Shown here in pieces: positions 1 to 64,000 of a stretch of 64,000 nucleotides of DNA. The number at the start of each line of letters is the position of its first letter. Within the stretch, counting starts at the first letter, position 1. The stretch is from Oligoflexia bacterium. Lineage in GTDB: Bacteria > Bdellovibrionota > UBA1018. The notes below the pieces were generated by a model. It worked only from the letters and a program-made list of their open reading frames with translations, was not told where the DNA came from and did not search any database. Where the stretch lies: the NCBI GenBank assembly GCA_031292385.1, contig JARLHE010000006.1, forward strand, positions 62,001 through 126,000, written 5' to 3'. The position numbers and the translations under genes are program-made.

Positions 1-2
1 CC

Positions 3-881
3 TGCCATATTTCGCAGCCAACGCTGAGCGTTCAGATCCAAAAGACGGAAGAAGAGCTCAACATAGTTATTTTCGATCGAGTCAAAAAACCGATTATACC
101 GACCGAGGACGGAAAGCGTTTTCTCGAGCAGGCCCGCGCGGTGGTGCGCGAACATCAAAAACTGCTCCAGATCTCGAAAAAGGCGGAGGGAGAAGTGTCC
201 GGCCAATTTCGTCTCGGCATCATCCCGACGGTCGGCAGCTCGCTGCTGCCGCTTCTCGTTCATGAGTTCGCCAGCCGCTTCCCCGAGGTCGAGCTGTACG
301 TAGAGGAGGGAAAGACGGAGAGCCTGCTCGAAGACCTCAAAGAAGACCGGCTCGACGGGGCCATCCTGGTGACCCCGCTCCACGAAAACGGGCTCAAAGA
401 GCACCCCCTCTACTACGAACCGTTTCTTTTGTACCTTGCCGCCGGCCATCCCTTGTTGAAAAAGGAAACCATAGCCGAAGCCGATCTCGATGGAGCCGAA
501 ATGTGGCTTTTGCAGGACGGCCACTGTTTCAAGAACCAGGTGGTCAAATTCTGCTCCATCTCGCCCGATCAGGATGCGGTATTGAAAAGCGTGCACTTCC
601 AAAGCGGTAGCCTGGAAACGCTGAAAAACGTCGTACGAAAAAGCCGCGGCTATACGATGATTCCGACCCTTTTCGCGCGGTCTTTGCCGGATTCGGAAAG
701 CAAAGCGCACGTTCGGCGATTCAAAGCGCCGGTACCCACGCGCGAGGTCAGCCTGGTTTACCGACGTGATCGGTGGAAGACCGAAATTATTTCCGCGATC
801 GAAAAGACCATCGCGGGAGTGATTCCATCCGACCTGCTCCGCGGCTCCCGCAAAGAGCAGGTCGTTCTGGAAATCCAGTAA
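3..881 (+). CDS. oxyR: OxyR-type LysR-family peroxide-sensing regulator, 5' truncated by window edge
   Basis: The ORF track begins at an internal GTG (141), but the frame is open from base 3 and encodes the end of a LysR winged helix-turn-helix (SQPTLSVQIQKTEEEL), so the true start lies outside the window. The rest is the LysR effector-binding domain. The segment DGHCFKNQVVKFC has two cysteines nine residues apart, matching the redox pair Cys199/Cys208 of Escherichia coli OxyR, which forms a disulfide on exposure to hydrogen peroxide. I infer a peroxide-responsive activator of detoxification genes. The next gene is convergent, so no target can be named from the window. Confidence 0.88.
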   Translation, partial: CHISQPTLSVQIQKTEEELNIVIFDRVKKPIIPTEDGKRFLEQARAVVREHQKLLQISKKAEGEVSGQFRLGIIPTVGSSLLPLLVHEFASRFPEVELYVEEGKTESLLEDLKEDRLDGAILVTPLHENGLKEHPLYYEPFLLYLAAGHPLLKKETIAEADLDGAEMWLLQDGHCFKNQVVKFCSISPDQDAVLKSVHFQSGSLETLKNVVRKSRGYTMIPTLFARSLPDSESKAHVRRFKAPVPTREVSLVYRRDRWKTEIISAIEKTIAGVIPSDLLRGSRKEQVVLEIQ

Positions 882-889
882 GTCGCCGT

Positions 890-2149
890 TTAAGGCATGA
901 AGAGAATATGGGGAACGGAGCCGCCGGACGAGCCGTTATACATCTGCTTCAGCGCCTGACTCCAACCCGTGCGCCCCTCGAAGGCCATCGCTTCGTAGTT
1001 GGAGCTGTAGTCCGCGAATTCGCCCTGGTTTTTCGGCAGCCAGATCGAAACTCCGTTGGCTAATCCGTTGAAATTCGGCGTCACGTCGTTCGACACGACA
1101 TAGTTTTGAAAAGCGGTCAGGACGCCTTCGATATCCGTAGGCGCCACTCCCCTCGTCGACGCGGAACCGATCCGGGTCACGAAATCATGCAGGTCGCCGT
1201 AGTCTCGATAAGCGAAAGACTGAGTCGAGCTCGCCGCGGCCGTGACCTTCGCCAGATCCGAAGCGTCCAGCTTCAAGATGCTCGCTTTGAGGTTCGCGAT
1301 CGCGTTTTCGATTTGGTCCTGCTGGCTGAGATCGTAAACCGCCATCGTAGCGGACGAGCCGCCACTCGAACCGTCCGTGTATGATTTGCCGTATTCTTCA
1401 GCCAGAGCGGTCGCGATTTGGGCCGCCGTCAAGTCAGGCTGGGCGGTCCAACGGCGCAGAAATGCGTCATACGGCCATCCCGCGCCGGGCTCGACCTCCT
1501 GTGAGCCCAGGAAATACGAAACACTGTCACGCAATTCGCCGGCCACCTCGACCATCCCCATCAGGCAGGCATCGCTGCCATAGATGTCAATTTTTTGGCC
1601 GATCGCTTGCGAAGCCTGGGCAATCGCCTGACCAAGCTGCTGAGTGGTGATCGAATTTCCGCTGTTGTCGTCCCAGCTGATGTCGGTCGGATGGTAACGG
1701 TGGCCCGGGCGAACGGCTGAATTTTCGATCTGGATCGCATGCCAGCCGCTTCCGTGGTCCCAAACGTCGACGAAGTAATGTTTCGCCGGGAAGTTCTTCG
1801 CGCCCCACTCGATGAAGCTCTCGAGCGTGTGCCAATCGCCCATATCAACCACGCCCATGTCTTGCAAAACCGGTGACGTCACGCTGGACGGATTCGTGCT
1901 TTTTTGGACCAAAAGACGCTGTGTCTTGCCGTTTTGAAGGCTTGCCCACTGAACCACGATATTGAGGTGGTCAGTCGATCCCACCGTCTCCATCTGTTCA
2001 AGATTCGTCGTGCCAAAGGAGTCGAGATTATTGTCGCCGTTCAAATAGACGAGAAGAGTCCAATCTTTCTGGGAAGGCTCCGCGGCCTGGGCGACCGCGC
2101 CATAAATAAAACAAAGACCGCAAAGCAGAACATACAATTTCTCTCTCAT
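890..2149 (-). CDS. Secreted clostripain-family (C11) cysteine peptidase
   Basis: About 419 residues. The ATG at 2149 is preferred over the ATG at 2161 because GGAGGAG lies just upstream of 2149. The N-terminus is a signal peptide (MREKLYVLLCGLCFIYG..AQAAE). The domain opens with WTLLVYLNGDNNLD, typical of clostripain-like C11 proteases. The His of VWDHGSGW (about residue 132) and the Cys of YGSDACLMGMVE (about residue 195) fit the family's catalytic dyad. C11 enzymes usually cut after basic residues and often self-process. The protein is probably exported to the periplasm or medium. It is monocistronic and convergent with oxyR, eight bases away. The substrate is unknown. Confidence 0.85.
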   Translation of the reverse strand: MREKLYVLLCGLCFIYGAVAQAAEPSQKDWTLLVYLNGDNNLDSFGTTNLEQMETVGSTDHLNIVVQWASLQNGKTQRLLVQKSTNPSSVTSPVLQDMGVVDMGDWHTLESFIEWGAKNFPAKHYFVDVWDHGSGWHAIQIENSAVRPGHRYHPTDISWDDNSGNSITTQQLGQAIAQASQAIGQKIDIYGSDACLMGMVEVAGELRDSVSYFLGSQEVEPGAGWPYDAFLRRWTAQPDLTAAQIATALAEEYGKSYTDGSSGGSSATMAVYDLSQQDQIENAIANLKASILKLDASDLAKVTAAASSTQSFAYRDYGDLHDFVTRIGSASTRGVAPTDIEGVLTAFQNYVVSNDVTPNFNGLANGVSIWLPKNQGEFADYSSNYEAMAFEGRTGWSQALKQMYNGSSGGSVPHILFMP

Positions 2150-2271
2150 CGGCTCCTCCATGAGTGGTTTCGAGAGTGTGGTACTGCGGCACTTCTAGTT
2201 TGTTAGTTTCAGGTTAGCAGGTTTTAGACCTTACACAAGGTTAACAGATAAAAACAAATTGACGCGGAAAC

Positions 2272-2316
2272 CCGAAAAAAACAAAACCGCCCTCGTTTCT
2301 TTCGAAAGAGGGCGGT
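2272..2316 (-). terminator. Rho-independent terminator of the lipoprotein gene
   Basis: On the minus strand a nine-base-pair GC-rich stem (ACCGCCCTC with GAGGGCGGT; arms 2308-2316 and 2286-2294) is followed by a T-rich tract (TTTTGTTTTTTT). It lies just past the stop codon at 2347. Confidence 0.8.
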
Positions 2317-2346
2317 CTCGATTAATTAACAATTATACTTTATCGA

Positions 2347-2997
2347 TTACATCTTCAGCTTGTGTTGCTGAGCCATCGAGGAAGCCACGTTGCCGATGTC
2401 AAGCAAGAGCAACGCGCCGGAGTTTTGCTTGTTCGCGTCTTCGCCCACGACCGAGATGTCGCCGATCAGCTTGCCGGATTTGTCGAAGTAGTTGAACGTA
2501 CCGATGACTTGGTTCAAGCCGAATTTGATCGGAACGAATACGCCGAAAATGGAAGTGCTGACGTACAACGTGACGTTATCGAGCGCCGGGATCTGGACAG
2601 CGAAGCCCGGAAGGTCCCCGCCGGCCACGCCCGGAAGCGGACGGCCACCAGGAAGCTCAGTCGGATTCAGCTCGTTAGCGTTGGCCAAAGCAAGGACGTC
2701 TTGGGTATCGATCGAGGCCTGGAACAACAAGCCGCCGTTGACCTCTGGCGCGACTTCGATCGAGCTGTTCGGCATGCTCGGGATCGGAAGCGTCGCGCCC
2801 GCGCTCACCGTTGTGTTCTGCAAAACCGCCGAGATCGTGACAAGGTTAGTTCCGTAAGTCACGGTCGGGCCAGTGACGCCGGCAATGGACCAGGTGTTCG
2901 TGCCGGTCGAGGTATTGTTACAGCCAAACGAGACCAAAGCGAGACCGATTGCCGCGGTTGCAGCCAATTTACCCAATGAATTCTTCGTAATAATCAT
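2347..2997 (-). CDS. Putative lipoprotein of unknown function
   Basis: 216 residues from the ATG at 2997, preceded by AAGGGG. The longer ORF start at 3087 has no such signal and would bury the signal peptide. The N-terminus (MIITKNSLGKLAATAAIGLA) is a lipoprotein signal with the modified cysteine at about residue 26 (LVSFGC). The mature part is rich in Thr, Asn, Val and Gly with alternating hydrophobic stretches, suggesting a beta-rich fold. I see no known domain or catalytic motif. It is a single-gene unit with its own terminator. The role is unknown. Confidence 0.7.
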   Translation of the reverse strand: MIITKNSLGKLAATAAIGLALVSFGCNNTSTGTNTWSIAGVTGPTVTYGTNLVTISAVLQNTTVSAGATLPIPSMPNSSIEVAPEVNGGLLFQASIDTQDVLALANANELNPTELPGGRPLPGVAGGDLPGFAVQIPALDNVTLYVSTSIFGVFVPIKFGLNQVIGTFNYFDKSGKLIGDISVVGEDANKQNSGALLLLDIGNVASSMAQQHKLKM

Positions 2998-3125
2998 ATC
3001 TACCCCTTGTGTTTTCAAATGTTCAAAGACCCAACGGTCAACCGTAATTCTGATCGGTGTTTCAGCGCTGTAAGCGCGCGACAACACATGCCATCGTATC
3101 GGAGCGAGCGACCTAGACTTAACGG

Positions 3126-4295
3126 TTACTTTCTACATTCGTCGCATTTTCGGCAGATCTTGTCGCTTTCCTGACCATTGAAATAGGACTCTAATTCGGC
3201 GGCGCGGCATTTTTCGCGTTGAAAGAAGCGCGCTACCGCGAGGAGTTCAGCCTTCTTCTGATCGGAAGATTGAGTCATCCAATCGATGAGTTGAAAATCC
3301 TCCTGATCCCAGAACACGCAGGCGCGCGACGGGACTTCCGCTGATCTGCCGGCACGGCCGATCGCCTGAGCCAGAGATAACAATGATGGCGGCGCCTGCC
3401 AAAGCACGACCCACCGAAGATGAGCGTAGTCCATCCCCATCCCGAAGGCCGAAGTGGCGACGACGACCGGAACGCTTTGCGAGCGAACCGCGCTTTCGGC
3501 GTTTCTCCGCTCTTCCGCGGATAAGCCCGCGTGATAAGAAATCACCGCCTGCCCCGACGCCCGAAGCAAGCGCGCGACGCGCTCGCAGCTCTCGCGGGTT
3601 TGCACGAAAATCAGTCCGCTCCCGTCCTTTCTCAGCTCACTTACCTTCGAAAGCAGAGCCAAGCTGCGCTCGGACCAGGAAATCCGCTTCGCCTCGATAG
3701 CCATGTTCGCGGGCAAGGAAAACTCTCCCTGCTCGATGAGCGAAACGCCGAGCCCATCGAAGGCCGCGCGAAGCGCCGCGCGCGCATGCGGAGGCAAAGT
3801 CGCGGTCAGCCAGAGACTGCGAGAAATCTCCCCGGAACGAAGCAAATCCGGTAAAAGATGAAACGCCGGCCGAAAGCGCTCGCCCCACTCCCAAAGACAG
3901 TGGCATTCGTCGACGACCAGAAAATTCGGAGCCCAGCTTTCAAGCTGGCGTCGACGGCCCGGCAGAAGAAGCGTTTCCGGGCTGATAATCCAGGCCCCGG
4001 ACTTACCCTGAGGCGGATCTCCCGGAGCATCGCCTCTTCCCGTGGCCGAAGTCACCTCGATTCCGACCGAGCGAAAACGCTCGAGCTGCTGCCGCGCGAG
4101 CGCGATCAGAGGCGTGACCAATAAAGTTCTTGTTCCGCGACGGGCTGCCTGCCGCTCGTAAATCAAACTCTTGCCTGCGCCCGTCGACGCGACACAGAGG
4201 ACATGAGCGGGACGGCCTTTAAGCGCCGTCAACGCCCGTTCTTGAAAAGGACGAAGCTGAAACACGGCCGGGGCCGATGCGAGGGGCGTGCCCAA
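3126..4295 (-). CDS. Short RecQ-like superfamily 2 DNA helicase
   Basis: 389 residues. Helicase motifs are in order: LRPFQ (motif 0), STGAGKS (Walker A), TPLIAL (Ia), VVDECHCL (DEAH-type Walker B), LTATLPP (III), and a C-terminal RecA-like lobe ending in QAIGRAGR (VI). The extreme C-terminus has four cysteines (REKCRAAELESYF..KICRKCDECRK), matching the RecQ zinc-binding subdomain. It stops there, so the winged-helix and HRDC domains of full-length RecQ (about 600 residues) are absent. The start is a TTG without a clear ribosome-binding site and is uncertain. It lies 38 bases behind the HNH gene, probably co-transcribed, suggesting DNA repair or processing. Confidence 0.8.
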   Translation of the reverse strand: MGTPLASAPAVFQLRPFQERALTALKGRPAHVLCVASTGAGKSLIYERQAARRGTRTLLVTPLIALARQQLERFRSVGIEVTSATGRGDAPGDPPQGKSGAWIISPETLLLPGRRRQLESWAPNFLVVDECHCLWEWGERFRPAFHLLPDLLRSGEISRSLWLTATLPPHARAALRAAFDGLGVSLIEQGEFSLPANMAIEAKRISWSERSLALLSKVSELRKDGSGLIFVQTRESCERVARLLRASGQAVISYHAGLSAEERRNAESAVRSQSVPVVVATSAFGMGMDYAHLRWVVLWQAPPSLLSLAQAIGRAGRSAEVPSRACVFWDQEDFQLIDWMTQSSDQKKAELLAVARFFQREKCRAAELESYFNGQESDKICRKCDECRK

Positions 4296-4333
4296 GAAAA
4301 GGGGGCCGGTTCGTAGCTCGCAGATGAAATGAG

Positions 4334-5248
4334 TCAGTTGTGCCAGAACGGCTGGATCGCCTCGCGACCATAAATCCGCGCGGCTTCGAAGGCATTATGC
4401 TGAGCGCATAGGAGACGCAAATTCTCGACATCATTCCCGCCGCCCAGGCCTTTTGGATGTCGATGATCGATCTGTAGACGATGCCGCGATTCGCAGCGCC
4501 TGCCGGTTTCAGGGTCGACATAAGTGCAGCGCGAACTATCGCGGCGCCAAACCGCACGCTTCACCGCTGCCGGAATGGATTGTACTGTGGACGTCCCAAC
4601 CGATGCTTTCGCTCGGACTTCTTTCTGTGCCGGATCGAGCTCTTTCAGTGCGCGCTTTGCGAGGTGGGCGACCAAATCGGATAATGTCATTTCAGGAAAC
4701 TGGTGTGCGAGAAGGCCTTTAAGCTTTTCCAGGTCTTCCAGGGTTTCAGTGCTGAGATTCAATCGAACTTCGGAAAAATCTGCACTTACGGGCCGAACCG
4801 TTTCGGATCGATGTTTTTCGGGTTGGGGACTCATCGCAAGCAGCGTGCGCTCGGCCTCGCGCGCTGATTTGCCTTCGAGGCTTTGCACGACTTTCTGTTT
4901 TTGTGTGGCGCTCACCGGTCTTCCCATTTTTGCTTCCTGCCTGAAAAATTTCTGGGCTTGAACGAGAACCGAAAGCGTCAACTCTCCGCTTTGCACCTGC
5001 GCTTCGACTTGCGGAAGTTCGCGAAGGAGTCGCATCGAATCGATTCGAAGCTGCGCGGCGCTCTCGGAATAACTCAATTCTTTGACCGCGTATTCGAAAA
5101 GCGATGAGAATCCCAGCGCGCAAAATAATTTCCGCGCTTCTATTTCGAGCAAGTGATGCAGGATCTCTGTTGTGGTGCGCGTTTCCTCACGGACCAACGA
5201 TTTGGTTTGGGAAAGAAGAACTGAATCGGAGAGTTTTTGAATCATCAT
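4334..5248 (-). CDS. HNH-endonuclease domain protein
   Basis: 304 residues; ATG at 5248 or 5245 behind GGAGATCGC. Roughly residues 1-130 are helical and charged, resembling the N-terminal region of the abundant HNH-signature proteins of Bdellovibrio relatives. The C-terminal 80 residues form an HNH nuclease: KRAVWRRDSSRCTY, then LQIDHRHPKGLGG, then NLRLLCAQHN. The two Cys-containing arms plus the DH pair are the expected metal and catalytic residues. Members occur as multiple copies in related genomes, some decayed; this copy is intact by eye. Its function (mobile-element-like or repair nuclease) is not established. The recQ-like gene follows. Confidence 0.75.
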   Translation of the reverse strand: MMIQKLSDSVLLSQTKSLVREETRTTTEILHHLLEIEARKLFCALGFSSLFEYAVKELSYSESAAQLRIDSMRLLRELPQVEAQVQSGELTLSVLVQAQKFFRQEAKMGRPVSATQKQKVVQSLEGKSAREAERTLLAMSPQPEKHRSETVRPVSADFSEVRLNLSTETLEDLEKLKGLLAHQFPEMTLSDLVAHLAKRALKELDPAQKEVRAKASVGTSTVQSIPAAVKRAVWRRDSSRCTYVDPETGRRCESRHRLQIDHRHPKGLGGGNDVENLRLLCAQHNAFEAARIYGREAIQPFWHN

Positions 5249-5536
5249 GCGATCTCCGTAACACGATAATTTCGAGGCCTCTGGCGGGCACGTGGAGCAA
5301 ATGAAAAATATGTTTACTTCAAAAAAGATGTCGTGGTGCTTTTCGCGCGTTATAGGAAAAACGAGGGCATTAAACGCGAAATTCCAGGCGCAATATCGAG
5401 GCGAGGAAAAGGACGCCCTGAAAGACCGTCAAGCAAAATTTCACACGGAATTTTACCCGACTGCACGATAGCAATTCGTTAAACCGAGTTTGTATTAGAA
5501 CGCGCGAATCACGGCTTTAGGAGGGTAACGCACACT
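5249..5536. other. Intergenic stretch, no gene seen
   Basis: The 288 bases between the HNH gene start and the end of bfrB show no convincing ORF, RNA gene or terminator. The region is AT-richer near the HNH start and presumably holds that gene's promoter, but I cannot pick one -10/-35 pair with confidence. Confidence 0.5.
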
Positions 5537-6019
5537 CTAGCTTTTCTCGACTTCCCCAACCGCCGACTGCAAGTAGTTCTCGAGCCCCATTTTGCCGATG
5601 AGCTCGAATTGGGTTTCGTAGAAATCGATCCGCTCTTCGCTTTCTTCCAGGATTTTCGTCAACAGATCGCGGCTGATGTAATCGCCCTCTTTTTCGCAAT
5701 GGCTGACGCCCATTAAGAGCTTGGCCCGGGTCTCGGTTTCGAGCGTGAGATCGTTTTTAAGAATCTCCTCGGCGTTCTCGCCGATCAAGAGTTTTCCGAG
5801 GTTCTGGAGGTTCGGCAAACCCTCGAGAAATAGAATTCTTTCGATCAGCTCATCGGCATCCTTCATCGCCTGAATCGACTCGCCGTAAATTGTTTTTCCC
5901 AAGGCGCCAAAGCCCCAGTTTTTCAAAATGCGGGCATGGAGGAAATATTGGTTGATGGCGACAAGCTGGCTTCCCAGCGCTTTGTTCAATTCGACATTGA
6001 TCGACTGTTTGATTTTCAT
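5537..6019 (-). CDS. bfrB: Bacterioferritin, haem-binding subunit type (ferroxidase centre degenerate)
   Basis: 160 residues, the normal Bfr length, aligning without gaps by eye to E. coli Bfr (LVAINQYFLHAR, IERILFLEGLPNLQ, IGKMGLENYLQ). The haem ligand Met52 is kept (QAMKDAD). The dinuclear iron site is largely lost: Glu18 is Gln (GSQLVA), Glu51 is Ala, His54 is Asp, Glu127 is Ser and His130 is Arg; only Glu94 remains. It starts four bases after bfrA stops, so the two are co-translated. I infer it co-assembles with BfrA as the haem-bearing, electron-entry subunit of a mixed iron-storage shell. The bfrB name follows two-subunit systems and is a proposal. Confidence 0.88.
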   Translation of the reverse strand: MKIKQSINVELNKALGSQLVAINQYFLHARILKNWGFGALGKTIYGESIQAMKDADELIERILFLEGLPNLQNLGKLLIGENAEEILKNDLTLETETRAKLLMGVSHCEKEGDYISRDLLTKILEESEERIDFYETQFELIGKMGLENYLQSAVGEVEKS

Positions 6020-6023
6020 GAGT

Positions 6024-6491
6024 TCAGCTCACCGATTGCAGGTAGTTTTGCAGCCCCATCTTCGCGATCAAGCTTTGCTGCACCTCGAGCCAATGAGTAT
6101 GATCTTCTTCGGTGTCCCGGAGCAGCTCGATCAAAATACGACGCGATTCGTAATCCTGTTCTGCTTCGCAAACCCCGATCGCCTTTTTCAGTTCCTTGAT
6201 CACGGCGAGCTCGGAGTCGAGATCGTTTTGAATCATCTCCGGCACATTTGAGCCGATTTTGAGCGCATCGCGCGATGCCACATTCGGCACTCCCCCCAAG
6301 AACAAGATGCGATGGATCAATTGGCTGGAATGCTGCAGCTCCTCGAGGCGCTCATGATCCAAGCGCTCGTAAAGCTTACGAAAACCCCAGTTTTCATACA
6401 TCCGCGAGTGGGTAAAGTACTGATCAGACGCGGTGAGCTCTCCAGTAAGCAACTGATTTAATTCATGAATAACCTTTACACTACCCTGCAT
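6024..6491 (-). CDS. bfrA: Bacterioferritin, ferroxidase subunit type (haem ligand replaced)
   Basis: 155 residues from the ATG at 6491 (MQGSVKVIHELNQLL), chosen because GAGGGG lies upstream and the family begins there; the track's 6509 start adds six residues. All ferroxidase ligands are present: Glu18 (TGELTA), Glu51 and His54 (LEELQHS), Glu94 (DSELAV), and the Glu/His pair in TEEDHTHW. The haem-binding Met52 is Leu. It therefore oxidises and mineralises iron but should not bind haem alone, complementing the downstream subunit. It is transcribed leftward from the shared promoter region with bfd, where a Fur-box-like palindrome lies. Confidence 0.88.
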   Translation of the reverse strand: MQGSVKVIHELNQLLTGELTASDQYFTHSRMYENWGFRKLYERLDHERLEELQHSSQLIHRILFLGGVPNVASRDALKIGSNVPEMIQNDLDSELAVIKELKKAIGVCEAEQDYESRRILIELLRDTEEDHTHWLEVQQSLIAKMGLQNYLQSVS

Positions 6492-6522
6492 AAACTGGCC
6501 CCTCAGCATGAATGGATATGAA

Positions 6523-6541
6523 AATGAGATTGCGTCTCATT
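6523..6541. promoter_or_regulatory. Putative Fur box between bfrA and bfd
   Basis: AATGAGATTGCGTCTCATT is an imperfect 19-bp palindrome with seven-base arms (AATGAGA/TCTCATT). It matches the textbook Fur consensus (AATGAGAATNATTCTCATT form) at all but about three positions. It sits in the 94-bp divergent region, 45 bp from the bfd start and 32 bp from the bfrA start, so it could control either or both. Assignment to Fur is inferred from consensus similarity. Confidence 0.6.
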
Positions 6542-6585
6542 ATCGACCTATAGTAGACTTATAAACAACAGGCAACGAAGAGATT

Positions 6586-6807
6586 ATGTACGTTTGTATC
6601 TGCAACGCAATCACGGACTCGGATGTACGCTCAGCGGAGTATGAAGGCGCTTCGAGCGAAGACGAGGTTTTCGAGCATTTCGGAGTACGGCCTCAATGCG
6701 GAGGTTGTTCCAACTACATGCGCGGAATGCTGAAATGCTGTCAAAGCAAGGGCGAGGATTGCGCGACGACCGCCTCTTGCGGCGCGGCCGAGCGGAAGCG
6801 CAAATAA
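6586..6807 (+). CDS. bfd: Bacterioferritin-associated ferredoxin
   Basis: 73 residues. The 2Fe-2S cysteines are at positions 4, 6, 38 and 41 (MYVCICNAIT .. RPQCGGC), the CxC-x31-CxxC layout of Bfd. Known role: Bfd binds bacterioferritin near its haem and passes electrons in to release stored iron. A further cysteine-containing tail (CCQSKGEDC..ASCGAA) extends past the domain. GAAGAG precedes the ATG. It is divergent from bfrA and bfrB, its natural partners. The last 67 bases overlap the 3' end of the convergent flippase-like gene. Confidence 0.92.
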   Translation: MYVCICNAITDSDVRSAEYEGASSEDEVFEHFGVRPQCGGCSNYMRGMLKCCQSKGEDCATTASCGAAERKRK

Positions 6808-7754
6808 ACCAAGCCGCCGATAGCGCCGATGAGAAGCTGGGTCATGGCGACCAAGGTAAAAACGTTCGCGCCGTTCGTGCTGCCCAAAATCCTGAAGAGC
6901 CCGGCGAACGCGGCATGACCCGTCCCGACCCCCGCGGGCGCGACCGGCACGGCGGTCACCAGCAAACCGAGCGGAAACAAGGTATAAATTCCCGCGGCCG
7001 GAAGCGTGGGCTCGCCCAAAGCACGGGCAAAGCTAACGACGGATAGCCCGATCAAAAGCTGAATGAACATGGAGAGCAGAAAAACCCTCACCACGACCCA
7101 GCGATGATGATGGTAATGCCGGATGCTCTCGTAAATGCGAACGATCGCATGAACCTTGGGCATCGCCTTTTGCAGCTTGTGAAGCGCGATCAAAACCGGG
7201 TCGAAATGATCGCGGACCAAAAAAAGATACGCGTAAAAAAACAGGAATCCTCCGCCCGCGATCATGATGAAGGGCTTGATCGTGGCGAGAAGCGGGGCGC
7301 TCCCCGGCAAGGCCGCCGCGAACGCCGGCTCGCCGAACGGAAGCGCGATCGCCGAGATCAGCATCAGGACCGAAAGGCCGGCCACGCGGTCGAAGAGAAT
7401 GCTTCCGAACGCGCGCGCGCGCTGACCGTGAACTTCGCGCCCGATATAAAAAGCTTTGATCACGTCGCCGCTCACCGCTCCGGGCAACGCGACATTAAAG
7501 AAATTGCCGACGAAAGTCAGCTCGCAGGTGCGAAGCGTGCCCAGCTCGATGCCTTGGGCTTCCAGCAACCATTGCCAGCGGATCGCTCCCATGAGCGCGC
7601 AGAAAAGGGAGATCGAAACCGAGAATATGATATTTTCCCAGTGAGAAAAGGCGCGACGGGTGTCTTGAACCGACAAAAACCCCTTTTGAGAAAGAAAAAC
7701 GAGCAATCCGACGACAACACCGATTTTAAGCGCAAGCTTGAGATACTTTTTCAT
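6741..7754 (-). CDS. Lysylphosphatidylglycerol synthase/flippase-like integral membrane protein (UPF0104/AglD type)
   Basis: 337 residues from the ATG at 7754 (MKKYLKLALKIGVVVGLLVF), which overlaps the upstream gene's stop as ATGA; the track's start at 7880 is too far upstream. About seven or eight membrane segments. Diagnostic patches are GNFFNVALPGAVSGDVIKAF, FDRVAGLSVL and VPVAPAGVGTGHAAF. The family covers the membrane half of MprF and many proteins linked to glycolipid or polysaccharide assembly. It is coupled to a glutamine amidotransferase and a GT2, which argues for envelope glycolipid work, not tRNA-dependent lysylation, since no synthase domain is present. Confidence 0.8.
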   Translation of the reverse strand: MKKYLKLALKIGVVVGLLVFLSQKGFLSVQDTRRAFSHWENIIFSVSISLFCALMGAIRWQWLLEAQGIELGTLRTCELTFVGNFFNVALPGAVSGDVIKAFYIGREVHGQRARAFGSILFDRVAGLSVLMLISAIALPFGEPAFAAALPGSAPLLATIKPFIMIAGGGFLFFYAYLFLVRDHFDPVLIALHKLQKAMPKVHAIVRIYESIRHYHHHRWVVVRVFLLSMFIQLLIGLSVVSFARALGEPTLPAAGIYTLFPLGLLVTAVPVAPAGVGTGHAAFAGLFRILGSTNGANVFTLVAMTQLLIGAIGGLVYLRFRSAAPQEAVVAQSSPLL

Positions 7755-8434
7755 AAAGTGAAAAAATTCCTGAAAATGATTTCTCCCACCTCGTCCGAAT
7801 AGAGAACTTTGCTCTTGTCCGGATGGAGGGTGTCGCGCGCCTTGAAATCCTTTTTCCACCGAATCAGGCTTTGCTCGCATTCGGCGAGATCTTTTTCCGG
7901 ATGAAACTGTATTCCAAAAGCCGGCGCGTCAGTGAGGCTAAACGACTGGATCGCGCAGCTTTCCGACCGGGCGACGATTTGCGCGCCCCGAGGAAGACTC
8001 GCGACCTCGTCTTCGTGCGACGAGAATGTATAAAATTTCTTCGGAAGGCCCTTGAGAATCGGGCTTTCACCCGTCATCTCGATGTGCGTCCATCCAAACT
8101 CGGCTCGATCGGCGCGGCGAACGGAATCGCCGCCGCCCAACGCCCGCGCCAACATCTGATGCCCGTAGCAAACGCCTAAATAGGGCTTGCGGGCATCGAC
8201 CGCGCGGCGAATGAACTCGAGCATGCGGTCAATCCAGGGCGCCTGGGCGTTGGCGCTCGTGACGGAGCCCGAAACCAAAATCCGGTCAAAGCCGTCGACC
8301 GAAGCGGGAAGATCGTCGTGAGGCGCCCGCCGCACGACGACCGTCGCTCCCGGAACCTGTCGGGCGTATCGGCGAAAGTTTTCGCAGCCCCAGCTGTCTT
8401 TCATCATGTTGTTGTCGATGATCAGGATTCTCAT
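7751..8434 (-). CDS. Class I glutamine amidotransferase (GMP-synthase-like)
   Basis: 227 residues. The nucleophile elbow is GVCYGHQML (Cys about residue 98) and the His-Glu pair is in QFHPEKD (about residue 178), giving a complete class I triad. It is stand-alone, without a synthetase domain, so it either acts on a small glutamyl substrate or supplies ammonia to a partner. It overlaps the upstream GT2 by four bases and the downstream flippase-like gene by four bases (both ATGA), so the three are translated together. The reaction is unassigned; amidation of a sugar or lipid intermediate is possible. Confidence 0.82.
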   Translation of the reverse strand: MRILIIDNNMMKDSWGCENFRRYARQVPGATVVVRRAPHDDLPASVDGFDRILVSGSVTSANAQAPWIDRMLEFIRRAVDARKPYLGVCYGHQMLARALGGGDSVRRADRAEFGWTHIEMTGESPILKGLPKKFYTFSSHEDEVASLPRGAQIVARSESCAIQSFSLTDAPAFGIQFHPEKDLAECEQSLIRWKKDFKARDTLHPDKSKVLYSDEVGEIIFRNFFTL

Positions 8435-9240
8435 TCGATTGATTTACCCAATTCTTTATCCAGTTGTCGTTCAGCGAGTTCAGGCTCAAGCAAGTAGGCG
8501 TACTTCAGGAACATACTGTGAGCCGCGTTAATTGAGATGATAAAACCGGCAAGCCCGTCCAGAAAACCCCGTTTTAAAACATAAGTCTCGACGAATTTGC
8601 CAAGCGGCTTGAGAATGAGCTTGATCCGGCTCGGCTTGACCTTCTTTCGACGTAAATCCTCGGCGCCCAGGCACGCGAACCTAAGGTTCGTGTGGATCTG
8701 GCATTCGATCGAATCGAAGGAATCATTCAAAAGGGGCTGACTCAAAGTGCCGACCGGCCCGCGCACCTCGAGCGATTCGTGGACATGAGGCTCAGTCCAT
8801 TGCGCCGCCCGCCGATCCGCTAAACGGACCAGAAAGTTCGGATACCAACCCCCAAACCGAATCCAGCGGCCGATGTAGAAATTTTTGCGCGGGAAGCGGA
8901 ACCCTTTGAATTCGGAGCGTCCGGCGGCCACCGCCTCAAGCGCCGCCCGGATCTCGACCGAAAGAGCCGGCGAGACCGCCTCATCGCCGTCGACGTTCAG
9001 GATCCAGTCATGCTTCGCGTTCTTTTGGGCGAAATTTTTCTGCTGCCCGTAGCCGGGCCAGGGATTGCTTAAAACGCGTGCGCCGTGTTTTTTGGCGATT
9101 TCGATCGTATCGTCCGTGCTCCCCGAATCCACGACCAGGATCTCCTCCGCCCAGGCCACGCTTTGAATGGCGCGCGCCAGGGTTTTGCCCTCGTTGAGCG
9201 TAATAATGGTAGCCGTTACCGGCGGGCGAGAAACAGGCAT
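8431..9240 (-). CDS. Family 2 glycosyltransferase (WaaE/KdtX-like)
   Basis: 269 residues with a GT-A fold. ATIITLNEGKTLARAIQSV and ILVVDSGSTDDTIEIA bind the nucleotide sugar, DWILNVDGDEAVSP carries the DxD-type motif, and GGWYPNFLVRLADRR is typical of the WaaE/LPS-core beta-glucosyltransferase subgroup. It is soluble with a membrane-leaning C-terminus. It heads a coupled trio with a glutamine amidotransferase and a flippase-like protein, and is divergent from ugd, which makes UDP-glucuronate. It is probably a lipopolysaccharide core transferase; donor and acceptor cannot be read from sequence. Confidence 0.85.
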   Translation of the reverse strand: MPVSRPPVTATIITLNEGKTLARAIQSVAWAEEILVVDSGSTDDTIEIAKKHGARVLSNPWPGYGQQKNFAQKNAKHDWILNVDGDEAVSPALSVEIRAALEAVAAGRSEFKGFRFPRKNFYIGRWIRFGGWYPNFLVRLADRRAAQWTEPHVHESLEVRGPVGTLSQPLLNDSFDSIECQIHTNLRFACLGAEDLRRKKVKPSRIKLILKPLGKFVETYVLKRGFLDGLAGFIISINAAHSMFLKYAYLLEPELAERQLDKELGKSIE

Positions 9241-9304
9241 GGATCAAAAAAAACTAGCATATGAGCAGGGACTTTGGGAAATAGCATTAGCGAGAGGACG
9301 TTTC

Positions 9305-10612
9305 ATGAAAATCGCGGTTATCGGCACGGGTTACGTGGGTTTGGTCGCTGGCGCATGCTTTGCGGATACGGGAAACACCGTCTACTGCGTCGATAACGAT
9401 CCCGCCAAGATCGAAGCGCTGAAGCGCGGCGAGATCCCGATCTACGAGCCGGGACTTGAAACCCTCGTCAAAAGAAGCACCGCGGAAAAACGCCTTTTTT
9501 TCACGACCTCGACCGAAGAAGCGGTGACCGCGAGCGAGATCATTTTCATGGCCGTCGGAACCCCCCCTCTGCCGAACGGCGAGCCGGATTTGCGCTTCCT
9601 GAAAGCCGCTTCCGAGCAGGTCGCGCGGGCCATGACGGGCTATCGCCTCATCATCAACAAATCGACCGTGCCGATCGGCTCCCATCAGGTCGTCGCCGAA
9701 TGGATGAAGCCGTTCACGAAGTACCCCTTCGATGTCGCGAGCAATCCCGAGTTCTTGAAGGAAGGGACCGCGGTCGACGATTTCCTGAAGCCGGATCGAG
9801 TCGTCATCGGCACCGATAGCGACAAGGTCTTCGAGATGATGTCGGACCTTTACGCCCCCTTCGTGCGCCAGGGAAACCCGATTCTCCGCATGGACCCGGT
9901 CTCGGCCGAGATGACGAAGTATGCCTGCAATTCGTTTTTGGCGACGCGGATCAGCTTCATGAACGAGCTTTCACAGCTTTGCGAAAAGGTCGGTGGCGAC
10001 ATCGAATTGGTTCGCAAGGGCATGACCACGGATGTTCGCATCGGAAAGCATTTTCTCTACGCGGGCGTGGGCTACGGCGGCTCCTGTTTCCCGAAAGACG
10101 TGCAGGCGCTGATGGCGACCGCCGAACGGTATCAAGTACCCATGGAAATCGTGTCCGCGGCCGAAAGCGCGAACGCCCGCCAGAAAAAGCACATGGTCAG
10201 CCACGTCACCGCTCATTTCGGAAAAGATCTCACGGCCAGAACCTTCGCTATCTGGGGACTGGCTTTCAAGCCCAACACGGACGATATGCGGGAGGCTCCG
10301 GCCGTCACGATCATCGACGAGCTCCACGGGCTGGGCGCCCGCATCCAGACTTTCGATCCGGTCGCGTCCGAGAACGCGCGCAAGATCATGGGGACTCGCG
10401 GCGAGGGCATCCGCTACTGCGCGTCCGCCTATGAAGCGCTCGAAAACGCCGACGCTCTTTTGGTCGTCACCGAGTGGAATGAATTCAGGAATCCTGACTT
10501 CGGCCGCATCAAATCACTGCTCCGGCAGCCCGTGATTTTCGACGGCCGCAATATCTACGATCCGGCGAAGCTCCGCGAGATGGGTTTCACCTATCGCGGA
10601 ATCGGGCGCTAA
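9305..10612 (+). CDS. ugd: UDP-glucose 6-dehydrogenase
   Basis: 435 residues from the ATG at 9305 (MKIAVIGTGYVGLVAGACF), with GAGAGGA seven bases upstream; the 9167 start would run into the divergent GT2. It has an N-terminal Rossmann domain (GTGYVG), a central substrate-binding domain with NPEFLKEGTAVDDF, and the catalytic cysteine in GGSCFPKD. It oxidises UDP-glucose to UDP-glucuronate with two NAD+, feeding acidic polysaccharide or LPS core synthesis. Length and motifs are complete. It lies between two glycosyltransferase operons and ends with a four-base convergent overlap. Confidence 0.95.
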   Translation: MKIAVIGTGYVGLVAGACFADTGNTVYCVDNDPAKIEALKRGEIPIYEPGLETLVKRSTAEKRLFFTTSTEEAVTASEIIFMAVGTPPLPNGEPDLRFLKAASEQVARAMTGYRLIINKSTVPIGSHQVVAEWMKPFTKYPFDVASNPEFLKEGTAVDDFLKPDRVVIGTDSDKVFEMMSDLYAPFVRQGNPILRMDPVSAEMTKYACNSFLATRISFMNELSQLCEKVGGDIELVRKGMTTDVRIGKHFLYAGVGYGGSCFPKDVQALMATAERYQVPMEIVSAAESANARQKKHMVSHVTAHFGKDLTARTFAIWGLAFKPNTDDMREAPAVTIIDELHGLGARIQTFDPVASENARKIMGTRGEGIRYCASAYEALENADALLVVTEWNEFRNPDFGRIKSLLRQPVIFDGRNIYDPAKLREMGFTYRGIGR

Positions 10613-11427
10613 CGCTCCAATCCCCGAATCGCCCGAATCCGCTTGGAGCGCTTCAGCTCTTCAAGCCTCTCGTCGTTAGCGGGCGTGAAATCGCGGCGTG
10701 GATGCCAAACGTGAAATTGAATGGCTAGGCCCTTCATCGACTTGATCCGGTAGCCCAGGTTCTGAAGGCGGATCTCGACATCCGTATCCTCGCGTCCGTA
10801 GCCTTCGTATTGTTCGTCAAACCCGTTGATGGCCTCGAGCGCGCGCCGCGGAATGGAGTAATTGCAGCCCTTCAGGTCGACGACGCGATTCATCTTAAAA
10901 AGGTGCCTCAAGGTTTTCGAAGGCACGCGAAAGCTTCGATTCAGGAACTCGGTGTCGTTTTTCAAAGCGCTCATGATCAGCGGCAAGCGCGGGTGATCGA
11001 AATATCCCGCGGAAATCTGATCCACCGTCAACGCCGTGCTGATCAGCGGGCCCAGCTCAACCCGACGGCCCGCCAGGTAATGACCCTCCTCCTGGTTTTC
11101 GAGATGATCGCGCACATAATCCCGATGCGGAACGCAATCGCCGTCGAGAAAAATAAAAACCGACCCGGTCGCCTCGCGCGCGGCTTGATTCAAAATGCGG
11201 CACTTTCGGAATCCCTGGTGCTCTTGCCAGAAATAACGGACTTTGAACGCCGATTTGGCGGCAAAGCTCTCGACGAGCTGGCGAGTCGTATCGGAAGACC
11301 CGTCGTCGCAAACGAGGATCTCGAAATCGCGCGTGGACTGGCGCTCCACCGCCGCGAGCACCAGCGAAAGATGCCTCGGCATTTCATAAGTACAGATGAA
11401 AAGAGAGCCCGCCACCGGCTTCGTCAA
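10609..11427 (-). CDS. Family 2 glycosyltransferase with galactosyltransferase-type C-terminus
   Basis: About 272 residues. The best start is a TTG at 11427: GGAGGG lies four bases upstream and the TTG overlaps the previous gene's stop as TTGA, mirroring the ATGA junctions elsewhere in this operon. The track's 11622 start would sit deep in the upstream gene. Motifs: GSLFICTYEMPRHLSLVL, VCDDGSSDTTRQL, IFLDGDCVPH (DxD), and a C-terminal GYGREDTDVEIRLQNLGYRI patch typical of the galactosyltransferase C-terminal domain (as in chondroitin and capsule synthases). It is the last gene of the leftward LPS-core operon. Specificity unknown. Confidence 0.85.
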   Translation of the reverse strand: MTKPVAGSLFICTYEMPRHLSLVLAAVERQSTRDFEILVCDDGSSDTTRQLVESFAAKSAFKVRYFWQEHQGFRKCRILNQAAREATGSVFIFLDGDCVPHRDYVRDHLENQEEGHYLAGRRVELGPLISTALTVDQISAGYFDHPRLPLIMSALKNDTEFLNRSFRVPSKTLRHLFKMNRVVDLKGCNYSIPRRALEAINGFDEQYEGYGREDTDVEIRLQNLGYRIKSMKGLAIQFHVWHPRRDFTPANDERLEELKRSKRIRAIRGLER

Positions 11428-12335
11428 TCGACCCTCCGGTAGCTTCGGTATTCGAAAAGCCTGACGCCGGTCGCGCGCTCCACGAGATCGAGCAGGACTT
11501 TTTTGGAATCGCTCCACTCCCAGGCAAACGGCGACCGGGCAAGATCCCAGTGCCATCCCTTGGCGCGAATCCGCTCTTTCATTACCGCCGGATGAGTGCC
11601 CTGAAAGGGACGCAAGCCCCAAAAGCGTTTGTAGCGATAGTTGTCGCCAGTATGCGGCAGCATCTCGGCCGCCGCCTTTTTATCCGGATCGCCGTGATAA
11701 AGCTGGTCCATGAAAAAAGTCTTTTCGCGCATAGCCTCGGGCGTGCGCACCCAACCGTAGTGGAAAACCCGGGCGCCCGAGCGGGTCACGCGAAGCTTCG
11801 AGCCGTCCAACTTTCTGAAGCTCTGGGCGTCCCCCACGCTTCGTGCCCCGCTCGCGCGCTTGAACGCCCGCACCTCGCGGCGATAAGCGCTGCGAGTCTG
11901 CTGAACCACATCAAACGATCCATAAAAGTGAACGTAATCGAAAAGAAGCCCGTCCACTTCTGGGCGCTGATCCGCGGAGCGCATCGCCTGGCGCAAAGCC
12001 TCGGCATCGGCCTCGTGGAAAACCTCGTCCGCCTGAAGATAGACGCACCAATCTCCGCGGCATTTATCGAGCGCGAGATTGGTTTGCTCGGAAAGAATGA
12101 GCCCCGCCTTTTTCTTTTCCGGATCGTCGAGCGGCCAGCGGCTTTCGAAGGTGACGATTTTTCCGCCGCCCTCGTTTCGCGCAAGCTCCGCGATTTTCTG
12201 GGCCGTGTCGTCGTCGCCGATGCCGACATTGATGACCAGTTCGTCCACCAAGGGCAGCAACGAGCGCAGCGATTCGATATAGGGGTAATCAAAGCGCGTG
12301 CCGTTTCTGATCAGCGTGAATCCGGAAACCTTCAC
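11424..12335 (-). CDS. Family 2-like glycosyltransferase
   Basis: 303 residues: MKVSGFTLIRNGTRFDYPYI, then VDELVINVGIGDDDT, and LQADEVFHE in the DxD position. The order matches GT2 transferases that begin with FT(L/F)IRNG. The C-terminal half has aromatic-rich patches (FHYGWVRTPEAMREKTFFMD, GDNYRYKRFWGLRPFQGTHP) probably shaping the acceptor site. It overlaps neighbours by four bases on both sides, so translation is coupled through the operon. It probably adds a sugar to the lipopolysaccharide core or a surface glycan; donor unknown. Confidence 0.8.
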   Translation of the reverse strand: MKVSGFTLIRNGTRFDYPYIESLRSLLPLVDELVINVGIGDDDTAQKIAELARNEGGGKIVTFESRWPLDDPEKKKAGLILSEQTNLALDKCRGDWCVYLQADEVFHEADAEALRQAMRSADQRPEVDGLLFDYVHFYGSFDVVQQTRSAYRREVRAFKRASGARSVGDAQSFRKLDGSKLRVTRSGARVFHYGWVRTPEAMREKTFFMDQLYHGDPDKKAAAEMLPHTGDNYRYKRFWGLRPFQGTHPAVMKERIRAKGWHWDLARSPFAWEWSDSKKVLLDLVERATGVRLFEYRSYRRVD

Positions 12336-13123
12336 GGCTGGTCCTGCCCGGAATTTTGAGAGAACTGCCAGATTTTAACGTGCCGGACGGCTCGCGAGAT
12401 CCCTTCGAGCACCGAGATCACCAGTCCGTGCATGCCGTCTTTGTAAGCGCCGTAGTAAAAATAATTCTTCAAAAACATGGCCGGAAACGCGCCCAAAATC
12501 CTAAAAACATTCGTGCGCTGCCCCGCCGCGACCCGATCGCGCGCCTCGATCGTCGTATATTTGTTCATCTTCTCGAGAAACCGCTCGGGAGCGAAATCAG
12601 GGGAATGAAGCAAGGGTTCGTGAATCTCGTCGGGCATTTCCGGAAAGACCGGGTATTCGTGAATATCGTTCACGTACTCGACCCCGTCGCGGCGAAAAAA
12701 TCGGTCCTGATAACTTGGGTTCCAAATGCCGTGGTGAATGGCTTTGCCTAAAAAATATTCGATGCGGCGAATTTTGTATGCGCGCCTCGATGGGCCTCCG
12801 ACCTGTGAAAGAAGCGCCTGAATTTTCGCGGCAAGCTCCGGGGTGCACTCTTCGTCGGCATCGACGACCAAAATCCAATCGTTGCGCGCTTCCTTCATCG
12901 CGAAGCTGCGTTGATCGCGAAACCCGCTCCAAGGCCGCGCCAAAAAGCGGATGCGCCCCGCCCAAGGCGCGTGCGGATCCTCGCAGATGCTCCGCGTGCG
13001 ATCCTTGCTCTCGGCATCGACAACCAGGATTTCGTCCGCCCACGTCAGGGAATTCAGGCAGCGGGCGATGTGCTTTTCCTCGTCTCGGGTAATGATTGCG
13101 GCGGTAACCGGTAATCGTGACAT
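12332..13123 (-). CDS. Family 2 glycosyltransferase (WaaE/KdtX-like)
   Basis: 263 residues: VTAAIITRDEEKHIARCLNS, WADEILVVDAESKDRT, DWILVVDADEECTPEL. The overall plan is the same as the GT2 at 8431-9240, so the two are paralogues of the LPS-core glucosyltransferase type, though their acceptor regions (HHGIWNPSYQDRFFRRDGVE here) differ. A hydrophobic C-terminal part (FPAMFLKNYFYYGAYKDG) probably docks on the inner membrane. It is coupled to the next gene by an ATGA overlap and follows the heptosyltransferase with a one-base gap. Exact sugar unknown. Confidence 0.85.
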   Translation of the reverse strand: MSRLPVTAAIITRDEEKHIARCLNSLTWADEILVVDAESKDRTRSICEDPHAPWAGRIRFLARPWSGFRDQRSFAMKEARNDWILVVDADEECTPELAAKIQALLSQVGGPSRRAYKIRRIEYFLGKAIHHGIWNPSYQDRFFRRDGVEYVNDIHEYPVFPEMPDEIHEPLLHSPDFAPERFLEKMNKYTTIEARDRVAAGQRTNVFRILGAFPAMFLKNYFYYGAYKDGMHGLVISVLEGISRAVRHVKIWQFSQNSGQDQP

Positions 13124-13124
13124 A

Positions 13125-14246
13125 TCAGCGCGCCACCCGCCGGCATTCGGTCATAACGGAATCCACGTCGATCATCGCCATACAGCGATGCTGCTCTTGA
13201 ACGCAGACATGCACCCCGCACCAAGGCGGCATGCCGGGCATCGCGTCGCGGCGGCAAGGAAGGTTTTCGATATAAAGAAGCGGGTGGATTTTTCGGTCAT
13301 AAGGATGCCACTCGAAGGGATCCTCCGGCCCGAAAACCGTGACGGTCGGACAGCCCACCGCGACCGCGATATGCCTTGGCCCCGAATCATTGCCCGCGCA
13401 GACTGATGCCAGGGTCATAACGGCCGCAAGCTGGCGCAAGGACAGATCGCGCTCGGCCGTAATTCTCGAGCGGATCGCGGCATGCAAACCTGGATCGCTC
13501 ACTTGCTTGAGAAGGCTCCGTTCGAGCGCCTTTAAAAAATCGTCAAACTCCGATTTTTCGGAAGGACCCAAAACCGCCAGGACGCGCCCGCCCTTCACGT
13601 CATTCGCCCAGCGCACGGCGAGCTCGGCGTAACGCTCGATCGGCCATGCTTTCGCGGGACGGCTGGCGCCGAGCCCTATCACCAAAAGCGGTCCGGTCGA
13701 AGCGAGGCCCGATCTGCTCAGGCGTTGGGCCGCCTCTTCCCGTTCGCGCTCATGAATATAGATCTGCGGCAGTCGTCCTGAAGGAACCTGGATGCCGAGC
13801 GCGCGTACCGCGTCCATATCGCGCTCGATAATCGGCTTAACGATTCCTTTGCCCGGAATCTCGACCGTCGAATGGCGATTGCGATCTTTATGTCCGTGAA
13901 AATGAATCGAGCGGATCGGAGCCCCGGTCGCGAATGCGATCATCGCGCTCGAGGGGCTCGCATGAAGATTGACGACGCAGTCGAAATGCTCGCGTCGAAG
14001 CTTCAAGGCCAGTCGCATCACGGATTTCGCGCGCGCGCCACGATCCTCGAAACGCTCGTATTTCCAAATTTGAGAAACGGCCGGGTGATTCTCGAGCAAG
14101 GGAGCCCAAGTCGAGGTCACCGCGACATGAATATCAGCCGCTGGCCATGCACGTTTCAATTCCGCGAGGGCCGCTGTCATAAGCACGGTGTCACCGAGAG
14201 CACGGAGCTTCATGAGGAGAATTTTTTTAGGTCGGGGCGTCACCAT
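13125..14246 (-). CDS. Family 9 glycosyltransferase (heptosyltransferase)
   Basis: 373 residues with a GT-B fold. The N-terminus KKILLMKLRALGDTVLMTAAL is the hallmark of ADP-heptose:LPS heptosyltransferases, and the C-terminal SVCAGNDSGPRHIAVAVGCPTVTVFGPED holds the nucleotide-binding region. It is the first gene of the leftward run with three GT2 genes, so this operon most likely builds the LPS inner core. I cannot say whether it is the WaaC, WaaF or WaaQ type. The C-terminus is cysteine-rich (CRRDAMPGMPPWCGVHVCVQ), as in several GT9 proteins. A GmhB-type phosphatase for ADP-heptose synthesis is encoded at 53.3-54.9 kb. Confidence 0.88.
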   Translation of the reverse strand: MVTPRPKKILLMKLRALGDTVLMTAALAELKRAWPAADIHVAVTSTWAPLLENHPAVSQIWKYERFEDRGARAKSVMRLALKLRREHFDCVVNLHASPSSAMIAFATGAPIRSIHFHGHKDRNRHSTVEIPGKGIVKPIIERDMDAVRALGIQVPSGRLPQIYIHEREREEAAQRLSRSGLASTGPLLVIGLGASRPAKAWPIERYAELAVRWANDVKGGRVLAVLGPSEKSEFDDFLKALERSLLKQVSDPGLHAAIRSRITAERDLSLRQLAAVMTLASVCAGNDSGPRHIAVAVGCPTVTVFGPEDPFEWHPYDRKIHPLLYIENLPCRRDAMPGMPPWCGVHVCVQEQHRCMAMIDVDSVMTECRRVAR

Positions 14247-14276
14247 GCTGATTCATCCACTATACAGCGAGAAAGC

Positions 14277-14327
14277 CAAAAAAAAACCCTCGGTTAGGCT
14301 TTACGCACCAACCGAGGGTCTTAAAAA
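14277..14327 (-). terminator. Rho-independent terminator of the small secreted protein gene
   Basis: A ten-base-pair stem (ACCCTCGGTT/AACCGAGGGT; arms 14286-14295 and 14310-14319) with a 14-base loop is followed on the minus strand by nine T residues. A-tracts on both sides could let it work both ways, but the only adjacent gene ending here is the one at 14345. Confidence 0.85.
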
Positions 14328-14344
14328 AACAAGAAAGCGGCAGA

Positions 14345-14578
14345 TTACTGAGCCGAGGTCTCGTCCTTCTTGGCTTTCTTCATCTTCTTCTTGCCCTTGT
14401 GGGTCTTGGTGGTCTTGGCAGCAGGAGCGGCCTCAGCCGGAGCCGGAGCTGCGGTGTTAGCAGCAGGAGCAGCAGGAGCGGCAGCGCCGGTGTTAGCAGC
14501 AGCGCCAGTGTTAGCACCTTCTTGAGCGAAAGCGACGACAGAAGCCAAAGCGAAAGCAGCAACGATAATCTTCTTCAT
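14345..14578 (-). CDS. Small secreted Ala/Pro-rich, Lys-tailed protein
   Basis: 77 residues with AAGGAG upstream of the ATG. A signal peptide (MKKIIVAAFALASVVAFA) precedes a low-complexity mature chain: repeats of the AANTGAA kind, then an Ala-Pro-Glu stretch, then a strongly basic tail (THKGKKKMKKAKKDE). There is no globular domain. It has its own terminator and no operon partner. It probably lies in the periplasm or cell wall, where such cationic tails could bind peptidoglycan, LPS or nucleic acid; this is conjecture. Similar Ala/Pro/Lys-rich exported proteins are common in Gram-negatives and mostly uncharacterised. Confidence 0.7.
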   Translation of the reverse strand: MKKIIVAAFALASVVAFAQEGANTGAAANTGAAAPAAPAANTAAPAPAEAAPAAKTTKTHKGKKKMKKAKKDETSAQ

Positions 14579-14624
14579 AAAATCTCCTTAAAAGATTCTT
14601 AGATGTTTGTTCATTTGGGATGCA

Positions 14625-14664
14625 AAAAATCACCCCACCCCTATTTAGTTAGAAGCGGGGCGGA
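14625..14664 (-). terminator. Terminator of the lepA-carA operon
   Basis: On the minus strand CCGCCCC pairs with GGGGTGG (one G-U pair; arms 14658-14664 and 14636-14642), followed a few bases later by six T residues (14625-14630). It lies 55 bases past the stop of the last operon gene and before the promoter region of the small secreted protein. Confidence 0.6.
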
Positions 14665-14718
14665 TTCGCAAGAAAAAAGTCAGGTATGTTGAAACATGAT
14701 ACACTGTCGCGAAACGCA

Positions 14719-15360
14719 TCAAAATTTCGAATCAAACGTGTAAATATGCCGAATGTCGATGTGTTGAAAGCGCAGATGCTTCAATTTCATGGCAGCTAGC
14801 TGCAGGATCAACTTAGTTTGACGCCCCTTGTCTTGGAAGCGGACTTTCTTAATCTCACCCAAGATAAACGATTCCATCTCGGCCGGATGAAAACAAAATC
14901 CGCGCGAAAACTCGTAGGTGCCCTGAAAAGGAACCAATCGCGCCTCGAATACGTCTCCGCGCGCGAAGCCCCGATTGATCTCGGCATCCGTCACCGTGTA
15001 GGTCTTGTTCGAAAACAGATCCGTGACGACAAATCCCTTTCCAATCCAAGCAAAGCGTTTGAGCCGAAAGATCGAATGCACGGTTGAGCAGAAGTCGCGA
15101 TAGATTTTCAGGTCTTCGCCGCTAAAGCGGTCTTTGTTCTGACGGAAATAATATTTGATCGGGGGAAGGTCGACCCCCGGCAGGTCGCGGTCGAAAATAT
15201 ACCAGTCCATGAAAATGCACATGCGCTGCTCGAACTCGCCGTCATCCTCATAAACAATCCCGGTCTTATCGAAATACTCCTGCTTGGCGTTGTAAACCTC
15301 GCGGTAGTACTCGCCGGTGGTGAACTCTTCGATGACGGGTTCTAAATATTTTTGGTACAC
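14719..15360 (-). CDS. Conserved-looking cytoplasmic protein of unknown function
   Basis: 213 residues, rich in Phe, Tyr and charged residues, with no signal peptide or membrane segment. It starts 19 bases inside the end of carA, so it is translationally coupled to the pyrimidine genes. Notable patches are CIFMDWYIFDRDLPG, GKGFVVTDLFSNKTYTVTD (a small beta-barrel-like stretch) and FSRGFCFHPAEMESFI. I do not recognise the family. The operon position could suggest pyrimidine or translation housekeeping, but that is weak evidence. It is the last gene before a terminator. Confidence 0.7.
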   Translation of the reverse strand: MYQKYLEPVIEEFTTGEYYREVYNAKQEYFDKTGIVYEDDGEFEQRMCIFMDWYIFDRDLPGVDLPPIKYYFRQNKDRFSGEDLKIYRDFCSTVHSIFRLKRFAWIGKGFVVTDLFSNKTYTVTDAEINRGFARGDVFEARLVPFQGTYEFSRGFCFHPAEMESFILGEIKKVRFQDKGRQTKLILQLAAMKLKHLRFQHIDIRHIYTFDSKF

Positions 15361-16502
15361 GCTCTCTCCATCATGCGCACAAATCGCTCAAAAAGCTCGA
15401 CCGAATCGTGAGGACCAGGGCAGGCCTCGGGGTGATACTGGACGGAAAACGCGTTCGCGGACGGGACCGCCAAACCTTCGACGGTCTTGTCATTCAGATT
15501 GATATGCGTCACCTCGATCTCTTTGGGCAACGAGCTTCCGTCAACCGCGTATCCATGATTGTGGGAGCTGATCTCGACATGTCCGGTCGACCGATCGATC
15601 ACCGGCTGATTGCCTCCGCGATGCCCGAACTTCAGCTTGTACGTCTTCGCGCCCATCGCCAACGCCAAAATCTGATGCCCCATGCAAACTCCGAAGAGCG
15701 GTACCTTGCCCACCAACGCGCGCACGGTTTTCGCGGCATACGGGGCGGCAGCCGGATCACCAGGCCCGTTCGAGAGGAAAATTCCATCCGGCTTACGCGA
15801 AAGAATCTCATCGGCTGAAGTGTTTGCCGGCACCACTTCGATTTCACAGCCGAAATGCTCGAGACTGTTCAGCAGATTCCATTTCAAGCCGAAATCCATC
15901 GCGACCACCTTGTACTTACCGCTGCCGGCGGCGGATTTGCCCCAGCGGTAACTCTTTTTGGTAGTCACCTCGCCGATCAAGTCCCGGCCCTCGAAGCGAG
16001 GCAAGCCCTCCAGCAAATCACGGGCGCGAGCTCGATCTTCCAGCGGCAAGATCACCCCGCGAACGACGCCTTGGGCGCGCAGATGCCGGGTCAAAGCGCG
16101 GGTGTCGATTCCGTAAATTCCGGGAATTCCGTGCTCTTCGAGATAAGCGCGAAGCGAGCCGCGCGAGCGCCAATTCGAGGGCTCTTCGCTCATTTCGTGA
16201 ACGATAAAACCGGCGCACCAAGGATGCTGGCTTTCCGGATCCTCGTCGTTCACTCCCGTGTTTCCGATATGCGGCGTGGTCATACAGACCATCTGGCCGT
16301 AGTAAGAAGGATCGGTCAGGATTTCCTGGTATCCGGTCATCGACGTATTGAAAACGACCTCGCCATAGCCGCGATCTTTGGCTAACCCCGAGGTTTTCGA
16401 AGCTTTCACGATGGAATCGGCGGTCACCGGCGCCCCGAAGAGCAATCCTTCGAACTCCTGACCATCCTCGAGAATCAATACGCCCTTGCGATCATTTTTC
16501 AT
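15342..16502 (-). CDS. carA: Carbamoyl-phosphate synthase small (glutaminase) subunit
   Basis: 386 residues. The N-terminal CPSase domain (LILEDGQEFEGLLFGAP, NTSMTGYQEILTDPSYYGQ) is followed by a class I amidotransferase domain with the nucleophile in FGVCMGHQILALAMG and the His in QYHPEACPGP. It hydrolyses glutamine and channels ammonia to CarB for carbamoyl phosphate, used for pyrimidines and arginine. carB is not in this window. It overlaps pyrC by 11 bases and is followed by an overlapping unknown gene. All key residues are present and the length is normal. Confidence 0.96.
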   Translation of the reverse strand: MKNDRKGVLILEDGQEFEGLLFGAPVTADSIVKASKTSGLAKDRGYGEVVFNTSMTGYQEILTDPSYYGQMVCMTTPHIGNTGVNDEDPESQHPWCAGFIVHEMSEEPSNWRSRGSLRAYLEEHGIPGIYGIDTRALTRHLRAQGVVRGVILPLEDRARARDLLEGLPRFEGRDLIGEVTTKKSYRWGKSAAGSGKYKVVAMDFGLKWNLLNSLEHFGCEIEVVPANTSADEILSRKPDGIFLSNGPGDPAAAPYAAKTVRALVGKVPLFGVCMGHQILALAMGAKTYKLKFGHRGGNQPVIDRSTGHVEISSHNHGYAVDGSSLPKEIEVTHINLNDKTVEGLAVPSANAFSVQYHPEACPGPHDSVELFERFVRMMERACTKNI

Positions 16503-17793
16503 AAACCACCTGCCCGTTCACAATCGTTGCCGCTACCTCACCGCGAAACTCGCGGTCGATAAACGGAGAGTTATGGCTCTTGGAAAGAATCCGGTCCCGA
16601 CTTAGTTTCCACAACTGTCCGGGACGAATCAAGCTCACGTCGGCGACCGCTCCGATGGCGAGCCCCCCGGCGGAAAGGCCCAACAAACGGGCCGGCGCCG
16701 CGGTTAAAGACTCGATCCACCGCCGGGGAGAGAGCTGCCCACGATGAACCAGATCCAAGGTGACCGGAACGGCCGTCTGCAATCCCAGAATTCCGTTCGC
16801 GGCCTGCTCGAATTTCGTATTTTTATCGATCTCGCCGTGCGGCGCATGATCGGTCGCGATAATATCGATTACTCCGTCCGCAAGCGCCTTGACGATCGCT
16901 TCACGGTCCTCTTCCGAGCGAAGCGGAGGCGCCATTTTGAAATTCGGATCGAGCGAGCGAGTCGCTTCTTCATTCAAGGCCAAATGGTGAGGGCAAGCCT
17001 CGGCGGTGACCGGCAAGCCGTCTTCTTTGGCGCGACGGACATGCTCGAGCCCGACGATGGTCGAGATATGCGCGATATGCACCGGATTGCGCGTGAGACG
17101 GCAAAGCGCGATCTCCCGCGCGACCATGATTTCCTCGGCGGCGGCCGGATTGCCCTTCATCCCGAGCGAGCGGGAGACGGCGCCCTCGTTCAGCGACGCG
17201 CCGTCGACCAGGTTGAGATCTTCCGCATGACTGATAATCGGAAGCTTGAGCGATTTCGCCAGCTCCATCGCCCGGCGCATGATCAGGGAATTCATCACGG
17301 GCATGCCATCGTCGCTGAGCGCCCGAATGCCTTCGCGCGCCATTGCTTCGATCTCGGCGAGCTCGATCCCCTTCAGGCCCTTGGTCACCGCGCCGATCAC
17401 ATGCACGCGGCAAGACGCGAACTCCTTGGCGCGATCGCGGATGAACGCCGTGATTTTTGGGTTATCGTTCACCGGCGCGGTATTGGCCATGCAAGCGACC
17501 GCCGTGAAGCCGCCCGCGACCGCGGCCCGGGGTCCCGTTTCGATCGTTTCTTTGTACTCGAGCCCCGGCTCGCGCAAATGCACGTGCACGTCGATCAAAC
17601 CCGGGGTCACCCAGCAATCGCGCGCTTCGATCGTGCGCGTACCGGGCTTTGCGGGAATTTTTCCCGGCTCATCGATCGCGGCGATCTTTTCGCCCTCGAT
17701 CAAAAGATCGAGAACGGCATCGCGGCCGCCTCCGGACGCATCGATAAGGCGTCCTCCTCGAATCAAAATGGAACCAGGACCGTTTTTCCCCAT
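16492..17793 (-). CDS. pyrC: Dihydroorotase (class I)
   Basis: 433 residues of the amidohydrolase fold. Metal-binding HVH is in GLIDVHVHLREPG, further histidines are in SHAEDL and HIAHIS, and the catalytic Asp is in ATDHAPH. The motif arrangement is that of class I enzymes (about 430 residues). It closes carbamoyl-aspartate to dihydroorotate, the third pyrimidine step. It sits between lepB-like (one-base overlap) and carA (11-base overlap); pyrB lies separately at 38.2 kb. The GTG/ATG context is dictated by the overlap, and the N-terminus GPGSILIRGGRLIDASGGG fits the family. Confidence 0.95.
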   Translation of the reverse strand: MGKNGPGSILIRGGRLIDASGGGRDAVLDLLIEGEKIAAIDEPGKIPAKPGTRTIEARDCWVTPGLIDVHVHLREPGLEYKETIETGPRAAVAGGFTAVACMANTAPVNDNPKITAFIRDRAKEFASCRVHVIGAVTKGLKGIELAEIEAMAREGIRALSDDGMPVMNSLIMRRAMELAKSLKLPIISHAEDLNLVDGASLNEGAVSRSLGMKGNPAAAEEIMVAREIALCRLTRNPVHIAHISTIVGLEHVRRAKEDGLPVTAEACPHHLALNEEATRSLDPNFKMAPPLRSEEDREAIVKALADGVIDIIATDHAPHGEIDKNTKFEQAANGILGLQTAVPVTLDLVHRGQLSPRRWIESLTAAPARLLGLSAGGLAIGAVADVSLIRPGQLWKLSRDRILSKSHNSPFIDREFRGEVAATIVNGQVVYEK

Positions 17794-18434
17794 TACTTCA
17801 ACTCCCGAAACATTCGATCGAACCTGAATTTAGGAAACCAGCTTCTCGAGCCCCCGTCGACGGAAAGCCAAATACAAAGCACGCGTCCCTTGATCGTGGA
17901 AGCCGGGATTACCCCCCAGCTTTTTCCGCGGTCTTCGGCCAGAATCTGAGACCCCGTTCGCAAATCACCGAGCACATACACGCTCCCCGAGGGAACCGCC
18001 GTGGGCGGGGCATCCGGGATCACCGGAGGCTCGAGACAAACCCCGTGTTCGCGAAAATTCCCGGCATCCGCCGGTAAACCCTCGGTGCCGCAACCGGCGT
18101 CCTGAATCCGCTGCGCGACGGACTTGCCGTCGACAAGAAGCGAGCCCTTGCGAATCTCCACCGTCTCGCCGGGAATCGCGATCACGCGCTTGATATAATC
18201 CCGCTTATCGAGCTCATCCGGAGAATAGAGAACCAAATCGCCTCGCTTGGGCTCCTTGCGCGGCCATTTGACGGCAAAAACGATATCGCCGGGCTCGAGA
18301 GTGGGACGCATCGCGAGCGTCGGGATTCGGTAGGCTTCTATGACGAAAATGCGGATCAACAAAGAAACCACCACGGTCACGGCGATCGTGATGCCGTAAT
18401 CGCGGGTCAGATTTCGATTCTCGCCATTAGTCAA
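17793..18434 (-). CDS. Signal peptidase I homologue lacking the catalytic serine
   Basis: 213 residues: one N-terminal membrane anchor ([20 protein letters not shown]) and an S26-type periplasmic domain. Box D with the general-base lysine is intact ([15 protein letters not shown]). Box B, normally IPSGSMxPTL with the nucleophile serine, reads [10 protein letters not shown]: the serine is alanine (codon GCG). Box E (usually GDNRDxSxDSR) is degraded to GDLRTGSQ. It is therefore probably not a peptidase. It follows lepA (eight-base overlap), the classical lepA-lepB order, so it is an orthologue by position. It may be a chaperone-like pseudoenzyme, with an active LepB elsewhere. Confidence 0.8.
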
Positions 18435-20223
18435 TCTTCAAGACCGCAAGGAACGCTTCCTGCGGGACCTCCACGCTGCCGACCTGTTTCATGCGCTTTT
18501 TGCCCTCTTTTTGTTTTTCGAGGAGCTTGCGCTTACGGCTGATATCGCCGCCGTAACATTTCGCCGTCACGTTTTTCCGCAAAGCCGAAAGCGTTTCGCG
18601 CGCGACGACCTTGGTGCCGATCGCGGCCTGGATCGCCACTTCGTACATCTGGCGATCGATCAACTCCTTGAGCTTCTTCGTCAGCTCACGGCCGCGGTAC
18701 GCCGCCTTGTCGCGATGGATGATCACGGATAGCGCATCGACCGTTTCGCCGTTCAGCATGATGTCGAGCTTGACGAGGTTAGCGGCCCTGTATTCCGATA
18801 GTTCGTAATCCATCGACGCGTAGCCCTTGGTCGCGCTTTTCAGCCGGTCGTAGAAGTCGAAAACCATTTCGTTGAGCGGCATCTGATAGACCAGCGCGAC
18901 CCGGTCTTTCGTCACGTAATCGAGCTTATCCTGCATGCCTCTGCGGTCGTTGCAAAGAGCCATCACGACGCCCACGTATTCAGCGGGCATATGAACGGTC
19001 AGCTTGATGTAAGGCTCTTCGATCAACTCGATTTTCGTCTGCTCCGGGAGCTTGGCCGGATTGTCCACCCAAAGCGTCTCTCCCGCCGTGGTCGTCACTT
19101 TGTACACGACCGAAGGCGCGGTCGTGATGAGGCTTAAGCCGTACTCGCGCTCGAGGCGCTCCTGCACGACATCCATGTGAAGAAGGCCTAAAAAGCCGCA
19201 GCGAAAACCGAAACCCAGCGCGTTCGAGGTCTCGGGCTCGAACGCGATCGCCGAGTCGTTGAGACGAAGTTTTTCGAGCGCCTCTTTCAGGTCGTTGTAC
19301 TCGTCGGCATCGATCGGATAGACGCCGCAAAAAACCATGGGCTTGGCTTCCTTGAAGCCGCCGAGCGACGCGGATGAGAGATTACCGGCGTCCATGATGG
19401 TGTCGCCGACCTTCATGTCGCGCACGTCGCGGATACCGCAGACGATCGCCGCGACCTCTCCCGACCGGACCTCCTCGACGTCGGTGAACTTAGGCGAGAA
19501 CGTTCCCACCCGCTGCACTTCAAACTCTTTGCCCACGTGATAAAGACGGATTTTCAGGCCCTTTTTGATGCTGCCCTCGAACACGCGGCAAAGCGCGATC
19601 ACGCCTTGATAGGGATCGTACCAGCTATCGAAAATCAACGCGCGCAACGGCTCGTTATCCGCGTCTTTAGGCGGAGGCACGTATTTCACGACCGCCTCGA
19701 GCACGTCGTCGATGCCGATCCCGGTTTTAGCGCTCGCCAACACCGCGCGATTCACGTCGACCATTCCGATCATCTCGTCGACCTCTTTCAGGACGCGTTC
19801 GGGATCCGCCGACGGCAAATCGATCTTGTTCACGACCGGAATAATTTCAAGATTGATCTCGAGCGCCATGAAAACATTGGCGAGCGTTTGCGCTTCGACC
19901 CCTTGTGAAGCGTCCACGACCAAGATCGCGCCTTCGCACGCCGCAAGCGAGCGGGAAACTTCGTAAGTGAAATCCACGTGGCCGGGCGTATCGATCAGAT
20001 TCAAAATGTACTGCTGCCCGTCTTTCGCCTTGTAGTTGAGACGAACGCTCTGAGCCTTGATCGTGATTCCGCGCTCGCGCTCGATGTCCATATTGTCGAG
20101 AAACTGGGATTCCATCTCACGGGCCGTCACGGTTCCCGTTCGCTCGAGAAGCCGATCAGCCAATGTCGACTTTCCATGGTCGATATGCGCGATGATACAG
20201 AAGTTGCGGATGTTTTTGGACAT
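18427..20223 (-). CDS. lepA: Elongation factor 4 (ribosomal back-translocase) LepA
   Basis: 598 residues from the ATG at 20223 ([20 protein letters not shown]), the family's usual N-terminus; the track's 20298 start adds 25 unrelated residues. GTPase motifs: AHIDHGKST (G1), DTPGHVDF (G3), NKIDLPSA (G4). The EF-G-like domains and the LepA-specific C-terminal domain ([20 protein letters not shown]) follow. It binds stalled ribosomes and helps re-establish translocation or subunit assembly. It leads a five-gene overlapping operon that ends past carA. No strong Shine-Dalgarno precedes the start. Confidence 0.97.
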
Positions 20224-20324
20224 TGGCGGGGAAGTTATCAGAGCGTTGGGGGTGAGAGCAAGGAAGAGGAGCATAAAGATCTGAGGGGTTGCGCTCATTT
20301 CGGTATTTCAGTATATGCCCTAGA

Positions 20325-21443
20325 ATGACTCAGAGCGGCGAAAGCATCATTCTCGAAATCCATGACCTCGCACGCGGGGGCTCCGGGGTAGCGCGAGCCG
20401 ACGACGGACGCGTCGTTTTCGTCCCCTTCACCGCACCTGGCGACCAAATCCGCGCGCGCATCACGAAAAACGAAAAACGCTACGCCCATGCCGAACTGGT
20501 CGAAATTCTCAGACCTTCCCCGACCCGACAAAAGCCCCCATGCCAGGTCTTTGGAAAATGCGGCGGTTGTCAATGGCAGCACCTTCCCTACGAGCTTCAA
20601 TGGAAAACCAAAGTGAGCGGGGTCGCAAACGTCTTGAACCGCGCCGGGATCCGGTTTCCCGCACTTGAAGAGCTTCCCGCCGAGAGGATTTGGGGCTATC
20701 GCAACCGAATCCAGCTTCGCGGCAAGGACCAAACCATTGGTTTTCTCGCGAGCTCGAGCCACCAATTGATCCCGATCGAGCGCTGCGAGATCGCGAGACC
20801 CGAGATCAACTCGGCGCTGCCGCAACTGCGAAAGGCGGGCGCGGAGCGCGGAGGAGAATACAAAGTGGAAATCGAAGTCCTCGAAAATGGCGAGACTCGC
20901 GAAGCGTGGGACCGTGAGCATGCCGCCCTGGGATTTCGTCAAGTTCATGACGAACAAAACGAAAAACTGCGCGCCTGGATCAAAGCGCGGCTGATGGAAA
21001 CTGACGGAAACGTCTACGACCTTTTCGGAGGCAGCGGAAATCTCAGCCTTCAATACGCGGTTCAGGCCCCGAGCGCCGAGATTCATTGCGTCGACATGGG
21101 GGCCCCCGGGTCGAGACCGGCGGGAGCTCCCGAAAACATTCATTTTCATCGAGAATCTTCGGCAAAATGGCTGTTTCGACAATCCCTCCGGCCTGGAAAA
21201 TGGGTCGCGATCATCGACCCTCCCCGAGAAGGCCTTGCCCACGATCACGGTAAGATCGCCGATTCGCTCGAACGACTCGGCGTCAGCGGCATCGCGGCCA
21301 TCGGCTGCGATGTCGATTCCTGGGTCCGCGACCTCTCGAATTGGGTCAAACGGGGCTGGATCCCGAAAAGAGGCGCGATCCTCGATCTGTTTCCGCAAAC
21401 TCCGCATGTCGAATCACTGGCCTGGCTCGAAAGGGTTGTTTGA
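20325..21443 (+). CDS. TrmA/RlmD-family 23S rRNA or tRNA (uracil-C5)-methyltransferase
   Basis: 372 residues from the ATG at 20325 (MTQSGESIILEIHDLARGG). It has an N-terminal TRAM domain (about residues 5-60), a 4Fe-4S motif (CQVFGKCGGCQWQH), a Rossmann SAM domain (VYDLFGGSGNLSLQYA), the DPPREGL active-site loop, and a cysteine in AAIGCDVDSWVRDL at the position of the catalytic nucleophile of RlmD. It is about 60 residues shorter than RlmD, so the exact uracil target is uncertain. It is divergent from lepA by about 100 bases. No obvious operon partner; a TPR lipoprotein gene follows. Confidence 0.85.
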   Translation: MTQSGESIILEIHDLARGGSGVARADDGRVVFVPFTAPGDQIRARITKNEKRYAHAELVEILRPSPTRQKPPCQVFGKCGGCQWQHLPYELQWKTKVSGVANVLNRAGIRFPALEELPAERIWGYRNRIQLRGKDQTIGFLASSSHQLIPIERCEIARPEINSALPQLRKAGAERGGEYKVEIEVLENGETREAWDREHAALGFRQVHDEQNEKLRAWIKARLMETDGNVYDLFGGSGNLSLQYAVQAPSAEIHCVDMGAPGSRPAGAPENIHFHRESSAKWLFRQSLRPGKWVAIIDPPREGLAHDHGKIADSLERLGVSGIAAIGCDVDSWVRDLSNWVKRGWIPKRGAILDLFPQTPHVESLAWLERVV

Positions 21444-21491
21444 CACGCTCGCGATATGCTCTTACCCTATGAAATAAGAGGAATTCTCGTC

Positions 21492-22292
21492 ATGCGTGGA
21501 ACCCCAAGTCGCCGAGACCGAAACACTCTTGCCGTATGCCTGCTCGCCATGGGACTCATCCTCGGCGCGAACGCGTGCTCCACCACCAGGTCTCAGGGTG
21601 AAAAATCCGACAATGATCGAGCCGTGGCTTACATCGACGCCGCAAGCGTCGCGCTGAGCTCGAATGACCTGGCCGGCGCCTTGGCTTACGCGCTTCAGGC
21701 GGAAAAAATCGAGCCTTCCAGCGCCGCCATCCAGCATCTCAAAGCATTGATTTTCGCCGCTCGCGGGGACCACGCCACGGCCATCGAGTGCGCGCGCAAA
21801 GCGGTTGAGCTCGACCCCAAGTCCCCGACAGCCAACAATACGCTTGGAAAACTCCTGCTCGACAACGGCCGCGGACAGGAAGCCGTGCCTCATTTGATGT
21901 TGGCGGCGAACGACCCGCTCAATCGCGAGGCCTTCAAGGCATGGACGAACCTGGGAATTTATTATTATCGTAAGATGGATTACGCCAAGTCGATCGACGC
22001 CCTGGACCGAGCGATCGCGGCCGGGCCGCTCAATGCGTGCATCGCTCTTTACTACCGGGGACACATCCACATGGCGCAAGGCAAATTGCCTCAAGCCATC
22101 AACGACTACGATTCGTCGACTCGCAAATTCTGCGCGGATTTCGCGGACGGGCGAGTGGCCTTGGGCATCGCTTACGAGCGCGACCACCAATACGAAAAGG
22201 CCCGTCGCACCTTTTTGGAAGTTTTGGATCGTTTTAAGGACAATACGAACGTGGCGGAACGGGCCACGCAGCACTTGAAGTCGCTCCCATAG
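21492..22292 (+). CDS. TPR-repeat lipoprotein (PilF/PilW-like)
   Basis: 266 residues from the ATG at 21492, with AGAGGA upstream; the 21456 start lacks this. A lipoprotein signal ends at LILGANAC (Cys about residue 29). Five or so TPR motifs follow, for example ALAYALQAEKIEPSSAAIQH, AIECARKAVELDPKSPTANN and SIDALDRAIAAGPLNACIAL. Such outer-membrane TPR lipoproteins assemble type IV pilus secretins (PilF/PilW) or act as scaffolds. The next gene, 15 bases on, encodes a RodZ-like protein, the same pair order seen in many proteobacteria (pilF-rodZ), supporting the PilF-like reading. Confidence 0.85.
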   Translation: MRGTPSRRDRNTLAVCLLAMGLILGANACSTTRSQGEKSDNDRAVAYIDAASVALSSNDLAGALAYALQAEKIEPSSAAIQHLKALIFAARGDHATAIECARKAVELDPKSPTANNTLGKLLLDNGRGQEAVPHLMLAANDPLNREAFKAWTNLGIYYYRKMDYAKSIDALDRAIAAGPLNACIALYYRGHIHMAQGKLPQAINDYDSSTRKFCADFADGRVALGIAYERDHQYEKARRTFLEVLDRFKDNTNVAERATQHLKSLP

Positions 22293-22307
22293 CGTCAGGA
22301 AAAGCGA

Positions 22308-23369
22308 ATGGCGATTGATAACAATTTAACGCTCGGTCAGTATCTTCGCCGCGAACGCGAACGTCGCGGGCTGACCATCGAGCAAGTCGCGTCGGCGACG
22401 AAAATCGGCATTCGCACGCTCCACGCGCTCGAAAGCGACCATTATGCCGAGCTCCCGGCGAAGCCTTTCATCCGCGGGTTCGTGATCTCCTATGCGCGAT
22501 TCATCGGCCTGGACCACAAGGAAACGCTGACTCACTTCAATCTCTTTCTCGACGAGCGCGTCCAAGAACGCCCCAACCGCGAAGGCGGACACAGCGGCTA
22601 CGCGTTCGAAAAGCGCGACGGCGATCAAAGCCGCACGCTGCTCGGGCTGACCATGGGGGCGTTTATCGTCATCGGCGCGATCGCGATGATTTTCCTGAAG
22701 CCTTCCTTGAAGCATCACCACGGCTCGCACCTCGACAAGTTACGCGCGACCCACGAAGCGGAGATGGCCGGACCTTCGCCGGGACCGAGCCCTTCGATCG
22801 GCGCCCTTTTAAGCTCTCCAACTCCTTCAGCGACGCCTTCGGCGATTCCCGGAGCAAGCCCAACTCCGACGCCGACACCCTCGCCGAAGCCAACCCAATC
22901 GACCGTCGCCGCCGCGCCCAGCGCAACACCCAGCCCGACCGGCACACCAACGGCCGAATCGACGGTCCCTGACCCGCTCAACTCCGGATTTGGCTTAAAA
23001 GCCTCGGAAATCACGCAGCATATTGTATGCAAAGCATCAGATTCGGTCTGGGTCCGCTACAGAGTGGATGACAAGCCATCGATGCAATTCATTCTCAAGA
23101 AAGACAAAGTGTTAGTGCTCCGCGGACGGAAGTCGGTCATTTTGCAAGTCGGCAACCCAGAGGATTTAAATTTGAGCGAAAATGGGGGCGCCTATCACGG
23201 CGCGGCATCTGACAAAAACGCAACTATGCGTCAAAAAGATACCACTTTCTTTTTTCCGCCACAACTAGCTAAAACTATTGAAGAACCATTCAATGGTGAG
23301 AAACCCCTTTCGACACGTAAACCCCCTGCGTCACACGCATCGCCGGAACCATCGCCTTCCTCTCTTTAA
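22308..23369 (+). CDS. rodZ: RodZ-like cytoskeletal helix-turn-helix membrane protein
   Basis: 353 residues. It has an N-terminal HTH_25 domain (TLGQYLRRERERRGLTIEQV .. FIRGFVISYARFIGLD), a single membrane span near residues 109-130 (LLGLTMGAFIVIGAIAMIFL), a long Pro/Ser/Thr/Ala linker of SPTP-type repeats (about 150-215), and a C-terminal DUF4115-like beta domain. RodZ links MreB to the periplasmic elongation machinery and sets rod shape. The TPR lipoprotein gene is immediately upstream. Downstream lies the DnaA-box region. The linker coding sequence is low-complexity and may vary in length between strains. Confidence 0.88.
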   Translation: MAIDNNLTLGQYLRRERERRGLTIEQVASATKIGIRTLHALESDHYAELPAKPFIRGFVISYARFIGLDHKETLTHFNLFLDERVQERPNREGGHSGYAFEKRDGDQSRTLLGLTMGAFIVIGAIAMIFLKPSLKHHHGSHLDKLRATHEAEMAGPSPGPSPSIGALLSSPTPSATPSAIPGASPTPTPTPSPKPTQSTVAAAPSATPSPTGTPTAESTVPDPLNSGFGLKASEITQHIVCKASDSVWVRYRVDDKPSMQFILKKDKVLVLRGRKSVILQVGNPEDLNLSENGGAYHGAASDKNATMRQKDTTFFFPPQLAKTIEEPFNGEKPLSTRKPPASHASPEPSPSSL

Positions 23370-23370
23370 G

Positions 23371-23479
23371 TTATCCACAGAACTACATAGAGTTATCCAC
23401 ACGATATAACTTTCTGTTTTTACTGCTTATTTTTTCTTATACCTACATATTTTCGTAAAATTGTTGAAAGTTATCCACA
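23371..23479 (+). promoter_or_regulatory. Cluster of three perfect DnaA boxes around an AT-rich tract
   Basis: TTATCCACA, the strongest-binding DnaA box form, occurs at 23371-23379, 23393-23401 and 23471-23479, all in the same orientation. The 69 bases between boxes two and three are strongly AT-rich and T-rich on this strand (runs such as TTTTTACTGCTTATTTTTTC), the composition of a DNA-unwinding element. The cluster lies between convergent rodZ and lptF, so it is not a promoter. It could be a replication origin, a DnaA-titration site or chance; dnaA is not in the window. Confidence 0.55.
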
Positions 23480-23582
23480 AACCCGCACTGGGCGTGCATT
23501 TTGAAGGATTCACTTAGTATTGTGTCAGGGATTTGTCAGCACTACAGCGGCTTTCGGGGAATTTTTATAGAGGCTGTGTATT

Positions 23583-24701
23583 TTACCACATCGCCCGGCG
23601 GAACGAGATCGACGCCAAAACGAACACTGCTATATTGGGCAATTCCATCGCAAGCCAAGGCGGGAGCAAATCGCGCTGCACGCCGATGGTGGCCGCGGTT
23701 TGCAAGACATAATAGCCCAGCAACACCACGAACGCGACCAGGGCGGCGCCGGCTCGCACGGCGCGGGTCCGGACGGTTCCGAAGCCCATGCCGAGGAAGA
23801 CGAAAAGAAGCGGCGCGATCGCGATCGCGACCCGCCTCCAAAGCTCACCGCGCAACTCGCGACCGATGTAATCGCGCGGACTCAGTTGGGAGATCCGTTG
23901 GACCAGCTCACGATAGGGAATCATCTGGGGCTTGAGAACCGAAGTGAGCTCGCCCTCGTTGATTTGAAGAAAGAGATTATACTCGCCGAAATCGATCTTT
24001 TGATAGCTTCCCTGGGCGCTGTCGTTCCGATGAATGCTGCCGTTATAAAGCTTTAGAACGGCGGCGGCTCCGAGCTCGGTATCGGTCTTGACGTTCACGA
24101 TTTCGCCGTTTTGAGCGACCACCGTATTCGGGTCTTTCGGGTTCCGATCGTCATAGATAAAAACCCGCTTCAGGCGGTTGGTTTGCATATCGACTTTTTC
24201 GGCAAAGATCAGGAGATCGAAAAAGCCGCTCGTGAAAGTGCCCTCCTTGATCGACGAGACCACCTTCGTGTTTCCGATCTTGATCAGCGTGTTTTTGAAG
24301 TTCCGCTCGGCCCAGGGCACCCACTCCAGATTCAAGAAAAGAGAGAGCGTCACCACGCATAGGGAAAGCCCGATCACCGGCGCGGCAAGGCGCAGAAGAC
24401 TGAATCCGTTCGATTTCATCGCGACCAGCTCGCTGTCGGCCGATAGCCGGCCGAACCCGACCAGGACCGCGATCAGAAACGCCACCGGCAGAGCGAGAGG
24501 CATAAACGTCAAAACGAGCAACGCGATGAGCTTTCCGAGCTGGGCCCCCGAAGCTCCATGGAGAATGAAAAATTCTGCCAACCGCAAGGCCTGGAACATC
24601 AGAAAGATGAAAACAAAAAACGCGATACCCCCCAGGAAGGGGCCCATCACCTCGCTCAGGATATAGAGATCCAGCCTGCTCGGTTTGACTCTAATACGCA
24701 T
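23583..24701 (-). CDS. lptF: LPS export permease, LptF/LptG family
   Basis: 372 residues. Three N-terminal membrane spans (FLGGIAFFVFIFLMFQALRL and two more), a periplasmic beta-jellyroll (about 130-270, including EYNLFLQINEGELTSVLKPQ), and three C-terminal spans form the YjgP/YjgQ plan. It works with LptB2 to extract LPS from the inner membrane. LptF and LptG are hard to separate by eye; lptF is the tentative symbol. It begins 11 bases inside the end of the priming transferase gene, so export and glycan synthesis are co-transcribed. No partner permease or ATPase gene is adjacent. Confidence 0.85.
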   Translation of the reverse strand: MRIRVKPSRLDLYILSEVMGPFLGGIAFFVFIFLMFQALRLAEFFILHGASGAQLGKLIALLVLTFMPLALPVAFLIAVLVGFGRLSADSELVAMKSNGFSLLRLAAPVIGLSLCVVTLSLFLNLEWVPWAERNFKNTLIKIGNTKVVSSIKEGTFTSGFFDLLIFAEKVDMQTNRLKRVFIYDDRNPKDPNTVVAQNGEIVNVKTDTELGAAAVLKLYNGSIHRNDSAQGSYQKIDFGEYNLFLQINEGELTSVLKPQMIPYRELVQRISQLSPRDYIGRELRGELWRRVAIAIAPLLFVFLGMGFGTVRTRAVRAGAALVAFVVLLGYYVLQTAATIGVQRDLLPPWLAMELPNIAVFVLASISFRRAMW

Positions 24702-26091
24702 TTTTATTGATGAAGCCTTTCCATAGAGTCATGAAAAGGATCTTCCAATCCATCCCGTAAGACCAGTTCCGAATGTAGTAGAGATCGCACTCGATCCGTC
24801 GATCCAAAGACGTATTGCCGCGCCAGCCGTTGATCTGCGCCCATCCCGTGATCCCCGCTTTGACTTTGTGCCGCAACATATAGTGAGGAATTTGATGCCG
24901 GAATTGATGAACGAAGACCGGCCGCTCGGGGCGCGGTCCGACAAGCGACATATCGCCCTTGAGAACATTCCAGAGCTGGGGGAGCTCGTCCAGGCTGGTG
25001 GCCCGAAGAAACGTGCCTATGGGGGTGCGACGGCCGTCTTGCGGGGTTGCCCAAACCGCGCCGGTTTCTTTTTCGGCGTCAATGCGCATCGAGCGGAACT
25101 TGAGCATATTGAACGTATGGCCATCGAGCCCGGTTCGTTCCTGCGAATAGAAAACCGGTCCTCGCGACGACAGCTTCACGGCGAACGCGATCAGCGCGAA
25201 AAGCGGCGCGAACAAAACCAATGCGATCCCGGACATCACGATGTCGGTCAGGCGCTTCGCCATCCCCCCCCATCCGGCCAGCGGCGAGTCGTTGAGATTG
25301 ACGATGGGAAGCCCGTCGAAATCCTCGATTTCGCAACCCAGCGTTACGTACTCATGGATATCGGGAATAAGTTGAAGATCAACGGGCTCGTCCTTCAAAG
25401 AATCGAGAACGCGGTCGAGATCGCCATATTGACTGCGCGGCAATGCGATCATCACCTGGTCAATGCCGCGATCATGGACCAAGCGACCGATATCTCCGTA
25501 GTGGCCGATCACCGGCTTTCCACCCACGGACTGCGCCTGGGATTTTTCGTGAACCACGGCTCCAGAGACCCGGCATCCGAGCTCCGGAAATTTATCCATG
25601 CGATGAATCAGGGTTTCGAGCGCCGGCCCTTCGCCAACGACGATCATGTGCCGGAGATTATAGCCCTTCTTTCGGATCGAGCGCAGGACGTTGCGAAGGG
25701 ATAGCCGGAAAACCACGAGCAGAAACCCGCCCAACGCCCCGAAATAAAAAACCACTCCGCGCGAATACCTATACTCACTGAAAAGATAGGTCAGAGTAAT
25801 GAACAAAAGAAGCGCCGCGCCATGGGCACGTAGAATCAAGTGAACCTCATGGGTCCGTCGAAGCATCCGCCGGGACTGATAAACTTTCATCCCGGAGAAG
25901 ACGAGCGCCCAAAGAATCATAATGAGCGGCGTCAAGGCAGCATACTTGGAAAACCGCGGAAGTCCCTTGGTTACCGCGATAACCGGCAAATCAAAGCGGA
26001 GATAAAAAGAAAGCAGCCAAGTGCCGCCAATGACGCATGTGTCAATAACACGGAAAACGCCGCCGACGATCTGGTGATACCGCTTCAACAT
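24691..26091 (-). CDS. Undecaprenyl-phosphate sugar-1-phosphate transferase (WcaJ/WbaP type)
   Basis: 466 residues. Four or so N-terminal membrane spans, a CoA-binding-like Rossmann domain (about 125-250, HMIVVGEGPALETLIHRM), and a C-terminal bacterial sugar transferase domain (PF02397 type) with VFYSQERTGLDGHTFNMLKF, SLDELPQLWNVLKGDMSLVG and PRPERPVF. It puts the first sugar phosphate on undecaprenyl phosphate to start an exopolysaccharide or O-antigen repeat. The domain order fits the glucose-type polyprenyl glycosylphosphotransferases. It is divergent from pepA with only 40 bases between starts, and lptF overlaps its end. Confidence 0.9.
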   Translation of the reverse strand: MLKRYHQIVGGVFRVIDTCVIGGTWLLSFYLRFDLPVIAVTKGLPRFSKYAALTPLIMILWALVFSGMKVYQSRRMLRRTHEVHLILRAHGAALLLFITLTYLFSEYRYSRGVVFYFGALGGFLLVVFRLSLRNVLRSIRKKGYNLRHMIVVGEGPALETLIHRMDKFPELGCRVSGAVVHEKSQAQSVGGKPVIGHYGDIGRLVHDRGIDQVMIALPRSQYGDLDRVLDSLKDEPVDLQLIPDIHEYVTLGCEIEDFDGLPIVNLNDSPLAGWGGMAKRLTDIVMSGIALVLFAPLFALIAFAVKLSSRGPVFYSQERTGLDGHTFNMLKFRSMRIDAEKETGAVWATPQDGRRTPIGTFLRATSLDELPQLWNVLKGDMSLVGPRPERPVFVHQFRHQIPHYMLRHKVKAGITGWAQINGWRGNTSLDRRIECDLYYIRNWSYGMDWKILFMTLWKGFINKNAY

Positions 26092-26131
26092 GGTTTCGCC
26101 CTATGTTAATGACACCAAGAGGAAAATTTCA

Positions 26132-27703
26132 ATGTCAAAGCACCCTTCGCTCCCTTCATCGCTCCCTGCAATGGAAGCCCGCACCGCCGTTAACTCCGCC
26201 GTCGATTGTGATGTCATCGCGGTTTTTCAGGATTCCGGCAAAAAACCGATCGCTCCAACCGGCGCCTACGCCGCCGCGGTCCAAAAATTTCGCAAAAATG
26301 AAGCTTTCTCCGCCCGCGTCGGGGCGGCACAATTCGTTCGCTTTGGCGGAACGGGCCTCGCCGAGAGCCTGGCTCTCGTCGGTCTGGGCGTCGTCACTGA
26401 GCTCACCGAAGAAAAGGCGCGCGTTGCCGGCGGCAACGTCTGGCAAAAGCTCTGCGCCGAAAAAGTGCGCACGGCCGCCATTCACATCGACACCTTGTCC
26501 GCGGCGCGCGGCGCGCGCGAAGCGCATCTGCGCACCGCGCGCGCGTTCGCCGAAGGCCTGGTCCTGAACGCTTATCAATTCAACAAGCACCGCTCGAAAG
26601 CGTCGCTCGGCGATACGACCTATTTCGGTCCGACCAAGCTCGTATTCATCGCTCACGACAAAGCCTTCCGGCAGGAATTCGAAGCGGAGCTCGCCAAAGT
26701 GGCCGCCATGGGTGAAGCCGTGAACGTCACCCGCGATTGGTCGAACGAACCCTCGAATTACGGAACGCCGGAGCACTTCGCGAACGAGGCGAAACGCCTG
26801 GCGCGCGAGTACGGCCTGAAATGCCGCGTTCTCACCGAAGCCGATGCAAAGCGCGAAAAAATGGGCCTTTTCCTCGGCGTGGGCCAAGGCTCCGAGCAGG
26901 AAGGACGAATCGTGGTCGTCGAGTACGATCCGAAAGCTTCTTCGAAAAGCTCGAAGAAATCGTCTTCGGGCAGCGCGAAGAACGTCGTTCTCGTCGGCAA
27001 AGGCGTGACCTTCGATTCCGGCGGCATTTCGATCAAACCCTCGATGCGCATGGAAGAAATGAAGCATGACATGACGGGCGCCGCGACGGTCATGGGCGCC
27101 GTGCTTTTGGCCGCGGCCTGGAAGATCCCGAACCGCGTGATCGGCATCATGGCCATGACGGAAAACATGCCTGACGGCAACGCGATCCAGCCAGGTAACA
27201 TTTTGACCGCGAGAAACGGAAAGACCGTCGAGGTCATCAATACCGACGCCGAAGGCCGCTTGGTCTTGGGTGACGCGCTTGATTTCGCGCAAGACATGAA
27301 GCCGGACGCGCTAATCGACATCGCAACCCTGACGGGCGCGGTTTCGATCGCGCTCGGCAAGCAATGCTGCGCGGTCCTGGGCAACGACGAGTCGCTGATC
27401 GACGCCGTTCGCCGCGCGGGCGAGCAGAACGGCGAGAAAATCTGGCAGCTTCCGCTTTACGACGAATATTTTGACGATCTGAAGTCGGATACCGCGGACA
27501 TGAAGAACTCGGCCAACAACAGCTACGGCGGCACGATCCGCGGCGCGATCTTCCTGAAGCAGTTCATCCGGAAGGGCACGCAGTGGGCGCATCTCGACAT
27601 CGCGGCCACATCAACCGAGATGGGTCACCTCAGCTACTTGCCGAAGAAGGGCGCAAGCGGCCTTTACGTCCGCACGCTCATTCAATTCGCGGCGGATTTT
27701 TAA
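26132..27703 (+). CDS. pepA: Cytosolic leucyl aminopeptidase (M17)
   Basis: 523 residues from the ATG at 26132 with AAGAGGA eight bases upstream; the 26090 start would overlap the divergent gene. N-terminal macro-like domain, then the M17 catalytic domain: VGKGVTFDSGGISIKPS, MTENMPDGNAIQPGN and NTDAEGRLVLGDAL supply the two-zinc ligands and catalytic residues. It removes N-terminal residues from peptides; some members also bind DNA, not testable here. A Ser/Lys-rich insert (SSKSSKKSSSGSAK) precedes the catalytic core and is unusual but lies in a surface loop. asnS follows 17 bases later. Confidence 0.95.
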   Translation: MSKHPSLPSSLPAMEARTAVNSAVDCDVIAVFQDSGKKPIAPTGAYAAAVQKFRKNEAFSARVGAAQFVRFGGTGLAESLALVGLGVVTELTEEKARVAGGNVWQKLCAEKVRTAAIHIDTLSAARGAREAHLRTARAFAEGLVLNAYQFNKHRSKASLGDTTYFGPTKLVFIAHDKAFRQEFEAELAKVAAMGEAVNVTRDWSNEPSNYGTPEHFANEAKRLAREYGLKCRVLTEADAKREKMGLFLGVGQGSEQEGRIVVVEYDPKASSKSSKKSSSGSAKNVVLVGKGVTFDSGGISIKPSMRMEEMKHDMTGAATVMGAVLLAAAWKIPNRVIGIMAMTENMPDGNAIQPGNILTARNGKTVEVINTDAEGRLVLGDALDFAQDMKPDALIDIATLTGAVSIALGKQCCAVLGNDESLIDAVRRAGEQNGEKIWQLPLYDEYFDDLKSDTADMKNSANNSYGGTIRGAIFLKQFIRKGTQWAHLDIAATSTEMGHLSYLPKKGASGLYVRTLIQFAADF

Positions 27704-27720
27704 ACCCAAGGATATAATTT

Positions 27721-29043
<1,323 letters not shown>

Positions 29044-29058
29044 CCGCGAGCGGTCTTT

Positions 29059-29526
29059 ATGCCATTTCATCTCAACGTCGTTTTGGTCGAGCCCGAGATT
29101 CCGCAAAATACGGGCTCGATCGGAAGGCTTTGTCTTGCGACGGGCACGACGCTTCATCTCGTCGAGCCCATGGCGTTCGAAATCACCCACTCGCGGCTGA
29201 AGCGAGCGGGCCTCGACTACTGGGAACACCTCGATGTGCGCACGCATAAGAGCCTGGAAGCGTTTCTCGAGTTCATGCCCAAGGACGCGCCGAAGGTCTT
29301 TTTCACCAAATACGGCGGAAAAACGCTCTTCCAGCACACGTTTGAGCCGGGCACTTTTCTCTTCTTCGGCAAGGAAACGATGGGGCTTCCCGATTGGCTG
29401 ACCAATCGTTACGCCAGCGACTGCCTGCGCATCCCGATGTACGACGCGCGCGTCCGCTCGCTCAACCTCGCGAACGCGGCGAGCATTGCGGTTTACGAAG
29501 CGATCAGGCAGCTTGAATGTCGATGA
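29059..29526 (+). CDS. trmL: tRNA (cytidine/uridine-34-2'-O)-methyltransferase
   Basis: 155 residues, the usual TrmL length. SPOUT-fold motifs: VVLVEPEIPQNTGSIGRLCL (N-terminal motif), LFFGKETMGLPDWL (SAM-binding knot) and RSLNLANAASIAVYEAIRQ (motif 3). It methylates the wobble ribose of tRNA-Leu in known cases. It starts 15 bases after asnS, and its end overlaps the Mpo1-like gene by ten bases, so the three are probably one transcript. All motif residues are present. Confidence 0.93.
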   Translation: MPFHLNVVLVEPEIPQNTGSIGRLCLATGTTLHLVEPMAFEITHSRLKRAGLDYWEHLDVRTHKSLEAFLEFMPKDAPKVFFTKYGGKTLFQHTFEPGTFLFFGKETMGLPDWLTNRYASDCLRIPMYDARVRSLNLANAASIAVYEAIRQLECR

Positions 29527-29972
29527 CCGCGAAACTGGCCAGGTACTTCCGCGACTACGACGCTTACCACGCGACCCGTGGCAACGAAGTTTGTCATTCC
29601 ATCGGCATCCCGCTGATCCTCGTCGCCACGCTCGGGCTGCTCGCGCTTCTCAAGATAGGCCCGTTGGACGCGGGGCTGGGTCTCTGGATGATCGCCACCT
29701 TTTGGTATTTGACGCTCGACTGGAAAATCGCCGCGCCGTTTTCGTTTTTCACGCTCGCCGGCTATTTCCTCGGGCGCGCGATTCCGCCGGTCGGATTAAT
29801 CTCTATTTTCGTCTTAGGCTGGGTTTTTCAGGGCGTAGGGCACGCCCTGTACGAAAAAAGATCACCGGCGTTTTTTCAAAACTTCATCCACCTTTTGATC
29901 GGGCCTCTCTGGATATACGGCCAAATCTCGGGGATCAGCAGGAAAAATCCGAGCAGCTCGGCCCAGAAGTAA
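29517..29972 (+). CDS. Mpo1/DUF962-like membrane protein
   Basis: 151 residues with about four membrane spans. The family signature is visible: YHATRGNEVCHSIGIPL early and GWVFQGVGHALYEKRSPAFF later, carrying the conserved histidines thought to bind iron in the yeast dioxygenase Mpo1, which oxidises 2-hydroxy fatty acids. Bacterial members are mostly uncharacterised, so a role in lipid oxidation is only inferred. It overlaps trmL by ten bases upstream and the convergent hydrolase-like gene by 97 bases downstream. Confidence 0.85.
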   Translation: MSMTAKLARYFRDYDAYHATRGNEVCHSIGIPLILVATLGLLALLKIGPLDAGLGLWMIATFWYLTLDWKIAAPFSFFTLAGYFLGRAIPPVGLISIFVLGWVFQGVGHALYEKRSPAFFQNFIHLLIGPLWIYGQISGISRKNPSSSAQK

Positions 29973-30472
29973 AAAGGCTCCGTCGCGCGGTGGAGCTGGC
30001 CTGCGAGCGAATGGTACGGAAAAACCGGGAACCGCACGCCAGCAAACGGCCAAAGCAGACCTCGCAAAGAAAAATTTTCCCGTCCGAGAACAATTCGATC
30101 GCCGACATTATCCAATAGAAGATGAGATGCCATTCCCAGGCTTAAAGCCGCCAGGACGCGAGACCTGCGCCAAGCCGCTATCGCCGTGACGAGAATCGTG
30201 AAAATCGCCGCATGCCCGAAAGTACGGGTTCCGGAAATGAAGCTCCCGCTCGCCCGCTCGCGCCCGACCGCGATCAAGAGACCGTAAAAAAGAGATTTAT
30301 CGATCAAATCAGGCAAAAGGGTGCCTAAAAGAATCCAACGAATGGGTAGGCGGATCTTTTCATCGCGCCGGCCCTTGCGTGCGCTGATGGGCCGCACAAG
30401 CCTTAGGCCGATACCGAGATGGCCGAAGATAAACATAGCAAAAACACTATCTCGGATCACCGAGTCGATCAA
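29876..30472 (-). CDS. Membrane protein resembling metal-dependent hydrolases (YdjM-like)
   Basis: 198 residues if the TTG at 30472 is used, 186 from the ATG at 30436; neither has a strong ribosome-binding site. Several membrane spans with scattered polar motifs: IFGHLGIG, LLGTLLPDLIDK, SGTRTFGHAAIF and GMASHLLLDNVGD. The pattern of His, PDxxD and SHxxxD inside membrane segments resembles the YdjM/DUF457 family, called membrane-bound metal-dependent hydrolases, whose true activity is unknown. The 3' end overlaps the Mpo1-like gene by 97 bases in convergent orientation. It is divergent from an MFS exporter. Confidence 0.65.
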   Translation of the reverse strand: MIDSVIRDSVFAMFIFGHLGIGLRLVRPISARKGRRDEKIRLPIRWILLGTLLPDLIDKSLFYGLLIAVGRERASGSFISGTRTFGHAAIFTILVTAIAAWRRSRVLAALSLGMASHLLLDNVGDRIVLGRENFSLRGLLWPFAGVRFPVFPYHSLAGQLHRATEPFYFWAELLGFFLLIPEIWPYIQRGPIKRWMKF

Positions 30473-30521
30473 TCAGACTTCTCATTGAAGCGGGCTCCTA
30501 ATCTTGTTAGGGTTGGGTGCA

Positions 30522-31976
30522 ATGAGTCTTTCCGTAAATACCACCCTGCATAAGTGGTGGGTGCTTGCCGCTGTCGCCTGTGGAACTTTCATGGCGACTC
30601 TTGATTCAAGCATTGTCAACATCGCCCTTCCCACACTGAGCAGCGAATTCAGCGCCGAGCTCTTTCAAATCAAATGGGTTGTCATCATTTACCTTTTGGT
30701 CATCACCTGCCTTCTGCTGCCCTTCGGGCGTTTGTCCGACCAGCTCGGACGCAAGCGAACTTTCCAAACCGGCTACGTGATTTTCATTTTGGGCTCCGCG
30801 CTTTGCAGCGTTTCGGTTTCCCTGAAGATGCTTGTCATCTTTCGCGCGCTCCAGGCAGTCGGCGCGTCCTTGCTCATGGTCAACGGGCCGGCCACGATCA
30901 CGGCGACGTTTCCCGGCAACGAACGCGGCGGCGCTCTGGGCACGCTCGCGATGGTGGTCAGCGCCGGCCTGATTTCAGGCCCGAGCATCGGCGGCTTTCT
31001 CATCACGCAAGCCGGATGGAGAAGCATTTTCTGGGTCAATATCCCGATCGGGCTTCTCGGCGCGTTTCTCGTGATCCGATATGTTCCGAAAGACCTGATT
31101 CTTCGCGAAAAAAGCCCTTTCGACTGGGTGGGCGCGTTTCTGCAGATGGTCCTGCTGATTTCCTTCATCATTCTTTTCGATCCTCCGCGGATTTCGATTT
31201 CGGGGGGAGAGCTTCAGGAGATCCCGCGCTGGCTGATCGTCTGCGTGATCGCCGTCTTCGCGTTTCTCTTCTTTCGCGTCGAATCCGACGCCAAGGCCCC
31301 CGTTTTCGATCTCAGCCTGCTCAAAGAGCGGTCCTTTTGGAGCTCGAACCTCGCAAGCTTCCTGAACTTCGTGGCGTTCTCCTCGGTGACCGTGCTCATG
31401 CCGTTTTTCCTTGAGGAAGTGATGGGCTTTCCGCCGCATCAAGCCGGTTTGTTCATGACCTCCGTGCCGGTCACGAATTTGATCGTGGCTCCGATCAGCG
31501 GCCGCCTCTCCGATCGGATCAGCGCCACGGGCCTGAGTCTGTCGGGAGCGCTCATGGGCGCATTGGGTCTTTTCGCCATGGCAGGCGTCGTCGGCCCCGG
31601 CTTGACCCACGGGCTCGGGGCTCATTGGATTATCTTGTTTCTTGCCATGATGGGAGCGGGCATCGGCTTATTCCAATCACCGAACAACAACGCGATCATG
31701 GGCGCCGTTCCGCTTCAAAAGCTAGGCGTCGCCTCGGCGTTTTTAGCGACCGTGCGCAATCTCGGCTTGGTGATCGGCACCGGCTTGTCGACCGCGATCC
31801 TCACCTGGAGACGCGGCATAACGGGGGATTTCGTTTCGTCGCTCCATTTGTCCCACCTGGTCGCCGGATTCGTGGCCCTCGGAGCGATGTTCGCCTGCTT
31901 AGGAAAGAAAAACTCTGGCGGCCGCCGCCGAATTCTCGAAGAAAAGCGAGAGCTCGGGCCGATCGGAGAATTGTAG
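30522..31976 (+). CDS. MFS drug-export permease, 14-span EmrB/QacA (DHA2) type
   Basis: 484 residues from the ATG at 30522 (MSLSVNTTLHKWWVLAAVAC). About 14 membrane spans. Motifs: GTFMATLDSSIVNIALPTL (DHA2 motif D1), LLLPFGRLSDQLGRKRTFQ (motif A) and a motif-C-like GPSIGGFLI in span five. Such proteins export drugs or metabolites by proton antiport, sometimes with an EmrA adaptor and outer-membrane channel; neither is adjacent. The next gene starts three bases after its stop. Substrate unknown. Confidence 0.9.
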   Translation: MSLSVNTTLHKWWVLAAVACGTFMATLDSSIVNIALPTLSSEFSAELFQIKWVVIIYLLVITCLLLPFGRLSDQLGRKRTFQTGYVIFILGSALCSVSVSLKMLVIFRALQAVGASLLMVNGPATITATFPGNERGGALGTLAMVVSAGLISGPSIGGFLITQAGWRSIFWVNIPIGLLGAFLVIRYVPKDLILREKSPFDWVGAFLQMVLLISFIILFDPPRISISGGELQEIPRWLIVCVIAVFAFLFFRVESDAKAPVFDLSLLKERSFWSSNLASFLNFVAFSSVTVLMPFFLEEVMGFPPHQAGLFMTSVPVTNLIVAPISGRLSDRISATGLSLSGALMGALGLFAMAGVVGPGLTHGLGAHWIILFLAMMGAGIGLFQSPNNNAIMGAVPLQKLGVASAFLATVRNLGLVIGTGLSTAILTWRRGITGDFVSSLHLSHLVAGFVALGAMFACLGKKNSGGRRRILEEKRELGPIGEL

Positions 31977-31979
31977 CCC

Positions 31980-32996
31980 TTGTCACCGATCCGAAGGCGC
32001 GGCAGCAAGCTCACTCCGGCGGAAGAAATCGAACAAACGAAACTCAAACTCGTTCCTTACTGGATCGGAAGCGAGCCCCTGATCGCGGTCGTGAATTTTG
32101 AGGCGGGCGCGAGAGCCTACCCCCTCAGCTCCGCCATTAACGACCATCCGTGGCTGATCGTTTTTTTGGATACCTGCTCTTATTCCGACCGGTACACACT
32201 GGAACTGAGCCGCGAATGGCAGGCCCGGTATGAGCAACAGAAACTTTCGGTGCTTCTGGTTTCACGCACCCCTTACTCATTTGCGCGACAGGGCGAATGG
32301 ATCGCGCGCTGGGCCCGGATTCAACCCAACTCGTTCATCGCGACGATCGATCATGACGGGCTGCTTGCCGCCGCGTTCTCGATCCGGGAGCTGCCCAAAA
32401 TACTGGCTTGTCATCACGGAAAAATCGCCGTCATTCAAAAGGAAGCCGAGCTCCAGAATTTCTTTCGATCCGCCGACCCCGGGCTCCCGCTTCCGCCGCC
32501 GAGTGAACCGGCCCCAGGCAACGCGGTGCCTGCGACCTCGATCGACATTTCGATTGGCCAAGCCGCGCTTCAAGCCGCGGGGATCACATTCAGGGGCCAC
32601 TGGACGTTCGATGCCGATCGCGCCGTTTCGGTCGATCGGTCCGCGGAGATTGACTTAAGCTTCGATGTCACGCCACAGACCCGGATGGGAATCGTGGCGG
32701 AAGCGATTCACACGATCGCCGGCGATGAGTCGGTGCCGGGATCGCTCACCGCGGGGTTTGCGCTATCGCTGGCAAATGGACAGACTCTGGGCGACGAAGA
32801 CCTTCCCATTCAGCCTGGCCAAGCCGCCAACGCCTCTTTGCAGCCGTCTGAGCTGCAAAAGGCCGGTTTTTCGATCCGCGAGGCGCGGCTCTATCGCCTG
32901 CTCAAGAGCCTGCCGCCGACCGGACGCATGATCACCCTCCGCTTTTCCGCATCGCCCACTTTACCTATCGCGGTCTACGGCTTTCGATTCGCGTAA
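31980..32996 (+). CDS. Two-domain protein of unknown function, thioredoxin-like N-terminus
   Basis: 338 residues from a TTG start at 31980, three bases after the MFS stop, so probably translated from the same transcript. Residues 45-150 look like a peroxiredoxin/thioredoxin fold: HPWLIVFLDTCSYSDRYTLE, then KLSVLLVSRTP, then SFIATIDHDGLLAAAFSIRELP. Only one cysteine (LDTCSYS) sits at the active-site position, with no CxxC. Residues 185-338 are a beta-rich domain (GITFRGHWTFDADRAVSVDR) that I cannot name. No signal peptide. Its last 36 bases overlap the convergent GT4. Confidence 0.65.
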   Translation: MSPIRRRGSKLTPAEEIEQTKLKLVPYWIGSEPLIAVVNFEAGARAYPLSSAINDHPWLIVFLDTCSYSDRYTLELSREWQARYEQQKLSVLLVSRTPYSFARQGEWIARWARIQPNSFIATIDHDGLLAAAFSIRELPKILACHHGKIAVIQKEAELQNFFRSADPGLPLPPPSEPAPGNAVPATSIDISIGQAALQAAGITFRGHWTFDADRAVSVDRSAEIDLSFDVTPQTRMGIVAEAIHTIAGDESVPGSLTAGFALSLANGQTLGDEDLPIQPGQAANASLQPSELQKAGFSIREARLYRLLKSLPPTGRMITLRFSASPTLPIAVYGFRFA

Positions 32997-34043
32997 AATC
33001 GGGCCTGCCAGAGCCAGGATCTTGTCCACGTATTGGTCGATCATGAGGCCGTGGGTTTCTAGAAAATTCGGATCTAGAGCGAATTTTCGCGTCGAAGCGG
33101 CGATGATGCCCGCCTCGATTTCGTCGGCGGTCACGTTTTCAAGCACCACGCCGTGATCGGAATCCACGATTTCGGAAGCGCCTGAATTTCTTGAGACGAT
33201 CACCGGCGTCCCGCACGCGATGCTTTCCACGACCACGAGACCAAAACCGTCATAGTGACTGGGCAAAATGGTCACGTCACAGGCCGCGTAAAGCTCTTCC
33301 GTCTTGGATACATAACCCAGGTACTTGACGTTCTCCGGAAGAGCATCGGCGTCCATCGGCGCCCCGGCGACGAATAATTCAAAGCGTTCCTTCGGCAAAC
33401 GGGAAAAGGCCTCAAGCAGCGGCCGGAGCCCTTTGATTTCATGATTGGTTGAAGGAAAAAAGACGGAAAATTTATCCGGAGAAATCCCGTAATTTTTCCG
33501 AAACTCGGGGTTCGCTTCACGGACTTGCGGATTAAAACGCCGCGAATCCGTCGGAGGGTACAGAACATGGATCTTGTCCTTCGGAATTCCGTAATGGTGT
33601 TCCATGTCGCCGGCGATCTTACGGGAATGAGCGATCACCATTTTCGACCGGCGAAAAGACCTTCGCTCGAAAATGATCGGGAGAAAATCAGTAATCCGGA
33701 ATTTTTTGTAAACACCGCGAACGTAACCGATGTGGGTTCCGCCGTTAATGATGATGTGCTGTTTGCCGACGGGCATCGTGCCGATCACGAGATCGTAATC
33801 GCTCATCTTCAAATCGCGAACGATCTTGGTATAAAAGCTGGTCTTGCGAAGCGCGCTCCAAACCCGACCGCGCTCGACAACCCTGACATTCACATGATCG
33901 GGAACCGAAAAGCGGGGCGAGCGTTCATAAACCCAAAGATCGAGTACATCGGCCTTATCCGAAAAGCCGCGCACAAGATCGGCGTAATGGGCATCCATCC
34001 CGCCGCCCGGTCCAAACCTGTAATGTATCAAGGCGACCTTCAT
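32961..34043 (-). CDS. Family 4 glycosyltransferase
   Basis: 360 residues with a GT-B fold. N-terminal MKVALIHYRFGPGGGMDAHY with the glycine-rich acceptor loop; C-terminal nucleotide-sugar site with FFPSTNHEIKGLRPLLEAF, LPSHYDGFGLVVVESIACGT and PVIVSRNSGASEIV, matching the EX7E-type region of GT4. It transfers a sugar to a lipid- or LPS-linked acceptor on the inner membrane's cytoplasmic face. It starts 30 bases after queG ends, so it may be the tail of the yajQ-rimO-queG transcript. Specificity unknown. Confidence 0.88.
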   Translation of the reverse strand: MKVALIHYRFGPGGGMDAHYADLVRGFSDKADVLDLWVYERSPRFSVPDHVNVRVVERGRVWSALRKTSFYTKIVRDLKMSDYDLVIGTMPVGKQHIIINGGTHIGYVRGVYKKFRITDFLPIIFERRSFRRSKMVIAHSRKIAGDMEHHYGIPKDKIHVLYPPTDSRRFNPQVREANPEFRKNYGISPDKFSVFFPSTNHEIKGLRPLLEAFSRLPKERFELFVAGAPMDADALPENVKYLGYVSKTEELYAACDVTILPSHYDGFGLVVVESIACGTPVIVSRNSGASEIVDSDHGVVLENVTADEIEAGIIAASTRKFALDPNFLETHGLMIDQYVDKILALAGPILRESKAVDRDR

Positions 34044-34072
34044 AAATGCTTTATGTCATACTACCGCGGTTA

Positions 34073-35176
34073 TTATAAAGCTTTCAAACATGCCGACCAC
34101 TCCCGGCGCACGGCCTCATCCGGCTCCGCCTGAAGTTTCCGTTCGATCAGAGGCTTTATTTTTTCTTTTACCGCCGATGAAAAACTCGGAATCGCGTTCG
34201 TGAGGGCGAGCGCGAGATTGCGCCGGAACTGCGCGGGCTTCACTCGGCTTAATGCTGAATCGCGAATACGGTCTTTGTATCCGGCCTCGGTTTCCTCGAG
34301 CAGCGCCTGCCAGGTTCCTAACGCCAGCGCGCCGTTCTCGCGGTCGTCGGGAGGCGGTGCCGTTTCGGCGGCACGCGCGGCCTTCGAATTGAAAGGGCAA
34401 ACTTCCTGGCAGATATCGCAGCCCGCGATCCAAGTGCCCATCGCCGCGCGATCCCGCCCATCGAGCATGAGCTCGCCCCGCTTCTCGAGAGTCCAATAGG
34501 CGATGCAACGGTTCGCGGCCAAAACGCCCGGCTCGATCAATGCGTTGGTCGGGCAAGCCCGCAAACAGCGCTCGCAATTGCCGCAATAGTTAGGCAAAAG
34601 CCGCGGACCTTGCCCGGTCTTCGAGGTCAAAAGCACTTCGCCCAAAAAAAGGTAACTGCCGTGTTGAGGGTGAATGAGCAGGGAATTCTTTCCTATCCAC
34701 CCCAGACCCGCAAGCAAGGCCCAAGCCCGCTCCAAAACCGCGCTCGTATCGACGCAAACCTTCCACGAGAGGCCGTCGGGCGCGGCTCCTCCGTCGACCA
34801 CGCGTTTCATGACCCTTTCGAGGCGGGCCGCTATTTCGCCGTGGTAATCATTGCGACGCAAATAGCGCGCATACCTTGGCCCCTTTGTGACATCGAGAGT
34901 GCCGGCCGGGACCGCCGGGTAAGGCAGGGCCACGACGAAAACGCTTTCCGCCCCTGGGAGCAAAAGCCTCGGATCTGCCCTGCGATCGCGGCCGCGACGA
35001 AGATATTCCATCGCGCCTTCGTAGCCCGCGGCAAGCCACGCGTCGTAACGATGTACATGTTCTTGAAAAAATGGCGCCGCAAGATCGATATCGACCGCGC
35101 CCGCCAGCGGAAAGCCCTCTTCGTGCGCGGCCTCGACCAAAGCGCGATGAAAGCTCAAAATCCCTGCGCCTGCCAT
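34073..35176 (-). CDS. queG: Epoxyqueuosine reductase
   Basis: 367 residues, the usual QueG length. A cobalamin-dependent reductase domain is followed by two ferredoxin-like 4Fe-4S sites: CGNCERCLRACPTNALIEPG and CDICQEVCPFNSKA. ARYLRRNDYHGEIAARLERV and AVLERAWALLAGLGWIGKNS are typical. It performs the last step of queuosine synthesis, reducing the epoxide in tRNA. The C-terminus carries HEAT-like helices. Its start overlaps the rhodanese gene by 22 bases. Other queuosine genes are not in this window. Confidence 0.94.
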   Translation of the reverse strand: MAGAGILSFHRALVEAAHEEGFPLAGAVDIDLAAPFFQEHVHRYDAWLAAGYEGAMEYLRRGRDRRADPRLLLPGAESVFVVALPYPAVPAGTLDVTKGPRYARYLRRNDYHGEIAARLERVMKRVVDGGAAPDGLSWKVCVDTSAVLERAWALLAGLGWIGKNSLLIHPQHGSYLFLGEVLLTSKTGQGPRLLPNYCGNCERCLRACPTNALIEPGVLAANRCIAYWTLEKRGELMLDGRDRAAMGTWIAGCDICQEVCPFNSKAARAAETAPPPDDRENGALALGTWQALLEETEAGYKDRIRDSALSRVKPAQFRRNLALALTNAIPSFSSAVKEKIKPLIERKLQAEPDEAVRREWSACLKAL

Positions 35177-35463
35177 TCAACGATGCCGCCTTCAAGCGAG
35201 CGCAGCTTCGTAAAGCCCAAGCTCTTCAAAGCGAGTAAGGCATGGACGCTGCGAACGCCGTGCGCGCAGTAAAGCACCAGGTTGTCGTCGGGATCGAGCT
35301 CGGAAGCGCGAGCCATAAGCTCGCCGAGCGGGATGAGCTTGCCGCCTTCGATGCGGCATTCCTCGTACTCCTCCGGCTCGCGCACGTCGATCAATTTCAC
35401 CAGTGAAAGCTCCGCATGAAGCTCAGCCGGCGTGATGATCCAATCGGGATGTGAAGAAGACAT
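35155..35463 (-). CDS. Single-domain rhodanese (GlpE-like)
   Basis: 102 residues from the ATG at 35463, with GGGGGA seven bases upstream; the track's longer start runs into rimO. A complete rhodanese domain: LIDVREPEEYEECRIEGGKL and the active-site loop YCAHGVRSVHALLAL with the persulfide cysteine. It carries sulfur to acceptors such as cyanide, thioredoxin or sulfur-transfer enzymes. Lying between rimO, which inserts sulfur, and queG, it could supply sulfur for tRNA or ribosome modification, but that is inferred from position only. Confidence 0.9.
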   Translation of the reverse strand: MSSSHPDWIITPAELHAELSLVKLIDVREPEEYEECRIEGGKLIPLGELMARASELDPDDNLVLYCAHGVRSVHALLALKSLGFTKLRSLEGGIVEWQAQGF

Positions 35464-35482
35464 AGGAAAATCCCCCGCCCGG

Positions 35483-36967
35483 TCAGTGAAGCGAACCGCG
35501 CCATTCGCGGCCGGGCGCATGGGTCAGATCGTCATCTGAAGAGTCCGGCGATTGCCCGGCTTTGCGCCATTGAGCCGACGAGATCACGCGCAGACCGCGC
35601 CCGACCAGATCGTGCGGCATTGCCTCCATGATCTCGACCTCGATCAAATCGCCCGGCGAAAGCGAGCTCATTTCCATTCCCTCGAGGTCGTTGATCAGCA
35701 CGTGGCCGTCGATCTCCTGGGCTTGGGTCGACATGCGCCCCTGCAACAAAAGCTCGGATTCTTCCGACGGGCCCTCGACCATGACCGAAACCCGGGTACC
35801 GACGTATTGCTGATTCCGCTCGAGCGATTGTTTCTGCAAAATCTCGATCAGACGCTTCGCGCGGCGACGCTTGGTGGCGGCGTGGACCTGTTCGCCCATT
35901 TCGGCCGCCTTCGTGCCCTCTTCCTTGGAGTAGCGGAACACGCCGACGTGATCGAGCTTGAGCTTTTCGAGATCCGAGCACATCTCGAGGAACTCTTCCT
36001 CGGTCTCGCCCGGAAAACCCACGATAATGGAGGTACGGAAAACGACGCCCGGAATTTTCTCGCGCAGTTTCTCGACCAAGCTGAAAAGCTTCGCCTTGGT
36101 CAGGCGGCGATTCATCGAGGAGAGCACCCGGTCGTTGGTGTGCTGGATCGGCATATCGAGATATTTCACGATTTTTGGCTCGCGCGCGACGATATCCACG
36201 AGCTCGTCCGAGAACTGGTCCGGGTAGACGTAATGCAGGCGGATCCATTCGATGCCTTCGATCCGGCAGAGCTGCGGAAGCAGCGTCTCGAGACGCTCCT
36301 TGTACTTCCACTCCATCCCGTATTCGGTCAGATCCTGGGCGACGAGATTGAGCTCGCGCACTCCGCGCGCGGCCATCGTTTTCGCTTCCTCGACCAACGA
36401 CTCGACCGTGCGCGATCGCACGTTTCCGCGCAGCGTGGGGATGATGCAAAACGCGCAGCGGCGGTTGCAGCCTTCGGAGATCTTCAAAAACGCGGTATAA
36501 TTCGGCCCCGTGTGCATGCGCGGGTCCTTTTCCGTGTGAATGAACGCCGGCTGATCGATGTACACGCGCTTGGGCATCGGCGCGCCGATTTCGCGCGCTT
36601 TTCCGTGCTCGCTCAAAAGCTCGGTGATGCGATGGTATTGCCCGGTGCCGATGAAAAGATCGACCTCCGGCATCTCTCGCTCCAGCTCTTTCGAATAGCG
36701 CTGCGGCAGGCAGCCCGAGGCGACGAGCACTTTGCATTTCCCGGTTTCTTTGAGCTGGGCCATGTCGAGAATGGTCTCGATCGACTCCTCTTTCGACGCC
36801 TGGATGAACGAGCAGGTGTTGACGATGATCACATCGGCGTCTTCGGCGTTCTGGCTGATCGAATAGCGGTCTTTTTCAAGCAACCCCAGCATGACCTGGG
36901 AATCGACCAGGTTCTTCGGGCAGCCTAAGGACACGAAATGGACGGCGGACTTCGGTGCTTCACTCAT
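35483..36967 (-). CDS. rimO: Ribosomal protein S12 (Asp) methylthiotransferase
   Basis: 494 residues. N-terminal MTTase domain (SLGCPKNLVDSQVMLG with cluster cysteines), a radical SAM core with GCNRRCAFCIIPTLRGN, and a TRAM domain (ESELLLQGRMSTQAQEIDGH). RimO, unlike MiaB, has the SLGCPKN signature. It adds a methylthio group to Asp of ribosomal protein S12. About 40 residues follow the TRAM domain (AQWRKAGQSPDSSDDDLTHA), so the protein is longer than the usual 440. The acidic tail is unusual but not alarming. yajQ precedes it by 16 bases. Confidence 0.95.
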   Translation of the reverse strand: MSEAPKSAVHFVSLGCPKNLVDSQVMLGLLEKDRYSISQNAEDADVIIVNTCSFIQASKEESIETILDMAQLKETGKCKVLVASGCLPQRYSKELEREMPEVDLFIGTGQYHRITELLSEHGKAREIGAPMPKRVYIDQPAFIHTEKDPRMHTGPNYTAFLKISEGCNRRCAFCIIPTLRGNVRSRTVESLVEEAKTMAARGVRELNLVAQDLTEYGMEWKYKERLETLLPQLCRIEGIEWIRLHYVYPDQFSDELVDIVAREPKIVKYLDMPIQHTNDRVLSSMNRRLTKAKLFSLVEKLREKIPGVVFRTSIIVGFPGETEEEFLEMCSDLEKLKLDHVGVFRYSKEEGTKAAEMGEQVHAATKRRRAKRLIEILQKQSLERNQQYVGTRVSVMVEGPSEESELLLQGRMSTQAQEIDGHVLINDLEGMEMSSLSPGDLIEVEIMEAMPHDLVGRGLRVISSAQWRKAGQSPDSSDDDLTHAPGREWRGSLH

Positions 36968-36983
36968 TTTTTACTTCACCTAA

Positions 36984-37481
36984 TTAATCTCGGAAATTTC
37001 CGAATTGCATCGGGACCTTGAGCGCGTCCTGCTTTTCGCGCAGAAGCGCGATGGCCGATTGGAGATCATCCCGGCTCTTGCCGGTCACGCGCACTTGCTC
37101 ATCTTGGATCTGCGCCTGAACCTTGAGCTTGCTATCTTTCAAAGCCGCGATGATTTCCTTTCCCTTTTCTTTGGAAACGCCGGCCTGGATCAAAACCTTC
37201 TGACGGACGCTCGCGCCGAAAGCGACCTCGCGTTCTTTGTACTCCAAGGACAGCAAAGAAATGCCGCGCTTGATGCACTTGTTCTGAAAGATGTCGTTGA
37301 CGGCGTCGAGCTTGGCTTCTTCCGAACACCAAAGCGTGATCGTCTTCTCTTTTTTGTCGAGCTTGATCTCGCTTTTCACGGCTTTGAAATCGTAACGCTG
37401 CTGAAGCTCCTTGCTGGCTTGGTTCACGGCGTTATCGAGCTCTTGCCAATCGATTTCTGAGGAGACGTCAAAAGAGGGCAT
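36984..37481 (-). CDS. yajQ: YajQ-family cyclic di-GMP/nucleotide-binding protein
   Basis: 165 residues, the normal family length. It opens with [20 protein letters not shown] and ends with the conserved helical half ([20 protein letters not shown]). Two ferredoxin-like folds in tandem bind nucleic acid or, in Xanthomonas and Pseudomonas members, cyclic di-GMP. It is the first gene of the leftward run yajQ-rimO-rhodanese-queG. The effector in this organism is not known. Confidence 0.93.
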
Positions 37482-37550
37482 TTTGGAATTTCCTTGGCGG
37501 AACTTCTAACTTTTTCGGCATCGTGCGTCAATTCAAATCAGCAGGGAGAA

Positions 37551-38015
37551 TCAGCGAACTCCGCAACTGAACGGCTTGGTCGCTGGATTAATAGCGTTGC
37601 ATTGTTTAAGAAGATCCGCGCCGTCCCGGCCGATCGCCTGACCAAAGGAATTGAAGTGCAGACCTGGCTTGCAATCACACGCAAGCTGCGCCCCCGGCTG
37701 CAAAGTGAACTGCTTGCAGTTGAAGGGATTTGCCGCCGGGTTGATCGCTTGGCACTGGCTGATCAGGTCGTTGCCGTTTATGCCGACTGCCTGGCCAAAA
37801 GAATCAAAACTAGGACCAGGCATGCAATCGCAGACACTGACGTTCGTCGGCTGATACCCGGCTCCGCCACCGCAGCTCACCTGTTGCGGGGTATTCACGA
37901 AAATGCTCTCGCCCGGATGAATGACAACATCCGCATGACTGACCAGAGAGATAGCCCCGCCCGCCATACTCACGAAAAATAGTGCGGCTGCGGATAGAGC
38001 TTTACGTGAGTTCAT
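37551..38015 (-). CDS. Secreted cysteine-containing protein with two tandem repeats
   Basis: 154 residues behind AAAGGAG. A signal peptide (MNSRKALSAAALFFVSMAGG .. SHA) precedes a mature chain whose second half holds two copies of a roughly 40-residue unit: CDCMPGPSFDSFGQAVGING with a QCQAINPAANPF end, then CDCKPGLHFNSFGQAIGRDG with QCNAINPATKPF. Each has three or four cysteines, suggesting disulfide-stabilised extracellular modules. I do not recognise the domain. It is monocistronic. It is probably periplasmic or surface-exposed; the duplication is recent enough to see by eye. Confidence 0.75.
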   Translation of the reverse strand: MNSRKALSAAALFFVSMAGGAISLVSHADVVIHPGESIFVNTPQQVSCGGGAGYQPTNVSVCDCMPGPSFDSFGQAVGINGNDLISQCQAINPAANPFNCKQFTLQPGAQLACDCKPGLHFNSFGQAIGRDGADLLKQCNAINPATKPFSCGVR

Positions 38016-38036
38016 TGGCTTTTCTCCTTTGATATT

Positions 38037-38059
38037 GCGGTACCGATTATGCGGTATCG
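38037..38059. promoter_or_regulatory. Direct repeat upstream of the secreted repeat protein
   Basis: GCGGTACCG and GCGGTATCG occur 14 bases apart, 22-44 bases before the start of the secreted repeat protein (its strand is minus). Direct repeats at this spacing can be operators, but no regulator is identified. Treat as a weak site. Confidence 0.3.
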
Positions 38060-38141
38060 AGATTCATCGGGGGATTCAATATAATATGAGGCTTTACCAA
38101 ACAAGCTAAAAATAACGCATAGCAATATAAATTATAACCTC

Positions 38142-38170
38142 TTGAAATCATTAAGCCCGTCTGATACTTG
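38142..38170 (+). promoter_or_regulatory. Putative promoter of pyrB
   Basis: TTGAAA (38142-38147), a 17-base spacer, and TACTTG (38165-38170) form a sigma-70-like pair 11 bases before the GTG start of pyrB. That leaves an extremely short 5' leader, consistent with the lack of a clear Shine-Dalgarno. The -10 hexamer is a poor match to TATAAT. Confidence 0.35.
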
Positions 38171-38181
38171 GATTACCCATC

Positions 38182-39174
38182 GTGGCAAAAACCTCCCGCT
38201 CCGGCGTTTCCCAGCTCACTCAATGGTTCACCACACGCAATATTCTTTCTGTCGGCGATTTCAAAGCCCGCGATCTCGAAACGATTTTCGAAGTGGCGGA
38301 TTCGCTGGAGCCCATCAATTTGGGTCGCACCTCGAGCGACCTCATGAAGGGCTTGGTACTGGGAACCCTGTTTTTCGAGCCCAGCACCCGAACCCGCCTG
38401 TCGTTTGAGACCGCGATGCTCCGACTGGGCGGCAATGTCATTAACGTCATTGGCAATTCCTCCTCGCTGGAAAAAGGCGAATCGCTCCGGGACATGGGCC
38501 GCGTGGTCAGCTGCTTTGCCGACGTCATCGCCATGAGACATCCGACCGCTTTTACGGTCCATGAGCTCTCCGAGGGATCGACGGTTCCGGTGATCAACGC
38601 GGGCGACGGAGCGAACGAACACCCGACCCAGGCGATGCTCGATCTCTACACGATCCGAAAAAACCAGCGACGCCTCAAGGGACTTAAAGTGGGGCTTCTT
38701 GGAGATTTGAAATACGGACGAGCAGCCCATTCCTTGATCCGCGTACTCGCTCTCTACGGAACCGAATTCGTTTTGATTTCCCATCCGTCTTTGAAGCTCC
38801 CGGAAGAACTTCTTCGGGAACTGAAGACTCTGGGTTGCAACGCGGTTGAAACCTCCGATCTTCGCTCTGCCATTCAAGACTTGGACGTGCTCTATGTCAC
38901 GCGCGTCCAGAAAGAGCGCTTTCCGAACCTCGTCGATTACGAGCAGGTGAAAAACGAATATCGGGTCGACCTCAAGACGCTTCGGGGAGCGAGGCGTTCG
39001 CTCTCGATCCTGCACCCGCTGCCGCGCCTCGATGAGATCGCATCCGAAGTCGATGCCGATCCGCGCTTCGGCTGCTTCGATCAGGTCGCCAACGGCGTCA
39101 CCATCCGCATGGCGCTTCTGGCGCTCGTCGCCGGGCGGATCCCGAAAGCACCGAAAGGAAAAAAGAAGAAATGA
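38182..39174 (+). CDS. pyrB: Aspartate carbamoyltransferase catalytic subunit
   Basis: 330 residues from a GTG start. Carbamoyl-phosphate loop FFEPSTRTRLSFE, then DVIAMRHPTAFTV, NEHPTQAMLDLYTI and HPLPRLDEIA give a complete ATCase active site. It joins carbamoyl phosphate and aspartate, the second pyrimidine step, just before PyrC, which is encoded at 16.5 kb. No pyrI regulatory subunit is nearby. A lysine-rich tail (KAPKGKKKK) ends the protein. The aminotransferase start overlaps its stop as ATGA, hinting at a link between aspartate supply and pyrimidine synthesis. Confidence 0.96.
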   Translation: MAKTSRSGVSQLTQWFTTRNILSVGDFKARDLETIFEVADSLEPINLGRTSSDLMKGLVLGTLFFEPSTRTRLSFETAMLRLGGNVINVIGNSSSLEKGESLRDMGRVVSCFADVIAMRHPTAFTVHELSEGSTVPVINAGDGANEHPTQAMLDLYTIRKNQRRLKGLKVGLLGDLKYGRAAHSLIRVLALYGTEFVLISHPSLKLPEELLRELKTLGCNAVETSDLRSAIQDLDVLYVTRVQKERFPNLVDYEQVKNEYRVDLKTLRGARRSLSILHPLPRLDEIASEVDADPRFGCFDQVANGVTIRMALLALVAGRIPKAPKGKKKK

Positions 39175-40352
39175 CCCATCCTCTTTCGAAAAAAATCCTC
39201 GGCGTGAAGGCCTCTCCCACCATCACCTTGAACGCGAAGGCCACCGCGATGATCAAACAGGGGCTTCCGGTTTTGAGTTTCGCGGTCGGCGAGCCTCATT
39301 TTCCCACTCCGCAGATCGTCGTCGACAAGGCGATCGAATCGATGCGCGCCGGACGCACCAAGTACGGTGCGGCGGGCGGCGGACCCGAACTGCGGAAAGC
39401 GATCGCGACGAAGCTCGAGCGTGAGAACCGCCTTAAATTCGCGCCCGAACAAATCGTCGTCGGCATAGGAGCGAAGGAAATTCTTTTTCATCTCATGCTC
39501 ACGCTGCTCAACGACGGGGACGAAGTCTTGCTGCCCGCCCCATTTTGGGTGAGCTACGCCGACCAGGTCATCGCCGCGGGAGGCGTGCCGGTGATCGTGC
39601 CGGTACCCGACTCTTTTCCGGCCAATCCGTTCGACATCGCCGAAATCGAGAAATACGCGACCCCCCGGACGGTCGCGATCGTGATCAACTCGCCTAACAA
39701 TCCTTCCGGCTACGTTCTGAACGAGGGCAAACTGCGCGAGATCGGCGCCTGGCTCTCAAAGAAGGATTGGTGGGTGATTTCGGACGAGATCTACGAATAC
39801 CTCTCGTTCGATATCGAGCAAAAATCGCTTCTGGAAATCTGCCCCGACCTTCGTGATCGCTTTATTCTCATCAACGGTTTCTCGAAGAGCTTCTGCATGA
39901 CCGGCTGGCGCGTGGGCTACGGCGCGGGACCGCAACCCGTGATGAATCTCGTGCGAAGCCTGCAAAGCCATTCATCCACTTGCCTGCCGATGTTCATCGA
40001 AGACGCCTCGATCGTCGCCATCAACGGCGGCCGCGAGCTCATGCGCGCCGAAATCGCCGAGATGAATTCGCTCCGCAAGACCGCCATCGCCGAGTTTGAG
40101 AAAATCAAAGGCCTGCCCATTGTCGAACCTCAGGGCGCATTTTACGTTTTCCTAGATTTGCGCCCTTTTATGGCTAATACGGGCCGCTTCAAAGACACGA
40201 TGGCCATCTGCGAATGGCTCTTAAACGACGCGCACGTCGCCCTGGTGCCGGGCGAGGCCTTCGGGGCGCCGGGCTTCGCGCGCTTCAGCTACGCCGTGGC
40301 CGAAGAAAAGCTGCGCGAAGGCATCGCGCGCATCGCGCGTGCGCTGGCCTGA
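39171..40352 (+). CDS. Class I PLP aminotransferase (aspartate aminotransferase type)
   Basis: 393 residues. SFAVGEPHFPTPQIV, the NSPNNPSGYV substrate/PLP motif, DEIYEYLSF, and the Schiff-base lysine in NGFSKSFCMTGWRVGYG define fold type I, class I subgroup 1-beta. In this subgroup the enzyme often makes aspartate from oxaloacetate and glutamate. Its four-base overlap with pyrB, which uses aspartate, supports that choice. Alternative substrates (prephenate, Ala, Tyr) cannot be excluded by eye. Confidence 0.9.
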   Translation: MTHPLSKKILGVKASPTITLNAKATAMIKQGLPVLSFAVGEPHFPTPQIVVDKAIESMRAGRTKYGAAGGGPELRKAIATKLERENRLKFAPEQIVVGIGAKEILFHLMLTLLNDGDEVLLPAPFWVSYADQVIAAGGVPVIVPVPDSFPANPFDIAEIEKYATPRTVAIVINSPNNPSGYVLNEGKLREIGAWLSKKDWWVISDEIYEYLSFDIEQKSLLEICPDLRDRFILINGFSKSFCMTGWRVGYGAGPQPVMNLVRSLQSHSSTCLPMFIEDASIVAINGGRELMRAEIAEMNSLRKTAIAEFEKIKGLPIVEPQGAFYVFLDLRPFMANTGRFKDTMAICEWLLNDAHVALVPGEAFGAPGFARFSYAVAEEKLREGIARIARALA

Positions 40353-40457
40353 GATCAGGACTCCTTGTCCGAAACTCGCTTCAATACCATCGTAACTTCT
40401 TGATTTTTTGGGCATCGTCTATGCAACCTCACCGCCGCCAAACCAGGCAGGCGTAGA

Positions 40458-40504
40458 GGGAACTACCTCCTTCCCCATTCGTAAGATAGGAGAGGAGGTG
40501 ATCC
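40458..40504 (+). promoter_or_regulatory. Anti-Shine-Dalgarno hairpin and full-length Shine-Dalgarno of the small membrane protein
   Basis: AGGAGGTGATCC (40493-40504) is a 12-base perfect complement to the usual 3' end of bacterial 16S rRNA, far longer than normal. Upstream, GGGAA (40458-40462) and TTCCC (40471-40475) can form a hairpin whose eight-base loop is CTACCTCC, an anti-Shine-Dalgarno sequence. ACCTCCT (40465-40471) can alternatively pair with AGGAGGT (40493-40499). This could switch translation of the small ORF. Inferred by eye, not folded. Confidence 0.45.
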
Positions 40505-40506
40505 GA

Positions 40507-40644
40507 ATGAAACATAATACCAACCAGTATTATGCTTATCGGATCCGGTTGGAAAAACTAAAGCAGAAAACCTGGCGTCTCGTCGTTCTGTCCAAGTTTC
40601 TGCTTCTTCTGGCTTTGTTAGTCACTCATTACCTGGAACGATGA
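40507..40644 (+). CDS. Small single-span membrane protein of unknown function
   Basis: 45 residues from the ATG at 40507 (MKHNTNQYYAYRIRLEKLKQ), nested in the longer track ORF at 40408. The choice follows from the extended AGGAGGTGATCC Shine-Dalgarno. A polar, basic N-terminus leads into one hydrophobic segment (LVVLSKFLLLLALLVTHYLE) at the C-terminus, the layout of a C-tail-anchored micro-protein. No known family is recognised. It is monocistronic and ends 73 bases before convergent lolA. The strong translation signal suggests a real, highly made peptide: toxin-like, regulatory or chaperone-like are all possible. Confidence 0.55.
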   Translation: MKHNTNQYYAYRIRLEKLKQKTWRLVVLSKFLLLLALLVTHYLER

Positions 40645-40716
40645 GGAGTCATCTCGGGTACAGCGTGAGTTGAAACCCTGGGAGGTTATTCTCATGAAGA
40701 GAGCTGCCTGGTTTGG

Positions 40717-41391
40717 TCATTCCTCGATTTTGTCGGTATGAGGTGGCGGCGTGAAGTGAAAGAGCTTCTCGTCCAAAGGTTTGCCGAGCTCCAAATTCGA
40801 CAAAACAATCCGGGTGCGGTTTCCATCGGTGTGAAGAAGCTCCACTTCGGTGATGGTTTTGCTCTTCGGATCCACGACGATCGTAGCTCTCTTCACGGTT
40901 CCCGCGGTTCCTTTTTTCGGGATTAGTGTGAAGAGATTGGGGCCATTGACCTGAATTTTCATCGTTCGCGTCGCATCGCTCGACGAAAATGAGGCCGATA
41001 AAAGGGTTTGAGCGAACCGCGACTGCACTTTCGAGGCGGGGCGCTCGGAGTATTGACCGTTGTCACCTTCGTCAAAAGGAGGCGTGTAATACCAAAACGT
41101 GGTGCCATCGCCGACCAGCAGGTTCTTGTCGGGAGTCAACGTCTCCCAGCGAACCTTTCCGGGACGCTTGAAGCTCAGAGCGCCGGACGTTTTTTTTGTG
41201 GTCTTCAAGGCGGCGCTGGTCGTCGTCTCTTGGAAATTCGCCGTGAGCGTCTGGGCCTGGGCGTACTTCGACTCGACTTCCTGAAGAAGCGCGGGAAGCT
41301 TGACCTGCGTTTGGGCCGGAACAGCGGCAAAAACCCCGCCGGCCGGGCCTGCCAGCAGCGCTCCCAGAATGACAATTCTCGCTAAAAACAT
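40717..41391 (-). CDS. lolA: Outer-membrane lipoprotein carrier LolA
   Basis: 224 residues: signal peptide (MFLARIVILGALLAGPAGGVFA), then the LolA open beta-barrel, with YAQAQTLTANFQETT, SFKRPGKVRWETLTPDKNLL, GDGTTFWYYTPPFDE and FHFTPPP at the C-terminal part. It ferries lipoproteins released by LolCDE across the periplasm. It begins one base inside the stop of smc, so the two are co-transcribed, an uncommon pair. The window encodes several lipoproteins that could be its cargo. Confidence 0.88.
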   Translation of the reverse strand: MFLARIVILGALLAGPAGGVFAAVPAQTQVKLPALLQEVESKYAQAQTLTANFQETTTSAALKTTKKTSGALSFKRPGKVRWETLTPDKNLLVGDGTTFWYYTPPFDEGDNGQYSERPASKVQSRFAQTLLSASFSSSDATRTMKIQVNGPNLFTLIPKKGTAGTVKRATIVVDPKSKTITEVELLHTDGNRTRIVLSNLELGKPLDEKLFHFTPPPHTDKIEE

Positions 41392-44300
41392 CAGTGAAGC
41401 TCGATTGAAACCATTTTCGAAACGCCGGGCTCTTCCATGGTGACGCCATAGAGAGTGTCGTTCAGCTCCATCGTCTTCTTGTTGTGCGTGATGAGGATGA
41501 ACTGGCTCTTCACCGACATCTCACGCAGAAGCGCGTTGAACTTGCCGATGTTCGCGTCGTCGAGCGGAGCATCGACTTCGTCGAGCACGCAGAACGGCGA
41601 TGGCTTCACGAGGAAGATCGCGAAAATCAGCGAACAGGCCGTCAGGGCCTTCTCGCCGCCGGAAAGCAACCCGATGTTCACGATCTTTTTGCCCGGAGGC
41701 TGAGCCAGAATATCGACTCCCGCCTCGAGAATGTCGGTCACGCCTTCAGCATACACCAGCGAGAGCTTCGCCTGGCCGCCGCCGAAGATGATCGGGAACA
41801 ACCGCTCGAAGCGGTCCGCGATCGCCTCAAACGCTTTGCGGAAGCGTTCTTCCGAGGTGCGATTGATGTGCTCGATCGCCTCGTTGAGGTTCTCGATCGA
41901 GACTTCGAGATCCTGCTTCTCGGTCTGAAGATAATCGTGGCGCTTTTTGGCCTCTTCGAACTCCTCGATGGAGGACATGTTCACTTCGCCCAAGCGCCGG
42001 ATGCGGTCGCGCAGGCGCTCGACGTCCTCGCCCAGCGCCGCTTCTTCCTCGGCCGACATCTCGGCCGTCACGACCGGCTCGGTCATCTCTTCCTGGATCG
42101 GAGAGGTCACCGGCTTCTCAAGGCAGCCCGGGCCGTACTTCTCTTCCAGATTCTGGACGAGATGATCGGCTTCCATGGAGACCTTCTCGAGCTCGAGCGC
42201 GAGCTGGCTCGACTCGGAGTTTTTCTGATCGCCGTTCTTATGAAGCGCTTTGATGCGCTCGAGCGTCGCGCTGGTCTTCGCGCTAGTCTGCTCGATGCGA
42301 TCGCGAACCGCCGAAAGGCGGTCTTTCGTATTCGCGAGCTCGATCGACAGAGTTTCGATCTTCGCCAAGGAACCCGATTCATCGCCCGAGAACTGCTCGC
42401 GCTCGCCGCTCGCGCGCTCGGTCGTGCGATTGATTTCGTTCAGTCGTCGCTCACGGTCGCGAATCAAGGCGCGACCGGCCTCAAGCTCGCGAGCCAGGCT
42501 GGACGAACGCTCGCGCACCTGGGCTTCCGCCACTTTCAGGGCGCTCAGTTCCTCTTCAAGGGCGCGGAGCTCTTCCAGCTTCATGCTCGAAGCTTTTTCG
42601 CCGGCTTCGATGCGCGCCTCGAGCTGCGCGCGCGCATGAGTGAACGAAGCAAGATCGTCTTCGATCGCCGAGCGTTCCAGCGCCGCGCGCTCGGCTTCTT
42701 CGCGCAAACGCTCGAGTTCGCACCCGAACTCGCTCATTCTCCGCTCGTCTTCGCGAAAGGCGCGGTCCATCTGGTGCACGTCCCGCTCAAGAGCCGCGCT
42801 TTCGACCTCGATCGTTTGAAGCTCGGCGCTCAGTGCCTGCAAAGCGGCGCGATGCGTTTCGATGCCGGTGCGAGCCTCGACGACCACGGATTCGGTTTCG
42901 GCATGCTTCGATTCCGAAGTCGCGACCTGAGCGGCGATCTCGCTGATCATGTTCTTGCGGCGAACCAGGCTTGCGCCGCCGTCGACGGCGACATTTCCGC
43001 CCCGGAGCGTTCCATCCGCGCCCAACGCGCTGCCGTCCATGCTGACGAGAGACCACTGGGCGATCCGGGATGCGCCGTTATTGGCCAAAAAGCCCGAAAG
43101 CGGCGCGAGATCCTGAACCACGAGAACGCGCGAGATGGTTTCGGCCGCGCGCTTGCGCGCCCCGGCCTCGATCGAGCCGTTGATCTTAACCAAGGACGAA
43201 AGCTCGCCCAAAACCTCAAAGCCGGCATCGCGCAACGCGCTCGTCACCGCTTGCGCGCTCAAAGGCGCCGCTTCATCGGAGCGGGAAATCGTGGCATCCA
43301 GGGCCTGAATCGCAACTCGGCCCTGGCGATCGGAGCGCACCTGGTTGATGGCTTGCAAAGCGGCATCACCCGTCAAGCTGATCAGGCTTTCGAGCCGGTT
43401 TTCCAACCAGCCTTCAAGCGCCGATTCGTAGCCAGGAGTCACTTCGAGCGCTTCAGCCAGCGAGAAAAACTCGCCCTGTTTGCCGTGCTCGCGTGCCCAC
43501 TCGAGAGCGGCACGCGGGCCATCGCCGAAACCTTCGTGGGCGGCCGACAATTCCTCAAGGCTTTGCAGCCGGGATTTCAGCTGCGTAAGGGCGCGCAGGG
43601 ACTCATCCCGCTCGCGCTCGAGACGGCGCAAATTCTGCTCCTGCTCGCGAAGGGAGGTTTCGCGCGTCTTCTTTTCCGTCTTTAGCGTTTCGAGACGGAT
43701 TTTCTTTTCTTCCATCGAGGATCTTGCAACGCTCAGCTCTTCGGTGGTCGAACGGATTTTTTCGTTTTGATCCTCAATCTGCTGCTCAACGCGCAAAATC
43801 TGCGCTTGCGCGCTTTCCGCGCGCCCCAAAAGCGATGCCGCGCGGGAATTCAAATTGGCGGAATTCTGGATTCCCGCCATCAGCTCGCGCTTGGCGGCAT
43901 CGAGCTCGCGGCGAAGCGTCTCGGCCTCCGCACGCACCCCGTGCACGCGGTCATCCATCTCACAGGCTTGCGCGGCAGCCTGGGAATACACGGATTCCGA
44001 TTCGGAGTTTTCCGTTTCGCGCTCGGCAAGGCGAGCGCGTTCGGTTTCGATCGAAACCAAAAGCTCGCTCTTCTCGGCATCAAGAGCTTCGAGCTGTTGA
44101 TGAAGGTCGCTTCGGCGGCGGCGGGAAAGATCAAGCTCGCTCTTCTCGCGGGTCAACGAATCCGAAAGCACCTGCACCTTGTTTTGCAGCTCCTCGGCGT
44201 CCTTCGCATCGGTCACTTGCTCGACGCGCTCGATCTCGATCGTGTTTTCAGCTACCTGAAGCTCGGCGCGCAGCCCGACCAGCTCCTGATCGAGCGCTTC

Positions 44301-45086
44301 TTTTTGTTTGCGAAGCGCTTCAAGCTTTTGCCGAAGAACCTGAATCTTACGGCGGCCCCAGGTCATCTCCTTGTCGAGCAACTCGTCTTTGTACTTTTTG
44401 TACTGACGGGCTTTCTGGGCCTGACGCTCGAGCGATCCGACATTGCGCTCGATTTCCTGGATGACGTCGGTCAAACGAGCGAGATTGGCTTCAGTCGCCT
44501 CGACCTTGCGGAGCGATTCTTTTTTGCGGGCCTTGTATTTGGCGATACCGGCGGCTTCCTCGATCAGAAGGCGGCGCTCTTCCGGCTTCGCGTTCACGAT
44601 CTTGCCGATCTGTCCCTGTTCGATGACCGAATAGCCCTTCGCACCGACACCGGTATCCATGAAGAGCTCTTGAATGTCTTTGAGTCGCGCGGAGACGCCG
44701 TTGACGAAGTACTCGCCTTCGCCGCCGCGATAAAGCCGGCGGGTGACGGAAATTTCGCGCGTGCGAAGCGGAGCGGGAACATCCTGAACGGTCGCGCCGG
44801 CCGGTCCATCTTCCGTGTCCGGCACCTCGGTCTCGAGAACGAGAGTGGCCTCAGCCATTCCGAGCGGGGAATATCTCGAACTGCCGTTGAAAATCAGATC
44901 ATCGGATCCGTTTCCACGCATGTGCTTGTAAGATTGCTCGCCCATGACCCAGAAAAAGGCATCAACGATGTTGGATTTACCGCATCCATTGGGTCCGACG
45001 ATCCCGGTAATTCCGTGATCAAAATGGATAATGGTTTTGTCTTTAAATGATTTGAAGCCTTGGATTTCTAGTCGTTTTACGCGCAT
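41391..45086 (-). CDS. smc: Chromosome segregation ATPase SMC
   Basis: 1231 residues, full length. Walker A GPNGCGKSNIVDAF (about 31-44), a long coiled coil, a hinge near 510-650, a second coiled coil, then the signature motif LLSGGEKALTACSLIFAIFL and Walker B FCVLDEVDAPLDDANIGKF near the C-terminus. SMC dimers, with ScpA and ScpB, extrude DNA loops to organise newly replicated chromosomes. scpA and scpB are not in this window. The long ORFs on the opposite strand are shadows of its GC-rich codons. lolA follows with a one-base overlap. Confidence 0.97.
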   Translation of the reverse strand: MRVKRLEIQGFKSFKDKTIIHFDHGITGIVGPNGCGKSNIVDAFFWVMGEQSYKHMRGNGSDDLIFNGSSRYSPLGMAEATLVLETEVPDTEDGPAGATVQDVPAPLRTREISVTRRLYRGGEGEYFVNGVSARLKDIQELFMDTGVGAKGYSVIEQGQIGKIVNAKPEERRLLIEEAAGIAKYKARKKESLRKVEATEANLARLTDVIQEIERNVGSLERQAQKARQYKKYKDELLDKEMTWGRRKIQVLRQKLEALRKQKEALDQELVGLRAELQVAENTIEIERVEQVTDAKDAEELQNKVQVLSDSLTREKSELDLSRRRRSDLHQQLEALDAEKSELLVSIETERARLAERETENSESESVYSQAAAQACEMDDRVHGVRAEAETLRRELDAAKRELMAGIQNSANLNSRAASLLGRAESAQAQILRVEQQIEDQNEKIRSTTEELSVARSSMEEKKIRLETLKTEKKTRETSLREQEQNLRRLERERDESLRALTQLKSRLQSLEELSAAHEGFGDGPRAALEWAREHGKQGEFFSLAEALEVTPGYESALEGWLENRLESLISLTGDAALQAINQVRSDRQGRVAIQALDATISRSDEAAPLSAQAVTSALRDAGFEVLGELSSLVKINGSIEAGARKRAAETISRVLVVQDLAPLSGFLANNGASRIAQWSLVSMDGSALGADGTLRGGNVAVDGGASLVRRKNMISEIAAQVATSESKHAETESVVVEARTGIETHRAALQALSAELQTIEVESAALERDVHQMDRAFREDERRMSEFGCELERLREEAERAALERSAIEDDLASFTHARAQLEARIEAGEKASSMKLEELRALEEELSALKVAEAQVRERSSSLARELEAGRALIRDRERRLNEINRTTERASGEREQFSGDESGSLAKIETLSIELANTKDRLSAVRDRIEQTSAKTSATLERIKALHKNGDQKNSESSQLALELEKVSMEADHLVQNLEEKYGPGCLEKPVTSPIQEEMTEPVVTAEMSAEEEAALGEDVERLRDRIRRLGEVNMSSIEEFEEAKKRHDYLQTEKQDLEVSIENLNEAIEHINRTSEERFRKAFEAIADRFERLFPIIFGGGQAKLSLVYAEGVTDILEAGVDILAQPPGKKIVNIGLLSGGEKALTACSLIFAIFLVKPSPFCVLDEVDAPLDDANIGKFNALLREMSVKSQFILITHNKKTMELNDTLYGVTMEEPGVSKMVSIELH

Positions 45087-45617
45087 TGGGAAATCACTCT
45101 AACAAGGCGCTCCGAAAAGGCAAGGGCCCGAGATGGGGATCAGCCATCATCGGGCCCATTTCCTTTTCTTTCAAAGAAAACAACCACTTATGGTCGTTAG
45201 TCGTGCCCCTTCCAAGGCTTCGCCAGCTGATTGATTTCAGTCCTGGCGATTCAATCATGCCTCCCGACAAATTTGCCCTGTCCGGGGATATAGGAAACTA
45301 TTTAATTTTGAGGAATTTGGCTGTCGCTGTTCCTGTTGGCCTAACAGGAATCCGGCAGTCCGTGAGCGCCGCAGAGCTCTTGCTACTCCTGGCCTTACGA
45401 CCAGTTTCGACTACGCGGTTTTGCTCACGCTAAAGGTTGCGTGGAGGACCGGTCTCCAGCTGTTCAATGTGAAGCGCCAGACGAAGTGCGCGTCCTTTTG
45501 GGTATTTCGACGTTCTACTCATCTTACCTCCGATAAATTCATCCTATCGAAGTTGGTAACGCGCCGCAATATGCAACATTTAGACAGACACTGAAGTCTC
45601 TCAACTAGCGAGATCTT
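45087..45617. other. 531-bp intergenic region with hairpins and a possible small ORF
   Basis: No clear gene. It contains an eight-base-pair hairpin (GGGCCCGA/TCGGGCCC, 45124-45157) followed by T-rich sequence, the near-palindrome TTTTCTTTCAAAGAAAA (about 45163-45179), and a second hairpin with arms TTCCTGTT/AACAGGAA (about 45333-45353). On the minus strand a 30-codon ORF with a GGAGGT site is listed separately. It sits between divergent smc and the upstream phosphatase's 3' end, so it should hold the smc promoter. The rest may be decayed sequence. Confidence 0.5.
45430..45522 (-). CDS. Possible 30-residue peptide, or 5' fragment of a decayed gene
   Basis: ATG at 45522 preceded by GGAGGTAAG; product MSRTSKYPKGRALRLALHIE and ten more residues, then TAG. 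In the same frame the reading continues for about 37 more codons to the next stop, so a longer gene interrupted by one amber codon is possible. It is too short for the ORF track. Product is basic and not recognised. It lies downstream of the PP2C gene on the same strand and could be a leader for smc or a remnant. Confidence 0.25.
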   Translation of the reverse strand: MSRTSKYPKGRALRLALHIEQLETGPPRNL

Positions 45618-46874
45618 TTAGAAAATCGAAACCATTCCGTAATTTTCTAAGACACGGCTTTCTTCGTCGGGCTCGGTTCGCTGACGAAGCCGATGAATTA
45701 CCGCCTGAAGAACCCCAAGCTCGAATCGAGCGGCAAACCCAATGTTTTCCCTCATGAAAGAGAATAGTGCCTCTCTCGAAAACACCAGAACGATCGTGGG
45801 TTTGGTTGCCGTGACGGTTGCGGAAGGAAGCCCGCCATCAAACAAAGACATTTCACCCAAGATAGCGCCCTTGCCTTCCACCACGTAGGCGCCCTGGCCG
45901 ACATCGACCGAAATCTCCCCGTTCACCACGATGTACATCTCCTCGATGAGCACGCCTTTACGAATCAGGATATCGCCTTCGGCGTAGTTACGGGTATCGC
46001 CAAAGCTCAAAAGACCGACGAGTTGATCGTCATCAAGATGCTGGAAAATGCGAAGCGCGCGAATGGCCCTCAACTTGACGAGCACATTGGGCGAGACGCG
46101 ATTTTTTTCGGGGAGAACGGAATCGCCGTCAATATCGAGCAAAAGCGCGGTGACGTTGTCCCGCCCGCCGTGCGAAAGCGCGAACTCTTCAAGAAGCTTG
46201 GGGATGTCCTTTGACTTGGCGTTCGCGATCGGGGAAGTGATGACCCCTTCTCCGAAATAATCCGAAAGGCCGTCCGAGCAGATCAGCAGTCTTTCACCCG
46301 GCGCAAGCTCACGGACATATAGGGTCGCCTTCGTAACCGGTTGATGCCCGATCGCGGCGAACAAATTCGACGCGTAAGCGACTTTGCGCGCATCCGCGAA
46401 GGCTTTACCTTCGGCAAGCATCGAAGCGAGATAAGTATGGTCGCGGGTGAGCGGATGAAAAGCCCCTTCCCGCACGCTGTAGACGCGAGCATCGCCCGCG
46501 TGAGCGATGAAAGCGAAACTGCGAGAGATCAAAACCACGGCGAGCGCCGCGAACACTCCGGCAGTATCGGATTCGTCTTTCGTTTTTTCGTAAACCACCG
46601 ACGAAGTGTGCTCCAACGCTTGCCTGACCAGCCCCGCGAGCTCCTGCCGATGAGCCGCCGTTGTCGCCTGAGCGTGGCGATCGATCACGGCGCGATTCGT
46701 GCGCAAATATTTTTTCACTTCCTCACATGCCCATTCGGCGACTTGCCGGCCCCGAGGATGGGTCACGCCGTCCGCTACGGCATAAAGACCGAGTTCGGCA
46801 TCTTCAAGATGAACATCCTCATTTTGCTGCCTGACCTTGCCTGGGTGGGTCGAGACGAAAAATTGAGTTTTCAT
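45618..46874 (-). CDS. PP2C-type protein phosphatase fused to a cyclic-nucleotide-binding domain
   Basis: 418 residues. Residues 1-250 are a PPM phosphatase: KVRQQNEDVHL, YAVADGVTHPRG, AHAGDARVYSV, LICSDGLSDYF and GGRDNVTALLLDIDG supply the metal-binding aspartates. Residues 270-400 are a cNMP-binding jellyroll (YAEGDILIRKGVLIEEMYIV, GKGAILGEMSLFDGGLPSAT). In the phosphate-binding cassette the Glu is kept (GEMSLF) but the Arg usual in PRAAT is Ser (PSAT), so cAMP binding is doubtful. It is probably a soluble phosphatase switched by a ligand or partner. No kinase is adjacent. Confidence 0.88.
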   Translation of the reverse strand: MKTQFFVSTHPGKVRQQNEDVHLEDAELGLYAVADGVTHPRGRQVAEWACEEVKKYLRTNRAVIDRHAQATTAAHRQELAGLVRQALEHTSSVVYEKTKDESDTAGVFAALAVVLISRSFAFIAHAGDARVYSVREGAFHPLTRDHTYLASMLAEGKAFADARKVAYASNLFAAIGHQPVTKATLYVRELAPGERLLICSDGLSDYFGEGVITSPIANAKSKDIPKLLEEFALSHGGRDNVTALLLDIDGDSVLPEKNRVSPNVLVKLRAIRALRIFQHLDDDQLVGLLSFGDTRNYAEGDILIRKGVLIEEMYIVVNGEISVDVGQGAYVVEGKGAILGEMSLFDGGLPSATVTATKPTIVLVFSREALFSFMRENIGFAARFELGVLQAVIHRLRQRTEPDEESRVLENYGMVSIF

Positions 46875-47034
46875 AATTCAAGTATGGGTGAAGCTTCGAT
46901 TTGAGCCAAAGATTTTCTCGCACGGTTTGGAAATTTATAATGCATCGCATTCATCTTTTTCTTTTTGGTTTTGAGGCCTTTTTTGAGCCACTTTTGCGTC
47001 AAAAATCAGACATTATTTCCTGACTAAAATAGTC
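46875..47034. other. AT-rich intergenic DNA between the phosphatase and flagellin genes
   Basis: This part of the 314-bp divergent region is AT-rich, with a T-run (CTTTTTCTTTTTGG) and no ORF. It should contain the leftward promoter of the phosphatase gene. Nothing else is seen; the flagellin promoter and leader are listed separately. Confidence 0.45.
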
Positions 47035-47061
47035 TAAAGTTCTTTAGTACCCGACCGATCT
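47035..47061 (+). promoter_or_regulatory. Sigma-28 (FliA)-type promoter of flagellin
   Basis: TAAAGTT begins at 47035; 15 bases after TAAA comes ACCGATCT (47054-47061). The flagellar sigma-28 consensus is TAAAGTTT with an 11-base gap to GCCGATAA, that is TAAA-N15-GCCGATAA. The -35 matches and CCGAT of the -10 matches, with weaker last bases. The transcript would carry a roughly 120-base leader. Confidence 0.65.
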
Positions 47062-47069
47062 GATCAGTG

Positions 47070-47151
47070 AATGAGTTGAACTACTGGAAGGGTTCCAGTA
47101 GCAGATAGATCGCAAGGGTGCAGTGTTCTGCGATCTATTACTTGACTCATT
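47070..47151 (+). ncRNA. Structured flagellin mRNA leader, three-way-junction-like
   Basis: Three nested or adjacent perfect stems can form: outer P1 AATGAGT/ACTCATT (47070-47076 with 47145-47151), P2 CTACTGGAA/TTCCAGTAG (47081-47089 with 47093-47101, three-base loop), and P3 ATAGATCGCA/TGCGATCTAT (47105-47114 with 47129-47138). Loops of P2 and P3 both carry AAGGG-type purine runs. It ends 28 bases before the flagellin Shine-Dalgarno. It does not match the c-di-GMP riboswitch consensus I know. It probably affects mRNA stability or translation. Confidence 0.6.
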
Positions 47152-47188
47152 GGGTCTATTATTTGGATTGGTGTAACCAGGAGGAATT

Positions 47189-48022
47189 ATGGGTCTTCGT
47201 ATCGCAACTAATACTCAGTCACTTGCTGCCCAGAGAAATTTGGGCATCAACAGCTTAGCTCAAAAGAATTCGCTCGAGAAGTTGGCTTCCGGCTCGCGCA
47301 TTAACCGCGCTGCCGACGACGCCGCCGGTCTGGCGATTTCCGAAAAAATGAGAGCATCGATTCGCTCCGTCCGCCAGGACATCCGGAACGCGAACGACGG
47401 TATCTCGATGATTCAAACCGCTGAAGGGGCAATGAACGAAGTCGGAAATATCTTGATCCGCTTCCGCGAACTGTCGACCCAAGCGGCTTCCGACACGGTA
47501 TCCAATACCGAACGCGGCTTCATCGACAAGGAAGTTCAACAGCTCAAGCAAGAAGTGGATCGTATCGCGAACTCAACCGAGTTCAACGGCCACCATCTCT
47601 TGAACGGCGAAGGCGACGCCCTCGAAATCCAAGTCGGCTTGCACAACTCTCCGGAACTCGACCGTTTCAAATACGAAACGGCGAAGACGAACGTCACTCT
47701 CGACCATATGGGCCTGAGCGGCATTTCGACGAGCGACAAGGAAACCTCGCGCAGCAACCTGGACAAGGTCGACGAAGCGATTCGCGTTCTGTCCGGCAAC
47801 CGCGCGGAACTCGGCGCTTTGCAGAACCGCTTTCAATCCAGCGTGAACAGCATGACGATCTATGACGAAAACATGTCAAGCGCTCGTAGCCGAATCTACG
47901 ACGTCGACATGGCGTCCGAGACCGCCGAGCTGACCAAGAACAACATCCTCTCACAAGCGGGTGTTTCGGTTCTCAGTCAGGCGAATCAGAACAACATGAT
48001 GGCCTTGAAGCTTCTCGGCTAA
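47189..48022 (+). CDS. fliC: Flagellin
   Basis: 277 residues, a short flagellin with only the D0/D1 helical core. The N-terminus MGLRIATNTQSLAAQRNLGI and SGSRINRAADDAAGLAISEK, and the C-terminus ENMSSARSRIYDVDMASETA to NQNNMMALKLLG, are the conserved ends that polymerise. The central region is minimal, as in Bdellovibrio and other deltaproteobacterial-type filaments with several flagellins. AGGAGG sits just before the ATG. A FliA-like promoter and structured leader precede it. It is exported by the flagellar type III system. The fliC symbol is generic; paralogues may exist outside the window. Confidence 0.96.
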   Translation: MGLRIATNTQSLAAQRNLGINSLAQKNSLEKLASGSRINRAADDAAGLAISEKMRASIRSVRQDIRNANDGISMIQTAEGAMNEVGNILIRFRELSTQAASDTVSNTERGFIDKEVQQLKQEVDRIANSTEFNGHHLLNGEGDALEIQVGLHNSPELDRFKYETAKTNVTLDHMGLSGISTSDKETSRSNLDKVDEAIRVLSGNRAELGALQNRFQSSVNSMTIYDENMSSARSRIYDVDMASETAELTKNNILSQAGVSVLSQANQNNMMALKLLG

Positions 48023-48054
48023 TCGACTCTGAACGCCAATCCGGAAAATAGATC

Positions 48055-48081
48055 GGGCTCCGCGACACCACCGCGGAGCCC
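48055..48081 (+). terminator. Stable hairpin after flagellin, probable 3' end
   Basis: GGGCTCCGCG/CGCGGAGCCC form a ten-base-pair stem with a seven-base loop, 33 bases past the flagellin stop. No T-run follows, so it is either a weak or Rho-assisted terminator or an mRNA-stabilising hairpin. Confidence 0.55.
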
Positions 48082-48228
48082 ACCCCGGAGCGCGACCAAG
48101 ACTGCACAGATAGAATACATTACAGGTGTCTAAGGATTGTTCGGTCGTAGCACCTGTGTCCGATTTGACAGTTCCATTAATATCAAGCATACGCTTAGCT
48201 GGCCCTTTGGTTGCATTGAGTTTTGATC

Positions 48229-49107
48229 ATGAAACCAAACCACGGACCGACTCGCTTTATCTCTTCTTCTCTCATTCTTGCCATGGTCACGGTAAGCATC
48301 CCGAAATTGGCCTATAGCCGTGGCGCTCCAGCTCCAGTCCCCATCAGTCCGAATTACGTGAATGAACAGGCCGCGGGAGACGCGGCACAGACAATCAGCT
48401 ACGGAACGCCGGCACCCCAGATCAAGCCCGTCTATCAAGACGTTACCCCGCTCAGCGCGCCGTCGCCCGTGCGGTCGTTCAAAAGCCTGAACGCCCACGT
48501 GGATCCGCTCTGGACCATGGATCCCGAGAATTCCTGCCACGAATTCATCGAAAACGTTCAACACCACCCCCGCGGTTGGCTCGCGCGCTTAGCCAGCTAT
48601 TTCGACGGCAATCCGCTCAAGCGGAAAAGACAGCAACTTGCGTTGGCCTTGGCCGCGAACAAAACCGCGCAGGTTTCGGAATACGACGGAGTCCTCGTTT
48701 CGCCGAACCCGGCCCACAATGAGCTCGTCGATGCCGGCATCGGCGGCGCGATTGGCCTGGTCGGCGGTCCGATCGGCGTGATTGTGGGAGCATTGATCGG
48801 CGATGAAGTCGGCCGGGCCGAAAACCACAACTACGAGAGCCCAGAAAAGCTCAAAGGCCACCGCTTGGAGCGGCAGCATCGGCTAGCTTGCATCGACAGC
48901 TACGAAGCCCAAAACCAATTCGTGCCCGTCAACAGCTCCATGGCGATGACCGACTCAAGCCAAAACCCCAAGATCTATGAAGGCAATGCCTACAGGCATC
49001 CGCAAGCGCCTGCAGCCAGCGCGACTTCGGATCAAAGCCGAGTCGACCAGGCCGGGAACAGCATGATGACGCCGGAAGAGGTCTCGAACCTGGTCTCGTC
49101 CGATTGA
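48229..49107 (+). CDS. Secreted or membrane-associated protein with a glycine-zipper segment, unknown function
   Basis: 292 residues from the ATG at 48229. A signal peptide (FISSSLILAMVTVSIPKLAYS) leads to a Pro-rich N-terminal half, a basic helical patch (FDGNPLKRKRQQLALALAAN), then a glycine zipper (DAGIGGAIGLVGGPIGVIVG) typical of proteins that insert in or cluster at the outer membrane. The C-terminal third is Ser/Gln/Asn-rich and disordered. No known family. It ends one base before convergent ppdK and uses a terminator inside the ppdK coding sequence. Its proximity to flagellin may be coincidental. Confidence 0.7.
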   Translation: MKPNHGPTRFISSSLILAMVTVSIPKLAYSRGAPAPVPISPNYVNEQAAGDAAQTISYGTPAPQIKPVYQDVTPLSAPSPVRSFKSLNAHVDPLWTMDPENSCHEFIENVQHHPRGWLARLASYFDGNPLKRKRQQLALALAANKTAQVSEYDGVLVSPNPAHNELVDAGIGGAIGLVGGPIGVIVGALIGDEVGRAENHNYESPEKLKGHRLERQHRLACIDSYEAQNQFVPVNSSMAMTDSSQNPKIYEGNAYRHPQAPAASATSDQSRVDQAGNSMMTPEEVSNLVSSD

Positions 49108-51846
49108 TTATCTGCTAGCGCGCTTCGTCTTTTTCGCCGGGGATTTCTTCCCCGGCGATTTTTCTTTGCGCCCGCGGATCGCGGCTTGCGCCGCCGCGAG
49201 GCGGGCGATCGGGACCCGGTACGGAGAGCAGCTCACGTAATCGAGCCCGGCGCGATAGCAGAACTCAACCGACGACGGATCGCCGCCGTGCTCGCCGCAG
49301 ATTCCGACCTTCAAATCAGGACGCGTGGCGCGACCGTCTTGAATCGAGATCTGCATCAGGCGACCCACGCCAGTCTGGTCGAGCGAGGCGAACGGGTCGC
49401 GCTCGTAGATCTTGGCATCCATGTAATCCTTGAGGAACATGCCCGAATCATCGCGCGATAGACCGTACGCCGTCTGCGTGAGATCGTTCGTGCCGAAGCT
49501 GAAAAACTGCGCATAACGCGCGATTTCGTTCGAGGTCAGCGCGGCGCGCGGAAGCTCGATCATGGTTCCGATCAAATAAGAGATCGACTTGACGTTGACC
49601 CCTTCTTTTTTGAAACGAGCCAATACCGCATCGGCCTCTTCAATGCAGTAATCGCCGACGAACTTCAGCTCGCGCCAATCGCCGACGAGCGGAATCATGA
49701 TCTCCGGTACGATCTTGAATTTCTCGTCGCGGGCAAGCTCGCAAGCCGCTTCCATGATCGCGCGCACCTGCGTGCGATAGATCTCCGGATAGCTGACGCC
49801 AAGACGGCAACCGCGATGGCCGAGCATCGGATTCATTTCGTGCAGGCTTTCGGCCTTGCGCTTCAAGCGCTCGAAAGGAACGTCGATCTTCTTGGCCAGG
49901 GAATGTAGTTCGGCGTCCGAATGAGGGATGAACTCATGCAGCGGGGGATCGAGCAACCGAATGGTAACCGGCAAACCCTTCATTTCGCGGAAAATACCCT
50001 TGAAATCGCCTTTTTGCATCGGAAGGATCTTGGCGAGCGCGCGGCTGCGGCCATCGGCCGTGTCGGCCAGGATCATTTCACGGACCGCATCGATGCGGTC
50101 GGCCTCGAAGAACATGTGCTCGGTACGGCAAAGGCCGATGCCTTCGGCGCCGAAACCACGGGCGGTTTTCGCGTCGAGCGGGGTGTCGGCGTTCGTGCGG
50201 ACTCCGATCGTTCGCGCGAGATCGACCCACTTCATCAGTTCGCGAAAATCCTTGTTCACCGTCGGGGTGATCGTGGGAATCTGGCCTTCGATCACCTCGC
50301 CGCTGCTGCCGTCGAGAGTTATGAAATCGCCTTCCTTGAAAATCCGGTTGCCGATGTGGAACTCGCGGCGCTCGTAACTGACCTTGATCGCGGCGCAGCC
50401 CGAAACACAGCACTTGCCCATTCCGCGCGCGACAACCGCCGCGTGGGAGGTCATGCCACCACGAGCGGTAAGAATGCCCTGCGCGACCGCCATGCCGCCG
50501 ATGTCTTCGGGCGAGGTTTCAAGACGGACCAGGATGACCTTGCGCTTGAACTCGTTTGCCCACTTTTCAGCGGTGTCCGGATCGAAAACGATCTGGCCGG
50601 TCGCCGCGCCCGGCGATGCCGGCAAGCCTTTCGCGATCACCGTCTTTTGCGCCGAAGGATCGAGCGTCGGATGGAGCAACTGGTCGAGCTGTTCCGGATT
50701 AATGCGAAGAATCGCTTCGTCCTTGGTGATGAGCTTTTCGCGGACCATGTCGACCGCGATACGAAGCGCGGCGGTAGCGGTACGCTTTCCGTTTCGGGTC
50801 TGCAGCATGTAAAGCTTGCCGCGTTCGATCGTGAATTCGATGTCCTGCATGTCACGGTAATGCTTTTCGAGCCTGCGATAAACGGCGACCAGCTGCTTAT
50901 AGGCCTTGGGCATGACATGTTCGAGCGTCGGGAGCTCTTCAGCGCCCGGGTGCCGCGAGGCCTCGTTGATCGGCTGAGGCGTACGAATGCCGGCGACCAC
51001 GTCTTCACCTTGGGCATTGATCAAGAATTCACCGAAAAACTTATTCTCGCCCGTCGAAGGATCGCGCGTGAAGGCGACACCCGTCGCGCAATCATCGCCC
51101 ATGTTTCCGAAAACCATGGATTGAACATTGACCGCGGTGCCCCAGCTTTCGGGAATCGCGTTGAGCTTGCGGTACGTGATCGCGCGCGGGCTCATCCAAG
51201 AACCGAAAACCGCGCCGACCGCCCCCCAGAGCTGCTCCCACGGATCTTCCGGAAACTGCTTGCCGTTGGCGCGCACGATCTGCTTGAACGTTTTGACCAG
51301 TCCTTCGAGCTGCTCGGCCGTCAGTTCCGTATCGTTATGGACGCCGGCGACGTGTTTCAAGTCTTCGAGCGCGGCTTCGAAATGATTGGCGTGAATGCCC
51401 AAAACCACGTCGGAGTACATGGTGATGAAACGCCGATAGCTGTCATAGGCGAAACGCGCGTCTTTGGAACCGTCGATCAGGCCCTGAATGGTTTCGTCGT
51501 TCAAACCGAGATTCAAAATCGTATCCATCATTCCGGGCATCGAGGCGCGCGCGCCCGAGCGGACCGAAACCAGAAGCGGATTTTTGCGGTTGCCGAATTT
51601 TCGACCCATCTGCTGTTCGACTCGCGCCAAGGCCTTGCGAACCTGGGCATCCAAGGCCTTGGGATAGGTGTTGCGATTCGCGTAGAAGTGCGTGCAGATA
51701 TCGGTCGAAATGGTGAAACCCGGAGGCACGGGAAGACCCAGCTTGGTCATGCCGTGGAGATTGGCGCCCTTTCCCCCCAGGAGATCGCGCTGCGTCTCCT
51801 GGCCATCCGCTACGCCGCCGCCGAAGCTGTAGACGAACTTAGACAC
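49108..51846 (-). CDS. ppdK: Pyruvate, phosphate dikinase
   Basis: About 912 residues from a GTG at 51846 ([20 protein letters not shown]), which overlaps the end of glyS by eight bases; the track's 51963 start runs 39 residues into glyS. N-terminal ATP-grasp domain, central phosphohistidine domain ([20 protein letters not shown]), and a C-terminal TIM-barrel PEP domain. It interconverts PEP plus AMP plus PPi with pyruvate plus ATP plus Pi. The last 20 residues are a Lys-rich tail ([18 protein letters not shown]) encoded by an overlapping terminator hairpin of the opposite-strand gene. Confidence 0.94.
49135..49167 (+). terminator. Terminator of the 48229 gene, embedded in the ppdK 3' end
   Basis: CGCCGGGG/CCCCGGCG (49135-49142 with 49150-49157) with a seven-base loop is followed by ATTTTTCTTT on the plus strand. 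This is a textbook intrinsic terminator, 28 bases past the stop of the plus-strand gene, yet it lies wholly inside the ppdK coding sequence on the other strand. Confidence 0.8.
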
Positions 51847-53215
51847 GGTTCCAGTTTTTGAACTGGTCTTCGATGTAGCGAACGAGGTTTTCAACACTGA
51901 TCCTTTCTTGGACCATGGTGTCGCGGTGGCGGATGGTGACGGTGTGGTTGGAGAGAGTGTCATAATCGATCGTGACTCCGAAGGGTGTACCGATTTCGTC
52001 TTGTCGGCGGTAGCGTTTGCCGATAGATCCCGCGTCGTCGGTGGTCGCGCGGAATTTGGTTTTAACTTCGCCCAGAACCTTCTCTGTATACTCGACGAGT
52101 TCCGGCTTTTTCATCAATGGGAAAACGCCGACTTTGTACGGAGCGAACGACGGATGAAGCGCGAGCCAGGTGCGGTCGCCGTCGAAACGATAGGCGTCCG
52201 CCAAGGCGACCAGCAAAGTGCGATCGCAGCCCGCTGACGTTTCGACAATGTAAGGCAGATAGCGCTCTTTCGCCTGTTCATCGAAGTACTCGAGCTTTTT
52301 GCCGCTGAACTGCTGGTGGCGCGAGAGGTCGAAGTCCGTGCGGTTATGGATGCCCTCGAGCTCCTGCCATCCGAACGGGAACTCATATTCGATATCGAAT
52401 GCGGCCTTCGCGTAGTGCGCGAGCTCGCCGTCTTTATGCTGATGGAAGCGCAGCTTTTCTTTGCGGATCCCGTTGTCGAGATGCCACTGAATGCGCATTT
52501 CCTTCCATTTCTCGAACCACTCCATGTCGGTGCCGGGCTTGACGAAAAACTGCATTTCCATCTGCTCGAACTCACGCGTGCGGAAAATGAAATTGCCGGG
52601 CGTGATTTCGTTACGGAACGCTTTGCCGATTTGCGCGATGCCGAACGGAACTTTCTGGCGGGCGGATTGCTGCACGTTGTGGAAGTTGACGTAAATTCCT
52701 TGCGCGGTCTCCGGGCGAAGGTAAACGACGGCCGCCGAATCCTCGAGCGGGCCCATATGCGTTTTGAACATCAAATTGAACTGGCGGGCTTCCGTGAGCT
52801 GGCAATCCGGGCCTTCGCCCGGTTTTTTGCTGGGCTTTTCCCCGCATTGAGCCAAGTCGAGCTTGTCGGCACGGAAGCGGCCTTTACATTTTTTGCAGTC
52901 GACCAGCGGATCGACGAAACCCGAAACGTGCCCCGACGCTTCCCAGACTTTCGGGTGCATCAAAATCGCGGCATCGAGTCCCTCGATGTCCTCGCGATCG
53001 GTCATGCTGCGCCACCAGCGCTCTTTCACGTTGCGCTTGAGCTCGATTCCCAAAGGACCGTAATCCCAGCAGGCGTTGATCCCGCCGTAAATCTCGCTGG
53101 AGGGAAAAACGAAGCCCCGTCGTTTACAAAGCGAAACGAGATCCGCCATGTCTTTCAGGTTCTGGACTGGAAGGTTCTGGGCCGGCCCCTTCGGGGTTTC
53201 AATCGAATCAGTCAT
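51839..53215 (-). CDS. glyS: Glycyl-tRNA synthetase, class II dimeric type
   Basis: 458 residues. Single-chain alpha2 GlyRS of the type with motif 1 [20 protein letters not shown], motif 2 [20 protein letters not shown], and a C-terminal anticodon domain. [15 protein letters not shown] patch early on suggests a zinc site. It charges tRNA-Gly. This eukaryote/archaea-like form, not the alpha2beta2 form, is common in deltaproteobacterial-type groups and Firmicutes. It ends eight bases inside ppdK. The glyS symbol here denotes the single-chain gene (also called glyQS). Confidence 0.93.
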
Positions 53216-53296
53216 GACTCAAGGGGATAGCAAACCAGGACGCTCCAGGCAATCGGGTCGTGCGTTTGACGCGCCGAGTGTGTTATGATTTGGAGC

Positions 53297-54850
53297 ATGA
53301 AATTGTTGGTGGTCGGCGGTGCGGGATATGTCGGGGGTACCACTTGTGCCTGGCTTTTGGACCAAGGGCACGAGGTTTGGGTTCTGGACGACCTGTCGAC
53401 CGGGCATCGGGAGGCCGTGCTGGGGTACGGATTTGTCCAAGCCCGGGCTGGCGACCACAAAGCGGTGCTCGAGCTGCTGAAACGGGAAAAATTCAACGGG
53501 GTGATGCATTTCGCGGCCAAATCCCTGGTCGCCGAAAGTGTCGCGAAACCGGATCTTTACCGCGAAAACAACGTCCAGCAGACCCGACAGCTCCTCGAAA
53601 CGATGCTCGAGGCCGGAGTCAGGGATTTTATCTTTTCATCGACCGCCGCGATCTTCGGCGATCCCAGCGTGGACCGGATCACCGAGGATTTGCCCAAAAA
53701 ACCCAAAAACCCTTATGGCGAAACCAAGCTTGAAGTCGAGAAAATGCTCGCCGAGATGGCCGCTCGCGGCCTGCGTTCGGTCGCTCTCCGCTACTTCAAC
53801 GCCGCCGGCGCCGAACCCGGCCAACGGGTCGGAGAATGGCACGAGCCCGAAAGCCATTTGATCCCCCGCATCCTCAAAAGCGTGGCCGAAAACCGTCCCG
53901 CCGAGATCTTTGGAAGCGACTACCCGACGCCGGATGGCACCTGTGTTCGCGATTACATCCATGTTTGGGACCTGGCCGCGGCCCACGAGGCCGCCCTCAA
54001 ACGAATCCTCGCCGCACGTGACGCCAATCCGGAGAAAGGCAGCTTCGAGGCCTTTAATTTGGGCAGTGAAAACGGCTTTTCGGTTCTCGAAGTCGTCGAC
54101 CAATGCGAAAAGGTCGTCGAAAAAAAGATCGTCCGGCAAATGCGCGAACGCCGGCCCGGCGATCCGCCCAGGCTCGTCGCGGATTCTTCGCTCGCCCAAA
54201 AAACACTCGGATTCCGCCCTCAGTTCAGCAAACTTCCCGAAATCATCGGTTCTGCGTGGAAATGGGAGCAGAAGCGGGCACGAAGCAAAACCATGCGCCG
54301 CGCGGTCTTTCTCGACCGCGACGGCACGATCAACGAAGATCCGGGCTATCTTTCCGATCCCGAGCAGTTGCGGCTTTTTCCGGGAGTGGACAAGGCCCTG
54401 GGGAAACTTCACGCCGCGGGTTATTTGCTCGTCGTGGTTTCCAACCAAAGCGGAGTGGGCCGGGGCCTGATCCCCGAAGGAGCGCTCGCTCATATCCACG
54501 CCAAGCTCGATCGGATCCTGGAAACCCACGGCACCCGCATCGATCGCTACGAGCTCTGCCTCCATCACCCTGAGGACGGCTGCGATTGCCGTAAGCCCCA
54601 ACCCAAGCTGATTCTGAACGCGGCCGAAGCGCTCGACGTCGATTTGAAGAAGTCCTACATGATCGGCGATAAGACGTCCGACATCCAAGCCGGAATCCGA
54701 GCCGGCTGCAAAGGCACCCTGCTGGTTCGCACGGGCGAGGGCATAAAATCACGCGAAACCGGGGCCGCCTTCGTCGCGGCGTCCCTGGTCGAAGCCGCGA
54801 ACTGGATTTTGGAACAAGACACTAAAGCGCTAGAAATCGCAGGCTCTTAA
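53297..54850 (+). CDS. UDP-glucose 4-epimerase fused to heptose-bisphosphate phosphatase (GalE-GmhB)
   Basis: About 517 residues in one open frame. Residues 1-330 are an extended SDR epimerase: VVGGAGYVGG, the YGETK catalytic pair and RYFNAAGAEPGQRVGEW. Residues 335-517 are a HAD phosphatase of the GmhB type: MRRAVFLDRDGTINEDPGYL, SNQSGVGRG, the zinc loop CLHHPEDGCDCRKPQPK and MIGDKTSDIQAG. The internal Met at 54292 has no clear Shine-Dalgarno, so this is probably one protein. It would link UDP-galactose supply with ADP-heptose for LPS core, matching the heptosyltransferase operon at 13 kb. The 53285 start is an alternative. Confidence 0.88.
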   Translation: MKLLVVGGAGYVGGTTCAWLLDQGHEVWVLDDLSTGHREAVLGYGFVQARAGDHKAVLELLKREKFNGVMHFAAKSLVAESVAKPDLYRENNVQQTRQLLETMLEAGVRDFIFSSTAAIFGDPSVDRITEDLPKKPKNPYGETKLEVEKMLAEMAARGLRSVALRYFNAAGAEPGQRVGEWHEPESHLIPRILKSVAENRPAEIFGSDYPTPDGTCVRDYIHVWDLAAAHEAALKRILAARDANPEKGSFEAFNLGSENGFSVLEVVDQCEKVVEKKIVRQMRERRPGDPPRLVADSSLAQKTLGFRPQFSKLPEIIGSAWKWEQKRARSKTMRRAVFLDRDGTINEDPGYLSDPEQLRLFPGVDKALGKLHAAGYLLVVVSNQSGVGRGLIPEGALAHIHAKLDRILETHGTRIDRYELCLHHPEDGCDCRKPQPKLILNAAEALDVDLKKSYMIGDKTSDIQAGIRAGCKGTLLVRTGEGIKSRETGAAFVAASLVEAANWILEQDTKALEIAGS

Positions 54851-55631
54851 GCGTCGAGGGCTCAAAACTCGGCAAATGATAGGCGAGAAGCCCTTGCAGG
54901 AAGCGAAAAAGCTCGATGTGCTCCTCTTTTGAAGCCCGTGCGAGCTGGGGCACCTGACGGATCGGCGTCCCGAGGCTCGTATAAAAATCGGCGATCACGA
55001 GCGCGCTGATCTTCAAAACGGAATGCTCGAAGCTCTGGCCCTGGCGCTCACGGACATGCCGGGTTCCTTGCGAACGGCAATTCGGACAAATCCAGCCCGC
55101 ATCGGCCACCATGCCGACCAGGGCCGCCTCGGGCGGGAGCTCTCCCAAGGGGCGCTGGCATTCCATGCACGAGGCGAGCAAGGGCTGGTTTCCGCTCCAC
55201 TGCAAAATTTTTCCGATATAGCCGTTGAGCAGGGCGATTTCGATTCCGGTCCCCTCTTCAAGCCAGGCTAAAGCGTTCGAATGGACCCTGAACAGGTCAC
55301 CGCTGTTCTCGATGCTGGGAGCGACCCGAAGAACGATCTCATTGAGGAGACTGGCGAGTGCAAGCCGGTCAAAATTCCCCCGGAAGCCCTCGAAAGAACG
55401 GCGAATATGGGCTTGCTCCAGGCGCACCAGCTCGGCGTTCGGCTTTTGGACGAAATGCCATTCGCTCGCCGCGAACGGCTCGAGCGCCCCGCCAAAGCGC
55501 CGGGACTGGACCGCATTTCGCGCCATGGCGGAAACAAGCCCATGGTGCTCGGTCAGCGCGGTGACGATCCGATGCCTCTCCTCGAAGGGAATCGATCGGA
55601 GAACGATGGCCAGATCCCGAACTTCTTGCAT
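54822..55631 (-). CDS. recO: DNA repair protein RecO
   Basis: 269 residues from the ATG at 55631 (MQEVRDLAIVLRSIPFEERH); the track's 55715 start overlaps tRNA-Ala on the opposite strand. N-terminal OB fold (HRIVTALTEHHGLVSAMARN), helical middle, and a zinc motif CMECQRPLG..CPNCRSQG. RecO helps RecR load RecA onto SSB-coated gaps. The C-terminus FRFLQGLLAYHLPSFEPSTL is family-typical. The 3' end overlaps the GalE-GmhB gene by 29 bases. No Shine-Dalgarno is obvious, and the promoter must share space with the tRNA. Confidence 0.9.
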   Translation of the reverse strand: MQEVRDLAIVLRSIPFEERHRIVTALTEHHGLVSAMARNAVQSRRFGGALEPFAASEWHFVQKPNAELVRLEQAHIRRSFEGFRGNFDRLALASLLNEIVLRVAPSIENSGDLFRVHSNALAWLEEGTGIEIALLNGYIGKILQWSGNQPLLASCMECQRPLGELPPEAALVGMVADAGWICPNCRSQGTRHVRERQGQSFEHSVLKISALVIADFYTSLGTPIRQVPQLARASKEEHIELFRFLQGLLAYHLPSFEPSTLKSLRFLAL

Positions 55632-55672
55632 ATCTTGTTTATTAGCATAGTTTGGATTAAACGGTATCTCAT

Positions 55673-55748
55673 GGGGCTGTAGCTCAGTTGGTAGAGCGTT
55701 GCGTTCGCAATGCAAAGGTCAGGGGTTCGACTCCCCTCAGCTCCACCA
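55673..55748 (+). tRNA. tRNA-Ala(CGC)
   Basis: A 76-base cloverleaf with encoded CCA. Acceptor GGGGCTG/CAGCTCC, D arm GCTC/GAGC, anticodon arm TTGCG/TGCAA around TTCGCAA with anticodon CGC at 55706-55708, and a T arm AGGGG/CCCCT around TTCGACT. The third acceptor pair is G3-U70, the alanine identity element. It reads GCG codons, which this GC-rich genome uses heavily. Confidence 0.96.
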
Positions 55749-55766
55749 TTTTCAAATGCCAATAAT

Positions 55767-55806
55767 AAAAAAGAGTCGCTGACCGCAGGTTAGCGGCTCT
55801 TTTTTA
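55767..55806 (+). terminator. Terminator of tRNA-Ala
   Basis: AAGAGTCGCT/AGCGGCTCTT (one G-U pair) with an 11-base loop, extended by A/T pairs and followed by six or more T residues. It lies 18 bases past the tRNA. Confidence 0.85.
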
Positions 55807-55820
55807 TTTGTATTTCAAAT

Positions 55821-55843
55821 AGTGCAGCCGAGGGGAGTCGAAC
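55821..55843 (-). repeat. Inverted copy of the tRNA-Ala 3' end
   Basis: Read on the minus strand this is GTTCGACTCCCCTCGGCTGC and ACT; it copies the tRNA's T-arm 3' strand plus acceptor (55726-55747), with 14 identical bases and about two differences in the next six. The copy is inverted and lies just past the tRNA terminator. It may be a remnant of a site-specific integration or a shared arm of the adjacent structured element. Confidence 0.7.
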
Positions 55844-55979
55844 GAGAATTTCCGGCCGCGGCGGACGCGACCTTAAGGAGCGTCCGGCGAGGCAAATCAG
55901 GCAGGGAGGCCTGATTTAGGAAATTGTCCGGCCCGGAGACGACTGAGCGTGACGCGAAGGAGGCGGAGGGCGACTCCCC
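55832..55979. other. Multi-stem structured non-coding element
   Basis: Four perfect stems nest or abut: outer GGGGAGTCG/CGACTCCCC (55832-55840 with 55971-55979), AATTTCC/GGAAATT (55847-55853 with 55919-55925), and inside these CGGACGC/GCGTCCG (55862-55868 with 55880-55886) and AAATCAGGC/GCCTGATTT (55894-55902 with 55909-55917). The strand of transcription is unknown. The ORF track shows only low-quality ORFs here. It could be a structural RNA, a repeat family or a mobile element. Confidence 0.55.
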
Positions 55980-56219
55980 CAGTCGAGTCGAGCGGCCCTT
56001 TTCGTGCGTAGGGTTTATTTCCGACAATCGCGAGGTCTGAGGGCAACACCATCCAGCGGCGTGTCCTAAATCCGACCCTGCTGCTAGGGCCGAATCCCTT
56101 CCTGCTCTCCAATGTCGGGCCTCAAACCCGACACGCTCAGGGGAGAGCCATCTGGATCTGATTCATCTTAAAGCATGATCCCAAGAAATTTGATAAGCAC
56201 CAGGACACGGAGATAGATC
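55980..56219. other. Non-coding stretch before the alarmone synthetase, with a long hairpin
   Basis: TGTCGGG/CCCGACA (56113-56119 with 56127-56133) is enclosed by CTCTCC/GGAGAG (56105-56110 with 56142-56147), giving a two-part hairpin about 70 bases before the GTG start of the synthetase. The rest shows no ORF I would support. Confidence 0.5.
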
Positions 56220-57326
56220 GTGAGCATCGAAGAATACCAAAACCACTTCTTCCCCCATCTCACTCAATTAAGGGAGCTCTTGGAAGAAAAGCTTCAGCGG
56301 CTTGTCGACGGCGAGGGAATCGTCATTCACTCGCTGAACGGCCGAGTGAAGACGCCGGCCAGCCTGGAAAAAAAGCTCGCAAGGCCGGATCGCAACTACC
56401 AGCACCTGCTCGACGTGACGGACCTGCTCGCCTTTCGTGTCATCACCTATTCCGAGGACCTGATTTCCAGCGTAGCCAGGCTGATTGAAAGCACCTTTGA
56501 CGTGGATTACGCGAAGTCGGTCAACAAGCTTCATCACGAGGATCTTCAGAAGTTCGGCTATAGATCGCTTCATTACGTCTGCTCTTTGCCCAAGGATATC
56601 CGGGAAAAAGTCCCACAGCTTGAAAGGCATGTGCGGTTTGAAGTGCAGATCAGGACGATATTGCAACACGCCTGGGCCGAGATCGAACATGACCTCGGCT
56701 ACAAAGCGACGGAACAGCTTCCAAGCGAGTTCCGGAGGCGCTTCAGTCAGATCGCGAGCCTTTTGGAGGTTGCGGATAGGGAGTTCGACTCGATCCGCGC
56801 CGATCTCAAGCATTACGAGTCCAGACTGAATCGCGCGGATCTCGCGGAAGAAAAGGTGGAACTCGACAGCCTTTCGCTGCTGTCGATTTTAGGAAGGGAT
56901 GAAATCTCCAAACTTGATTTGGAAATTTCCGAATTTCTTAACGCCCCGCTCACTGAAAGCGCGTTTTACCCCGATTACCTTCTGCGTGCCATCCGCGCCG
57001 CCGGACTGAAACGAATCGGTGACGTTTTGAAAAGCGCCGGCAGGCAGCGCGAATTCTTCGGCTCGTTTCTTCCCGTCTATTTCGACTTTTCCAAAAATCA
57101 TTGGCGCTTTGACAAAAGCTCCGTTTCCCACGTGCAAAGAGGCTATGGCCTGCTTTTCCTCGCGCATCTTCATATCCTGGAGACGGAGGAGCTTTTCATT
57201 AACAAGGTAAATCGCCTCACCCAATTTTACAGGGAAATTGATTATCCGGACGATCCCGACAGCGCGAAGAACGCCGCGCGGTCGTTGGTGGCGGCACTTA
57301 AGGCGAGCAAGCTGATTCTGGAATGA
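56220..57326 (+). CDS. RelA/SpoT-type (p)ppGpp synthetase domain protein with C-terminal extension
   Basis: 368 residues from a GTG at 56220 with GGAGA upstream. Residues 20-200 form a synthetase domain: GRVKTPASLEKKL (ATP site), VTDLLAFRVI, the FGYRSLHYV substrate loop, and FEVQIRTILQHAWAEIEHDL with the catalytic Glu. There is no hydrolase, TGS or ACT domain, so it is a stand-alone small alarmone synthetase. Residues 205-368 are a helical extension that I do not recognise; SAS proteins of the housekeeping RelQ/YjbM type are about 210 residues. It may make (p)ppGpp, or modify tRNA as toxSAS members do. No antitoxin ORF is adjacent. Confidence 0.82.
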   Translation: MSIEEYQNHFFPHLTQLRELLEEKLQRLVDGEGIVIHSLNGRVKTPASLEKKLARPDRNYQHLLDVTDLLAFRVITYSEDLISSVARLIESTFDVDYAKSVNKLHHEDLQKFGYRSLHYVCSLPKDIREKVPQLERHVRFEVQIRTILQHAWAEIEHDLGYKATEQLPSEFRRRFSQIASLLEVADREFDSIRADLKHYESRLNRADLAEEKVELDSLSLLSILGRDEISKLDLEISEFLNAPLTESAFYPDYLLRAIRAAGLKRIGDVLKSAGRQREFFGSFLPVYFDFSKNHWRFDKSSVSHVQRGYGLLFLAHLHILETEELFINKVNRLTQFYREIDYPDDPDSAKNAARSLVAALKASKLILE

Positions 57327-58011
57327 GGCGCGCCCGCACCTTGTGCCGAAGCGACTCGGCGAAGACCGCCGGATCGTCGATCTCGTCGTACCGATCCAAC
57401 CAAGTGAGCGTCGCGGTCTTGTTCTTCACCTTGGACAAGCCGGACATCTGGACCAAGAGATTGTCGTCGTCAATATAGGCTGACTCGCGCGTCGGATGAT
57501 ATTGGATATGGAAAAGCTGCACGGGGATTTTCGACGCCTTCGCGATTTCGAAAATCCCGCGTTTCCAGGGTTTCGATTCGTCGAGCGTCGTCGTTCCGGA
57601 AGGAAAGACCACCACTTTGTCGCCGCCGGGTTGGCTTAAGCGCTCGGCGACCGCTTCGCGAGCGGCGGAACGATCCGCGCCGCTTTTCCGGCTGACGAAA
57701 ATGGTACCGATTCCCTTCGCGCCCACGCCGATCAATGGCCATTTGAGCAAATCGTCCTTCGCGATGAAAACCGCCGCGGCTTCCGACGCCATGACCACCG
57801 GAATGTCGAGATAGCTTACGTGATTGCCCACCAGGATGCAGGCCCCGTCGAGCGGCGGGCTGCCGTTGACCGTCAGCTCGAAGCCCAGCGTTTTCAAAAC
57901 ATCGGCGGCCCACTTTGGCTTGTAGCGCGATATGAGCGCTTGATCTCTCGTGACCAGCAAGCTGGCGTAAAGCGCGGTTTTGAAAAATGCGGTAGCGGCT
58001 CGGGTGGACAC
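57298..58011 (-). CDS. 1-acyl-glycerol-3-phosphate acyltransferase (PlsC/OlsA type)
   Basis: 237 residues. Acyltransferase motifs: NHVSYLDIPVV (HX4D), the FVSRKSG patch and VVFPSGTTTLDESKPWKRG (block III, usually FPEGTR). It acylates a lysolipid from acyl-ACP or acyl-CoA on the inner membrane. It lies five bases after the OlsB-like gene, the arrangement olsB-olsA for ornithine lipid synthesis, where OlsA adds the second acyl chain. A housekeeping PlsC role is the alternative. The 3' end overlaps the alarmone synthetase by 29 bases. Confidence 0.85.
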   Translation of the reverse strand: MSTRAATAFFKTALYASLLVTRDQALISRYKPKWAADVLKTLGFELTVNGSPPLDGACILVGNHVSYLDIPVVMASEAAAVFIAKDDLLKWPLIGVGAKGIGTIFVSRKSGADRSAAREAVAERLSQPGGDKVVVFPSGTTTLDESKPWKRGIFEIAKASKIPVQLFHIQYHPTRESAYIDDDNLLVQMSGLSKVKNKTATLTWLDRYDEIDDPAVFAESLRHKVRARLIPESACSP

Positions 58012-58016
58012 GGTGT

Positions 58017-58862
58017 TCAGCCTCCAAACATCCTTCTGCGTAGTCTCGGATCCATCACTTTTGTTTCAAGAACGGTGAGGAAGTCAATGCATTTGAAGTC
58101 GCGATCGATCGCGGGCAAGCCGGCGGCATAGCATCCGATATCGAAATAACTTTTGCAAAGCGACGGAAGCAGCGCTTGCGCCATCAGCGTCTCTTCCGAG
58201 GTCAACACGGAGCCTTGATCGCGCGAAAGGAGGGTCTCAAACTCCCGGAAGCGGTATTCATCGGTCGGGCGAACCCCCTTATCGGTCCGCACCTTTCCTT
58301 CGCGCTCCAGGTATCGGTACAGGATGGAGGCTTCACGTGGATCTTGAGTTTGAACCGACCCGCAGCCGAACAAGACCTCGCTACCCGTCTTTGACATGTA
58401 CTCCGCGATAGCGCGCCAAAGAATGAGGATCACCGCGCTTTTCCGAAACTCGCGGCGGACGCAGACGCGGCCGATCTCAAGCTTCGCTTCCGGCATGGCG
58501 ATCAACGCTTGGCAATCGAACTCCTGTTCGGAGTAAAATTTCCGCGCGAAAAGCGAGGAATTCAGGCGGCAAGTCGCGATCATCGAGCCGGAGGCCTCGT
58601 TAAAAATCGCGATATGATCGGCATTCGCGTCGAACTGATCGAAGTCGAGGCCCGCGCCCGTGCCACTGCCGACAACCTCGGCTTGAAAGACCTCGTATCG
58701 CAGCGCCAAGGCTTGAACGAGCTCGCTCACCTGATTGATCGTCTTGACGGTCAGACCGCCCACTTTCATTTCGATTTGAACCTTGGCGCGGAAGCTCCGG
58801 TCCAGTTCGGGAAAAACTCGCTCTTGACCCAATGCATTCAATGTCTGATTCATTGAATCCAT
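58017..58862 (-). CDS. OlsB-like acyl-ACP N-acyltransferase (GNAT fold)
   Basis: 281 residues. A GNAT domain of the ornithine-acyltransferase/hemolysin type: LALRYEVFQAEVVGSGTGAG, FDANADHIAIFNEASGSMIA, CRLNSSLFARKFYSEQEFD and LEIGRVCVRREFRKSAVILI. OlsB joins 3-hydroxyacyl-ACP to ornithine's alpha-amino group to give lyso-ornithine lipid. The neighbouring PlsC/OlsA-type gene completes the pathway. Ornithine lipids are phosphorus-free membrane lipids, often used in phosphate limitation. The acceptor is inferred. ATG 58862 or the second Met (58853). Confidence 0.82.
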   Translation of the reverse strand: MDSMNQTLNALGQERVFPELDRSFRAKVQIEMKVGGLTVKTINQVSELVQALALRYEVFQAEVVGSGTGAGLDFDQFDANADHIAIFNEASGSMIATCRLNSSLFARKFYSEQEFDCQALIAMPEAKLEIGRVCVRREFRKSAVILILWRAIAEYMSKTGSEVLFGCGSVQTQDPREASILYRYLEREGKVRTDKGVRPTDEYRFREFETLLSRDQGSVLTSEETLMAQALLPSLCKSYFDIGCYAAGLPAIDRDFKCIDFLTVLETKVMDPRLRRRMFGG

Positions 58863-58927
58863 CCTAGGCGATGCACGGAGATTTTCAAATCGGCGTCAGG
58901 GTTCTAACAAAAATAAAACAAAATCCG

Positions 58928-59401
58928 TCATTCGAGCCGTATTTTCTTGAATTCGACCCCGCCGCTGGCGCAATCCACGATGATTTGGCGGGCGGCATCG
59001 CCTTGCGTGTCGGCGGCCTTGATTTTAAGGCCAAGCCCATCGAGCATTTTCCTCGCGGCATCGACGTTTTGCAGGCCCACGTGGTGCGAGTTTCGGACGA
59101 CCAGCTGCTTCATCATATTCCCGCCGCCGGCCAGATGAACCTCGAGCTGATCATAATCGGCGGGCGAAACCTTCATCATGATCAGAAGCGATTGAATCGC
59201 CTGATCGACGTATTTCGCGCCGAGTTCCGTGCATTTTCCCGGGGCGCTGGGCAGCAGGCAGTGCGCGAGGCCGAAAAGACCTTTCTTCTTCCATGAAAAC
59301 GCGATCCCGACACAGGAGCCGAGGGTCGCCTTCAGGAGCTCCGGGCTTCGACCGATCTTGATCTCGCCGATTTTGACGTGGAGTTCAGGCCGCTCGGTCA
59401 C
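58928..59401 (-). CDS. cheD: Chemoreceptor glutamine deamidase CheD
   Basis: 157 residues. ATLGSCVGIAFSW carries the catalytic Cys, GLAHCLLPSA the His, and LEVHLAGGGNMM follows. CheD deamidates Gln to Glu in chemoreceptors and in some bacteria interacts with CheC. It starts 17 bases inside the end of cheR, so both receptor-modifying enzymes are co-translated. No CheB, CheA or CheY appears in the window; they may lie beyond or elsewhere. Confidence 0.93.
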   Translation of the reverse strand: MTERPELHVKIGEIKIGRSPELLKATLGSCVGIAFSWKKKGLFGLAHCLLPSAPGKCTELGAKYVDQAIQSLLIMMKVSPADYDQLEVHLAGGGNMMKQLVVRNSHHVGLQNVDAARKMLDGLGLKIKAADTQGDAARQIIVDCASGGVEFKKIRLE

Positions 59402-60221
59402 TTTGAGTCACCCCGTCCCTCACATTCTCGTAAACGAGCGGCTCCTTGAACTTAAAAGGAGTTTTCAGGCTACCCAAAGATTCCGACTCACCGATCAGCA
59501 GAAGACCTTTATCCTTCGAAGCGCGGCTGACGAGGCGAATGACCTCCTCCTGGTCCTGCTTTTCAAAATAAATCAGCACGTTCCGGAGAAAGGTCACGTC
59601 GAAAAGATCATGCCTCGAAAAAGGCTTGAAAAGATTATGCGGCAAGAAGCTTACCTTCCTTCGCGCGAGATCGGCGACCCGGAATCCGTCGCCCTCGGGA
59701 AGAAAGTACTTTTCGAAAAGCGCCGGATTGCCCGCCCGAAGGGCATTGATGGAGCGGCCGCAATATCCGGCCTTTTCGGCGATCTTCAGCACTTCGGTGT
59801 CGATGTCGGTTCCGACGATCTCGTAGGTAAAGCCTGGTACGCTCTTCCGAAACTCTTCGCAGCTGATAGCGACGCTGTAAGCCTCTTCGCCGGAAGAAGC
59901 CGCGGCGGACCAAACGCGAAGGGTTTCCTGGGGATGCTCCTTCGCCCAGGCGGGGAGAAATTTTTTCGTGAAGTAATCCCACACTCGCTGGGTGCGAAAG
60001 AAAGAAGTCTCGTTCGTGGTGACGAGATTGACGAAATTCTGCGTCTCGTCCGGGTTCCTCGCGAGATAATCGAGATACTGGGGGTAGCAATCAAAGCCGA
60101 GCGCCTGGAGTCTTCGTCTCAGGCGGCCTTCCAGGAGCGTTTTCTTGCCTTTGTTCATCGTGATTCCGGTATGGCGATGAACCAGGGCAAGAATGATCTC
60201 CAGCGTTTCGTCGTCCATCAT
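59385..60221 (-). CDS. cheR: Chemotaxis protein methyltransferase CheR
   Basis: 278 residues. N-terminal helical domain (GITMNKGKKTLLEGRLRRRL), then the SAM domain: RVWSAAASSGEEAYSVAISC, EIVGTDIDTEVLKIAEKAGY and VTFLRNVLIYFEKQDQEEVI. It methylates chemoreceptor glutamates. It is 22 bases after the triple-CheW gene and overlaps cheD. The soluble PAS receptor encoded upstream is the likely substrate. Confidence 0.95.
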   Translation of the reverse strand: MMDDETLEIILALVHRHTGITMNKGKKTLLEGRLRRRLQALGFDCYPQYLDYLARNPDETQNFVNLVTTNETSFFRTQRVWDYFTKKFLPAWAKEHPQETLRVWSAAASSGEEAYSVAISCEEFRKSVPGFTYEIVGTDIDTEVLKIAEKAGYCGRSINALRAGNPALFEKYFLPEGDGFRVADLARRKVSFLPHNLFKPFSRHDLFDVTFLRNVLIYFEKQDQEEVIRLVSRASKDKGLLLIGESESLGSLKTPFKFKEPLVYENVRDGVTQSDRAA

Positions 60222-60243
60222 CGTCCCGCGACCCGCGACGCTA

Positions 60244-61767
60244 TCACGCGGCCTTCTCCTCTTTGATCCGGCCGATCAGAGGCGCCACATCGAGCACGAT
60301 CAAGGTACTGGCCCGGTCATCCGCCATTTTGATCTCGAGCACTTCACGGACGTCCTGCCGGACGGCTTGACCCACGCCGTTCGTGAACACATCCGGAAGC
60401 TTCAATTTACTCTCCGCGCCGACGGAAACGATGCTCTCAACCGAATCGACGATCAAGCCGAACTGGTTTTCACCGTCTTGGAAAACAAGGATCTTCCGGT
60501 CCTGCGCGGAAACGTCCTCCGTCGCCTCGAGCTGATAAAGGCCCCTCGTGTCCACGACTGTGACCAGCTTGCCGCGCAAATTGATGACGCCTTTGACGAA
60601 ACCGGGAACTCCCGGCATCGCCATGATCTCTGTGGAACAATCGATGATTTCCTTCACTTCCCGGATAGGAATGCCAAACAAATGCTTGAGTCGGAACACG
60701 AGATACGCGTCCCTGTTTCCGCCGCGACGAACGGCGGCCGAGTCGTTTTCGGCATCCTTGGTTTTGAACAGCTTGCCGTGTCCCCGCGTGATTTCGAGCA
60801 CTTCTTCCCGGCTCAGCACTTCCTCATGATCGAGCAAGAAAACATCCCCTCTTTGCGGGATGGCCACGCAGCCCTTGAACATCCGAACCCGTTCCTTGGA
60901 CAAAAGGGGAATCGCCATGATCGCATCGACTTCGTAGGAATCGATGCTCTCGACCGAATCGACCATCAAGCCGAAAAGCTTCTGCTCGACTTTCAATACT
61001 ATGATGCGACGGTCCTGATCCTCGGATTTTTCGGGCGACGCCCCCCGAAAAAGCTTCGCGAAAGAGATGACCGGAACGACCTGATCGCGGACATGGATCA
61101 TCCCCAGGCAAAGCTCCGACGCCAGCGGCGAGTGCTGAAGCTCGGGAACCCGGACGATCTCGTGGATATCCTTGATCTCGAAAGACATCTTCATGCCGCA
61201 AACGCAAAATGTGATGCATTTCTTACGGAGCGAATGCGAAGCGCTCAACCGCTCCTTCCGCCGGTCGACCTGCTCCCGGTACGCGGCCATTTGCGGGACG
61301 TTCTCGATTTTCACGAGCATTTCGGGATCGAGGATCTGGATCAACCTCTTTCCGCCACCCAGCTTGAGCATGCCTTTGACAACCTTGACCGATCGATCGT
61401 CGTATTGGAACTCGACCTTCTCCTCGTTTCGCGGCCGGAGAATCTCGCTCGTCGAATCGAAGATCAAGCCGACTCGCGAACCCTGGCTTTCGACGATCGC
61501 GATTTTCGCCGACTCCGAGCGCACCGGATTCTCGAACTTAAGCAGTCTCTTCAGGTCAATGACCGGAATGATCGCTCCCCGCAAATTGAAGACGCCCACG
61601 AGGAAGTCCGGAGCCAAAGGCATCGGGGTCAGAGCCCCCGGGAAATTGACCACCTCTTGCACGTGTCCGACATGGAGGGCAAACTCCGTCTTGTCCAGAT
61701 AGAACGAGCCGAAAATATCGGCGTGCGATTCGGCCGATGCCTTTTTTACGACGTCATGATCGCTCAC
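60244..61767 (-). CDS. Triple CheW-domain chemotaxis coupling protein
   Basis: 507 residues made of three CheW-like domains: about 18-155 (VGVFNLRGAIIPVIDLKRLL), 185-330 (LGMIHVRDQVVPVISFAKLF) and 350-500 (KGVINLRGKLVTVVDTRGLY). Each keeps the GxxxxRG-type SH3 loop, most weakly in the middle domain. CheW joins receptors to CheA; triple versions are rare and could bridge several receptors or serve a large array. It sits between the PAS-PAS receptor and cheR/cheD. No kinase domain is present. Confidence 0.88.
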   Translation of the reverse strand: MSDHDVVKKASAESHADIFGSFYLDKTEFALHVGHVQEVVNFPGALTPMPLAPDFLVGVFNLRGAIIPVIDLKRLLKFENPVRSESAKIAIVESQGSRVGLIFDSTSEILRPRNEEKVEFQYDDRSVKVVKGMLKLGGGKRLIQILDPEMLVKIENVPQMAAYREQVDRRKERLSASHSLRKKCITFCVCGMKMSFEIKDIHEIVRVPELQHSPLASELCLGMIHVRDQVVPVISFAKLFRGASPEKSEDQDRRIIVLKVEQKLFGLMVDSVESIDSYEVDAIMAIPLLSKERVRMFKGCVAIPQRGDVFLLDHEEVLSREEVLEITRGHGKLFKTKDAENDSAAVRRGGNRDAYLVFRLKHLFGIPIREVKEIIDCSTEIMAMPGVPGFVKGVINLRGKLVTVVDTRGLYQLEATEDVSAQDRKILVFQDGENQFGLIVDSVESIVSVGAESKLKLPDVFTNGVGQAVRQDVREVLEIKMADDRASTLIVLDVAPLIGRIKEEKAA

Positions 61768-61793
61768 GAAAAACCTCCTACCGAGCGACGAGC

Positions 61794-63461
61794 CTAGCTC
61801 TTCGTCTTGAACTTGACGTACGCGGCGTTCAGATCTTCCGCGCCCTGGTTAAGCCCCTTCGATGAGCTGGCGATCGTCTCCGACGCCGCCGCGGATTTCT
61901 CCGTCTGCTCGGCGACTTGTTGAATCGCGCTGCTGATCTCCTTGGCCGCTACGAGCTGCTCCTCGGCCGCGCAGGAAACCTCTGAGATCGCCTGCGTGGT
62001 CTTCTTGATGCCGTCCACGATCTTCTCGAAGGCCTCACCCGCTTCCTTGGAGATTTCGCTGCCCTGAGCGACGCGTTTGGCGGATTCGTTGATCAACTTC
62101 GAAATTTCCTTGGTCGCCTGAGACGAGCGCTCGGCGAGCTTTCTCACCTCGTCGGCCACGACCGAGAAACCCAAACCATGCTCGCCGGCCCGGGCCGCTT
62201 CAATCGCGGCGTTGAAGGCCAGGAGGTTGGTCTGCCCCGCGATTTCGCTGATGACCTTGATGATCTCGCTGATATCCTCGGACGACTTGCTGATCAATGC
62301 CATCGAATCGACCGCTTTGACGATCGCCTTCAAGCCGTGCTCGGCTTCCTGTTGGGTCGACTTGGCGACCGCATCCGTATTCTTCGAATTCTGCGCGATC
62401 GAATTGATGGAGGCGGTCAACTCCTCGATGGAAGCGTTCATCTCCTCGGTGGTCGCGCAAAGAGTCTGGGCTCCCGAAGCGACGCCCGCCGATTTTTCAG
62501 AAATCTCCTTGGACTGACTGGAGAACTGCCGCACGAGCGTACCGATGCTTTTTTCAAGTTCGGTATCGCGGTTTTTCTCTTCGGTGATGTCCTTCACCGA
62601 CCCGGCCACGCGCAGGGGATTTCCCGCCTGATCGCGAAGCGTCGCACCCTGAGCGGCGAACCAGCGGTACTCGCCTGATTTCATCTGCAGCTGGTATTCG
62701 ACTTTATAGGGGGTCTTGCCCGTCTTATCGGATAAGTGCGCGCCGAACGCGGCGAAGATGCGATCCTTGTCGTTGGGATGAAGGCGGGACGCCCAGCTGT
62801 TCATCACATTCGGAAAATCGTGCTCGTTGGCGAAACCGACCAGTTTACGGAACTGATCCGACCACCAGAACGGGGTTTCAGGTTTGATTTCGCCGTTGGC
62901 GGGATATTCCATGTCCCACAAGCCTTCACTCGAGCTTCGGCTCACGAGATCGAAACGAACCAAAGCCTGGTTCAGTTCCAAAGCCTTGCCCTTCTCTTCG
63001 GTGATGTCTTTCAGCGACCCGGCCACGCGCAAGGGATTTCCCGCCTGATCTCGAAGCGTCTCACCCTGAGCGGCGAACCAGCGGTACTCGCCTGATTTCA
63101 TCTGCAGCTGGTATTCGACTTTATATGGGGTCTTTCCCGTCTTATCGGATAAGTGCGCGCCGAACGCGGCGAAGATGCGATCTTTATCGTTGGCATGAAG
63201 GCGGGACGCCCAACTGTTCATCACATTCGGGAAATCCTGCTCATTGGTGAAGCCGAGCAGCTTACGGAACTCATCCGACCACCAGAAAGGGGTCTCGGGC
63301 TTGACTTCGCCGCTGGCGGGATACTCCATATCCCACAAGCCCACGCTTGAGCTCTTGCACACCAAATCGAAGCGTATGCTCAAATCTTCGTGGTCCTTCT
63401 TATAGTCGACGGTGTTTTTGATTAAAGTCAGGTCGGAATTTAATTTTTCTGCGGCGCTCAA
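61794..63461 (-). CDS. Soluble chemoreceptor with two tandem PAS domains
   Basis: 555 residues with no membrane span. Two PAS/PAC modules (about 30-160 and 170-300) are almost identical: both contain [28 protein letters not shown] and [12 protein letters not shown]. The nucleotide repeat is offset by 417 bases (139 codons), a recent tandem duplication. Residues 320-555 are the MCP signalling domain with its hairpin tip ([20 protein letters not shown]). It probably senses a cytoplasmic signal such as redox or a small ligand. It leads the leftward run to the CheW, CheR and CheD genes. Confidence 0.93.
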
Positions 63462-63501
63462 GAGTCGATACCTCGCACGGTGGCAATCAGTTGATAATGT
63501 C

Positions 63502-63561
63502 GGTCCAGTGGAAGGACCCTAAGACTATCGACCGCCGCGCCAAGAAACTTGAGTGGCGCGG
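63502..63561 (-). terminator. Hairpins between the SNF2 gene and the chemoreceptor gene
   Basis: CCGCGCCA/TGGCGCGG (63535-63542 with 63554-63561) and GGTCC/GGACC (63502-63506 with 63514-63518) lie between the leftward SNF2 stop and the chemoreceptor start. Neither is followed by a clear T-run on the minus strand, so they may be a Rho-type terminator region or leader hairpins. Confidence 0.4.
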
Positions 63562-63610
63562 AAGCACGCGTTTATTATTAAATTTCGACTAAATAAGTGC
63601 TTTTGAGGAC

Positions 63611-64000
63611 TTAAAGCGGCGGCGGGGTGAGCAGCTCCAAAAGCTCTCTGCGGGAGAACGCCTTTAAGCCGACCGGTGACTCCTCGATCAGCGCGCCCGA
63701 AAGCTCGAGCTTGGATTCGATGATGCCCGCGATCCGGTCTTCGACCGTACCCGGGATCTGCAACTTGAAAACCTGAACGCCGCGGGTCTGGCCGATGCGA
63801 TGAAGACGGTCGGTAGCCTGATTTTCCTTCGCGGGGTTCCACCAACGATCCAAATGAATGCATACGCTCGCGGCCGTGAGGTCGATTCCGAGACCTCCGG
63901 CAAGCAGGCTGCATACGAAGACTTTGCAGTCCGGATCATTCGCGAAGCGCTCGAGACGCGCGACGCGATCCTGCGAGTCGCCGCGCAGATCCTGATAGCC
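63611..64000 (-). CDS. SNF2-family helicase, C-terminal part (truncated by window edge)
   Basis: The frame is open to the window end, giving about 129 residues. DRVARLERFANDPDCKVFVC, AGGLGIDLTAASVCIHLDRW, and RLHRIGQTRGVQVFKLQIPG are helicase motifs V and VI of Snf2/Rad54-like ATPases. The rest of the protein, with the ATP-binding lobe, lies outside. Such proteins translocate on double-stranded DNA to remodel bound complexes. The track's start at 63853 is internal. Confidence 0.9.
   Translation of the reverse strand, partial: GYQDLRGDSQDRVARLERFANDPDCKVFVCSLLAGGLGIDLTAASVCIHLDRWWNPAKENQATDRLHRIGQTRGVQVFKLQIPGTVEDRIAGIIESKLELSGALIEESPVGLKAFSRRELLELLTPPPL

Follow-up and report, generated by a model that had tools for sequence, protein, structure and literature searches.

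Results

The window, a stretch of 64,000 nucleotides from an Oligoflexia bacterium of the phylum Bdellovibrionota (GCA_031292385.1, contig JARLHE010000006.1), carries an intact tRNA-Ala gene with its intrinsic terminator, followed on the same strand by a folded element of 148 nt (Table 1). The RecO gene (54822-55715, minus strand) lies on the other side of the tRNA gene, and directly downstream of the element there is a gene for a RelA/SpoT-domain protein of 368 aa (56220-57326). A sequence-only reading had described, past the tRNA terminator, an inverted and nearly exact copy of the T-arm and acceptor strand. This copy was recovered (55817-55843, 89% complementary to 55725-55751 over 27 nt), although its extent had been understated: it continues for 59 nt, as far as the centre of the palindrome, and 55725-55843 form one near-perfect hairpin of 119 nt around the terminator, with the terminator loop at its centre (-68 kcal/mol).

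The same reading had proposed a 148-base element closed by paired ends, which we also found, GGGGAGTCG (55832-55840) pairing with CGACTCCCC (55971-55979). The predicted fold of the element has a free energy of -76.7 kcal/mol, and for the slightly longer interval 55821-55979 the folding z score is -4.9, none of 200 shuffles being equally stable. Its stems had been called four perfect ones, which is right for P1 and P4 (9 bp each) but not for P2, which has a mismatch, nor for P3 and P5, which have internal mismatches. An att duplication had been discounted on the grounds that the copy is inverted; the inverted copy is real, but a direct copy is present as well on the right side (12/13 nt in the window), and as CGACTCCCC repeats the tRNA T-arm in direct orientation, an att-like direct copy does exist in the window. 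The window element is far above chance, scoring 108.8 bits (E = 4e-22) against the second family covariance model (R2), among whose building sequences it is included.

Table 1. Features of the tRNA-Ala locus, in positions of the window
Feature	Position	Strand	Remarks
Host tRNA-Ala (anticodon CGC), intact	55673..55748	+	ARAGORN; Rfam RF00005, 71.5 bits
A: tRNA T-loop (GTTC) through CCA; source of inverted and direct copies	55725..55748	+	
Giant palindrome: tRNA 3' part, flank, terminator, inverted flank, inverted tRNA 3' part	55725..55843	+	centre 55785-55787
Intrinsic terminator of the tRNA-Ala gene; doubles as palindrome centre	55764..55808	+	
A': inverted copy of acceptor 3' strand and T-arm	55817..55843	+	89% over 27 nt
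Whole folded element, P1-P5, family member	55832..55979	+	CM R1 117.6 bits; CM R2 108.8 bits
P1 5' strand, target-derived (inverted T-arm copy)	55832..55840	+	
Conserved core, putatively mobile, GAGAATTT...GGG	55844..55970	+	
P2 5' strand	55844..55853	+	partner 55919-55928
P3 hairpin	55854..55893	+	
P4 hairpin, 9 bp; usual family loop CASGANG	55894..55917	+	
P2 3' strand	55919..55928	+	partner 55844-55853
P5 stem region (variable arm)	55931..55970	+	
P1 3' strand and decayed direct T-arm copy (displaced 3' fragment)	55971..55983	+	12/13 nt

Searching the genome beside other tRNAs, as had been proposed with the first description, yielded further copies. BLAST found three copies in all, the two others adjoining tRNA-Arg(TCG) and tRNA-Ser(GCT), and the covariance search raised the number to five with copies at the tmRNA and tRNA-Cys genes. 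In relatives, copies were found at Leu, Lys, Met, Ser and Arg tRNAs. A first covariance model, built from a MAFFT alignment of 11 copies, gave about 77 matches in 25 of the 55 genomes of the order; a second one, built from 79 copies, identified carriers in 55 of the 291 sampled genomes of Bdellovibrionota, and at least 113 distinct copies of the structured non-coding element are now at hand. There are 1-11 copies per carrier, and the set of tRNAs used differs from genome to genome. The suspected tRNA-derived repeat family is thus a family indeed, with copies beside other tRNAs; a tRNA origin applies to the ends only and not to the core.

Covariance searches with strict filters, whose empty answer is weak, returned no copy in 237 genomes from the phylum of a Myxococcales genome and none in 399 from the phylum of a Rhodoferax genome. 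Two matching genomes were found among the 199 from the phylum of a Planctomycetota genome, one of them a true match and the other due to chance. The true member (L338:1501-1635) lies 124 bp downstream of a tRNA-Asn gene, has a direct copy of its 3' end and reflects either horizontal transfer or bin contamination; the false positive (G312) sits within a coding sequence that reads as isoleucyl-tRNA synthetase. A loose sequence-pattern scan of the genome contigs was discarded, nearly all of its 115 matches being due to chance and only L037 and L112 real. Searches of viral, phage and plasmid sequences gave no member. Rfam at the gathering score found only tRNA and tmRNA and held no family for the element, in agreement with the earlier remark that this is no known RNA, and in the open-access literature nothing was found on such an element.

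The core of about 125 nt, within an element of about 130 bases, is non-coding and has one conserved multi-stem structure. Testing the stems for covariation had also been suggested, and compensatory changes keep the structure: among 113 distinct sequences, 49 of the 50 pairs carry changes on both sides. Covariation amounted to 0.633, compared with 0.187 for shuffled and at most 0.09 for slid pairings, and 86% of the cells are paired, figures that are inflated by the fitting of the 113-sequence alignment to the model. Double changes were already seen in 31 of the 50 pairs when 11 copies were first aligned with MAFFT. The many copies with compensatory changes thereby answer the doubt, voiced at the outset, that this could be a single unconserved copy. 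Wobble pairs are biased, with 268 G-U against 93 A-C, which identifies the plus (tRNA-sense) strand as the folded one; as judged from the sequences, the bias is compatible with either RNA or single-stranded DNA (ssDNA) as the folded form. In P2 and P5, tandem G-A/A-G pairs occur in place of Watson-Crick pairs. Two tRNA-Gln copies, L257 (G099) and L259 (G118), have nearly identical flanks and P5 and differ in P2-P4, which are equally paired in both; this difference is either an exchange of modules or a very fast compensatory change.

A tRNA or tmRNA gene on the same strand lies within 2 kb upstream of 91 of the 116 aligned copies, mostly 49-170 bp away, and a tRNA in any other arrangement accompanies only one of the 116. 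Copies with no detected tRNA often have a decayed tRNA 3' end alongside. Altogether, 17 kinds of tRNA/tmRNA gene serve as targets. In the closing stem P1, both strands repeat the T-arm of the neighbouring tRNA, the left one in inverted and the right one in direct orientation, and the direct duplicate on the right is there in every well-preserved copy. Of 87 distinct copies, 74 have arms that resemble the own tRNA more closely than they do 95% or more of the tRNAs of other isotypes, mean arm identity being 8.25 of 9 positions with the own tRNA versus 5.85 with other tRNAs. On the left, the arm extends to the complement of T54, and the right arm begins at C56; from there the direct copy has a median length of 24 nt and runs up to about 60 nt past CCA in non-tandem copies. 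A minority of copies has GAGAA in place of the T-loop complement, hence the core can contribute the innermost bases of the arm. In about half of the copies, the inverted copy extends to the palindrome centre, usually the terminator loop, and in the remaining half or so the inverted arm is short (9-21 nt). We rejected mimicry of a tRNA minihelix, with both T-stem and acceptor copied, as a general property, since the acceptor part is often absent.

Another minority (L175, L206) uses the border of T-stem and acceptor as its site, and in this subfamily (L206:1195-1333 at the tRNA-Cys gene of G000; L175:1501-1640) it is the acceptor strand, not the T-arm, that gives rise to P1. At tRNA-Leu(CAG) of G050 and G052, the element and its arms (L308, L309) are identical and the spacers wholly different, forming two unrelated palindromes; the spacer is therefore exchanged independently of the element. 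In one genus, a second palindromic motif, CATCTCGC...CTCACTCACTC...GCTCGATTT, which is possibly another repeat family, was observed at the centre of the palindromes between tRNA and element (spacers L207, L170, L184 and L013).

Cores that are 81-89% identical were found at different tRNAs: at Gly/Leu and Leu/Met within G040, at His/Leu within G007, at Asn/Leu in G023, at the tmRNA of G000 and a tRNA-Leu of G016, and at tRNA-Gln of G118 and tRNA-Leu of G228. Five such pairs were aligned together with their flanks, and on either side the homology goes no further than the T-loop; over seven pairs with similar cores, 29 of the 37 differences in the P1 arms match the resident tRNA of each copy. Similar cores at different tRNAs, with homology ending at the T-loop, indicate that the core moves and acquires its ends from the target. 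Within one genus, three genomes (G043, G050, G052) carry the element at tRNA-Leu(CAG) and have a common flank to the right of it, and other species are without it. This locus was used for comparison in preference to G115, where the right flank is a recombinase remnant and the empty site is not a clean one. Tandem copies occur, and at L193 the complete unit is repeated exactly behind a tmRNA gene. At tRNA-Gln, the element persists across several species of one genus with its fold retained, which could also reflect a function for the host.

Two enzymes were considered as partners. Among the 55 genomes of the order, neither reverse transcriptase (RVT_1; Fisher p = 0.59) nor Y1 transposase (Fisher p = 0.38) was associated with the element; RVT_1 is lacking in 16 and Y1_Tnp in 10 of the 28 carriers, some of these genomes being incomplete. 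As neither tracks the element, both were dropped as candidate enzymes, and the same counts set aside an identity as a group II intron, retron or other RT-borne ncRNA and as a REP/RAYT element moved by a Y1 (HUH) transposase.

Discussion

Taken together, the data make it probable that the element is a non-autonomous, non-coding mobile element of tRNA/tmRNA genes, which inserts at the T-loop and has its ends copied from the target. Insertion would take place at about residues 54-56, and at the border of T-stem and acceptor in a minority; the 3' part of the tRNA would be regenerated upstream, and the displaced 3' part would stay with its native flank on the right. We propose a staggered cut, in which the bottom strand would be nicked within the T-loop and the core, arriving as a folded single strand (RNA or ssDNA) with a putative enzyme acting in trans, would be added onto the freed bottom 3' end. 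The freed top overhang, composed of the tRNA 3' part, flank and terminator, might then snap back at the terminator hairpin and be copied back to the T-loop nick, giving the inverted arm that is joined to the core. The resulting order would be tRNA, flank, terminator, inverted flank, inverted T-arm, core, direct T-arm and native flank. In the roughly half of the copies with a short inverted arm (9-21 nt), the snap-back step is consequently invisible.

An alternative that we consider unlikely is a miniature tDNA island, moved by a tyrosine or serine integrase in trans with the tRNA 3' end as attP. A gene-less circle of tRNA 3' part, spacer, inverted copy and core would have been integrated, and the direct copy on the right would be the ordinary displaced fragment. 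The islands found by Islander are typically marked by a restored tRNA gene plus a displaced fragment (PMC4383910), and both of these end points are present in our element. Crossover in the T-loop is known from the integration site of phage Ms6 (PMC1762012), and islands with large serine recombinases use the same tRNAs in this phylum. However, an attP is target-specific, and in Ms6 vectors, for example, a 26-base core had to be 100% identical (PMC1762012), whereas a single core family is found here in 17 kinds of gene. Both arms switch along with the tRNA and match all these different targets, unlike tDNA islands with one or a few targets per integrase/attP. No integrase gene was found inside the element, and the 49-170 bp that separate most copies from the tRNA are too short for a gene. 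To our knowledge, no integrase requires an inverted copy linked to a covarying core, and this too weighs against an island.

It is rather improbable that the element is a structured RNA of benefit to the host, acting downstream of tRNA/tmRNA genes in processing, as a decoy or in regulation, with P1 mimicking the T-arm, and spread by recombination between tRNA loci. Strong selection on the fold, location on the same strand as the tRNA and vertical persistence at tRNA-Gln, where P2-P4 changed and still pair (G099 vs G118), would suit such a role. The patchy occurrence (55 of 291 genomes, 1-11 copies, a different tRNA set in each genome) and the presence or absence at one tRNA within a genus argue against it, as does the strong intrinsic terminator that stands between tRNA and element in many copies, that of the window included; no promoter-like site was found between the tRNA and the element in the window. 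A chance or replication-slippage palindrome beside a tRNA, with no family or function, is refuted by the existence of over 100 homologous copies whose structure covaries, even though template switching can yield long palindromes like those seen in about half of the copies.

Returning to a mobile element with target-copied ends, likeness to known systems is partial. tRNA/tmRNA genomic islands share the target, the site at the T-loop/3' end, the regenerated gene and the displaced 3' fragment on the same strand; unlike them, the element has no genes, measures about 200 bp and carries an extra inverted target copy and a covarying folded core. Integron attC sites and CALIN arrays are likewise imperfect palindromes of similar size with one folded strand, but our element has a sequence-conserved core and tRNA-derived ends and contains neither cassettes nor ORFs. 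On inspection of the aligned copies, the attC boxes R'' (RYYYAAC) and R' (GTTRRRY) were not found at the ends, the right junction being GC|CRA, and no gene-cassette array is present, there being no room for an ORF between tRNA and element and only occasional tandem copies. For lack of both core-site boxes and cassettes, an integron attC site was rejected. In being short, non-coding, palindromic, dispersed and non-autonomous it resembles REP/BIME, ERIC, RPE and MITE-like repeats, from which it differs by its strict location at the tRNA/tmRNA T-loop, its several hairpins and its target-copied ends. A MITE in particular was rejected, as there are no fixed terminal inverted repeats and P1 is specific to each copy, equalling the T-arm of the resident tRNA. 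With eukaryotic SINE-like, target-primed retroelements the element shares a non-coding, structured nature, a variable length of target duplication and a putative partner enzyme in trans, whereas it is bacterial, has no RT association and no tail, and adjoins an inverted target copy. Retron ncRNAs are also structured and closed by inverted repeats (the a1/a2 stem), but here there is no adjacent RT, the closing repeats are target-derived and Rfam gave no match.

The chances are about even that these elements represent a new bacterial class, in which a gene-less folded core with an RNA or ssDNA intermediate would enter the T-loop of essentially any tRNA/tmRNA gene, synthesise its terminal stem from the target, re-program its ends at each jump and leave a working tRNA behind. 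As a mobile element it would be categorically new, with transposition deduced from sequence comparisons and novelty judged against the open-access literature. The usual explanation for integration into tRNA genes is an integrase whose attachment site is fixed. If true, our reading would provide a different solution to safe-site targeting, the ends coming from whichever tRNA is entered, and a new insertion chemistry that combines inverted and direct copying of the target. The Bdellovibrionota, which are bacterial predators, gain a widespread, hitherto unannotated family of structured non-coding elements with more than 100 copies and very strong covariation.

Serine-recombinase islands were found between tRNA-Gln and the element, one of 98 kb with conjugation-like genes (G211) and one of 14 kb with metal-transport genes (G164). 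An HTH-recombinase gene beside the element in four genomes had raised the suspicion that such islands are its autonomous form. This was rejected, since a tRNA 3' remnant and spacer separate island from element, and the island was thus inserted between tRNA and element in a separate event. The direct copy of the element may serve as a spare attachment site for islands (G115). At the end opposite the recombinase, islands of this kind in tRNA genes encode a small protein with an HTH, in which the PF07508 Recombinase domain is limited to its first half and a catalytic domain is missing (L280:14280-16085 and L279:851-1600 in G211; L277 in G164; L220 in G042; L287 in G028), which is possibly a directionality or regulatory partner.
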